In this document: piece by piece, positions 1 to 51,229 of the stretch | Layout: every line of letters begins with the position of its first letter | How positions within the stretch are numbered: position 1 is the first letter of the stretch | From: Streptococcus oralis | GTDB taxonomy: Bacteria > Bacillota > Bacilli > Lactobacillales > Streptococcaceae | NCBI RefSeq assembly: GCF_001578945.1 | Contig: NZ_KQ969550.1 | Location: forward strand, 272,301-323,529 | DNA: 51,229 nucleotides | Reading direction: 5' to 3' | Translations under genes and position numbers: made by a program | The notes under the pieces: generated by a model | What the model saw: the letters and a program-made list of their open reading frames with translations, nothing else | Database searches by the model: none | Told to the model about the DNA's origin: nothing

Positions 1-227
1 AAGTATTGCCAACCGACAACCATCTCTCCTCCATCACCAAAATAGTAGGTTTTACCGTCTATTTTATGCCAATAGATCGCTTTGTGGTCATCTTTTATAT
101 AGTATTTTCTATTATCCTTATCAACAAACTGTCCACCCGTGGTATCTGCAAATACTGTATTTGTAGCTAGCAAACCAAAGAAAAATGCTGTTAGTGCAAC
201 TTGCATCATTTTTTTCAAAAATTTCAT
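1..227 (-). CDS. Choline-binding surface protein, N-terminal part (runs off window)
   Basis: Only the first 75 codons are in the window, and the gene continues past the left edge. It begins with a typical streptococcal signal peptide (MKFLKKMMQ, then a hydrophobic stretch AFFFGLLA, then a likely cleavage after VFA). The mature part has the aromatic pattern of cell-wall/choline-binding repeats (YWHKIDGKTYYFG, then GEMVVGWQY). Such repeats bind phosphocholine on teichoic acids and hold the protein non-covalently on the wall. The start is the ATG at 227-225, preceded by GGAGG at 8 nt and by a consensus promoter. In pneumococcus the gene beyond ritR is, from memory, cbpC, and the signal peptide looks like CbpC, so this is probably its orthologue. 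The C-terminal content cannot be judged. Confidence 0.85.
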   Translation of the reverse strand, partial: MKFLKKMMQVALTAFFFGLLATNTVFADTTGGQFVDKDNRKYYIKDDHKAIYWHKIDGKTYYFGDGGEMVVGWQY

Positions 228-247
228 TTTAGTATCCTCCGTAACTG

Positions 248-276
248 ATTGTAGCAAAGACCTGACTGTATGTCAA
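248..276 (-). promoter_or_regulatory. Sigma-A promoter of the choline-binding protein gene
   Basis: Reading the minus strand, TTGACA (276-271) is followed by exactly 17 nt and then TACAAT (253-248). The start codon lies about 20 nt further on, after GGAGG. The -35 is a perfect match and the -10 has one mismatch. Confidence 0.75.
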
Positions 277-295
277 TGTGTAAAAATTTCTCAAA

Positions 296-325
296 AAAAG
301 CAGTTACACAACTGCAACTGCTTTT
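296..325 (-). terminator. Rho-independent terminator after gnd-ritR
   Basis: On the minus strand the arms AAAAGCAGTT and AACTGCTTTT surround a short loop directly after the ritR stop codon, and the 3' arm runs into a seven-T tract. It separates the gnd-ritR unit from the promoter of the choline-binding protein gene. Confidence 0.85.
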
Positions 326-1015
326 CTATTCTTGCATGGTGTAACCAACACCACGCACTGTTTTAATGTAGCTTTTTTGACCTTTTACATCAAGCTTGCT
401 ACGTAGATAACGGATATAAACATCCACGATATTGGTTTCTGTCGCACTTTCGTACTTCCAAACGCTTTCCAACAACTGCTCACGAGTCAAGACCTTCTTG
501 CTTCTCATGAGAGTGGCCAAAAGGTCATACTCACGGCGCGTCAGAGCAATCATCTCCTCGCCACGATAAACGGTATGATGTTCTACATCCATACGCAGAT
601 TGCGGTAAGATGTTGGAACCTTCATCTGACTACAGTGTTGGTCGATAAAGTCCCGCCCTCGGAAAATCGCTGAAATACGAGCCACCAGCTGATCAATAAT
701 CACTGGCTTATAGATGTAAGAAACGGCGAAGCGCTGGATTGTCTCAATCTGGTCTTGCAATTCTTCGCGATGGTCCAAGACCATGATGACTGAGGCTGGT
801 TTTGTCCGACTCAGCCTCTCTGCAAAATCCTGGGCCGTCATATCCCCCAGACGAGCATTCAGTAAAATCAAGTCATAATCTGTCTGGAGAGCCATGGAGA
901 GGGCTTTTTGCCCCTCCTCGACCAGATCAACACGGTATTGCTCTTTTTGGAGTTCCAGACTGAGAAAATGAGCGAGATTGCGTTCTTTCTCAAGTAATAA
1001 AATCCGTTTCCCCAT
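326..1015 (-). CDS. ritR: Orphan redox-type response regulator RitR
   Basis: A 229-residue OmpR/PhoB-family regulator with a receiver domain (about 1-118), a linker, and a winged-helix DNA-binding domain (about 130-229, ending with the usual VRGVGY motif). The position that normally accepts phosphate is Asn53 (LLNARLG), and the linker carries Cys128 (QHCSQ). Both are hallmarks of pneumococcal RitR, which represses iron uptake (piu) and is controlled through oxidation of Cys128 rather than by phosphorylation. No histidine kinase is next to it, as expected for an orphan. It follows gnd by 11 nt and ends at a clear terminator, so it is probably co-transcribed with gnd, linking NADPH supply with redox and iron control. 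That link is an inference. Confidence 0.95.
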   Translation of the reverse strand: MGKRILLLEKERNLAHFLSLELQKEQYRVDLVEEGQKALSMALQTDYDLILLNARLGDMTAQDFAERLSRTKPASVIMVLDHREELQDQIETIQRFAVSYIYKPVIIDQLVARISAIFRGRDFIDQHCSQMKVPTSYRNLRMDVEHHTVYRGEEMIALTRREYDLLATLMRSKKVLTREQLLESVWKYESATETNIVDVYIRYLRSKLDVKGQKSYIKTVRGVGYTMQE

Positions 1016-1026
1016 GGCAGACCTAC

Positions 1027-2451
1027 TTATTTTTCGTCATACCAAGAGTAGTGGAAGGTTCCTTCTTTGTCTTTACGTTGGTAAGTGTGGGCACCAAAGT
1101 AGTCACGTTGCGCTTGGATCAAGTTAGCTGGAAGGTCTGCTGAACGATAGCTATCAAAGTAAGTAATAGCTGCTGAGAAGGTTGGTACTGGTACACCAGC
1201 TTGAACCGCAAGAGCTACGATATCACGCACTGCTTGTTGGTATTTAGCAGTAACATCCAAGAAGTATTCATCCAAGAGAAGGTTGGCAAGGTCTGCATCA
1301 CGGTTGTAGGCATCTGTGATCTTTTGCAAGAAACGAGAACGGATGATACAGCCATCACGCCAGATAGAGGCGATGTCTGCAAATGGCAAGTTCCAGTTGT
1401 TTTCTTTAGAAGCCACACGCAATTGAGCAAAACCTTGTGCGTAAGAAATGATTTTTGAGAAGTAAAGGGCTTGACGAATCTTTTCAATCAACTCAGCCTT
1501 GTCACCTTCAAATTTGAAGGCAGCTGGTTTTGGAAGCACCTTGCTAGCATGTACACGTTCTTCTTTGTATGTAGAGATGTAGCGAGCAAATACTGACTCA
1601 GTGATGAGTGACAATGGCACACCAAGGTCAAGAGCTGATTGGCTAGTCCATTTACCAGTTCCCTTGTTCCCTGCAGCATCGAGGATATAGTCTACGATTG
1701 GCCCATCTTGACCTTCATCGTCTTTACGGCTCAAGATATCAGCTGTGATTTCGATCAAGTAGCTATCAAGCTCGCCTTTGTTCCACTCAGTAAAGATTTC
1801 GGCCATATCTTCTGCAGAAAGGCCTAGCAAGTGTTGCATCAAGTCATAGCTTTCTGCGATTAATTGCATATCACCATACTCGATACCGTTGTGGACCATT
1901 TTCACATAGTGACCAGCTCCATCAGGACCAATGTAAGTCACACATGGTTTGCCATCTTCTGGTGCTTTAGCTGAGATTTCTTCGAGAACATCAGCAACCA
2001 ATTCGTAAGCTTCTTTTTGTCCACCAGGCATGATAGAAGGACCTTCAAGGGCACCTTTTTCACCACCAGAAACCCCAGTACCGATAAAGTTGATACCTGA
2101 GTTTGCCAATTCTTCATTACGACGGATGGTATCTTTGTAGAAAGTGTTTCCTCCGTCAATCAAGATATCACCCTTGTCAAGGTGTGGAAGAAGGGCTTGG
2201 ATAGTAGCATCTGTACCAGGTCCAGCTTGAACCATGAGCATGATACGACGAGGTTTTTCGATAGATTGAACGAAAGACTCTACATCATAGCTTGGCACAA
2301 AGTTCTTTTCTGGATGGCAAGCAATCACGTCTTCTGTTTTTTCTTTACTACGGTTGTAAATGGCAACTGTATAGCCACGAGATTCGATATTTAGGGCAAG
2401 GTTACGACCCATTACGGCCATACCTACAACACCAAAGTTAGCTTTTGTCAT
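1027..2451 (-). CDS. gnd: 6-phosphogluconate dehydrogenase (decarboxylating)
   Basis: A 474-residue enzyme of normal length for the family. It oxidises 6-phosphogluconate to ribulose 5-phosphate with release of CO2 and formation of NADPH (pentose phosphate pathway, cytosol). The N-terminus has the Rossmann motif [11 protein letters not shown] and the NADP-binding segment [10 protein letters not shown]. The substrate-binding motif [19 protein letters not shown] and the catalytic region [14 protein letters not shown] are intact, and the all-helical C-terminal domain is complete (ending [13 protein letters not shown]). The ATG has a GGAG ribosome-binding site. ritR follows by 11 nt, so the two likely form one transcript. 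Nothing unusual is seen. Confidence 0.98.
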
Positions 2452-2479
2452 GTGACACTCCTCTTATTTAATTTGTTTT

Positions 2480-2488
2480 ATTTTATCA
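2480..2488 (-). promoter_or_regulatory. Possible extended -10 promoter for gnd-ritR
   Basis: The minus strand reads TG-A-TAAAAT in the 75-nt gap between mapZ and gnd, an extended -10 form common in streptococci. No good -35 is seen, so the call rests on the -10 alone. No terminator is visible after mapZ, so read-through from mapZ is also possible. Confidence 0.4.
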
Positions 2489-2526
2489 TTTTTACCTATG
2501 AAAGGAAAGAATTTTGTAACGGAGTC

Positions 2527-3975
2527 CTAGTAGTCCAAGTCATCTGCATGACCAGAACCATTTCCTACAAAGTATCCAGTCTTACAGTTGAGGGTGAAGA
2601 GATAGGTTCCATCTGGTTTATAGAGGTTGTAATAACCATTTCCGTTTACGATATTGACACGTTCTAGGATATATTGGTTGCCAGTGATATAGCCACGAGC
2701 ACGTGATATTGCTAGGACTTGTTCCAATACACCATCCGCAAACGTCCAAGCAGGGTTGTTGCTATCATCTACAGCTGTTTGGTTGTAGGGTACACGACTA
2801 GCACTTCTTTGAAGATTGACACCATCGCTAGACAAACCTCCACTTTCTGGTCTGCTGGCAGGTGCTGAACTTGATGAAGCAGACGAACTGCTCGTACTGC
2901 TATCAGTCGTTGTACTTGAACTTTCCTGACTACTGCTACTTGAACTTGAACTAGAGGCGCTTGTTTGTTGGCTCTTACCAAGGCTAATGGCCTTATCTAA
3001 CAGTTTATCTAGCTCTGTATTTCCTGTTTTGATTTCTGTAAATTTAGCATCTGCCTTGACCTTTGCATTGGTATCCAAGACACCGTCAGTAATTGCTGGA
3101 GTTTCAAACTGATTATTTACTTCTTGCACAGCCTTGATTTGAGTTTCTAAACTATCATACTTAGATTTTGCAAGGGTATACTCTCGACTGCCTTCGAGTT
3201 TATCTAGTTGAACCTTGAGTTGGTTCAACTTGTCAAACTGACTATTTTTCAAGGCTGTTTTATTAGCATCCGTATAAAAAGCATCGTAGAGGGCATTAAA
3301 CTCTTGTAGGGCTACTTGTGTTTCCTGACTACTAGAAGATGATTGATAAGACTGGATAGCTTGGTTGGAGCGAGTTACTTGACGATAGATATAGTAACTA
3401 CCTGCCAAGACAAGGGCTGCTGCCAAGGCTGAACCGATAACAAACACACGCTTCTTTTTAGAATTAGAAGTTGTTTCTGATTCTGCCTGAGCTGAACGTG
3501 AAAGTAGAGCCGTCTCTTCCTCTTCTTTCTCATCAGCAACCTCTGCTGGCGTTTGCTTTTCCAACACAAACGGTTCCAAGTCTTGATTTTCTTCTCCCAA
3601 AGGAGGCAAAATCACATCCGAGCTTGTAGTTTCCACTGAGTCTGACACCGTTTCTTCTGAAACTGTCTCGAGCCCCTCTATGATTGGCGCCGACTCTCCA
3701 GTGATTTCTGGAACTTCCTGTGTCAATTCTTCTTGAGCCTGCGCTTCCTGCAGTTCTTCTTTTTTAAATTGACGTGTTTCAAACTTATCTGCTTCGATTT
3801 CCTCGCGGTGTTGTTTGATATATTTGTCCAATATACTGTCTTCAGGCAATACTCCAGCTTCTACCTCTTCATTCTTACGAATCACTTGACCAACTGTCAA
3901 ATCTTTCGCCTCGTCAAAATCAAATTGGACTTCTTGATGCTCTTTTTTATGACGATTGTGTCTTTTTTTACTCAT
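2527..3975 (-). CDS. mapZ: Mid-cell ring-positioning protein MapZ (LocZ)
   Basis: A 482-residue bitopic membrane protein. A charged cytoplasmic N-terminus ([15 protein letters not shown]) is followed by an acidic region, one membrane segment (about 175-197), an extracellular helical domain (about 215-335), a long Ser-rich linker (about 340-375) and a folded C-terminal domain (about 385-482). MapZ marks the division site in streptococci, binds FtsZ through its N-terminus and peptidoglycan through its C-terminus, and is phosphorylated by StkP. Of the two threonines reported in pneumococcus, Thr67 is present (FETRQF), but the residue at 78 is Ala. It starts 12 nt after rlmL, as in pneumococcus, so the two are probably an operon. 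Confidence 0.95.
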
Positions 3976-3987
3976 CTGTCTTCCTTT

Positions 3988-5145
3988 CTACTTTACCTCT
4001 TGGCGCTTCACACGCTGACCAAAGTATTGATACAAATCCACTTTTAAGGTTCCGTTATAAAGTTTGCGCTTTTTATCCGCTGGACTTCCGTACTTACTTT
4101 CAAAAGCTTCGTCACTGGTCAGGATAAATTTACTCCAGGTTTCCAGTGGAGCAAAAATCTGTCCCATTTCCGCATAGAGTTTCGTCACTCCTGCATCATC
4201 AGACAAACGTTCGCCGTAGGGTGGATTGGAAATGATAACGCCATTGATTTTGTCTGTGCGCAAGTCCTGTACCCGCATTTGTTTAAAGGTGATATCACCC
4301 GCGACGCCTGCCGCTTGGGCATTTTCCTTGGCAATTTCCACCATACGTGCATCGATATCACAGCCCATGATATCCAGTTCTATCTCACGATTGATTTTCT
4401 TAGCAGCATCGGTACGAACCTCTTGGATTAACCGATCGCTGATCCAATTCCATTCCTCAAAAGCAAAAGTTCGGCGAAGGCCTGGTGCCATCTTTCTAGC
4501 AATCATAGCCGCCTCGATACAGAAAGTTCCTGAACCACAGGTTGGATCAATCAAGGGCTTGTCTGAATACCAGTTAGAGAGTTGTAAAATGGCCGCTGCC
4601 ATATTTTCCTTGATCGGCGCTCCACCTTTTTCCGTACGATAACCACGTTTAAAAAGGCTAGAACCTGTCGTGTCAATCATAACAGTTGCCACATCTTTCA
4701 GGATAGATACCTCGATCTTAAACTCAGGACCATTTTCCATCAAGGGAACCCCCTCAGGACGGGCATAGTATTTTTGTAATTTCTTCACAACAGCTTTCTT
4801 AGAAATAGCCTGAACACTGGGCTCGTTATGAAGTTTTGACTTAACACATTTAGCCTTTGAAATCGGAAAACGCGCCCCAAGCGGGAGATAGCTTTCCCAA
4901 TCCAAAGCAAAAACGCCTTGAAAGAGTTCTTCAAAAGTCTTAGCCGGAAAACTTCCGACTACAATCTTGATGCGATCCGCTGCGCGAAGCCAAAGATTGG
5001 TCTCAATGATTGCCTTCACATCTCCTTTGAAACGAACACGGCCGTTTTCAACCTGACAATCATAGCCAAGTTCTCGCACCTCACGTCCAACGACAGCTTC
5101 AAGCCCCGCCGCAGCAGTTGCGATTAAATTAAATTGTTCTTTCAT
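3988..5145 (-). CDS. rlmL: THUMP-domain 23S rRNA (guanine-N2) methyltransferase, RlmL type
   Basis: A 385-residue class I SAM-dependent RNA methyltransferase. It has an N-terminal ferredoxin-like/THUMP RNA-binding part (about 1-160, starting NLIATAAAGLEAVVGREV) and a Rossmann catalytic domain with DPTCGSGTFCIEA for SAM binding and NPPYGERL (N307) as the amino-methylase motif. It has the length of the short Firmicutes form and lacks the second methyltransferase domain of E. coli RlmKL. It lies between rnpB and mapZ, the usual neighbourhood in pneumococcus. The exact target base is inferred from the family, not visible here. Confidence 0.9.
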   Translation of the reverse strand: MKEQFNLIATAAAGLEAVVGREVRELGYDCQVENGRVRFKGDVKAIIETNLWLRAADRIKIVVGSFPAKTFEELFQGVFALDWESYLPLGARFPISKAKCVKSKLHNEPSVQAISKKAVVKKLQKYYARPEGVPLMENGPEFKIEVSILKDVATVMIDTTGSSLFKRGYRTEKGGAPIKENMAAAILQLSNWYSDKPLIDPTCGSGTFCIEAAMIARKMAPGLRRTFAFEEWNWISDRLIQEVRTDAAKKINREIELDIMGCDIDARMVEIAKENAQAAGVAGDITFKQMRVQDLRTDKINGVIISNPPYGERLSDDAGVTKLYAEMGQIFAPLETWSKFILTSDEAFESKYGSPADKKRKLYNGTLKVDLYQYFGQRVKRQEVK

Positions 5146-5180
5146 TTCTAGTCTTGCAAGACCTTTCTCTTGTTCACTTT

Positions 5181-5218
5181 AAAAAATGAGGTTGAGAAAA
5201 AGTTCTCAGCCCCAACCT
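5181..5218 (-). terminator. Rho-independent terminator of rnpB
   Basis: On the minus strand AGGTT and GAGAA pair with TTCTC and AACCT, with a GGGGCT bulge on one side, and CATTTTTT follows. It sits immediately after the predicted 3' end of RNase P RNA and before rlmL. Confidence 0.7.
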
Positions 5219-5219
5219 A

Positions 5220-5625
5220 TATGCAATTTTCTATAAGCCATGTTTTGTTCCAGAAGTGACTAGGACCACTTCCTTCGATAATCATCTGTCTACCACTAAC
5301 AGCATATAGCTGCTAGCAGTCAGAGTACTACGTTCGTTTCCGTGCACTCCATGCCCCGACCGAAATTTGGGTTGCTAGCTTGAGGGGTTTACCGCGTTCC
5401 ACTCTCTCCGTTTCCAGAAAGACTCCGTCACTGTGGCACTTTCAGACTTACTCTGGCATATCCTAGGACTTAGCCATTTCTTCCGCCGTAACGATCACTC
5501 GTCCCTAGGCTTATGGATTCGCCTAGCACAAACACTACAGGCATCACAGCCTGTGCTAGCATGGACTTTCCTCATGAGAAGATGAGAAGCCTCGCTTCTC
5601 ACGCGATTATCCAAAAATTGCATCT
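5220..5625 (-). ncRNA. rnpB: RNase P RNA, Bacillus type (class B)
   Basis: The minus strand contains the universal P4-forming motifs: GAGGAAAGTCC (5573-5563) near the 5' end and ACAAAACATGGCT (5248-5236) near the 3' end. It also has the conserved core GAAAGTGCCACAGTGACG and GTGGAACGCGGTAAACCCC. The ends are set from the P1 helix, where ATGCAATTTT near 5624 pairs with AAAATTGCAT near 5221, so they are accurate to a few bases. The RNA is the catalytic part of RNase P, which matures the 5' ends of tRNAs. It lies between gpsB and rlmL as in pneumococcus. The predicted 5' end is about 14 nt from the gpsB stop, so its promoter must lie inside gpsB or be shared with it. Confidence 0.95.
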
Positions 5626-5638
5626 AATAGACGCCTGA

Positions 5639-5968
5639 TTATAACTCAGAATTGTCTATGATTTGCTTACCGAATACTTCTTTTTCAAGTCGATTTAAGC
5701 GTTTCAAAATATCGAAGTTTGTCATTGGAGTAGAACTTGTTACCTCAATAGGATTTTGTTGAGCAGAATTTGCCTGTGACTTGTTAGACAATTCCTCCTT
5801 CAAATTAGCAATCTCTTGGCGAAGAGATTTGACCAAAGCTGCGTAAGTCTCATAATCCTTGATCACATCATCTAGGAATTCGTCTACCTCCGACTTGCTA
5901 TATCCACGAACTTCACGTCCAAACTCTTGTTCAAAAATATCTTTTGCCGAAAAAATAATACTTGCCAT
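5639..5968 (-). CDS. gpsB: Cell-division regulator GpsB (DivIVA-like)
   Basis: A 109-residue protein. The N-terminal DivIVA/GpsB domain ([34 protein letters not shown], split here only by family consensus) includes the membrane-associating first helix and a coiled coil to about residue 70. A variable linker and a short trimerising C-terminus ([17 protein letters not shown]) follow. GpsB coordinates septal and peripheral peptidoglycan synthesis in streptococci by binding class A and B PBPs, MreC and StkP. The start chosen is the ATG at 5968, which has GGAG at a suitable distance and gives the usual [11 protein letters not shown] terminus. An in-frame ATG four codons upstream lacks a good ribosome-binding site. 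Confidence 0.95.
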
Positions 5969-5997
5969 TTCTCTCTCCATTCTTGATTGCTATTCTT

Positions 5998-6027
5998 ATT
6001 ATATAAAAAAAGACAAACAAAAATCAA
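5998..6027 (-). promoter_or_regulatory. Promoter of gpsB
   Basis: The minus strand reads TTGATT (6027-6022), 18 nt, then TATAAT (6003-5998), about 30 nt before the gpsB start codon. The -10 is perfect and the -35 has two mismatches. Confidence 0.55.
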
Positions 6028-6037
6028 GGTCAAAGCC

Positions 6038-6565
6038 TCATTTTTCGGAAAAATTTTCCACTATTTCATTCAGAACCTCAAATGTTAATCTTTTTGTAAC
6101 ATAGCCTTCTTGATTTTTCATCATTTGGTAAAAATATCGTAACTTAGTTTCATTTTCTTCGTCATAAAAAAGATAGCAAATATCTGTGTTCTCCAGTAAA
6201 AATTTCTGATAATCACGTAGTTGCCCCTTGTGCTCATATTGTGGATAGGCATATTTGACAAAGTCAACCTGCTTAAACTCACTAAGTTTGATTTGATTGG
6301 CTTCATTCCAGTTACTACCATGGGTTTCAAAGGCAAAAATTGTTGCCAACTGAAAGCCATAGTCTGCTTGCATGTCTTTTGCCACTTGAAGCACCCAGTA
6401 CTCAAAGCCCAGAGTTCCTGTAAAGACAAGCCATATCACTCCGTCCTCAGCTAGACGTTCCAGGTCTCTCCGAATGGCTGTCTTGATAATATCAACGCGA
6501 ATATCCTTGTCATTAAAGAGACCAAGGTCAAAGGCTGAATAGCCTAAAATCAAGGCTGTTGTCAT
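6038..6565 (-). CDS. DUF1273 / YpsA-like SLOG-fold protein
   Basis: A 175-residue cytosolic protein of the DUF1273 family (B. subtilis YpsA/YoqJ group, within the SLOG nucleotide-binding superfamily). Seen here: an N-terminal strand with the [10 protein letters not shown] motif, an alternating alpha/beta pattern, the signature [15 protein letters not shown], and a C-terminal [15 protein letters not shown] segment. The start used is the ATG at 6565-6563 ([10 protein letters not shown]), preceded by AAAGGG. A longer reading from 6649 would add 28 residues unlike the family and would overlap recU. It is divergent from recU and next to gpsB, as in pneumococcus. YpsA is linked to cell division in Firmicutes, but no ligand can be assigned from sequence. 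Confidence 0.85.
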
Positions 6566-6590
6566 TTTTAACCCTTTCTTTGTAAATTTA

Positions 6591-6599
6591 TGATATAAT
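6591..6599 (+). promoter_or_regulatory. Extended -10 promoter of recU-pbp1a
   Basis: TG-A-TATAAT lies 32 nt before the recU start, in the short divergent gap with the DUF1273 gene. No convincing -35 box is present, which is common for extended -10 promoters in streptococci. AAGGAG follows before the ATG. Confidence 0.65.
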
Positions 6600-6631
6600 A
6601 GAGTGATGTTATTGTACCAATAAGGAGAATT

Positions 6632-7228
6632 ATGGTCAACTATCCACATAAACTTTCATCACAGAAGAGACAAGCTCCCCTGTCACAGACTAAAAATTTC
6701 GCAAACCGGGGAATGTCTTTTGAAAAGATGATCAACGCTACGAACGACTATTACTTGTCGCATGGGCTGGCTGTTATCCACAAGAAACCGACTCCCATCC
6801 AAATCGTACGTGTCGATTATCCCCAACGAAGTCGAGCCAAGATCGTTGAAGCCTACTTTAGACAGGCCTCAACGACTGACTATTCAGGGGTTTATGATGG
6901 ATACTACATCGACTTTGAAGCAAAGGAAACCAGGCAAAAACATGCGATTCCGATGAAGAATTTTCATCTCCATCAGATCCAACATATGGAACAAGTCCTT
7001 GCCCAGCAAGGAATCTGCTTTGTACTCCTTCACTTTTCTTCTCAGCAAGAAACCTACTTATTATCGGCTATTGACCTCATCCGTTTCTATCATCAAGATA
7101 GGGGACAAAAGTCAATGCCACTTGGATATATTCGAGAGCATGGATATCGGATTGAGCCGAGTGCCTTTCCACAAATACCCTACCTCGACATTGTCAAAGA
7201 ACATTTACTAGGTGGTAAAATAAGATGA
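6632..7228 (+). CDS. recU: Holliday junction resolvase RecU
   Basis: A 198-residue structure-specific endonuclease that cleaves four-way DNA junctions during recombination and chromosome segregation. After the basic N-terminus, [11 protein letters not shown] is the family signature. The active-site cluster is present ([18 protein letters not shown], with the D-x-E-A-K core), followed by [11 protein letters not shown]. The length fits Firmicutes RecU. The last codons overlap the pbp1a start as ATGA, and this recU-pbp1a pairing is conserved across streptococci and bacilli. A ribosome-binding site AAGGAG precedes the ATG. Confidence 0.96.
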
Positions 7229-9381
7229 ACAAACAAACTTTCCTGCGAATAGCTAAGTATATCAGTATCTGCCTCTTAACTGTATTTATCGCAGCTATTA
7301 TGCTAGGCGGTAGCCTCTTTCTTTACTATGTTAGTAAGGCTCCAGCCCTATCCGAAAGCAAACTAGTCGCTACAACGTCTAGTAAGATTTATGATAGCAA
7401 CGACGAACTCATCGCTGATCTTGGATCAGAACGTCGGGTCAATGCGCAAGCAAATGAAATTCCAACAGAGTTGGTTAATGCGATTGTTTCGATTGAAGAC
7501 CATCGTTTCTTTAATCACCGTGGTATAGATACCATTCGTATCCTAGGTGCTTCCTTACGAAATCTTCGAGGCGGAGGTGGCCTTCAGGGCGGCTCTACCT
7601 TGACACAGCAGTTGATTAAGCTGACCTATTTTTCTACGTCAACCTCCGATCAGACCCTTTCTCGCAAGGCACAGGAAGCCTGGTTAGCCTTTCAGCTAGA
7701 ACAAAAAACGACCAAACAGGAGATCCTAACTTACTACATCAACAAAGTCTACATGTCAAACGGTAACTACGGAATGCAGACAGCCGCTCAAAATTACTAT
7801 AGCAAAGACCTCAAAGATTTAAGTTTGCCTCAGTTGGCCCTCCTAGCCGGAATGCCACAAGCTCCAAACCAGTACGACCCCTACTCTCATCCAGAAGCGG
7901 CACAAGAACGCCGAGATCTGGTTCTCTCTGAGATGAAGGGACAAGGCTACATTACAGCTGAGCAATACGAAAAAGCTATTAACACTCCGATTACAGACGG
8001 ACTTCAAAGTCTAAAATCTGCTAATAGCTACCCTCTGTACATGGACAATTACCTCAAAGAAGTGATTGACCAAGTCGAACAGGAAACGGGCTACAACCTT
8101 TTGACAACGGGAATGGAAGTTTACACTAATGTTAACCCCAAGATTCAACAACGTCTCTGGGATATCTACAATACCGACGAATACGTTAGCTATCCAGATG
8201 ATGAACTACAAGTAGCTTCTACCATCGTTGATGTCACAAACGGAAAGGTAATTGCCCAGCTAGGTGCACGCCATCAATCTAGCAATGTTTCCTTTGGCAT
8301 GAACCAAGCTGTTGAAACAAACCGTGACTGGGGTTCAACCATGAAACCAATCACAGATTACGCGCCAGCCTTAGAGTATGATGTCTACGACTCAACCGCT
8401 TCTATTGTTCATGACGTACCATATAACTATCCCGGAACCAACACCCCTGTCTACAACTGGGATAAGAGTTACTTTGGAAACATCACGTTACAGTATGCCC
8501 TTCAACAGTCACGAAACGTCCCAGCCGTTGAAACTTTGAATAAGGTTGGACTAGATCGTGCTAAGACCTTCCTAAATGGCCTCGGAATCGATTATCCAAG
8601 CATGGTTTATGCTAATGCTATCTCAAGTAACACAGTCGAGTCTCATAAGCAATACGGAGCAAGTAGTGAAAAAATGGCTGCGGCCTATGCTGCCTTTGCC
8701 AATGGCGGAATTTACCATAAGCCAATGTATATCAACAAAATTATCTTTAGTGACGGTAGTTCGAAAGAATTTTCTGACTCGGGTACGCGCGCTATGAAAG
8801 AAACTACTGCCTACATGATGACGGAGATGATGAAAACAGTTCTAACCTACGGAACTGGTCGTGGAGCCTACCTTTCATGGCTACCACAAGCAGGAAAGAC
8901 TGGTACATCAAACTATACAGATGATGAAATCGAGAAATACATCAAAAACTCTGGTTATGTAGCTCCAGACGAAATGTTTGTCGGTTATACGCGTAAATAC
9001 TCAATGGCTGTTTGGACTGGCTATTCTAACCGCCTCACTCCTATCGTTGGGGATGGTTTCTATGTCGCAGCAAAGGTCTACCGTTCGATGATGACCTACC
9101 TCTCAACAGATGATCACCCAGGGGATTGGACCATGCCTGAAGGCCTTTACAGAAGCGGAGAATTTGTCTTTAAGAATGGGGCACGTACCACTTGGACAGC
9201 TCCATCTACTCAACAAAGTTCCACATCTGAAAGTTCTAGCTCAACATCTGAGAGTTCGATTTCTCAGTCAAGCTCAACTACTCCAACTTCAAATAATAGT
9301 TCAAACAATAACAACAACAATAATACCCAGCAATCAGATACAACTTCTGATCAACAAAATCCTCAACCAGTACAGCCATAA
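7225..9381 (+). CDS. pbp1a: Penicillin-binding protein 1A (class A, bifunctional)
   Basis: A 718-residue class A PBP that polymerises and cross-links peptidoglycan. It has one N-terminal membrane segment (about 11-35), a GT51 glycosyltransferase domain (about 60-240, with E91 in SIEDHRFF and the GGSTLTQQ motif), a transpeptidase domain (about 320-650) and a Ser/Asn/Gln-rich tail. The three penicillin-binding motifs are intact: S371-T-M-K, S429-R-N and K558-T-G-T. The stretch after KTGT reads NSGY at 575-578, where from memory susceptible pneumococci have TSQF and many resistant mosaics have NTGY. It overlaps recU by 4 nt and ends at a hairpin terminator. Close linkage to the capsule locus is typical of pneumococcus and relatives. 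Confidence 0.97.
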
Positions 9382-9386
9382 CATTT

Positions 9387-9414
9387 ATCACCCAGAATAA
9401 TCTGGGTGATTTTT
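9387..9414 (+). terminator. Terminator after pbp1a
   Basis: ATCACCCAGA, loop ATAA, then TCTGGGTGAT followed by TTTT, six nt after the pbp1a stop codon. Confidence 0.85.
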
Positions 9415-9440
9415 CAATGCAGTATCATATTTATGTGTTT

Positions 9441-9478
9441 AGCAAAAGCCTGAAAAGATGTCTTCTCAGGCTTTTGCT
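9441..9478 (-). terminator. Hairpin between convergent pbp1a and GH20/GH84 genes
   Basis: Perfect 13-bp arms AGCAAAAGCCTGA and TCAGGCTTTTGCT with a 12-nt loop lie in the convergent gap. It probably ends the giant glycosidase transcript coming from the right (stop codon at 9548). The T-tract lies inside the 3' arm rather than after it, so termination strength is uncertain, and the hairpin could act in both directions. Confidence 0.55.
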
Positions 9479-9547
9479 GTACTATAAACCTCATTGGGAA
9501 AGATAGGAAACGGATTTCGTAATCTTGTTAAGAGGTTTTACTAAATA

Positions 9548-12500
9548 CTAGTCTTTCTTTGTTTTTGCTACAAAGAGAGCAGATAGGGCTAGGCTAACAC
9601 CTGCTAGGAAGAGGGCTGTGTCAGATTGGCTCTCACCTGTTGCTGGCAAGCTTTGTTCAGCTGTTTCTGGTCTAGCACTTTCTTGTTTATAATCTGGAGT
9701 TTTACCCTGATCAGAAGCTAAAGAGCTAAGTTTAAACTCAGGTTTTTCAACTGTCGGAGCTGGTTGGTCACCTACTGTTGAGATTGGGCCTGTGTACTCT
9801 GGTACTTCATGCACTGCTGCTTCAGCTGCATTGACACCACCTGTGAATTCAGGAATCTCCAGAACTGGTGGTTGCTCTTCACCCTTGCTTGATTGAACCG
9901 ATTCTTCTGTTAATTCTTGATAAAAGCTAGCCAATTCATAAAACTCAGCCTTGCCACCTTCCCAGACTAATTTGACATCTAGAAGAGTGCCGCCATTTCG
10001 GATAGCGAAGGTTTGGAGACTTGATGTAATGGCACCGAGGTCTTGCCAGCTGTCTTGCCCATCCTTAAGTGTTCTCGCAAGAACACGTGCTTGCGCTCCT
10101 TCAGGAAGACTGGAAACGAGACGAAGGTGGTTAGCTTTGGTTGGTTCAGACAAATGATACACCAATTCGCCCTTGTCTTTTTCAGACTTGTAGCTGGTCA
10201 AGACTTTGCCGTCTACAAGATTATTATAAAGGTTGCCTTGGCTTTCTCCACTACTTCCTTCTACTGTTGGATCATTGATTGGTTTGACAAACTCACCATC
10301 GTTGATGACCAATTCTGTAAAGCCTACAAAACGGGCATCATAGTCTGCCGTATAGAGTACACGGAGATAGTTAGCTTTGACTGGTGTCGTCAATTCACCT
10401 TCGATGTAGCGATTTCCTGGCATCTTAGAATCATGTGTCCAACCATCTGTCAATGAATCATCGTGTGTGCTATTGGCCACACCATCTCCTACTGTAACGA
10501 CATCTGTCCAAGTTTTACCGTCTTGGCTGACTTGGATCTTACCATCACGAAGGTAGTTTTGAGTTCCGTCTTGGATGTAGGCTCTAATCTTCTTGATGGT
10601 ACGTTCGCTACCAAGTTTCAAGGTTACATGGCCATCTTTATGGGCATAGTCTGAAAACTCAACGAAGTTGTTGTAAACACCGTCAAACAATTGATCTAGG
10701 TTGTTCAGCTTACGAACATCATTGCTTCCGTATGTTGGATGAATGCCCATAGTTGTAGATTCTAGTTTGGTTGGTTGCACTTCTTTGGTTGTCACAAGGA
10801 GAGAGGTGGCTGTCACAGCTTGTTCCTGATCTGTTTTATTGACCAGACGAACATAACGTACCAAGTGGGTTGCGACAGCTCTGTCTGTCAACTGGCTAGC
10901 TGGCGTCCATTCTTGCGCATTTGCAGAGTATTCTAGGCTAAGAGCAGGGTTGGCCTGACCTTTGAGCTGGATGCTCTTGATTTGATGGATACGGTCAAGC
11001 TTCATTCCTAGGTAGCTATGAGCAGGGAGTTTGGTTCCAGCTGGAATTTGAAGCTCGTAACTGCCCAAGCTATCCACTACTGGCGTTTCCTTCAAGGATT
11101 CCACGTTGGTGTCTGTTAACTCACTATTTCCAGAGCGTGTCTCAACAGAGAAGTCTTGGATACGCCACCAGAGGTCAAGAGCCTTGGTATTGCGGACTCG
11201 GATGTAACGAGCATTGATAGCTCTGGTCACTTCCTTAGTTTGTTCTCCTGATAGGCGATCCAACTCTTGCCATGAAGTTCCATCTGTAGAGTACTCAAGT
11301 ACACCTGCAGCAAGCTTATCACCCGTTCCTTGGCGGAGTCGTACTTTAGTGACTGACTTGACTTCACCGAGGTCAAGTTGTGCCCAGGCATCTACTGGAG
11401 TCGTATTGCTACCGTCAGCATTTGCCATCATGGCTTCTGTATTGTCCTTGCCATCAGTGATTTGACGGGCTGAGGTATTTAGTTTGTAAACTAAGTTTGA
11501 GCTTAGACTGACTGTCGTTGCTTGTTGGCTACGAGCTTTTTCAACTGGCCGGTTGACTGCAATTTCCTGAACTGCAAACCAAGTGTTCTCGCGGTCTGCT
11601 GTCGCAATCATGCGAACTGCCTTGGCCTTGATAGTAAGATTTTCAAACTTAAGAATGGACTCATTTCCGATATAGCTTGGTTCTTTCAAGGTTACCCAGT
11701 TATCATTTTCATCTAGATACTGCACTTCTGCCTTACTAAAAGTATCATTTGGATTAGCCTGAGTTCCCATAGCAAAGGTCAATGTTTGAATCGCTACTGG
11801 TTTGTTGAACTTCATACCAATATAATCACCTGTCTTGATGCTATTTGGTGATTTAATAATCGCATGAGTTGCCAAATCGCCATCCGTTACTTCTGCTAAA
11901 CCACCTTCTACACCTGTTCGATTGGTAATAAAGGTACTGATGATTTGGTCTGGATGCAAGATTTTTTGAACTTCAGACGCTAGAACTTCTTTCAAGGATA
12001 GGATAAATGGACGAATATGTTGAACACCCAATTCAGCTTTTTCCATATGGTCTACATAATGGAAGGTGTGAGTTTGAGACTGTTCGTACAATTTCAAACC
12101 TTTATAGTAGCTATCCCAAAGTTTGGCTGCATCGTTTGTAGCCATGGCTTCAGTTCCTGTAAGGAAGGCATCTAGGGCATTCATTTGGTCGATTGCATTA
12201 TCCAACCAATAGTGGATTTGGGCAACCATTTTTTTATCGCCTGATGCTTTATAGAGTTCGGCTGCTTCTTTAATCTTGGCAAATTCTGCACGCAAGGCTG
12301 TACGTTCAGCAGTCACATCCTGACCAGCTTTGAGCTTGGTCATGAAGTCTGTTAATTTTGGAGCCAAGTCTACAGATTCTTCTAGTTTGACGACACGATT
12401 ATCCATGTTTTGGTTGATCATGTGCTTACCAAGTTCACGGAAGGCTTCTGATACCTTACTATCTTCAAAATGACCATTTTCTACAAAATTGAAGGCAATA

Positions 12501-15500
12501 TCATTGATTTTCTTAGCTTCTTCTTCTGATTTCCACTGTTTCCATGAGTATTGAGCTCCTGCAAAGAGGGCAATCTTAGATGGTTCAGACTGTTGCATTG
12601 GGTTCAACATGATACCAGATAGCAAGCTTGGATCTACATTTGGATGAAGGAATTTCTCACCACCACCTAGAATCAAGTGTTGTTTAGAGTTATCTGTTAC
12701 TGGCCAGTTAATCCAAAGTGAAACTGGGCGATAGGCCTTGCCACCTGCGGATAGATTGTTCTTGAGAGTTGAAAGGAAGCTTTCAGAGACTTCACCCCAA
12801 ATCTTACCACCCGTCAAGGTCATGGATGTTGAACTTGGGAGATTTTCATTGAGGGATTTCAACTCATCCTCACGTCCATTACCCCAATACTGGCCAGGAA
12901 CAAAGATCATTTCTTTGCGAAGACCGCTGTAAGTTCCCTGCATTTCAGTCAACCACTTGGTCATATCTTGCATCAAGCGGTTGTAACTATTGTAGCCACC
13001 GACTGGGCTTGGAGCATCATCTGCTAGGATACCAAATTCGCGGACACCCACTTTCATCAACTGGGTAAATTTGGCCTTGATGGTTGCCAAATCTTCTTGG
13101 TAATGCGCTTCATTGCCAAAGCGGATACGGTTGTTCATGAATGGATGGATAGTCCAGACATAGCGGGTTTTACTTTGATTTCCGACACGAGCAAGTTCAC
13201 GGATTTCAGCTAGTTTTTCTTCTGGATAGAGTTCACGCCATTTCTTGTTGTGGTATGGATCATCTTTTGGTGCAAAGAAGTATTGGTTCAATTTCAAATC
13301 GCCACCATAACGCATGAGTTCTGCACGATCGGCATTAGACCATGGATTTCCATAGTAACCTTCGATGAAACCACGGTTCTTGAGTTCTGCGTAATCTTCT
13401 ACTGTCACATTGCGAAGAACTGGTACTTGGCTTTCCTTGAGCATGTGTTTCAAGGTTGTCAAACCATAGAAAACTGCATCAGTGTCTTTTCCGACGATGG
13501 AAATCGAATTATCCTTGATGCTCAAGACATAGGCGTCAATCTTGTCAAAGAGACCTGCTGAAACATTGGACAAGTTTTGTTCTGCTTGTGAGTCTTGTCC
13601 ATGCACTCCAAGATAGATATTGGTTGCGCCAGCGATTGCTGCCTTACCAGTTGTATAAGATACTTGATTATCCTGCAAGACACTCTTCAAGCGATTGCGA
13701 GTATAGATATCGAGTTGATCGCCCATAACCAGATTGACTTGCTTACGAAGAGCTGTGACACCTTCTCCATAAGTCACTTTTTGTGGAGTTGGGAAGACCT
13801 TGTACTCTTTCTTGAGATAGTCTGCGCTCTTGCTGGCTGCTGCAACGCTGTCTTCGCTAGCTGGTTTACTTGCAGTGAATTGATCTGCCAATTCAACTGT
13901 TCCATCACCGGTTTGGTCTACTTTTGGTTTTTCAGGTGTAGTTGGTTTTTCTGGTTGACTTGGTGCAGGCGTTTCTTGCTCTTCTTTGACAGGTTTCAAT
14001 AGATGAACTTCAGCTGCACTTGCAAAGCCACCAACGCCTTCCAATACTTTCAACTCAATCTTATTGGAATCTACCGCCACAAAGTTGACTGTTTTTTCCT
14101 GAGCGTTGTTGTCCCAGTTTCCTTCTGAAACCTTAACCATTTGACCATCTTTTTGTGCGTAGATTTCGTAGCGCGTCACGACACCATTTCCACCACCTGG
14201 ACGTGGGAGATAAGTCAAGCCATTGACTTTTTCAGCTTCTTTCAAGGTCATAGTAAGGGTGTATGGCGCAGTGTCACCAGTCCATTTAGTATGCCAGAAG
14301 GTATTTGGATCATTGTCAAAGGCCTTTTCAACAGCGCCTTCAGTAGCGTTTCCTGGCAATTCTTGGCTACTTGCAGTAGCAGTAATCTTATCATTTGAAA
14401 TCAAACGAGGATTTACAAATGGTTTGTCTGACAACTCTGCACTATGCAAGATTCCTTTGAAGCCACCGATGCTTTCAAGCGGCAATACCAAGCTATTGTG
14501 GGCAAAGCGAGGGTGGGCTGGATTTGCGATACGTTCAATCTTTTCACCATCCACATAGACTTCAGTTGACTGTGGTTTGGTCACGATGGAGATTTGATAC
14601 CGTTTGTTCTTTTCAAGTTTTTTATTGAATTGGATATGGAACTGTTCAAATTGATAAGCGAGGTAGCCATCTTTATCAGCTAGATAGATACGGTTGTCCC
14701 CACTTGTTGAGAAGGTTTGTTCCCCGTCTCCAGTGACAGTTACATCAAACTTCAAGACGTGACTTGGACCAACATCACCAGCCAAGCCTTCGATACTGCT
14801 ATCTTTCTCAAAAGCCAATCCTTGCTCGCTTGTCTTCACCTTCTTGCTTGCATAGTTCTTCACTGTTTCAGGATTGATGGTAAACAAGTCGCTTTGATCA
14901 ATCTCTTTATCAGGATTTGACTGTGGCGCATAAGGACTCGTTGGCAGGGTGCGTTCTGCAAAGGTCGCAGCTGCACGGTCAGATCCCCAAGTGCGCTCTG
15001 CAGTGGTTTGCATGCTCTTGAAGAAGCGTTTAAAGATATCATAAGAGGTCAAACCTGTCTCATGAAGGTCAATATTGTCATTCCAAACTGCGTGACCACC
15101 ACCAAGGATACTTGGATGAGAAGCTGGTAGAAGTGGACCTCCACCTGTTCTAAAATCATTCGGTGTCCAGCTATTGTACTGACGTTCGTAGTTAGCATAG
15201 TCCCCGTAAGCTGCTTGACTATTGCTTCCACTTGGCACACTATAGGTCGGCACATCTGTGATGTTGATAATCTTAGCTCCCTGAGCAATGGCTTCATTTG
15301 GTCGTTGCCATCCGATGCTCCAGATATCAACTTCTACTCCGTTCCAATCAACAGGGGTGTTCCCTCGTTTCGCACTGAGTGAGCCCCAGATACGAGGGGT
15401 ATAGCCTTTTCCTTTAATATATTTGATAAGGTCATTGACATAGCGACGATAACTTTCTCTGCTGCCATAGTATTCATCCGTTCCGATATGAACAGTGGAT

Positions 15501-17557
15501 ACCCCATGAAGTGGTGCATCTGGACCATCGAGGAGTTTGTCATAGACGGATTTGACAAAAGCCAGCGTTTCATCGTATTTTTTATCTAGGTCCAGCATAG
15601 CTACGCGCTCGACATTGTGCTTGCCTGCATAATCGCTCAAACTACCTTGATACATGAGGTCTGGACGGACTTTGACAAATGATAGAGCGTGACCTGGTGT
15701 GTCAATTTCTGGTACTAGGTTGATATGCAATTCTTTGGCAAGTTTAATCAGATTTTGCATTTCTTCCTTGGTATAATGCTCATCTGATGTAAGTTTTTGA
15801 CCATTCTTACCGACAATGTCTGTTTCCACCCGGAAACCTGTCTTGGCATGTTCAAGAACATACTTGAGTTCTTCTTCTGGTGTTAAGCTCTTACCTGCCA
15901 AGTGTTCCTTAAGGAAGATATAGTTATCATTAAGGTGCAACTGCAAGTCGTTCATCTTGTAGTAAGCCATGTTGAGCATGATGTCTACAAGAGTGTCATA
16001 AGGGATAAATTTACGACCTGTATCTAGCATAAAGCCACGGTGGCTGAAACTTGGGAAATCGCGAATTTCACCATTTTGTAGGTCTGTTTCTCCCATTTGA
16101 AGAAGGGTACGAGTGGCGTAGAAGGCTCCTGTGTTTGTGGCAGCTTCGATGGTAATCACATCATCTTGGATAGTGATACCGTACCCTTCTTTACCATAAC
16201 CCTTGTTTTCAACTTTTTTAAATTCGATTCGTTTTTGAGCTTGCTTGTCACCCGTTGCTAGTTCCAATCCACGGCTGGCAAGGTCTGACTGGTAGAAAGT
16301 TGCAGCCTGATCAAAGCCCGAATCTCCTGTCGCAAGGACTGTATCTGAAGTGATAGAAGATTGGCCTTCTTTCCCATACCATTGTTGAACAGCTGGTGCT
16401 ACTTTTGGCTTCACACCCACACCTTCGTCCTGATGTAGCCCCTTGATGACTACTTCAAACTCTTTTGTAAAGGTATGACTGTCTCTGATTTGTTGGACCA
16501 TGACCTTGACACGTTGATCTGTCAGAGGTTTATGGATGTGATTTTGAAGGTCAATTACACCTTGTTTATTGCTTCCGATGAGACTGACTTTTCCTGGTAA
16601 AGTTGGTAAGACAAGAGACTGTCCGTCTTCTGCTACTGTTAGTTCGGTTACTTGGCGGATATCCGTTACCTTACTATGGTCCGGAACGTTTGAATAAGCT
16701 CGAATTTCTTGGATACCAACGTTTCTCCAGTTCATTGTACCAGCTTGGTAGTCATTGATCTCTAATTTGAGGTACTTAGCTTGAATACTTTCAGCTAGGT
16801 CAACTTTCTCATCTAAAACAGGTTCTCCAGTCTTGGTATGAGCGAGTTTCCATTGTTTTTCTCCATTAGCCCCCACATCTTCTTGACCTGCGTAATAGAG
16901 ACTCCAAGATTTGATATTGGGATCATTTTGCCCATTACGAAGACGACGATCCCAGTCAATTTCTACATGCTTGATGAGGGTAGTTTTTGGAAGAGTTAAT
17001 TCAAAAGTTGGTTTTGGTACATCTTTGTCCGTAGCCCAACGAGTATTGTCATCTCCATCGATAGCCTTATCTGCAGTAAAGTTGGTCCCAGTCTCATGGT
17101 TGCTCGCCTGAGCAGTAGCACCCTCTAAGTGATTGATATCTGGACGTTCTTCTACTTCTTGATTAGTTGGTTTAATAGCAGGAGTATTTGTTTCTGCTGA
17201 TTGCACTTCTTCCTTAGGAATTTCAGCTGTTTTTGGAACTGAAGGAGTCGTTGTTGATGTTGTTTCTCCTGTCTCTTCAGGTTTTGTTCCTTCTTCGGTT
17301 GCCTGGCTCCCCTCTTGATTTCCTTCTGTTGCAGCTTCTGCATCCGCCTTTTCAAGCGCAGCGGCTAAATCATCTGGTAACTTATCCAGAGCTTGAACAT
17401 GAGTGATACTTCCCTCTGTCTCTGAAGGCGCTGCTGTTTCTGCTGCCTGAACCATATTGACTCCAAAGATACTAGCACCAATCATAACTGAGGCTACACC
17501 AATTGCAAATTTGCGGATACTATAATGGCAGCGTTTCTCAAAAAAGTGTTTGTCCAT
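9548..17557 (-). CDS. LPXTG-anchored GH20-GH84 beta-N-acetylhexosaminidase
   Basis: A 2669-residue wall-anchored protein. In order: YSIRK signal peptide (1-38); acidic linker; discoidin/CBM32-like domain (about 145-290); GH20 support and catalytic domains (about 390-880) with the catalytic pair D694-E695 in HIGTDEYYG; a LamG-like segment (about 890-1060); a second CBM32-like domain (about 1065-1190); GH84 support and catalytic domains (about 1240-1700) with D1513-D1514 in ILADDAPSP and the GFIEGYYGNPW motif; several further discoidin-like domains (about 1830-2480); repeat tail; LPATG at 2637. GH20 and GH84 both use substrate-assisted catalysis to remove terminal beta-HexNAc, so mucin and N-glycan trimming is expected. 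Specificity is not visible. Pneumococcus lacks a gene here as far as I recall. Confidence 0.93.
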   Translation of the reverse strand: MDKHFFEKRCHYSIRKFAIGVASVMIGASIFGVNMVQAAETAAPSETEGSITHVQALDKLPDDLAAALEKADAEAATEGNQEGSQATEEGTKPEETGETTSTTTPSVPKTAEIPKEEVQSAETNTPAIKPTNQEVEERPDINHLEGATAQASNHETGTNFTADKAIDGDDNTRWATDKDVPKPTFELTLPKTTLIKHVEIDWDRRLRNGQNDPNIKSWSLYYAGQEDVGANGEKQWKLAHTKTGEPVLDEKVDLAESIQAKYLKLEINDYQAGTMNWRNVGIQEIRAYSNVPDHSKVTDIRQVTELTVAEDGQSLVLPTLPGKVSLIGSNKQGVIDLQNHIHKPLTDQRVKVMVQQIRDSHTFTKEFEVVIKGLHQDEGVGVKPKVAPAVQQWYGKEGQSSITSDTVLATGDSGFDQAATFYQSDLASRGLELATGDKQAQKRIEFKKVENKGYGKEGYGITIQDDVITIEAATNTGAFYATRTLLQMGETDLQNGEIRDFPSFSHRGFMLDTGRKFIPYDTLVDIMLNMAYYKMNDLQLHLNDNYIFLKEHLAGKSLTPEEELKYVLEHAKTGFRVETDIVGKNGQKLTSDEHYTKEEMQNLIKLAKELHINLVPEIDTPGHALSFVKVRPDLMYQGSLSDYAGKHNVERVAMLDLDKKYDETLAFVKSVYDKLLDGPDAPLHGVSTVHIGTDEYYGSRESYRRYVNDLIKYIKGKGYTPRIWGSLSAKRGNTPVDWNGVEVDIWSIGWQRPNEAIAQGAKIINITDVPTYSVPSGSNSQAAYGDYANYERQYNSWTPNDFRTGGGPLLPASHPSILGGGHAVWNDNIDLHETGLTSYDIFKRFFKSMQTTAERTWGSDRAAATFAERTLPTSPYAPQSNPDKEIDQSDLFTINPETVKNYASKKVKTSEQGLAFEKDSSIEGLAGDVGPSHVLKFDVTVTGDGEQTFSTSGDNRIYLADKDGYLAYQFEQFHIQFNKKLEKNKRYQISIVTKPQSTEVYVDGEKIERIANPAHPRFAHNSLVLPLESIGGFKGILHSAELSDKPFVNPRLISNDKITATASSQELPGNATEGAVEKAFDNDPNTFWHTKWTGDTAPYTLTMTLKEAEKVNGLTYLPRPGGGNGVVTRYEIYAQKDGQMVKVSEGNWDNNAQEKTVNFVAVDSNKIELKVLEGVGGFASAAEVHLLKPVKEEQETPAPSQPEKPTTPEKPKVDQTGDGTVELADQFTASKPASEDSVAAASKSADYLKKEYKVFPTPQKVTYGEGVTALRKQVNLVMGDQLDIYTRNRLKSVLQDNQVSYTTGKAAIAGATNIYLGVHGQDSQAEQNLSNVSAGLFDKIDAYVLSIKDNSISIVGKDTDAVFYGLTTLKHMLKESQVPVLRNVTVEDYAELKNRGFIEGYYGNPWSNADRAELMRYGGDLKLNQYFFAPKDDPYHNKKWRELYPEEKLAEIRELARVGNQSKTRYVWTIHPFMNNRIRFGNEAHYQEDLATIKAKFTQLMKVGVREFGILADDAPSPVGGYNSYNRLMQDMTKWLTEMQGTYSGLRKEMIFVPGQYWGNGREDELKSLNENLPSSTSMTLTGGKIWGEVSESFLSTLKNNLSAGGKAYRPVSLWINWPVTDNSKQHLILGGGEKFLHPNVDPSLLSGIMLNPMQQSEPSKIALFAGAQYSWKQWKSEEEAKKINDIAFNFVENGHFEDSKVSEAFRELGKHMINQNMDNRVVKLEESVDLAPKLTDFMTKLKAGQDVTAERTALRAEFAKIKEAAELYKASGDKKMVAQIHYWLDNAIDQMNALDAFLTGTEAMATNDAAKLWDSYYKGLKLYEQSQTHTFHYVDHMEKAELGVQHIRPFILSLKEVLASEVQKILHPDQIISTFITNRTGVEGGLAEVTDGDLATHAIIKSPNSIKTGDYIGMKFNKPVAIQTLTFAMGTQANPNDTFSKAEVQYLDENDNWVTLKEPSYIGNESILKFENLTIKAKAVRMIATADRENTWFAVQEIAVNRPVEKARSQQATTVSLSSNLVYKLNTSARQITDGKDNTEAMMANADGSNTTPVDAWAQLDLGEVKSVTKVRLRQGTGDKLAAGVLEYSTDGTSWQELDRLSGEQTKEVTRAINARYIRVRNTKALDLWWRIQDFSVETRSGNSELTDTNVESLKETPVVDSLGSYELQIPAGTKLPAHSYLGMKLDRIHQIKSIQLKGQANPALSLEYSANAQEWTPASQLTDRAVATHLVRYVRLVNKTDQEQAVTATSLLVTTKEVQPTKLESTTMGIHPTYGSNDVRKLNNLDQLFDGVYNNFVEFSDYAHKDGHVTLKLGSERTIKKIRAYIQDGTQNYLRDGKIQVSQDGKTWTDVVTVGDGVANSTHDDSLTDGWTHDSKMPGNRYIEGELTTPVKANYLRVLYTADYDARFVGFTELVINDGEFVKPINDPTVEGSSGESQGNLYNNLVDGKVLTSYKSEKDKGELVYHLSEPTKANHLRLVSSLPEGAQARVLARTLKDGQDSWQDLGAITSSLQTFAIRNGGTLLDVKLVWEGGKAEFYELASFYQELTEESVQSSKGEEQPPVLEIPEFTGGVNAAEAAVHEVPEYTGPISTVGDQPAPTVEKPEFKLSSLASDQGKTPDYKQESARPETAEQSLPATGESQSDTALFLAGVSLALSALFVAKTKKD
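9730..9890 (-). repeat. C-terminal repeat cassette shared with the GH101 gene
   Basis: The region encodes [11 protein letters not shown]-type residues, then [16 protein letters not shown], then [11 protein letters not shown]. Nearly the same cassette ends the neighbouring GH101 gene (17890-18125), with clearly similar DNA as well. Such wall-spanning repeats place the enzyme domains beyond the wall and offer sites for recombination between the two genes. Confidence 0.75.
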
Positions 17558-17588
17558 ATTCTCCTATTTCCTTTCATCCGATTACGCT

Positions 17589-17602
17589 GGTAAGCGTTAT
17601 CA
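17589..17602 (-). promoter_or_regulatory. CcpA cre box in the GH20/GH84 leader
   Basis: The plus strand reads GGTAAGCGTTATCA. It fits the catabolite-responsive-element consensus TGWNANCGNTNWCA at every defined position except the first. It lies 32-45 nt upstream of the start codon, so CcpA bound there would block transcription when preferred sugars are plentiful. Binding is inferred. Confidence 0.65.
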
Positions 17603-17604
17603 TT

Positions 17605-17642
17605 TCTCCTTTTAAAAAGGAGAGAACCAAGAGATCCTCTCC
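17605..17642 (-). terminator. Terminator or attenuator hairpins between the two giant glycosidase genes
   Basis: On the minus strand GGAGAG and CTCTCC pair across 12 nt and are followed by five T's (17642-17614), a terminator for the upstream GH101 gene. The 3' arm and T-tract also form a second palindrome with what follows (TCTCCTTTT with AAAAGGAGA, 17623-17605). The two hairpins exclude each other. Together with the adjacent cre box this may control how much GH101 transcript continues into the GH20/GH84 gene. Confidence 0.55.
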
Positions 17643-17728
17643 AGGCGTTTGATTCATTTTCCGACTCTGACTCCCATAGAAGTCCAAGTCACTTATCCAA
17701 ACAATGTAGTTGTGGAATAAATAAATAT

Positions 17729-24025
<6,297 letters not shown>

Positions 24026-24044
24026 CTAAATCCTTTCATTTTCT

Positions 24045-24058
24045 AGTAAGCGTTTACA
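24045..24058 (-). promoter_or_regulatory. CcpA cre box in the GH101 leader
   Basis: The plus strand reads AGTAAGCGTTTACA, matching TGWNANCGNTNWCA except at the first base. It lies 26-39 nt upstream of the start codon and downstream of the likely -10 (TATAAT at 24129-24124, minus strand), the layout of a roadblock-type cre. The paralogous neighbour has a matching box in the same relative place. Confidence 0.65.
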
Positions 24059-24123
24059 TTTCCTTTTTAAAAAATACTCCTTCCTCTGAAAGTGCAATGC
24101 TTAACCCTAATAAATAAAAAATA

Positions 24124-24129
24124 ATTATA
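24124..24129 (-). promoter_or_regulatory. Likely -10 box of the GH101 gene
   Basis: TATAAT on the minus strand in AAAAGTATAATT, about 105 nt before the start codon. The sequence around it is very AT-rich and no clear -35 stands out, so the call rests on the -10. Confidence 0.45.
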
Positions 24130-24245
24130 CTTTTAATATAACAAATAATAACTAAGAAAGCAATAGAAAACAAGTAAAATTAACAAAAATTTTCTCTATT
24201 CTGACAAAAAGAGGCTCCAAATTTAGAATCTTTCTTTACAAATGT

Positions 24246-24287
24246 AAAAAAAGGATTCAGCATTCAAGAGAAATACTAAATCCTTTC
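24246..24287 (-). terminator. Terminator of aliA
   Basis: On the minus strand AAAGGATTTAG pairs with CTGAATCCTTT (11 positions, one mismatch) and is followed by a T-tract, about 15 nt after the aliA stop codon. Confidence 0.8.
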
Positions 24288-24303
24288 TTATATTCTGCAA
24301 CAG

Positions 24304-26286
24304 TTATTTCACATGGTTTGCGAGATCTTCTTGAGCCTTTTTATTTGACTCTTCTTTTTCTTTCGTCCATTTTTCTTGAGCTTTTTGGTATTCTTCTGTT
24401 GTTACTGCCTTGTCTTGCACATCTAAATATTTATACAAGAGGGCTTCGCTCATACCCTTGTTACCTGAGTATGCAAACGGAAGAGTAAATGGCACCATCT
24501 TAGATAACATTGGACGTCCTGTTTGAGAAGTTGTTGGGATGAGCAAGGCGCTGTCTGTCAGCCAAGCTTGGGCAGCAGCATATTTCTCATAACGTTTTGA
24601 AACGTTAGAAACTTCTTCTCCTGCTTCAACAACCATTTTCTCGTAATCTTCTAAACCAACTTGCTTAGCTGCTGCGTTATTGGTCCCAGAATCAAATCCT
24701 AGGTAGGTCTTCGTGTTTTCTCCTACAGATGGCTTGATGATATCAAGATAGGTAGATGGATCCGCAAAGTCTGGAGACCAACCAACGTTATCTGAGATAT
24801 CCCAGTCTTCACCAGCAGCAGTTTCGGCAAAGTAGGTAATATTTAGAACATCGTCTTTTTGAAGTTGTTGAATATCGACAACGATATTGTCTGTTCCTAA
24901 AGTAGCTTCGAGTGACTGTTTCAAGGATTGAACACGTTGAACTTTTGTTGTGTTTGTTTGGTCTACAGGCATATCCAAGTGAATAGGGAATTGCACCCCT
25001 TCTGCTTGAAGAGCTGTCTTAGCCTTGGCGAATTCTGCTTTGGCTTTTTCTGGATTGTAGAGACCATCTTGAGCATCATCCAAGTTCACGTTGCTCCACT
25101 CATCACCATAGGTCACCAACTTTTCTTTGACCAACTCACCAAAATTTTTCCCATCTGCTTGCACAAATGCTGGTGGGACAAACAAGTTACGAAGAAGTTT
25201 AGTTGCACCGCTTGCACCGTTTACTTGAGAAGCATAGGCAGTTCTATCAAAACCAAAAGCAAGAGCTTGACGGAAGTCTTTGTTTAAAAGAGCTTTCTTA
25301 GTTGATGTTTTTTGTTCATCAGCTGTCTTAGAAGTATATTGATAGGACTGACGGTCAATATTGATACCAACTAAAAAAGTTGCTGAGTCTTGTTGTGTAT
25401 ACACGATGTTGTCTTTAAAGTTTTTTTCAGTTTCTGGATAGCCAGCACTTGTTGGGAAGAGGCGCGCCATTGTGAAGCTACCATCTTTAAAGGCTTCAGT
25501 TGGTTTATTGGTATCCTGACCATCCCAGAATGACAATTTCACTTTGTCAATGTGAACATTGTCCTTATCCCAGTAGTTTGGATTTTTTTCAAATTCAACA
25601 GAAGATTTGGCGACGATCGACTTGAGCAAGAATGGTCCATTGTAAAGGATGCTACTCGGATCTGTCCCTTTGGCGAAATCATCCCCTTTAGAGTTCAAAA
25701 ACTCTTCGTTAACTGGAGCCATTACACCCATCGTTGTCTTAGAGTTCCAGAAGCTCTCTGGTTTGTTCAATGTATACTGAACTGTTTGGTCATCAATAGC
25801 CTTAATTCCTACTTGTGAGAAATCTTTGGTTTCCCCTTTTACATATGCATCCAATCCTTTGATTGATCCTTGGACAAGGTAAAGACCATCTGATTTTTTA
25901 TCAGCGGCATACTTAAGACCAGTTACAAAGTCTTGCGCTTTAACCGTTGCGTATTCTTCACCTTCAGAAGTATACCATTTTGCATCCTTACGGATGGTAT
26001 AAGTGTAGGTCAATCCATCCTTGGATACAGACCAATCCTCAGCCATAGACGGCACAAAGTTACCGTAGCGGTCATTTTCTAGCAAGCCATCAACAACGTT
26101 ACTGGTGATATTTGCTGTAGCTGCTTTATTAGTTGTCAAATAGTTTAGGTTATCAGGATCCGTCTCATAAATGTATGAGAATGTCTTCTCACCTTTAGTG
26201 CTCGAACCTGATCCAGAGCATGCAGCTAAAGTAGTCGCTGCCAATAATGTCACGCCCGCAAGGGCAAATAGTTTTGAACTTTTCAT
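24304..26286 (-). CDS. aliA: Oligopeptide-binding lipoprotein AliA
   Basis: A 660-residue extracellular solute-binding protein (SBP family 5), a substrate-binding lipoprotein that feeds peptides to the Ami oligopeptide ABC transporter. It has a lipoprotein signal peptide with lipobox LAAC, followed by GSGSSTKGEKTFSYIYETDP, very like pneumococcal AliA. The family motif around KDGLTYTYTIRKDAKW and the C-terminal KEESNKKAQEDLANHVK are intact. The start chosen is the second of two adjacent ATGs (26286), which has GGAG at 6 nt; a longer reading to 26331 runs through the promoter. In pneumococcus aliA marks the downstream border of the capsule locus, and it does so here next to rmlD. A consensus promoter precedes it. 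Confidence 0.94.
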   Translation of the reverse strand: MKSSKLFALAGVTLLAATTLAACSGSGSSTKGEKTFSYIYETDPDNLNYLTTNKAATANITSNVVDGLLENDRYGNFVPSMAEDWSVSKDGLTYTYTIRKDAKWYTSEGEEYATVKAQDFVTGLKYAADKKSDGLYLVQGSIKGLDAYVKGETKDFSQVGIKAIDDQTVQYTLNKPESFWNSKTTMGVMAPVNEEFLNSKGDDFAKGTDPSSILYNGPFLLKSIVAKSSVEFEKNPNYWDKDNVHIDKVKLSFWDGQDTNKPTEAFKDGSFTMARLFPTSAGYPETEKNFKDNIVYTQQDSATFLVGINIDRQSYQYTSKTADEQKTSTKKALLNKDFRQALAFGFDRTAYASQVNGASGATKLLRNLFVPPAFVQADGKNFGELVKEKLVTYGDEWSNVNLDDAQDGLYNPEKAKAEFAKAKTALQAEGVQFPIHLDMPVDQTNTTKVQRVQSLKQSLEATLGTDNIVVDIQQLQKDDVLNITYFAETAAGEDWDISDNVGWSPDFADPSTYLDIIKPSVGENTKTYLGFDSGTNNAAAKQVGLEDYEKMVVEAGEEVSNVSKRYEKYAAAQAWLTDSALLIPTTSQTGRPMLSKMVPFTLPFAYSGNKGMSEALLYKYLDVQDKAVTTEEYQKAQEKWTKEKEESNKKAQEDLANHVK

Positions 26287-26313
26287 CATTTTCTCCTTTA
26301 AAACTTTCTCTCC

Positions 26314-26342
26314 ATTATAGACTCTTTTCAAAAAGATGTCAA
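26314..26342 (-). promoter_or_regulatory. Consensus sigma-A promoter of aliA
   Basis: The minus strand reads TTGACA (26342-26337), exactly 17 nt, then TATAAT (26319-26314), about 28 nt before the start codon. Both boxes are perfect, so aliA should be strongly transcribed independently of the capsule operon. Confidence 0.85.
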
Positions 26343-26493
26343 CAGAATTTTCAGAATTTTTGTGTTAGTTTAGTATATTCTGAAAAATTTTACTAGTTAT
26401 CCATACTCTTGAATTCCAATTTGTATAACTTACGATTTCCAAAATACAAACGGTCAAACCAAAGGTAAAAATCAGATTTTTTATCATTTTTTT

Positions 26494-26501
26494 GCTATGA
26501 T
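26494..26501 (+). promoter_or_regulatory. Extended -10 promoter of rmlD
   Basis: TG-C-TATGAT about 30 nt before the rmlD start, with no obvious -35, followed by AAGGAGG as a strong ribosome-binding site. It lies in the 240-nt divergent gap between aliA and rmlD, which holds nothing else that I can identify. Confidence 0.5.
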
Positions 26502-26530
26502 TAGATAGAAGAAAATATAAGGAGGAGACA

Positions 26531-27385
26531 ATGATCTTAATTACAGGTGCAAATGGTCAGCTCGGTACCGAACTACGTTATTTACTAGATGAACGAAATG
26601 TGGACTATGTTGCAGTGGATGTGGCCGAAATGGATATCACTAATGCTGAAATGGTTGAAAAAGTATTTGCTGAGGTTAAGCCAACTTTAGTCTATCATTG
26701 CGCAGCCTATACTGCTGTTGATGCAGCTGAAGATGAGGGGAAAGAGCTAGATTTTGCCATAAACGTAACTGGAACTGAAAATGTTGCTAAGGCCTCTGAG
26801 AAATACGGGGCTACTCTGATCTATATCTCGACAGACTATGTCTTTGATGGAAAGAAACCCGTCGGACAAGAGTGGGAGGTTGATGACCTACCTGATCCGC
26901 AGACAGAGTACGGACGTACCAAGCGAATGGGTGAAGAGCTTGTTGAAAACCTTACGTCACAGCATTACATTATCCGCACTGCTTGGGTCTTTGGAAATTA
27001 TGGTAAGAACTTTGTCTTTACCATGCAAAATCTTGCCAAAAACCATAAAACACTCACAGTTGTCAACGACCAACATGGTCGCCCAACCTGGACACGTACC
27101 TTGGCCGAATTCATGACCTACTTGACTGATAATCAAAAAGAGTATGGCTACTACCACTTATCAAATGACTCAACTGAAGATACCACTTGGTATGACTTTG
27201 CTGTCGAGATTCTTAAAGACAGTGATGTTAAGGTGATGCCAGTAGACTCCAGCAAGTTTCCTGCCAAGGCTAAACGTCCCCTCAACTCAACCATGAGTTT
27301 GGCCAAAGCGAAGGCGACAGGTTTCGTCATTCCAACCTGGCAAGATGCCCTTAAAGAGTTTTATAAACAAGAAATAAGAAAATAA
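26531..27385 (+). CDS. rmlD: dTDP-4-dehydrorhamnose reductase RmlD (inverted relative to rmlACB)
   Basis: A 284-residue extended short-chain dehydrogenase that makes the last step to dTDP-L-rhamnose. Seen: the nucleotide-binding motif ITGANGQLGTEL, HCAAYTAVDAAEDE, the catalytic STDYVFDG and Y-x-x-x-K (EYGRTKRMGE), and substrate-loop residues near NDQHGRPTWT. The length is normal. It is the only capsule-pathway gene on the plus strand: it faces rmlB, with a bidirectional terminator between them, and has its own promoter and a strong AAGGAGG. In the pneumococcal loci I know, rmlD is last in one rmlACBD unit, so this is a local inversion or separate acquisition. Confidence 0.95.
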   Translation: MILITGANGQLGTELRYLLDERNVDYVAVDVAEMDITNAEMVEKVFAEVKPTLVYHCAAYTAVDAAEDEGKELDFAINVTGTENVAKASEKYGATLIYISTDYVFDGKKPVGQEWEVDDLPDPQTEYGRTKRMGEELVENLTSQHYIIRTAWVFGNYGKNFVFTMQNLAKNHKTLTVVNDQHGRPTWTRTLAEFMTYLTDNQKEYGYYHLSNDSTEDTTWYDFAVEILKDSDVKVMPVDSSKFPAKAKRPLNSTMSLAKAKATGFVIPTWQDALKEFYKQEIRK

Positions 27386-27402
27386 AAGATTACGACATAC
27401 AT

Positions 27403-27435
27403 AAAAAGCAAGAGAACTCAAAGTCTCTTGCTTTT
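27403..27435. terminator. Bidirectional terminator between rmlD and rmlB
   Basis: AAAAAGCAAGAGA and TCTCTTGCTTTTT form a stem with an 8-nt loop, with A- and T-runs on both sides. It ends rmlD from the left and the whole capsule operon from the right. Confidence 0.85.
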
Positions 27436-27445
27436 TAGTATCTGA

Positions 27446-28501
<1,056 letters not shown>

Positions 28502-28510
28502 TTAACTTTT

Positions 28511-29104
28511 TTACAAATCTTCTTTTCTTAGAGGCTTTACATCCTTGAGCAGAGGATGACTTTTGTCGGCTTCTGAGACTTCTGCTTCTTCTAGGTTTTC
28601 CCACTGAATGCCCAACTCTGGATCTGCATAGTTGACAAAGGCATATTTCGGTTTCAATTCAAGTGCCCAATAATCATTCACCAAATAACTATAAGAAACA
28701 GTATCAGAAAGGACTTGGAAGCCGTTGGCTACGCCACGTGGCACAAAAATCCCCTTGCTGGCATCGATTACTGTCTGGTAGGTGTTGCCAAAGGTCTCGC
28801 CCTCACGCAGGTCTACCCAAGATCCCAGCACCTTGCCGTCATCTGCAACAGAGATGTACTTGTCCCAAGGCTCAGCATGAAGACCACGAAGGACATTTTT
28901 ACGAGAAAAGCTGACATTGTTCTGCAGCTTGCCTTCCGCAAAAAAGCTTTCAGGAAAGCCCAGCGGCAGCATTTTTTCCTTTTGAAAATTCTCCTTGAAC
29001 CAGCCTCGGTTGTCCCCACGCACGGGAATATCAAATTCTAACATTCCAGGAATTCCGGGAACCTCACGCGCTGCTAATTCCTTATCAAAAAATTGTTCTG
29101 TCAT
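28511..29104 (-). CDS. rmlC: dTDP-4-dehydrorhamnose 3,5-epimerase RmlC
   Basis: A 197-residue cupin enzyme, third step to dTDP-L-rhamnose. Seen: PVRGDNRGWFKENFQ, the catalytic-His region VLRGLHAEPWDKYISV, the GSWVDLREGETFG strand, and FVPRGVANGFQVLSD. The start taken is the ATG at 29104 (MTEQFFDKEL), which overlaps nothing and follows AAGAAG. A TTG six codons upstream lies within the end of rmlA and is less likely. It follows rmlA by 4 nt, so translation is probably coupled. Confidence 0.95.
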   Translation of the reverse strand: MTEQFFDKELAAREVPGIPGMLEFDIPVRGDNRGWFKENFQKEKMLPLGFPESFFAEGKLQNNVSFSRKNVLRGLHAEPWDKYISVADDGKVLGSWVDLREGETFGNTYQTVIDASKGIFVPRGVANGFQVLSDTVSYSYLVNDYWALELKPKYAFVNYADPELGIQWENLEEAEVSEADKSHPLLKDVKPLRKEDL

Positions 29105-29108
29105 CTTC

Positions 29109-29978
29109 TTATGCTTCTCCAATCAAACGGAGCAAGTACTGTCCGTATTCATTTTTCTTAAGAGGTTGCGCCAACTCCAGTACATCTTCACGGCTGATAT
29201 AACCCATTCGATAAGCAATTTCTTCCAGGTTGGCAACCTGAACGTTCTGCATCCGCTGAACTGTTTCGATATATTGAGCGGCTTCTAAGAGACTTTCATG
29301 GGTACCTGTATCCAACCAAGCAAAACCACGTCCCATAAGCTCAACAGACAAATCACCACGATCCAAGTAAGCCTTGTTAACATCTGTAATTTCCAATTCT
29401 CCACGAGGACTTGGCTTGATGTTCTTGGCAATTTCTACAACATCGTTATCATAGAAATACAGTCCTGTCACTGCATAGTTAGAGCGCGGCTGTTCCGGTT
29501 TTTCTTCGATGGAGATAGCATTCATATTTTCATCAAATTCTACAACACCAAAGCGTTCTGGATCCTTGACATGGTAGCCGAAAACAGTTGCACCTTTCTC
29601 TTTCTTGGCTGCTTTTTGAAGCATTGTGCTCAGACCAGGACCATGGTAGATATTGTCACCTAAAATCAAGGCAACGCTATCGTCACCGATAAATTCTTCA
29701 CCAATAATAAAAGCCTGAGCAAGTCCGTCGGGACTTGGCTGTTCCGCATAGGAAAGCTTAATCCCAAATTCGGAGCCATCCAAGAGCAAGTCCTTAAAAC
29801 GGGATAAATCTTGTGGTGTTGAGATAATCAAAATGTCCTTAATCCCAGCCAACATCAAGGTTGACAAAGGATAGTAAATCATGGGTTTATCATAAACCGG
29901 CATCAGCTGTTTTGACGCAGCTCGAGTAAGTGGGTACAATCGGGTACCTGAACCACCCGCAAGAATAATACCTTTCAT
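29109..29978 (-). CDS. rmlA: Glucose-1-phosphate thymidylyltransferase RmlA
   Basis: A 289-residue nucleotidyltransferase that joins dTTP and glucose 1-phosphate to give dTDP-glucose, the first step to dTDP-rhamnose. Seen: the signature [17 protein letters not shown], the sugar-binding [25 protein letters not shown], and LGDNIYHG. Length and motifs are those of the short RmlA form typical of Gram-positive rhamnose clusters. It lies 38 nt downstream of mnaA in the capsule operon and is followed by rmlC and rmlB. Confidence 0.97.
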
Positions 29979-30016
29979 AATAGGGTACCTTTCTATATTA
30001 CTTTATCTGGACACAC

Positions 30017-31102
30017 TCAAATTCCACGTAAAATTCGAACAATCTGTTTACTAGCATCACCATTTCCATAAGGGTTACTTGCTTGACTCATTTTTTTATA
30101 CTCTTTAGGATTATCCAAAAGCATCTTAAAATTTTGATAAATTGTCTCTTCATCAGTTCCTACTAATTTCAACGTTCCAGCAGTCACTCCTTCAGGTCTT
30201 TCTGTAGTATCACGCATGACCAATACGGGCTTACCTAAAGAAGGCGCTTCTTCTTGAACTCCTCCCGAATCAGTTAAAATCATGTAACTATGATTCATAA
30301 AGTTATGAAAGTCAAGGACATCTAAAGGTTCAATAATCTGAATCCGTTCTGTGTCTCCAAAAATTTCCGCGGCTGTTTCACGCACCAAAGGATTCTTATG
30401 AATTGGATAAATTACCTTAACATCGTCATATTCATTTAAAACTCGTTTAACAGCTCTAAACATATGCCTCATAGGTTCTCCGAGATTTTCACGTCTATGA
30501 GCAGTCAATAGAATGAGACGATTATCAGCGTTTAAATCTAAATCAGGGTGTGTATAATCCTTTTGTACTGTGGTTGTAAGTGCATCAATCACCGTATTGC
30601 CAGTCACATAAACATTGTTCCTACCCTCTTTTGTTAGATTTTCTTTAGCTAATTCTGTAGGGGCAAAATGATAATTTGCAATAATAGAAGTCGATTGTCT
30701 ATTAAATTCTTCTGGGAAGGGACTTTGCAGGTTGTATGTTCGTAACCCAGCTTCAACATGACCAACCTTAATTCCTAAATAAAATGCTGCCAAAGCTGCT
30801 GCATATGTCGTAGTAGTGTCACCGTGAACTAGAACAATATCTGGTTGTTCTTCTTCTAAAACAGGCTTAATTTTTTCTAAAATACTTGTTGTTATAGAGA
30901 ACAAGGTTTGATTAGCTTTCATAATTTCTAGATCATAGTCTGGTTGAACTCCAAACAGTTCCAAAACGGGGCTAACCATCTCCTTGTGTTGACCAGTTAC
31001 ACAAACAACTGTTTCCATATCTGCCTGTTTTTTCAACTCATTCACTAATGGACACATTTTTATCGCTTCTGGACGTGTACCAAAAACTAGCATTATCTTC
31101 AT
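30017..31102 (-). CDS. mnaA: UDP-N-acetylglucosamine 2-epimerase (non-hydrolysing)
   Basis: A 361-residue GT-B-fold epimerase that converts UDP-GlcNAc to UDP-ManNAc. Seen: the N-terminal VFGTRPEAIKM, HVEAGLRT, LTAHRRENLGEP and DSGGVQEEAPSLGKP motifs, all of which bind UDP or the sugar. A good ribosome-binding site AGGAGG precedes the ATG. No UDP-ManNAc dehydrogenase follows, so the product is likely used as ManNAc itself, which fits the WecG/TagA/CpsF-type transferase early in the operon. It lies between wzx and rmlA, the position mnaA has in pneumococcal serogroup 19 loci as I recall them. Confidence 0.95.
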   Translation of the reverse strand: MKIMLVFGTRPEAIKMCPLVNELKKQADMETVVCVTGQHKEMVSPVLELFGVQPDYDLEIMKANQTLFSITTSILEKIKPVLEEEQPDIVLVHGDTTTTYAAALAAFYLGIKVGHVEAGLRTYNLQSPFPEEFNRQSTSIIANYHFAPTELAKENLTKEGRNNVYVTGNTVIDALTTTVQKDYTHPDLDLNADNRLILLTAHRRENLGEPMRHMFRAVKRVLNEYDDVKVIYPIHKNPLVRETAAEIFGDTERIQIIEPLDVLDFHNFMNHSYMILTDSGGVQEEAPSLGKPVLVMRDTTERPEGVTAGTLKLVGTDEETIYQNFKMLLDNPKEYKKMSQASNPYGNGDASKQIVRILRGI

Positions 31103-31165
31103 GATTTCCTCCTAGATCAATAATTAAATTCTTTATTTGTTTATACACTTCAATTTCTGACCAAT

Positions 31166-32611
31166 TTACTTCTTCTTTGCTAGAAGAGAAAATAATTGAA
31201 TCGACACTTCCTCCTTTAATAAAATCAAAATTCCTAAATATAATGGAAAGAAAGTAAAACCTGCTAGCATTAGAGAATAAACTGGTGTAGTTATCGTTAT
31301 CAGCTGATTCAAAACAATTAGTGGTATTGTAGAAACAACTGTTGCAATTATCACATTACCCAAACTCTTTATCGATATATTTGAGACTAAATATTCTTTT
31401 GAAAAATGTAGCTGTACCATCATCTGAGACAATTCCGCAAAAAAAGTTGCGACAGAAGCGCCAATAATTCCAAACCTAGGCATTAACAGTAGATTCAAAA
31501 TAAGATTAATCACAGCGCCAATCGTTACTGCAACCATAAAATATTTTTCTCTATTCATTGGAATCAATATTTGATTTCCTGTAATATTCGAGAAACCAGA
31601 AATAAGTAAAATTGGCATAAGTATTTGCATAGATAAAGTCGCAGGAAGATACTGACTTCCTCCTAGTAATAAGATACTATCTTGCGCCTCTACAATAAAG
31701 AATACCATCAATGGAATCGCAACAAAAAATATAACCGCAGATGACTCCTTTAATATTTTTCTGAAATTCGAGATGTAATTTTTACTAATATAAAATGAAA
31801 GCCTCGGTAGCAAAACTGCACTAATAGATGTAATAAGAGAAAGTAAAATCCACTTAACCTTTGATGCCACAGAATAGTATCCCACTGCTTCATTACCATT
31901 AATAAATCCGAGCATAACTGTATCTAAATTAGTATAAATATTTACCGCAAGTAATGATGCAAATAAATACCACATTGGTTTAAAATGATGTTTAAATTGT
32001 AAATTTTTATATAATTTAATATTAATGAAATGTCGGCTATGCCATAGATTTAAGATATTTGAACTTAGAGAAGAAAACAACGAAATACTAGCAAAAACAA
32101 TATAATCCTCTGGCCTTTTCACAAGTAGAAAAATTAATATTAATGATAGAATTTTAAACACTACTGACCGAGTAGTAATATAAGTATATTCTTCCATTCC
32201 ACTATACAACCAATTTAAGGCGAAAGGAGAAGATAAAATTGTCCCACATGTGATCAATAAGAGTGAAAATTCTCTATTCAGTTGTGTTATAAATATAGTC
32301 AGAAATAATAGTATTGCAGTTGTTATTATAGACATAGCAATGTTTATAATCATTAACTCCTGCACTACCTTTGACAACTCATCTCTATCATCTCTAACAC
32401 TTGCTACTGCTTTAATACCATAAGTTGAAATTCCCAGAGAAGCAAGTAAAATACCATAATTCCCTATTGAACTAAAAAATGAAGTTAAACCTACACCAGT
32501 AGGATTCAATATTCTAGATATATAAGGAAAAGTAATTAATGGGAAAATGATATTTGATAGCGTCAGGACAATATTCAATAATGCATTCAACTTTATGGAT
32601 TTATTCCTCAT
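31166..32611 (-). CDS. wzx: Wzx-type repeat-unit flippase
   Basis: A 481-residue, highly hydrophobic protein with about 12-14 predicted membrane segments, of the polysaccharide-transporter/MVF fold. The N-terminus (KLNALLNIVLTLSNIIFPLITFPYISRILNP) has the usual Wzx pattern with FPYISR-LNP. It moves the lipid-linked capsule repeat unit across the membrane for polymerisation by Wzy. It overlaps the upstream HAD gene by 11 nt. Base composition is very AT-rich, like the other serotype-specific genes and unlike mnaA, rml and cpsA-D. Substrate specificity cannot be read from sequence. Confidence 0.92.
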   Translation of the reverse strand: MRNKSIKLNALLNIVLTLSNIIFPLITFPYISRILNPTGVGLTSFFSSIGNYGILLASLGISTYGIKAVASVRDDRDELSKVVQELMIINIAMSIITTAILLFLTIFITQLNREFSLLLITCGTILSSPFALNWLYSGMEEYTYITTRSVVFKILSLILIFLLVKRPEDYIVFASISLFSSLSSNILNLWHSRHFINIKLYKNLQFKHHFKPMWYLFASLLAVNIYTNLDTVMLGFINGNEAVGYYSVASKVKWILLSLITSISAVLLPRLSFYISKNYISNFRKILKESSAVIFFVAIPLMVFFIVEAQDSILLLGGSQYLPATLSMQILMPILLISGFSNITGNQILIPMNREKYFMVAVTIGAVINLILNLLLMPRFGIIGASVATFFAELSQMMVQLHFSKEYLVSNISIKSLGNVIIATVVSTIPLIVLNQLITITTPVYSLMLAGFTFFPLYLGILILLKEEVSIQLFSLLAKKK

Positions 32612-34535
32612 AATTTTTCAACCTCAATTTCAAATCTAAATATTTCACTAAAAATATAACTCTTGTATATAATTCTGGAATAAATAGGAAATTGACACCA
32701 CCAAACAATCTATAAACGAAATCAACCCAAAGTAGATCGCTTTTCTCTCTTAATAACGTTTTTAAAGATTTTTTCGTAGTTTTAAGAGTTACTATCTCAC
32801 CAAAATTTTCAACAACTTTTTCTTTTAAAGATTCAGAAAATGACTGTAACTTAGGTATATGAATACATTCTTTTTTTAGTGACATCTTTAGCCACAGATT
32901 TTTTTGTTCAAAAGGGAGAAACTTCGTTTTCTTATAAGCTTTCAAAATTTCTGAAAATCCTAATACTAACTCTTCTTGATAATCTTTAACTGCCTGATAA
33001 ATACTCACATGTTTCTTACCATCGTCAAGAATGGGAATAATTTCACTCTCTTTTTTATATTTCAAAACTGGACCATGATCTGCTACAAAAATATCTTCAT
33101 AAAATTCAAAATTTCTACTCACAATATCATAAAATTCCGATTTACTTGGATAATCAGAAAATAACAAACCAGTTTTATCCGTTTTATTTTCTACCGAATA
33201 AACATTAAGCATCAATCCCAGATAATAACCTACTATTCTCTTGTCTGGAAGAGCCTTTTTGATACTATCTTGTATCGTTCCTTTCCAACCTACATCAACT
33301 AAATATACCTCATTTCTGCTTTTAGTTAAACGCTTAATATAGTCATGTAGTAATTGGCTATCTTTTTTCTCTTGATTGAACTTCTTAATAAACTGAGGGT
33401 GTTTTCTTAGTTTCTCTAATAAATGATCGTCTACTGTTAATACATATGTAGGTTTCTCATTTAAATCTTGACAAATCAATATGATTTCATTATTAGAAAA
33501 GTTCAAATTTAATAAGAAATTTTGTAATGTAATTTTTTTATATTGACGAAAAATCATCTCAAATTCTTCATTCTCTAAAGAAGTAAAAGAAGAATATAAT
33601 GTCGATCGTCTAGAAACATAAAAATATTCTGTACAAATCTTCTGATTTTCCCCCAAAAAAGTATCTTGATATGTATCAAAAAGTCTTTTCAATAACTGTC
33701 CTTCTCTTGAGCAAAAGAGTGCTATTTGAACATCATCTTGAATCATCTTTTTATGCAATTCCGAAATAAAGAACACGATGTCAGCTAAAAAAATATTAAA
33801 CGGTGCTTTTTTACTGTTAGAAAATAAAATTTGATCATAGAGTCTTACCAACTCTTTCTCTGACACTGTTGTATTTTTATCTATGCATTGTCTATAAATA
33901 GCATTTAATCCTAAAGAACGCGGCACTTCATAATCAGATTTATAATTATCTCCTATCATGGTAATTTCTATAGGATTTAAGCCTAATTCTTTTAAAATTA
34001 ACTTATATAAATTTCCTGTGGATTTACGGCAAGCTTTCTCACTCGAAATATAGATAGAAGAGAAATAATCAAAAATTTCAAACTTTTTTAATACAGTTTC
34101 TATTAATTCTTTATCAGTATAAAAATCAGAAACTAAGATAATCTGTTTTGAATCACTTTTCAATTTTTTTAGAACTTCTTTAATTTCCGAATCCAAGTAA
34201 ATATATTGTAATTCAATTTTCAACTCTAGGATTTTAGCTCTATGAATAAACTCTTCTTTCGATGTGTTTTTTATCTTATCTTTAATTTCATTATATATTC
34301 CAGACAAAAGATCTAGATAACACATTTCTTCAGTGCCTAATTCTTTATTGTTTTCGACACTTTTTCTGATCTTGTATAATATTGCAGGAGATACATCAAA
34401 ATTCAGCTCCAAAGCCATTTCCTTGGCCCACTGATACAAAGTTTGCTCAGGATGACAATTCCTATGTACAACAGTATCAAAAAAATCAAATGCAACTATT
34501 TTTGTTTTTATTTGAGATATATCAAACACTTCCAT
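32601..34535 (-). CDS. HAD-domain capsule-locus protein with a large C-terminal domain
   Basis: A 644-residue cytosolic protein. The N-terminal part (about 1-235) is HAD-like: motif I is FDFFDTVV (nucleophile candidate D17, with F19 where classical phosphatases have the second Asp), motif II is ILVSDF, and motifs III/IV are K...TMIGDNYKSD. The C-terminal part (about 250-644) contains LFCSREGQLLKRLFD, YFYVSRRSTL and YLVDVGWKGTIQ, a combination I associate with the COG5610 group often found in polysaccharide loci. Its biochemical role is not known to me. It overlaps wzx by 11 nt and sits among glycosyltransferases, so it may remove phosphate from, or modify, a repeat-unit intermediate. Very AT-rich. 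Confidence 0.7.
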   Translation of the reverse strand: MEVFDISQIKTKIVAFDFFDTVVHRNCHPEQTLYQWAKEMALELNFDVSPAILYKIRKSVENNKELGTEEMCYLDLLSGIYNEIKDKIKNTSKEEFIHRAKILELKIELQYIYLDSEIKEVLKKLKSDSKQIILVSDFYTDKELIETVLKKFEIFDYFSSIYISSEKACRKSTGNLYKLILKELGLNPIEITMIGDNYKSDYEVPRSLGLNAIYRQCIDKNTTVSEKELVRLYDQILFSNSKKAPFNIFLADIVFFISELHKKMIQDDVQIALFCSREGQLLKRLFDTYQDTFLGENQKICTEYFYVSRRSTLYSSFTSLENEEFEMIFRQYKKITLQNFLLNLNFSNNEIILICQDLNEKPTYVLTVDDHLLEKLRKHPQFIKKFNQEKKDSQLLHDYIKRLTKSRNEVYLVDVGWKGTIQDSIKKALPDKRIVGYYLGLMLNVYSVENKTDKTGLLFSDYPSKSEFYDIVSRNFEFYEDIFVADHGPVLKYKKESEIIPILDDGKKHVSIYQAVKDYQEELVLGFSEILKAYKKTKFLPFEQKNLWLKMSLKKECIHIPKLQSFSESLKEKVVENFGEIVTLKTTKKSLKTLLREKSDLLWVDFVYRLFGGVNFLFIPELYTRVIFLVKYLDLKLRLKNYEE

Positions 34536-34633
34536 GTTTCACCTAACTATTTTAAATTATGATCCTATAATGACCACTCTCTTTGCTTATTTAATCTAAT
34601 TATCTTAGTGCATCTACAGTTATAAGCAGTAAC

Positions 34634-35536
34634 TTATTCGTTTATGAAAATAAATGGGTAGGATGGATCAATTCTATTAAATACACCATCTAAATAATAT
34701 TTATACTTTCTTTTAGAACAATCCCTTCTCGATAAACAATGATAAAGTTGTTGCATGAATAAATAGATCAAGAAAACAGTATACCTTAGTTTACTATTTA
34801 CATTTCTACGAACAAATACAACTCTATTTCTCGCCATTAAATATTCTTGAAGTCCATTAACCGCTTTTATAGAGACCGAACCTTTATGATAAACATAACT
34901 TTGAGTAAGACATATATTCTTATATCCTAATTTTTTAGCTCCATAACACCATTCAGTTTCCTCATAAAATAGAAAATAGCTTTCAGGTATATATCCAATA
35001 ATTTTCAAGATAGAGGTTTTGAACATCAAACACGCTCCCCCAATATAGTCACTTTCGATTTTAGAAGGAAGTTTGTCTCTCTGAGCACCATGATTTTTTA
35101 AAGTTACAATTCCTCTATTAATAAAAATATCACCACCTGTAGATTGCACCAAGTTATTATTTTTATATTCAACTAACACTGGACTAACAAAAGCAACAGA
35201 GGAATTATCTTCTAGTTCTCGTTTACACGATTCCAAAAAATCAACCTCAATTAGTGTATCGTTGTTTAATATACAAATGTAATCATATCCATTATCCTCA
35301 GCATACTTTATTCCAATATTGTTTCCATTCGCATATCCTCTATTTTCTAGACTAGTGATAATCTTAATAGGGGATAGCGCCCTGGATAACTCTTTGACAC
35401 TATCATTAACCGAATTATTATCTACAATCACGATGTCATACTCATTTGATTTTATAGTACTTCTCAAACTTTGTACACATTCAATCGTATCTTCATAATT
35501 ATTATAATTGAGAATAACTATACATACTTTATCCAT
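34634..35536 (-). CDS. GT2-family glycosyltransferase, rhamnosyltransferase-like
   Basis: A 300-residue GT-A enzyme. Seen: the N-terminal VCIVILNYNNYEDTIEC, the nucleotide-binding VDNNSVNDS, the N-N-D metal-binding segment (CILNNDTLIEVDF), and the acceptor/catalytic segment YFLFYEETEWCYGAKKLGY. This pattern is that of bacterial rhamnosyltransferases of the WbbL/RgpF type, which fits the dTDP-rhamnose genes in the same operon. The donor assignment is an inference. It lies 7 nt downstream of wzy, and a 98-nt gap separates it from the HAD gene. Low GC, like its neighbours. Confidence 0.8.
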   Translation of the reverse strand: MDKVCIVILNYNNYEDTIECVQSLRSTIKSNEYDIVIVDNNSVNDSVKELSRALSPIKIITSLENRGYANGNNIGIKYAEDNGYDYICILNNDTLIEVDFLESCKRELEDNSSVAFVSPVLVEYKNNNLVQSTGGDIFINRGIVTLKNHGAQRDKLPSKIESDYIGGACLMFKTSILKIIGYIPESYFLFYEETEWCYGAKKLGYKNICLTQSYVYHKGSVSIKAVNGLQEYLMARNRVVFVRRNVNSKLRYTVFLIYLFMQQLYHCLSRRDCSKRKYKYYLDGVFNRIDPSYPFIFINE

Positions 35537-35543
35537 TATACAC

Positions 35544-36788
35544 CTAATTTTCTATGTCATTTTTTAGCCTATAGTCATAGTAGAATATTAATGCAAGAAC
35601 AATTGCCAATGAGAAACTTCTCTGCGCTCCAAAGATATTTAAAGAAATTGAAGTAATTATTAAATTAGTTAAGAGTGCAATAAAAAAGGCTCGGTCAACT
35701 CTATATTTATCATTTGACATTCTTAGAATTAAATTGATTATTTTATAAAATATATAACCATACATAAAAATTGCGGCCACACCAAATTGAACAAACAACT
35801 CTAAAAAACCTAAATCATCTAGGTACATCTTAACAGCACCTGGCCCAGCCAAAATAAAATTACTATTTATATTACTTGATGTTAGAATTCCAACCCCAAG
35901 TTTCCATACATCATTAGCTAATAAACCAAGATAGTATTTCAACTCCCAGTATCTAAATCCTAACCCCATATCAAATGATCCAGTATCTATATTTAAATAC
36001 ACTTTAATATAGTCCAATCCACCTCCATAAACGAATACTATAATTACAGTTATAAAACTTAAAGAGGTGAGCAATCTAGAAGTTCTTCTAGAATATACAA
36101 ACATGAGAAAAATTGAAATCAAAACAGAAACCAATAGCATTCTTGTCTGATTTACAAATGTTATATACATTAATATCAAGAACAAATAATAAAAGTATTT
36201 CCTATTTCCAAATTTAAAATAGAAAAAAGCGGAGATTAGCAAACCTATTATAATTAATGGCGTTCCATCTATTCGTACCGAAAATTCATTTCTATACCAC
36301 AAATCTCCGAATTCTCTTAAAATAGATGGAAATAGTTCAACTTGAAATAATGTATATAAAAACCAAGTGAATGCTCTAATCCCAAGAGAAAACATAAAAA
36401 TATTGAGTGTATTATCTAAAATTTTTCTCATGTTTTCTTGTTTGTTTTTAAAAAGGTAAATCAATACAAAAAATAGAAAAATCCATATATATTGCCTAGA
36501 TGCCAAAAAAATATTACTCACACTGTAATTATAAAGAGTTTTAGCTCTTAAGATCTCATATATAATACATATAAATAAAAAAGTACCATAGATAAAAGCA
36601 GATTTAGAAATTCTTTTAGCATTAACAATCAGTATAGGAATCATTAAAAATAAGAGTGCAATAGATAAAATAGTTAATAAGTTTCTGTGCCAATATAAGT
36701 TAAGGGCAAACATAAGAAACATTCCCACTGATAGCATCACTGTAAAATAGTATAGAATCTCTATAAATTCAAACTTCTGTCTCTTCAT
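35544..36788 (-). CDS. wzy: Wzy-type capsule polymerase
   Basis: A 414-residue integral membrane protein with about 10-12 hydrophobic segments and a larger extracellular loop before the last helices (around FDMGLGFRYWELKYYLGLLAND), the layout of O-antigen/capsule polymerases. No sequence motif is diagnostic, so the call rests on topology, length, and its place among glycosyltransferases in a Wzx/Wzy operon with no other candidate polymerase. It polymerises undecaprenyl-linked repeat units at the outer face of the membrane. Strongly AT-rich. It lies 18 nt after the upstream GT4-like gene. Confidence 0.82.
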   Translation of the reverse strand: MKRQKFEFIEILYYFTVMLSVGMFLMFALNLYWHRNLLTILSIALLFLMIPILIVNAKRISKSAFIYGTFLFICIIYEILRAKTLYNYSVSNIFLASRQYIWIFLFFVLIYLFKNKQENMRKILDNTLNIFMFSLGIRAFTWFLYTLFQVELFPSILREFGDLWYRNEFSVRIDGTPLIIIGLLISAFFYFKFGNRKYFYYLFLILMYITFVNQTRMLLVSVLISIFLMFVYSRRTSRLLTSLSFITVIIVFVYGGGLDYIKVYLNIDTGSFDMGLGFRYWELKYYLGLLANDVWKLGVGILTSSNINSNFILAGPGAVKMYLDDLGFLELFVQFGVAAIFMYGYIFYKIINLILRMSNDKYRVDRAFFIALLTNLIITSISLNIFGAQRSFSLAIVLALIFYYDYRLKNDIEN

Positions 36789-36806
36789 TCATCTCTCCAC
36801 AAAAAA

Positions 36807-37904
36807 TTACAATTGATTAATCAACTGATGAATCATCTCCGCTCTTTTTTCCCAAGTATTACTTTTCAAAAAATCTTCTCTAGCTATACTGTCATATTTC
36901 AAATTATTATTTTCAATCAATTGCACCAGATTCATTTGGTAATCTGAATAATTTGAATACATGTATACAAATGGTTCAAATCTCAGAATTTCCTTATAAC
37001 ATACCGTAAGTATATTTTTGTTAAAGTTAATATATTCATACAACTTGACTGGATCCACTGCTTCAACAATATCATTAATTTGAAACGGCATAATAAGAAC
37101 ATCTGCATTCTCAATATACTGATAAATCTTCTCGTGTGGTACACTTCCTAAATAATGAATTCTATCATGTTCAGGAATAACAGCTTTACTAATCGGACCA
37201 ATCAACTTATATTCAATATTATCAAAATCTTCTAAACTTCGTAAAATGATATCAAAATCAAACCAATGACTGATAGTGCCAACATATGCAAGTACAAGCT
37301 TTTGGTTATTCTTTTTATGCTGAGTAGGAATGCTTAAGATTTTACCATTATAACCATTTCTAACCACCACTATTTTATCAACCTGTTCTTCCAAGTTATA
37401 ATCAGAAATAATATTTCCTCTTAATTTCTCACTCGAAACCAAGATTAAATTAGCTCTATTGACCAGTTTCTCTTCTAAATCTTTTAATCGCTGGCGTTCC
37501 TCTCTATCCTCTATAAAAGCCACATGATAATCCATACAATCATATATTATTTTTTGTTCTGAATTGTCTACAAGAGATGCAAACTGCATTGGATTTGTCA
37601 AATATACATATTCTGGTTTAAAGGTCTTAACTTTTCTTCGAATTTTCCAAGCAACAATTTTATCATTCAGTTGCTTTAGTTTAGGTGACCTATTAACAAA
37701 AGGTAGGGCATAAATACGTGATATATTTGTAATGTTAGTATTTCTATCCTCAGTCAACCCTTTTCTATTATACCAATAGCGATACAGAACTAGTATCTCA
37801 TAAAAATTAGATAAGCTTTCTGCAATAAATTGTGGACGCTGTTTTATCCAATTCCAATCAACATTTGTCACATATAAAATTTTTTTCATCATTTTTTTAT
37901 TCAT
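36807..37904 (-). CDS. GT4/GT1-like glycosyltransferase (GT-B fold)
   Basis: A 365-residue glycosyltransferase of the GT-B fold. Seen: the N-terminal ILYVTNVDWNWIKQRPQFIAESLS, a central KLVLAYVGTISHWFD strand marking the second Rossmann domain, and the donor-binding segment DVLIMPFQINDIVEAVDPVKLYEYI with the P-K-YEY pattern. The N-terminus resembles TuaH-type enzymes. Donor sugar unknown. No strong ribosome-binding site is seen; the start lies 9 nt after the upstream stop codon, so translation is probably coupled. A start at the in-frame ATG five codons on is equally possible. AT-rich. Confidence 0.8.
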   Translation of the reverse strand: MNKKMMKKILYVTNVDWNWIKQRPQFIAESLSNFYEILVLYRYWYNRKGLTEDRNTNITNISRIYALPFVNRSPKLKQLNDKIVAWKIRRKVKTFKPEYVYLTNPMQFASLVDNSEQKIIYDCMDYHVAFIEDREERQRLKDLEEKLVNRANLILVSSEKLRGNIISDYNLEEQVDKIVVVRNGYNGKILSIPTQHKKNNQKLVLAYVGTISHWFDFDIILRSLEDFDNIEYKLIGPISKAVIPEHDRIHYLGSVPHEKIYQYIENADVLIMPFQINDIVEAVDPVKLYEYINFNKNILTVCYKEILRFEPFVYMYSNYSDYQMNLVQLIENNNLKYDSIAREDFLKSNTWEKRAEMIHQLINQL

Positions 37905-37913
37905 TTTTAATAA

Positions 37914-38795
37914 TTACCGACTAATTTTATTTTTCTCCATTAAAGTTAAAAAATAACTAGTGGATTCAAAGTTGCATTTGTTTGAAAATAAAGTTTTTTC
38001 TACTAAGTTTGTATAAACCTGATTAGTTGCAACATTCTGATGGTGCAATACCTTAATCTTCGGTGTGTAAATTCTCTTGTATCCTTTTAATTCAGCTTCA
38101 TAATCTAATATCTCTGTTTCATAGTAGAAGAAGGTGTTAGGGTTAAAAGCATACTCCTCTTTTTCGATAAAATCTCTTGAATATACAATAAACGAACCAT
38201 GAAGAATTGGGTTTTCTACCTGTTTTCTATAGTCTACTGATCCTTTTTTACGTCTATTTTGATAGATTGCTGTTCGAAGAGCTTTACTAGCTTTCAACCA
38301 ACATTTGATTTTTAAAACTAGACTAACTTGGCTCCCTTTTTTAAATTTTTCATTTAGAGTTTTAACTTCTTCATAAGTATAATGTGTCAACCGTTTTGGG
38401 TTTTGGTGAAGTTGATAAGTAGTCGAGAAGATATCTGGCCCAAGCAAATGGAATTTCTCCTCACGATAGATATCTGTCACGATTTTTTCAAAATCTTCTG
38501 TTTCTATCTCAATATCGTTATTCATGATAACCATGAAATCGGGGTTATACTTTTCCTTAGCAAATTGATAAGCTACATTATTTCCACGAGCAAAACCAGT
38601 ATTTTCATGATTAATCAATACATCAATCTCTGAATCCGACTCATAAAGCTCTTGTAGTTTTTCACCCGTACCATTATTAGAAAAATTATCAATAATGATT
38701 ATCTGTTTTGAATTGGAATTCGCTTCCTTTATTGATTTAACACAAGAAATAGTTTCCTCTAATACTTTGTAATGCAAAATAATATAACAAAACAA
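37914..38795 (-). CDS. GT2-family glycosyltransferase (TTG start)
   Basis: A 293-residue GT-A enzyme with VSIKEANSNS-type N-terminal context, nucleotide-binding IIIDNFSNNGTGEKL, the MVIMNNDIEIE metal site, and a late NTFFYYETEILDYEAELKGY acceptor segment. The start codon appears to be TTG: AGGAGG lies 8 nt upstream of TTG at 38795-38793 and overlaps the end of the licD-like gene, while no ATG fits. It may transfer a second rhamnose or another side-chain sugar. The donor cannot be assigned from sequence. AT-rich. Confidence 0.82.
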   Translation of the reverse strand: MFCYIILHYKVLEETISCVKSIKEANSNSKQIIIIDNFSNNGTGEKLQELYESDSEIDVLINHENTGFARGNNVAYQFAKEKYNPDFMVIMNNDIEIETEDFEKIVTDIYREEKFHLLGPDIFSTTYQLHQNPKRLTHYTYEEVKTLNEKFKKGSQVSLVLKIKCWLKASKALRTAIYQNRRKKGSVDYRKQVENPILHGSFIVYSRDFIEKEEYAFNPNTFFYYETEILDYEAELKGYKRIYTPKIKVLHHQNVATNQVYTNLVEKTLFSNKCNFESTSYFLTLMEKNKISR

Positions 38796-38796
38796 A

Positions 38797-39621
38797 TTAT
38801 TGTCCTCCTAAATGCGATTTCTTTTCATCATCACTAGGCTCTTCGTGAAGATAGTTTTCCCCATAAAGTCTTTTCAAGTAGCGATCATACTCCGTTGGAA
38901 CTTTAAAGAAGGTATCCTCAAAAGGCTTCTCTACTCCTTCTCCCCAAATCTCTACTGGCATAACTTCTTTAGCAAATAAAGAAGCATTGATAGTTCCAGC
39001 ATACCTCTGCTTTTTCCAATCATACTTTTTATAGAGATTATCCAAGCGTCTATAAACAGAATTTTGAGGAAATAGTTTTGCAAATCCTAGCTTTTTAAAG
39101 AAACCGATGATTAGTTTTTGCTTAACGGAATGCATATCCACATGGTCTCCAACATAAGTAGTTCCTAAACTTGCTAAAAAACGATACCAGTATACTTTAC
39201 CGAAGTAAAGCTTTCTTGAAAATGAATGATTTGGGGCACCATCCAAAGGAATGATATCAATCAAATGCAGGCCTAAATTGGTATTTCGTGGCAAGCCCAA
39301 ACGTTTCCGTTCATCTTCTAAAAGGAATAAGCGAGGAAAGTAGCAATGTAAAGTATCGCAATATTGATAAGCAAGAACCTGATATTTGCCTGCGATAATT
39401 CTACCCTTAAAGATACCTGGAAGTTTATCGTAGCCTTCACGGGGCACAGCAATATCCATGTCATCATCCCATGGAATAAAGCCATCATATTTGACTGCCC
39501 CAAGTACACTACCCCCACGAAGGAAGAAATCTATTTTGTTCTCTTTACAAATTTTTTGAAACTCTTTTATAGCATCCAATTCAACTTTCTGAATCAATTT
39601 AACCATTTCTGTTTGGTTCAA
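38797..39621 (-). CDS. LicD-family phosphotransferase (TTG start)
   Basis: A 274-residue LicD-family protein. Seen: the signature FFLRGGSVLGAVKYDGFIPWDDDMDIAVPR, with the W-D-D-D-M-D metal/nucleotide-binding cluster. LicD proteins move a phosphorylated group (phosphocholine or sugar phosphate) onto glycans, so a phosphodiester in the repeat unit is expected. The start is TTG, overlapping the stop of the upstream WecG-type gene as TTGA and preceded by AAAGGGG; an internal ATG five codons on would also work. No choline-activation gene (licC) lies in the window, so the transferred group is open. Third among the capsule-specific genes. Confidence 0.85.
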   Translation of the reverse strand: MNQTEMVKLIQKVELDAIKEFQKICKENKIDFFLRGGSVLGAVKYDGFIPWDDDMDIAVPREGYDKLPGIFKGRIIAGKYQVLAYQYCDTLHCYFPRLFLLEDERKRLGLPRNTNLGLHLIDIIPLDGAPNHSFSRKLYFGKVYWYRFLASLGTTYVGDHVDMHSVKQKLIIGFFKKLGFAKLFPQNSVYRRLDNLYKKYDWKKQRYAGTINASLFAKEVMPVEIWGEGVEKPFEDTFFKVPTEYDRYLKRLYGENYLHEEPSDDEKKSHLGGQ

Positions 39622-40361
39622 AATTTATATCCCCTTTTCGCTCTTAAGACTTTTCTTATAAATGAAATATTCCCTACAAAATAACGCTTAAAAAGGCGTT
39701 TAGGTTCATTAGCTACACGGAATAACCATTCCAGATTCAATTTTTGCATCCATAATGGCGCTCGTTTGATGTGCCCTGATAATACATCAAAACTGCCACC
39801 AACACCCATAAAAACAGCATTAATTCCATTATCCATGAATGATTGGATAATATATTCTTTCTTAGGAGAAGTAATCCCTACAAACACAAAATCTGGTTTT
39901 CTATCTTTAATATCTTCCTGAATCTTTTCTTCATCTTCAGGTGAAAAATATCCATTTCTATAACCAACAACATCAAGATCAGGATATCTTTGTTTAAAAG
40001 CTTTTAGCATATCTTGCAAAATTACTTCTTTGGCTCCAAAAAAGTAAACTGAGTATCCTTTTTTATTTGATAACTCTAGCAAATTTTGCATCAAATCTAT
40101 ACCAGCTACTCGTTCAGGGACAGGCGCTCCTAAAAACTTACTCGCTAAAACCACTGAAGCACCGTCGGCATTAATTATTCCTGATTCATTAACGATTTTT
40201 TTAATTTTCTCATCTTCATGGCACTGATTAATTTTATCCGCGTTAACTCCCATCAAGTGCAAAGGATGCTTCTTTAAAACATACTGTTCAACAGCATCCA
40301 CTGTTTCTTTCATCGTTAATGGATCAATAGTAATTCCTAATATTTGGATTCTCTCATTCAT
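39618..40361 (-). CDS. WecG/TagA/CpsF-family glycosyltransferase, probable ManNAc transferase
   Basis: A 247-residue GT26 enzyme. Seen: the N-terminal ILGITIDPLTMKE, the signature INADGASVVLASKFLGAPVPERVAGIDLMQ, and FVGITSPKKEYII. GT26 members add ManNAc or ManNAcA to the first lipid-linked sugar (TagA, WecG). An mnaA gene in the same operon supplies UDP-ManNAc, so transfer of ManNAc to the Glc-P-undecaprenol made by WchA is the simplest reading; from memory this is the role of WchO in pneumococcal serogroups 9 and 19. It starts 5 nt after wchA and overlaps the licD-like gene by 4 nt. Confidence 0.88.
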   Translation of the reverse strand: MNERIQILGITIDPLTMKETVDAVEQYVLKKHPLHLMGVNADKINQCHEDEKIKKIVNESGIINADGASVVLASKFLGAPVPERVAGIDLMQNLLELSNKKGYSVYFFGAKEVILQDMLKAFKQRYPDLDVVGYRNGYFSPEDEEKIQEDIKDRKPDFVFVGITSPKKEYIIQSFMDNGINAVFMGVGGSFDVLSGHIKRAPLWMQKLNLEWLFRVANEPKRLFKRYFVGNISFIRKVLRAKRGYKF

Positions 40362-40366
40362 ATGAA

Positions 40367-41734
40367 CTACTTCGCTCCATCTCTCATAAATACTACTTTA
40401 ACTGTCTTCAATAAAATTTCAATATCTTTCCAAATTGTCCAATCGTCTATATAGGTCACATCTAATTTGACAACTTCATCGAAATTCTTGATCTCACTTC
40501 GTCCGCTGACTTGCCAGAGACCTGTTATGCCAGGTTTAAAACTTAGACGACGTTTTTGTTCTGGGGTATAGTGTTCATACTCGTCCACTGTTGGTGGTCG
40601 TGTACCAACCAAACTCATATCTCCCTTTAGAACATTATAAAACTGTGGCAACTCGTCCAGGCTAGTCTTCCTTATAAAACGACCAATTTTCGTGATACGC
40701 GGATCATCGTCCACCTTAAACATTCCACCCTGCATGGTATTTTGTTCCATGAGCTCTCTTTTTTTCTCCTCAGCATCTACACACATAGAGCGAAACTTAT
40801 AAAAAGTGAAATGGCGACCATTTTTTCCAATACGCGTCTGAGCAAAAATAGCAGAGCCCCCATCCTTTCGAATCAAAGGAACCAGTACAACACTGACTAG
40901 ACCACATAGTATCAGCCCTACTAGAGAACCGATAATATCAATAATCCGTTTAGCAACCACGTGGCTAGTCTTATAAAATGTTGTAGAAAAAGTCACAACG
41001 TTTAATCCTGCCATCTCACGGATTTGCTTGTTACGTGCCAAACTACGATCAAAAGCATTTAGATTGACTGTTACATCAATTCCCATCGTTTCAAACTGAG
41101 AGATAAGCTCTCCAATATTGTATTTTTCACTTGGAAGATTGATAAAGACTTCATCGACCACCTCATGAGTCGCAAAGTCTACTATCTCCTCCTCTGCTAC
41201 TACCTTTAAAGAATTATGCTGAAAATCTGGTTTGTCTAAAACACTGACAGCTACCAACTCCCCAACAACCTCATTTGATTCTATTAGTCTATCCAGTACC
41301 TTTTCGACACGAGAAGTTGCTGTAAGTAGGAAAATTTTTTTACTTCCTTTAAAATTGGGATAAGCTCGCTTCCAATACCACTTGATAAATAGATTTAGCA
41401 CATAGACTAAAAGAGCATGTAATGTGAGGAAGTAAATCATGCCTCTTCTGGAAATACTAAAGCGATCTTCTAAGAAAAAATTAGAAATACTAATCGCTAG
41501 AGCAAAGAATAGGATATATTTCAATGTCTGGACAAACTCGATCCAATATCCCCTTTTAAAGAAATCCTGTCCATAATCGCTGATATAAAAGACAAAATAG
41601 TGGAGGATATAAAGTACAATAGCTGTTGTTGAAACAATCTCCGTTTCTCTCACAGCACTAAGCGGATAAGTCAATAAAATAACAAGAAAGCTCTGGATTA
41701 TGGCCAATGAAAGTTTTACTACTTTTCCATCCAT
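40367..41734 (-). CDS. wchA: Undecaprenyl-phosphate glucose phosphotransferase CpsE/WchA
   Basis: A 455-residue polyisoprenyl-phosphate hexose-1-phosphate transferase that starts the repeat unit by putting glucose 1-phosphate on undecaprenyl phosphate. It has about five membrane segments (four N-terminal, one near residue 265), a cytoplasmic Rossmann-like middle, and a C-terminal bacterial sugar transferase domain with FYKFRSMCVDAEEK, SLDELPQFYNVLKGDMSLVGTRPP and KPGITGLWQVSGRS. The sequence is very close to pneumococcal WchA as I know it, so glucose is the probable first sugar. It follows cpsD by 15 nt. Confidence 0.95.
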   Translation of the reverse strand: MDGKVVKLSLAIIQSFLVILLTYPLSAVRETEIVSTTAIVLYILHYFVFYISDYGQDFFKRGYWIEFVQTLKYILFFALAISISNFFLEDRFSISRRGMIYFLTLHALLVYVLNLFIKWYWKRAYPNFKGSKKIFLLTATSRVEKVLDRLIESNEVVGELVAVSVLDKPDFQHNSLKVVAEEEIVDFATHEVVDEVFINLPSEKYNIGELISQFETMGIDVTVNLNAFDRSLARNKQIREMAGLNVVTFSTTFYKTSHVVAKRIIDIIGSLVGLILCGLVSVVLVPLIRKDGGSAIFAQTRIGKNGRHFTFYKFRSMCVDAEEKKRELMEQNTMQGGMFKVDDDPRITKIGRFIRKTSLDELPQFYNVLKGDMSLVGTRPPTVDEYEHYTPEQKRRLSFKPGITGLWQVSGRSEIKNFDEVVKLDVTYIDDWTIWKDIEILLKTVKVVFMRDGAK

Positions 41735-41749
41735 CTCTATCTCCTCAAC

Positions 41750-42424
41750 CTATTTCTTCCCATAATCTCCATAAGAACCGTGTTTGTCTACTGAAGTATC
41801 GAATTTATTTAACACGATCCCTAAAAACGGCTTCTTAGTTTGTTCCAACTGTTCTTTTGCTTTTTGAATATCCCGTCGATTTGTTTCACCTGCTGCTGTT
41901 ACTAAAATAGAAGCATCGCATTTCCGCGTAATGATAGCCGCATCAATGACGACACCGACCGGAGCAGTATCCACGATGATGTAGTCAAAATATTTACGCA
42001 AGGTTTCAAGCATCGTACTGAAATTCTTACTTTGAAGAAGCGCTGTCGGATTTGGTGATACAGAGCCAGCCTGAACCACAAAGAGATTTTCGATATTGGT
42101 ATCACAAAGCCCTTGTGACAGGTCTGTAGTTCCTGATAAAAATTCTGTCAGACCTGTAATTTTATCTCTTGTTTTAAAAACACCTGACATAACAGAATTA
42201 CGGATATCTCCATCAACCAGCAGTGTCTTGTAACCCGCACGCGCAAAAGCCCAAGCGATATTAGTGGAAGTCGTTGACTTTCCTTCTCCTGGTTTCACAG
42301 AAGTGATAGAAAATACTTTCAAATCATCTCCACTTAACTGTAGGTTCGTGCACAAAGCGTTATAATATTCCTCTGCCTTTTTCGCAAGCTCCAATTTTGC
42401 CTGTGAGATTTCTAACGTTGGCAT
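41750..42424 (-). CDS. cpsD: Capsule tyrosine autokinase CpsD (Wze)
   Basis: A 224-residue BY-kinase with Walker A TSVKPGEGKSTTSTN, Walker A' TLLVDGDIR and Walker B YIIVDTAPVG. It works with CpsC to control chain length and coordinate capsule synthesis with division. The C-terminal tail that becomes phosphorylated reads HGSYGDYGKK, giving only two tyrosines (Y218, Y221), while from memory pneumococcal CpsD has a longer run of YGX units. The kinase core is complete. The shorter cluster suggests fewer phosphorylation states. Confidence 0.95.
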   Translation of the reverse strand: MPTLEISQAKLELAKKAEEYYNALCTNLQLSGDDLKVFSITSVKPGEGKSTTSTNIAWAFARAGYKTLLVDGDIRNSVMSGVFKTRDKITGLTEFLSGTTDLSQGLCDTNIENLFVVQAGSVSPNPTALLQSKNFSTMLETLRKYFDYIIVDTAPVGVVIDAAIITRKCDASILVTAAGETNRRDIQKAKEQLEQTKKPFLGIVLNKFDTSVDKHGSYGDYGKK

Positions 42425-42433
42425 AACTTCCTC

Positions 42434-43126
42434 CTATTTCATTTTATCCAAATCTGGAACGACTCCTAAAAGTGGAATTTGCAGTACATCTTCGACATCT
42501 TCAGGACGTTTCACACGGGTATCGAGTAACTCAATCAAAAGAACAGTAATTACTGTTACGACGACTCCTCCAAGAAAACCAAACAAGGTGTTGCGTCGAA
42601 CATTTGGAGAAGAGGGAGTCGTAGCTGGTCGCGCTTCTTCAAGTGTCGTTACATCAGATACTCGCGTTACAGCGATGATCTTTTCTGCAGCAACTTCTCG
42701 TAGAGAATTAGCGATGCGACTGGCTTCCTCTGGTTGTTTATCCTTGACAGAGATTGAGACGATACGAGTGTCAGCTGGTACAGTCACTTGAACTTTGCTG
42801 GCTAACGTTTTTGCTGGCGTGTCTAATTTCAAATCGGTCGCAACCTTTTCCAATACATCCTGCGAAAGGATGATTTCGCGGTAGTCTTTTACCAGATAAG
42901 CTCCTGCCTGCAAGTCCTGATTTGTCAGTCCCGGCTTGTCTCCTTGATTGCGATTCACTACGTAAATACGCGTGGTACTCGTATATTCTGGCTTAACGAT
43001 AAAAGTGCTATATGCAAAAGCTCCCACACCTGTCACAAGTGCCACTAATAAAATAATTAGCTTTCGTTTCCACAAGGTTTTAAGTAATTGAAATACATCG
43101 ATTTCTATCGTATTTTGTTCTTTCAT
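42434..43126 (-). CDS. cpsC: Capsule chain-length regulator CpsC (Wzd)
   Basis: A 230-residue Wzz-family membrane protein with two membrane segments (about 18-40 and 178-200) around an extracellular domain. It ends in a short cytoplasmic tail ([12 protein letters not shown]) that activates CpsD. The sequence [14 protein letters not shown] and the [13 protein letters not shown] region are typical of pneumococcal-type CpsC. Of two adjacent ATGs the second (43126) is better spaced from GGAG. The gene lies 8 nt after cpsB and 9 nt before cpsD. Confidence 0.95.
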
Positions 43127-43134
43127 CATTTCTC

Positions 43135-43866
43135 CTAAATTAGTTGATCCATTACAATTTTTCGAGGATTGTCTATAAAAAGTTCCTGAGCCTTCGCTTC
43201 TCCGTATTTTTGGGTAACAAGGTCATATGCTTCTGCCATATGAGGAGGTCTACCGTCTAGATTGTGCATATCACTTGCAATGACATGAACCAAATCCTGC
43301 TCTAAAAAATACTGAGCTCTTTTTTTCATGAATTTATAACGTTCTCCAAAAAGTTTGGGTTTGAGGATGTGTGAACTATTTACTTGCGTGTAACAGCCCA
43401 TATCGATCAGTTCTCGAACGCGTTTTTCATTATTTTCAAGAGCATCATAGCGCTCGATGTGGGCAATGACTGGAGTAATTCCCAACATCAAGATCTTGCT
43501 CAAGGCACTATGAATATCGCGATAAGGGGTGTTCATACTAAACTCTATCAAGGCATAACGACTATCATTGAGAGTTGGAACCCGCTTTTTTTCCAGCTTA
43601 TCCAGAACATCTGGTGTGTAGTAAATTTCAGCTCCATAAGCAATGACCAAGTCGCTCGCAACTTCCTTAGCTAGTTCCCGAACCTGAAGAAAGTTTTCTG
43701 CTATCTTCTCTTCCGGAGTTTCAAACATGCCCTTGCGACGGTGAGAGGTAGAGACAATGGTTCGTACCCCCTGTCTGTAGGCTTCTATCAAGAGAGACTT
43801 GCTTTCCTCTCTCGACTTGGGGCCATCATCTACATCAAAGACAATGTGCGAATGAATATCAATCAT
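43135..43866 (-). CDS. cpsB: Capsule tyrosine phosphatase CpsB (Wzh)
   Basis: A 243-residue PHP-domain, manganese-dependent phosphotyrosine phosphatase acting on CpsD. Seen: metal-binding motif [16 protein letters not shown], the STSHRR segment, [17 protein letters not shown] and [14 protein letters not shown], which together carry the conserved His/Asp ligands. The start is the ATG at 43866, one nt after the cpsA stop codon, giving the standard MIDIHSH terminus. A longer reading into cpsA is not supported. The cpsA-B-C-D order is the conserved start of streptococcal capsule operons. Confidence 0.96.
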
Positions 43867-43867
43867 T

Positions 43868-45322
<1,455 letters not shown>

Positions 45323-45347
45323 CTATACTACTCTAATAATTAGAATA

Positions 45348-45356
45348 ATTATATCA
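45348..45356 (-). promoter_or_regulatory. Capsule operon promoter (extended -10)
   Basis: On the minus strand TG-A-TATAAT lies about 35 nt before the cpsA start codon. There is no convincing -35 at the right spacing (TAGAAT). It is the only good promoter seen ahead of the leftward operon cpsA-rmlB. Confidence 0.65.
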
Positions 45357-45461
45357 CAGAAATAGGATAAATTCTATTCATTTCCACAATTTCTAGCGTT
45401 TTCATTCTTTTTTCTTAATTATTTTTTTGAAGTTACAACTTTCAGCATTGAGAGTTTTGAC

Positions 45462-45498
45462 AAACAAAAACAAGATCTCTTGAAGAAAACCTTGTTTT
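45462..45498 (-). terminator. Terminator kept behind the ali pseudogene
   Basis: On the minus strand AAAACAAG and CTTGTTTT form a stem, followed by a T-rich run (TTTTTGTTTG). It lies a few bases after the original stop codon of the decayed ali-type gene and insulates the capsule promoter from upstream reading. Confidence 0.7.
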
Positions 45499-45503
45499 CG
45501 CTT

Positions 45504-46181
45504 TTAGATATGATTTTCAAATTCTTTTTGACTCTGCTCAATCGTTTTTTTCGTTCTTCTTCCCACTTAGCCTTAGCTTCGTCAAATCGTTTTCTTGGTA
45601 ACAGGATCTTTCTGCAATCTCATGTACTTATAATTATTTCCGTCCCCCTTGATACCAACTAAGGAGTAGGCACGTGTAAACGAAGTTACTTTGGTTACAG
45701 AGGCTGTACCACTATTTGACATAGCAGACAGGATTAGAGAATTGTCAATCATCCACGCTTGAGCTTTTTCCTTATTAAAGTAAGCGTCTTGGGCATCCGC
45801 CAAGTTGATTCCTGACCATTCTGTTCCATAGTTCACAAGCTTAGAAGCCGTTACCTCTCCAAAGCTCTTGTCTCCTACTTGTACAAAAGTAAGGAGGGAG
45901 GTATTACAAGGTTTTTGCTGGCTGCTTCCTCACCATTTGATTGAGCTGAGTAGGTTGTGCGATCAAGGGCAAAGTTAATCGCCTGACGGAAATTTTTATT
46001 TAAAATCGCTGTTTGAGTTGATAGCTTTTGCTCATCCGTTGTTTTAGCGGTATGATTATAGGTTTTGCGGTTAACGTTGACGAGAAAGTACTTATATCTG
46101 TATCAAACTGTCCAAAAGCTGACAGTAACCCTCCTGCAACTAAGGCAAGAACCGCTCCGATAAGTTTTTTCTTAATTTCAT
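45504..46181 (-). pseudogene. Shredded Ali-type oligopeptide-binding lipoprotein gene
   Basis: Pieces of an AliB/AliD-type protein read in order on the minus strand. An ATG at 46181 opens a lipoprotein-like signal (KKLIGAVLALVAGGLLSA) that is frameshifted in its A-run, and the lipobox Cys is Phe (LSAFG). A large deletion follows, then VNVNRKTYNHTAKTTDEQ through NFRQAINFALDRTTYSAQ, a frameshift near 45900, then VQVGDKSFGE to NYGTEWSGINLADAQDAYF. A second deletion joins FNKEKA directly to QAWMIDN. Further frameshifts near 45590 and 45540 precede a C-terminus equivalent to EQSQKEFENHI and stop near 45504. Compared with the intact paralogue at the right end, roughly 250 and 190 codons are missing. 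No functional product is expected. Confidence 0.85.
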
Positions 46182-46202
46182 CGCCTACTTCTATATGTTA
46201 GG

Positions 46203-46230
46203 TTTTATAACATGTTTATATGTTATAAAA
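46203..46230. promoter_or_regulatory. Palindromic operator-like site upstream of the ali pseudogene
   Basis: Perfect 11-bp arms TTTTATAACAT and ATGTTATAAAA are separated by 6 nt. A third half-site TATGTTA lies at 46194-46200. It sits 22-49 nt upstream of the pseudogene start, where a repressor would act. It could also be simple AT-rich symmetry. Confidence 0.4.
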
Positions 46231-46409
46231 ATTGCTTTAAAAAGTAGAGTTTCCCGCTTTCTATCGAGAAACGATTAATCTAAACAAATAATGCAGGGCG
46301 TTAAAATGAACCTAAACACTTAAGTGCATGGAAAATAAAAAACAACCATTTTCTGTACAAACTTTATCTATATCGATTTAAGCCATCAACATCACCGCCA
46401 CGGACGGGC

Positions 46410-46596
46410 ATTCGATCGTCAAAATTGCTATGAATCCTATGAATATTCCACCAACAAAGACAATCTTCTGTCTCTAACAGCCATTCTTTTTAAAGAACGA
46501 AAGTATCCTTGATTAATGAATTTGACCTTAAAATACGACAATTTTTTCAGCTACGGCATTATTATACAGACAACTAGTTTGTTTTCGAAGAGCTTT
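46410..46596 (-). pseudogene. IS3-family transposase remnant (end of OrfB)
   Basis: The minus strand encodes, in more than one frame, ALRKQTSCLYNNAVAEK (equivalent to the SRKG-C-DNAVAE segment of IS3-type DDE transposases, including the third catalytic Glu), then a piece like KVKFINQGYFRSL, then LETEDCLCWWNIHRIHSNFD (equivalent to the YVNWFN-RIHS-L segment). Stops and frameshifts break it, and the rest of the element and its ends are not recognisable. The flanking stretches 46231-46409 and 46597-46780 hold nothing I can identify. Confidence 0.65.
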
Positions 46597-46781
46597 TCGT
46601 ACCAATAGGAAGATAGAACCCGCGGCATTCATCCTCTTTTCCAAATCGTTCTTAAGAAAAAATGAATTATCCACATCCCTCAATTGCCTTGATTAGAGGC
46701 AACTAGCAATCTGATAAAATCCATCAAATGCAAGTTTCGTAACTTTGGTAATTTAAGAAAAGAACCATTATCGCTTTGAAT

Positions 46782-46813
46782 AAAAATGGAGAAGACAGTA
46801 CCGCCTTCTCCAT
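46782..46813 (-). terminator. Terminator of the CAP-like protein gene
   Basis: On the minus strand ATGGAGAAG and CTTCTCCAT form a 9-bp stem with a 10-nt loop, followed by TTTTTATT, about 55 nt after the stop codon. Confidence 0.8.
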
Positions 46814-46866
46814 ATACTAGCCTTCTCATCAATCCACGACAGGTGACACAGAGCTAGAAATTCGAA

Positions 46867-48555
46867 TTACTTATAATTATAAGCCCAGTAATAATCTCCA
46901 TTACCACTAACTACTGCCGCCACGGCCCCTTCTGTCGCATTTGGATCTAAAAGTAGTTCTCTCAAACCACTATTTGCCCACTTCTTGACAACAGCGTCCG
47001 CATCTTGGTCATGACGAGCAACAAAGCCTGAACTATCATATTGGCGAGAAATTTGATTTGCTTTCGGCAGGACTTGATTTTGATAAATCTCATCTGACCA
47101 AGTCAATTCTTTCAAACCTTGTTCCTTACGAATTTCATTGATCTCAGCAAATGCTTCCTTAGCCTTTTCCATATAGTAATAATTCGTATCATCCGTCGCA
47201 GCAACGCGGAAGACAAACTTCACATAACCAAATTCTACATCACGATAACTTTCTCCGTCTACTCCGCTCTTGAGATTGGCAACCAAAACATAATCTCTAG
47301 CCCAAGGATCTGTTTTAGTTTTCTCAAAGATTTCTTCATCTTCAATCTCCCAAGTAACCTTTGCATCCCAACCTGCGTTATCTACAAATTTCGGATTTAG
47401 TTTTTCGATCACATAGTTTTTAAATTCCTCAACATTTTGGAATGGAAGAGCTTGCCCTGCCTCAGCAGTTGCGACTAGATTAGTCGAATACAGTTTCACG
47501 CTAGAATCCTGATCACTATATCTATACTCATCATCCGCAGGATCCGTGTGCAAGTTTGGATCCAGTGCCGGATCAGTAGGGTTGGTCATCCCATACAGTT
47601 TCCATACATTCCCCATCCATTTCCAGTAGGCTGTATAACCTGTAACTGCATCATTAGAGTCAACATAGTAATAATGGTTTGTGCCATCAAAGGCATAGTG
47701 TGTATCGTTCTCCAGAACCTTATCACCTGGCTTTCCTGGTGGAAAGGCCAATTTTGGTTTACTTCCATCTGGAGCCCACAACAAGTGCTCCAAACCCGCT
47801 GCTGGCTTTTCAACATACGGAGGAATCTGATTTTCACTCGGTTCATCCGTCGTGGTTAAACCTGGAGTCTCTGGGACAGATGGATTGGTTGGATTATCTG
47901 GCTTTGGATCTTCAGTTGGATTATCTGGTTTTGGATCTTCAGTTGGTTGGTCTGGTTTTGGTGCAAAAGGATTAAACTCTCCCTCAGCACCATTGAATGG
48001 GGGATTTTCTGGAAGCTCCACTGTACCCGAATCTTCTTTTTCCTCTTCTTTTGGATTATCCTCAGATTTCTTAACAAACACCCACTGACCATCTTGGTAA
48101 TAATAGTAGTCCCCGTTTTCTAACACATAGTAATGGTAACCATTCTCATAGCGGTAGTGGCTATCATTTGTTAAGTTATTAGCTGAAGAATTGTTGTCAT
48201 TATTATTTGTCAACGGTTTCCATTCACCATCACGGTAAATACGGTAACTACCGTCACTCATACGGTAGTAGTAGTGACCATTCCAGTAAAAATAGCGACC
48301 ATTATTGGGTTGTCGGTAATTGTATCTATTCCAATAATTATAGTTGCGATTCCAATAGTTATAGCCATAGTCCCAATAGTCATAATCCCAATAGTCATAA
48401 TCCCAATAGTCATAGTCCCAATCATCGAAATCGTAGTCCCAGTTATGACGGAAATCCCAACGATGATCTGCATGAACCGTTGGTGCTACAGAAGCTGAAG
48501 CCGCAATTGCCGATGCCAGAACCGCTCCCGCCAAAAGACCATATTTTCTATTCAT
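46867..48555 (-). CDS. Secreted Tyr/Trp-rich protein with repeats and a C-terminal CAP-like domain
   Basis: A 562-residue exported protein I do not recognise as a named family. In order: signal peptide (cleavage likely near VHADH, residue 30); an extremely aromatic, acidic tandem repeat of WDYDY units and NYW/YNYR variants (about 34-80); two or three degenerate 28-residue units of the type YWNGHYYYRMSDGSYRIYRDGEW (about 85-165, another near 290); an acidic Pro-rich linker with EDPKPDNPT repeats (about 185-240); a mixed domain; and a C-terminal segment (about 460-562) with the CAP/SCP look (AFAEINEIRKEQGLKELTWSDEIYQN, then FVARHDQD). No LPXTG, choline-binding or lipobox signal is seen, so it is free or held non-covalently. 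GGAGG precedes the ATG. Confidence 0.8.
   Translation of the reverse strand: MNRKYGLLAGAVLASAIAASASVAPTVHADHRWDFRHNWDYDFDDWDYDYWDYDYWDYDYWDYGYNYWNRNYNYWNRYNYRQPNNGRYFYWNGHYYYRMSDGSYRIYRDGEWKPLTNNNDNNSSANNLTNDSHYRYENGYHYYVLENGDYYYYQDGQWVFVKKSEDNPKEEEKEDSGTVELPENPPFNGAEGEFNPFAPKPDQPTEDPKPDNPTEDPKPDNPTNPSVPETPGLTTTDEPSENQIPPYVEKPAAGLEHLLWAPDGSKPKLAFPPGKPGDKVLENDTHYAFDGTNHYYYVDSNDAVTGYTAYWKWMGNVWKLYGMTNPTDPALDPNLHTDPADDEYRYSDQDSSVKLYSTNLVATAEAGQALPFQNVEEFKNYVIEKLNPKFVDNAGWDAKVTWEIEDEEIFEKTKTDPWARDYVLVANLKSGVDGESYRDVEFGYVKFVFRVAATDDTNYYYMEKAKEAFAEINEIRKEQGLKELTWSDEIYQNQVLPKANQISRQYDSSGFVARHDQDADAVVKKWANSGLRELLLDPNATEGAVAAVVSGNGDYYWAYNYK
48361..48425 (-). repeat. 15-bp tandem repeat encoding WDYDY units
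   Basis: About four nearly identical 15-bp copies (ATAGTCATAATCCCA on the plus strand) lie in tandem inside the secreted-protein gene. Slippage here would add or remove five residues and keep the frame. Confidence 0.85.
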
Positions 48556-48595
48556 TTTAAATTAAACCTCCAAAAAGAACCACTAGTCGTAATGT

Positions 48596-48629
48596 TCGGA
48601 AAAACTTTGTGCACTATTCGTTTTTCGGA
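48596..48629. promoter_or_regulatory. Dyad in the leader of the CAP-like protein gene
   Basis: TCGGAAAAAC and GTTTTTCGGA form 10-bp arms with one mismatch and a 14-nt spacer, 41-74 nt upstream of the start codon. It may be an RNA hairpin in the leader or a protein-binding site. Confidence 0.35.
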
Positions 48630-48667
48630 CTAAAAGTAAAGAATATATTTTATAAAATATAATTTAG

Positions 48668-48698
48668 ACGTAATGAATATTTTTAATATTTATTACGT
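48668..48698. promoter_or_regulatory. 31-bp near-perfect palindrome upstream of the CAP-like protein gene
   Basis: Arms ACGTAATGAATATT and AATATTTATTACGT (13 of 14 pair) flank TTT. It lies 113-143 nt upstream of the start codon. A possible -35 (TTGAAC, minus strand, 48702-48697) touches its edge, so an operator role is plausible. The remaining gap from 48700 to 49100 is AT-rich, includes a short stem (CTGATGT with ACATCAG, 48772-48789), and shows no gene I can support. Confidence 0.4.
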
Positions 48699-49100
48699 TC
48701 AATAACAATTGTAGCACTTTCACATTTTAAAATCAACAAAATAACATCATTACTATTTTTATATAACAAAACTGATGTTTTAACATCAGAACAAGTATTT
48801 TTTGTTTCAACGCTCAAACTATATGGTATTAAACACTTGCCTAAAAAATATTTTTAACATGTATAAATATACTAAAAATAATTTGTTATATAAATATTAA
48901 AGTTCGTATTCTCCTTCGGATTCCCGTGATTAGGTTGCATTACAACTATTGTCGATCTGACAGTCCTCTTTATCATGCAAATCATAGCCTAAAAAGAACC
49001 CCCCTTCTAATAATATATCGCACCCCCACTATAGCGGTTTTGTTCCTTTTTAGTGTTTGCACAACTCTGATATTACGCGTTTCATCGACTACTATAGTTA

Positions 49101-49144
49101 ACAAAGAAACAAAAGGAAGCACAGATTTTCTGCAACTTCCTTTT
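49101..49144 (-). terminator. Terminator of the right-hand ali-type gene
   Basis: On the minus strand AAAAGGAAG, with an inner GCAGA/TCTGT pairing, closes with CTTCCTTTT and is followed by GTTTCTTTG, about 12 nt after the stop codon. Confidence 0.85.
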
Positions 49145-49155
49145 CTTTTTATAGA

Positions 49156-51123
49156 TTATTTGATGTGTTTTTCTAGCTCTTTTTGGTATTTGGCATTCGT
49201 TTCGATTCTTTCTTTCTGCCATTTCTTGAAAGCTTCTTCGTATTCTTTGGTGGTCGCGACATCATTTTGCAACTCCAGGCCTTTGAAAACGAATGGATCC
49301 CCCTTGATTCCGACTTGAGAGTACGCTTTTGTGAATGGCACTGTACGGCTAACAGTTGGAGAACCACCTGAAGAGGCAACTGGGATTAAGAGTGAGCTAT
49401 CAGATACCCAAGCTTGAGCTTTAGCGTATTTCTCATAACGTTTATTGAGATCGCTTGTTTCACTCGCCGCATCATCCAAGAGTTTCTTGTATTCGTCCAG
49501 TCCAACTTGAGCCATCACTTCTGGATCTTTTCCTCGGGTAATTCCCAAGTGCTTGAGAGCAGAACCTGTCTTGGCATCTAGTATATTGAGATAGGTGGCT
49601 GGATCCTGATAGTCTGGTCCCCAACCAGTTCCATTCAAGTCATAGTCTTTTTGAGATGGTACTTTGGCTTGAGAAGTGATACTCATTTTTTCATCATCCG
49701 TCATTTGAAGAACATCAATAATGACATTCTCTGTACCAAGTGTTGATTCGATAGATTGTTTGAGTGAGTTGGTTTGCTGAACGGCAATCACATCTGTCTG
49801 TTCAACCGGGATGTCCAAACGAATTGGGAATGTCACGCCTTTAGCTTGCAATTCTGTCTTAGCTTTTGCAAAGGCCGCCTTAGCTTTTTCAGGACTGTAA
49901 ATCGTATCCTTACCATCTGTAAGGGCTACATCTTTCCATTGTTCCCCATATGAAACGAGCTCTGCCTGTGCCAACTCTCCAAAGGTCTTTTCACCCACTT
50001 GAACGTAGTCATGAGGCACTAGGCTGTTACGGATAATCTTGTCCGCACCTTCTTCGCCATTCAGCTGGGCAGTGTAAGAGTGACGGTCAAGGGCAAAGTT
50101 CAGCGCCTGACGGAAGTTCTTGTTGAGAAGAGCTTCTTTCGTTGAAGTTTTTTGAGCCTCGTCCGTTTTGGCTGTTTTATTGTAAGACTGGCGGTTTACG
50201 TTCACAGTGAGGTAGTAGCTTGTCGCTTCTTGTGGACTATAGACAATCTTATCGCCATACTCTTTTTTAGTTGACTCAAAGTTTGAGCTTGTTGGGAAGA
50301 GACGGGCTGTGGTATATGCACCTTGTGTAAAGCTACGAATCAAAGATTCTTGGTCTGATCCATCGTAGAAAGTTAGTTTAATATTGTCAATCTTGACATT
50401 GTCCTTATCCCAGTAGTTTGGATTCTTTTCATATTCAATGACTGATTTTGAAGTCAATGATTTCAAGAAATAAGGACCATTATATAGGATACCTGATGGG
50501 GTTGGTGCACCATAGTCGCTCCCTTTCGAATTCAAAAATTCTTCATTAACTGGAAGCATGGTTGCAGTTGTGACCTTAGAATTCCAGAAACTTTCTGGCT
50601 TGTTGAGAGTGTATTCTACCGTGTAGTCATCAACAGCTTTAATTCCTACAGTAGAGAAGTCATTGCTTTCTCCACTGACATAGGCAGCCAATCCTTTGAT
50701 AGAATCCTGAATCAAAGAAAGTCCGTCTGACTTCCCATCAGCAGCATGCTTAAGCCCAGTAACAAAGTCTTGAGCCTTAACTTCTGCATACTCTTCTCCC
50801 TCAGAAGTATACCATTTCACACCCTTACGAAGTTTGTAGGTATAGGTCAAACCATCTTTAGAGACGGACCAGTCTTCTGCAAGTGATGGAATTAAATTTC
50901 CATACTTATCATTTTCTAAGAGACCATCCACAACGTTCGCTATAACGTCAGATGTTGAACTTTTGCTCGTCACACTATAGTCCAAAGACGATGGATCCAT
51001 GGCATAAACATAAGAAAATGTCTTGGGAGCCTCTGCATTCTTTTCGTTTTTTCCACAAGCCGTTAACAGGAGAGCAGCACTCAAGACCGCTCCTGCTCCT
51101 AAGAGCCACTTTTTCGATTTCAT
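49156..51123 (-). CDS. Ali/Ami-type oligopeptide-binding lipoprotein (second copy)
   Basis: A 655-residue SBP family 5 lipoprotein. The signal peptide MKSKKWLLGAGAVLSAALLLTAC carries lipobox LTAC, followed by a folded solute-binding domain with KDGLTYTYKLRKGVKWYTSEGEEYAEV and a C-terminal helix (ETNAKYQKELEKHIK). It is clearly paralogous to AliA at the other end of the capsule locus but distinct, and resembles AliB, AliD or AmiA. No permease or ATPase gene is nearby, so it would feed a distant Ami transporter and may sense particular peptides. The start chosen is the ATG at 51123, with AAGGAG 8 nt upstream; a longer reading to 51156 has no lipoprotein signal at its front. Own promoter and terminator. 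Confidence 0.92.
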   Translation of the reverse strand: MKSKKWLLGAGAVLSAALLLTACGKNEKNAEAPKTFSYVYAMDPSSLDYSVTSKSSTSDVIANVVDGLLENDKYGNLIPSLAEDWSVSKDGLTYTYKLRKGVKWYTSEGEEYAEVKAQDFVTGLKHAADGKSDGLSLIQDSIKGLAAYVSGESNDFSTVGIKAVDDYTVEYTLNKPESFWNSKVTTATMLPVNEEFLNSKGSDYGAPTPSGILYNGPYFLKSLTSKSVIEYEKNPNYWDKDNVKIDNIKLTFYDGSDQESLIRSFTQGAYTTARLFPTSSNFESTKKEYGDKIVYSPQEATSYYLTVNVNRQSYNKTAKTDEAQKTSTKEALLNKNFRQALNFALDRHSYTAQLNGEEGADKIIRNSLVPHDYVQVGEKTFGELAQAELVSYGEQWKDVALTDGKDTIYSPEKAKAAFAKAKTELQAKGVTFPIRLDIPVEQTDVIAVQQTNSLKQSIESTLGTENVIIDVLQMTDDEKMSITSQAKVPSQKDYDLNGTGWGPDYQDPATYLNILDAKTGSALKHLGITRGKDPEVMAQVGLDEYKKLLDDAASETSDLNKRYEKYAKAQAWVSDSSLLIPVASSGGSPTVSRTVPFTKAYSQVGIKGDPFVFKGLELQNDVATTKEYEEAFKKWQKERIETNAKYQKELEKHIK

Positions 51124-51154
51124 AGGCAATCTCCTTAAAGATAGTATTTTCACC

Positions 51155-51183
51155 ATTATACCCTATTTTTCTATAAATGCAAA
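51155..51183 (-). promoter_or_regulatory. Promoter of the right-hand ali-type gene
   Basis: On the minus strand TTTGCA (51183-51178), 17 nt, then TATAAT (51160-51155), about 30 nt before the start codon. The -10 is perfect and the -35 is moderate. Confidence 0.65.
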
Positions 51184-51229
51184 GACATTCAGCTATTTTT
51201 TTAGAAAATTCTAACAAATATTTTTTATG

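Follow-up and report, generated by a model that had tools for sequence, protein, structure and literature searches.

An aromatic repeat array on a secreted CAP-domain protein of Streptococcus oralis: a possible non-sortase surface adhesin or matrix protein

What might a secreted streptococcal protein do that begins with tandem WDYDY repeats and ends in a degenerate CAP domain? The gene that raises this question is found in a stretch of 51,229 nucleotides of Streptococcus oralis DNA (hereafter the window). There, an open reading frame on the minus strand (46867-48555, taken from the ORF list and its translation) encodes a secreted protein of 562 amino acids and is preceded by a GGAGG Shine-Dalgarno sequence, recognized by eye; the extent of the whole gene (46867..48555) agrees with reading frame, translation, and relatives. 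We tentatively favor the answer that the product is a non-sortase surface adhesin or biofilm-matrix protein of oral commensal streptococci, in which the aromatic array possibly serves as a variable sticky domain. If true, this would provide a role for a gene that has been noted in S. oralis cps loci.

The gene is mentioned, for the cps locus of S. oralis subsp. dentisani, in a 2016 paper by Skov Sorensen et al. The passages of that paper on the gene (PMC5111408) report it from the strains F0407 and SK95 as a 'cross-wall-targeting SCP domain' gene, describe it as absent from strain 7747 despite the same cps type, and refer to homologues in many commensals; they mention the gene only, saying nothing of its function or transfer and describing neither modules nor a WDYDY array. 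The F0407 gene (L035) is the same gene as that of the window, being syntenic and 78-85% identical, and differs in that the window copy has 22 additional array residues and adjoins a remnant of aliD. A literature search confined largely to openly accessible papers found nothing on the gene's function, and the gene was encountered in PMC5111408 only. The possibility, raised in the initial annotation, that this is a well-characterized family thus holds insofar as the gene and its homologues have been in print since 2016 as an SCP-domain protein (passages of PMC5111408), but a characterization was not found. The CAP/SCP protein kind is already known, and its combination with an aromatic array and YY modules was not found described.

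At the N-terminus, the translation displays a Sec-type signal. The signal peptide comprises approximately residues 1-30 (48466..48555, minus strand) and resembles the TIGR03726 cross-wall-targeting signal profile, with the cleavage site placed by eye; the window protein scores 17 bits, under the cutoff of 20.85, and the orthologue in F0407 scores 22 bits, over it. As a first step of the proposed mechanism, the protein would be exported via Sec, as the signal type in the profile suggests, and probably at the septum. In the translation, a lipobox cysteine is absent (there are zero cysteines across all 562 residues), and so is a C-terminal sortase signal consisting of LPXTG, hydrophobic stretch, and charged tail, the C-terminus reading ...YYWAYNYK. 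The absence of LPXTG bears out the initial annotation, in which no standard wall anchor had been recognized.

The signal peptide is followed by an aromatic low-complexity array (residues 31-82; 48310..48465, minus strand), which is defined by its composition, with 14 Tyr, 12 Asp, and 8 Trp making up 65% of its 52 residues. WDYD[YF]/WDYGY units cover residues 39-65 (48361..48441, minus strand) and include three perfect WDYDY copies at residues 46-60 as well as the near copies WDYDF (residues 39-43) and WDYGY (residues 61-65). The array had been described as perfect 5-residue repeats rich in Trp, Tyr, and Asp, which is accurate for the composition, while perfection extends to three units only. 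NYWNR also occurs twice in the protein. On the DNA level, TRF detects a 15-bp tandem array at 48361-48422 (4.1 copies, 93% matches), and the codons for residues 51-55 have the same sequence as those for residues 56-60. The periodicity is also evident from the residue count, as 20 of 47 positions are identical at a lag of five residues, whereas shuffling these residues gives 7.7 on average and none of 20,000 shuffles came up to 20. As had been anticipated for the 15-bp repeats, array length differs between close relatives: the syntenic orthologue of F0407 has an array shorter by 66 bp, an in-frame difference of 22 residues. The length probably changed by slippage.

Aromatic residues in the array are most commonly separated by a gap of 2 (14 of 23 gaps). 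In the proposed mechanism, the array would be the variable sticky part of the protein, whose alternating aromatic and polar residues could make many weak contacts to glycans, pellicle, and its own copies. The composition and the alternating aromatics, together with the Asn/Gly/aromatic-rich arrays of most relatives, would also suit a self-assembling, amyloid- or condensate-like domain with aromatic stickers and polar spacers, which Asp would keep soluble at neutral pH and which would assemble in acid plaque. A different secreted protein of S. mutans, Smu_63c, forms amyloid upon acid treatment according to passages of PMC9431626, which adds to the appeal of such a reading. The window array, however, has a net charge of about -6 and is unstructured in the structure model. 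Passages of PMC10647432 moreover report that S. sanguinis amyloid falls upon loss of sortase A, whereas a sortase signal is absent from the window protein; no homologue of Smu_63c was found in S. sanguinis by that study. We judge self-assembly to be unlikely. Smu_63c resembles the window protein in being secreted (passages of PMC7083922 and PMC9431626), a likeness by description only; it was set aside as a homologue, having been compared through literature descriptions alone.

Relatives were matched in 43 of 284 Streptococcus genomes, two of which (G236 and G310) hold fragments with stops, and in 15 of the 395 genomes of an order-wide draw, one of them beyond Streptococcus (G375). Named carriers include S. 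sanguinis, S. gordonii, S. parasanguinis, S. australis, S. rubneri, S. intermedius, S. oralis, and S. pseudopneumoniae; no relatives were present in the plasmids, phages, and viral contigs searched. A second, shorter paralogue is located directly downstream in S. gordonii DD07 and S. sanguinis 2908 (477 and 484 amino acids) and also in S. sanguinis SK49, where it is split into two frames (paralogue-carrying loci L034/L055, L113, and L041/L114). The common architecture is seen in 11 aligned family members and, from a summary only, also in 18 members of a larger alignment. When duplicates, proteins of less than 450 amino acids, and X-containing sequences were removed from the 61 matches, 37 distinct proteins remained, among which the C-terminus has exactly 303 residues in 31, 305 in two, and 307 in three, with one unparsed. 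In 10 S. sanguinis-type proteins, the array occurs in seven lengths (96-110), the linker in three, and the C-terminus in one. These rows are unaffected by parsing errors, which made array lengths too long for L045, L051, and L114 (ORF start upstream of the true signal), slightly too long for L046, L106, and L115 for the same reason, and too long for L031 and L110 (module missed); L109 has an array length of 1 (start called inside the gene), and L099 is unparsed.

The drift of array and linker in length beside a fixed C-terminus would also be expected if the YY modules and the C-terminus did all the wall or glycan binding and the array were a flexible, exposed, and antigenically drifting spacer, in which slippage alone might maintain the aromatic bias. 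Yet aromatics stay at 26-42% of the array in 35 of the 37 proteins (those measurable) despite strong sequence differences between lineages, a constancy not required of a neutral spacer. In our estimate, such a spacer has a low probability similar to that of self-assembly. The chemistry of the array differs by lineage. Asn, Gly, and Tyr or aromatics in general abound in nearly all other relatives, with 2-7% Asp/Glu in the 33 other measured proteins versus 20-21% in the window and F0407 only. The window array is reminiscent of acidic salivary peptides. An Asp/Tyr/Trp array of this kind might bind Ca2+ as well as the mineral of teeth or the salivary pellicle, having shifted in this lineage from the neutral Asn/Gly type; the restriction of acidic arrays to the window and F0407 argues for this, the shortness of the F0407 array argues against it, and we regard it as quite improbable. 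In the tentatively preferred sticky-array reading, this observed variation means that the array changes in length, probably by slippage, and differs in chemistry by lineage.

Behind the array, two YY modules were delimited by alignment on the minus strand, module 1 at residues 87-115 (48211..48297), for which a model of low confidence shows four short strands, and module 2 at residues 132-162 (48070..48162), likewise modeled with low confidence. A diverged third module lies at about residues 284-323 (47587..47706, minus strand) and was located by alignment and by a profile built with that copy. The 28-residue YY-rich repeats of the initial annotation are thus found as two modules, with a third copy that has diverged. 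The acidic Pro linker that had been placed after the YY repeats is indeed seen in the translation at residues 163-252 (47800..48069, minus strand); it contains a 27-bp tandem repeat (TRF, 47888-47961) and varies in length among relatives.

The YY profile, which was built from 15 modules, matched three places in the window gene as well as relatives, such copies having been part of the profile, and it matched seven of 198 genomes. Its short matches in G402 and G340, near E 0.001, were discarded as probably due to chance. Against the PDB, the best match is the choline-binding protein 3hia (E 1.4e-4, biased, with only E 0.0099 for the best stretch), and hhalign related a YY module to the choline-binding repeats of its own genome with a probability of 56%. 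The PDB match is a weak hint at the carbohydrate or wall-polymer binding, or self-assembly, that had been suggested initially. The YY modules share an aromatic NG-x-x-YY beta-hairpin pattern with the PF01473 choline-/glucan-binding repeats but differ from them in their unit of approximately 30 residues, in the lack of a Pfam match, and in that 13 columns only could be aligned. At E up to 1, Pfam matches the window protein in the CAP domain only, with no PF01473 in the YY modules, and none of the 37 PF01473 repeats detected in the window's own genome at E up to 0.01 falls in the 46867-48555 gene. Block by block, the pLDDT of the YY modules is ~43-65. Choline-binding proteins, some of them annotated with CAP, are described in passages of PMC6722419 and PMC12211801; none of them was equated with the window protein.

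Judged from the sequence pattern, it is plausible that the YY modules are functionally like choline-binding repeats. In a second step, they would accordingly, as aromatic beta-hairpins, retain the protein non-covalently in the wall or matrix, much as choline- or glucan-binding repeats do. S. sanguinis and other carriers are not known to have choline on their teichoic acid, which counts against retention of the choline type. With regard to glucan, GH70 glucan synthases are encoded in 24 of 43 carriers versus 29 of 241 others, a comparison confounded by relatedness, and in 12 of 31 carriers versus 29 of 241 when 12 S. sanguinis-type genomes are left out. No GH70 was seen in the window's genome (87% complete) or that of F0407 (G256), so self-made glucan is not the general ligand, and glucan was rejected in this capacity.

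The C-terminal unit was modeled with AF2 (residues 345-562) using 21 sequences of the family, of which two are partial, with a mean pLDDT of 80.9. Residues 354-454 (47194..47496, minus strand) may adopt an Ig/cadherin-like fold in the model, where the fold match has a Z of ~4.5 only. Residues 456-562 (46870..47190, minus strand) form a CAP domain according to Pfam, model fold, and alignment. PF00188 matches residues 470-561 (E 1.1e-6, 30 bits versus a cutoff of 21.1), and the CAP part of the model matches 4ifa with a Z of 11.6 (rmsd 3.3, 104 aligned), BB0689 (4d53) with 11.5, and GAPR-1 (1smb) and SAV1118 (4h0a) with 10.5, the four folds being covered over 101-108 residues. Foldseek with a whole-protein model placed CAP proteins on top, with weak rows for S-layer proteins and dystroglycan, and PDB sequence searches with the whole protein and a C-terminal profile gave nothing useful. 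A Pfam scan of seven relatives left four without a Pfam match at E up to 0.1.

While the Pfam score and the fold over ~100 residues liken this domain to the CAP/SCP superfamily, it differs from it in being shortened, in lacking H..GEN..GHxxN, and in sharing its chain with an aromatic array and YY modules. When aligned with MAFFT, the window protein and five streptococcal relatives have other residues in place of the H, GEN, and GHxxN motifs seen in the canonical L161 (GLRELL instead of GHYENM); L157 also has a His at the GH site, which the non-Streptococcus relative L099 retains. The alignment is thin, as four of 20 canonical loci entered it and only L161 spans the whole domain. The missing His/Glu motifs carry the conserved, functional cavity residues of the CAP tetrad. 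A degenerate CAP-like end, as proposed initially, is thus found in an above-cutoff PF00188 domain with a CAP fold in the model and without His/Glu motifs, and alignment and model suggest that its site is apparently non-canonical and non-enzymatic. As the third step, the Ig/cadherin-like segment and the CAP domain would act together as a fixed structural or binding head from which the canonical CAP site has been lost. In the window's genome (87% complete), the 46867-48555 protein is the only CAP match; since a CAP domain occurs in 78 of 118 genomes searched across the order, it is by itself unremarkable. Between the window and F0407, dN/dS of the C-terminus is 0.058 (NG86, dS 0.93, several other pairs being saturated), and purifying selection on this part is well supported by sequence comparison.

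The window gene sits beside the cps locus, between aliC and a remnant of aliD (~45510-46180, minus strand) in which a deletion and frame changes are visible by eye; in F0407, it sits between aliC and an intact aliD (naming according to PMC5111408). This position might speak for a role in capsule assembly or retention. In other species groups, however, the gene is carried at different chromosomal places (neighbors named by eye), with no cps genes seen by eye among up to two flanking ORFs on each side. Considering also that strain 7747 shares the cps type but lacks the gene, as mentioned above, we hold a capsule role to be very improbable.

The different locations point to movement of the gene. 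In the S. oralis-type genome G032, it has a HAD-hydrolase gene on one side and a uspA-like gene on the other; at this site, the window's genome has 25 bp and G032 a 2,594-bp insert holding a promoter-like site, the gene, and a downstream region. G032 and G007 match the end of aliC by the window gene; the ~350 bp immediately preceding the gene are matched by neither of them, though by F0407 (G256). The G032 C-terminus is 95% identical to an S. sanguinis copy, and the neighboring HAD protein of G032 is 73% identical to that of S. sanguinis G009 versus 96% to that of the window's genome. In the gene tree, the window and F0407 are set apart (support 99/100), and five of six S. oralis-type copies fall into a clade with S. 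sanguinis (98/98) in which some forks are unsettled, with DD15 (L103) outside. From these comparisons, the G032 copy looks to have been acquired from the S. sanguinis lineage, and movement between species as a single-gene unit is well supported for this one case, while the 25-bp site may alternatively reflect loss in the window lineage. In a last step of the proposed mechanism, the gene would travel as one unit, bringing along its promoter and terminator, from species to species and from one chromosomal site to another.

The gene, matched in about one-seventh of the Streptococcus genomes searched, appears mobile between species and encodes an aromatic array that evolves fast together with an apparently dead CAP domain. 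Should the array prove to adhere or assemble, repeat number and Asp versus Asn would make it a simple system for studying how low-complexity sequence sets the properties of a commensal biofilm. A bolder and rather improbable version is that of a laterally mobile sticker protein with array-driven, pH-dependent assembly in plaque, where chemistry (Asn/Gly to Asp) and length would shift fast, the wall modules and a catalytically dead CAP head would be fixed, and strains would build chemically different matrices.

Consensus matches place an extended -10-like site (TGCTACAAT, hexamers 48736-48708) before a 5' leader (48556..48707, minus strand) that includes a GTGCAC palindrome (48609-48614). A terminator-like hairpin with a T run lies past the stop codon (46786..46813, minus strand), one of two such sites in 46400-49200 versus 1.6 expected from shuffles. 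Rfam at gathering gave no leader match in six loci (one unrelated tRNA), with only sub-cutoff noise in the window, and RNAalifold gave no consensus on the family leaders, so no RNA family is claimed for them. VicR/WalR, CiaR, LiaR, cre, and CodY boxes, searched as consensus strings, were not found upstream of 15 family genes. A -10-like site was found for 18 of 19 genes, and their long leaders of 152-278 nt accompany the gene to unrelated loci (the set comprises 48556-48736 of the window and the upstream regions of L030, L036, L041, L043, L046, L048, L108, and others). Many family leaders have a GTGCAC-type palindrome ~50-75 nt ahead of the ATG, and 12 display an AGGCCT-like loop on stems of species-specific sequence, with folding z from -0.6 to -5.0; a second AGGCCT-loop place in S. 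parasanguinis has a folding z of 0.0.

Elsewhere in the window, two YSIRK proteins are encoded on the minus strand. The first (17729-24019) is a surface protein that combines a trypsin-like peptidase domain (residues 164-321) with a GH101 endo-alpha-N-acetylgalactosaminidase, and the second (9548-17557; 2669 amino acids) carries GH20, NAGidase (PF07555), and several F5/8 domains on a single chain.
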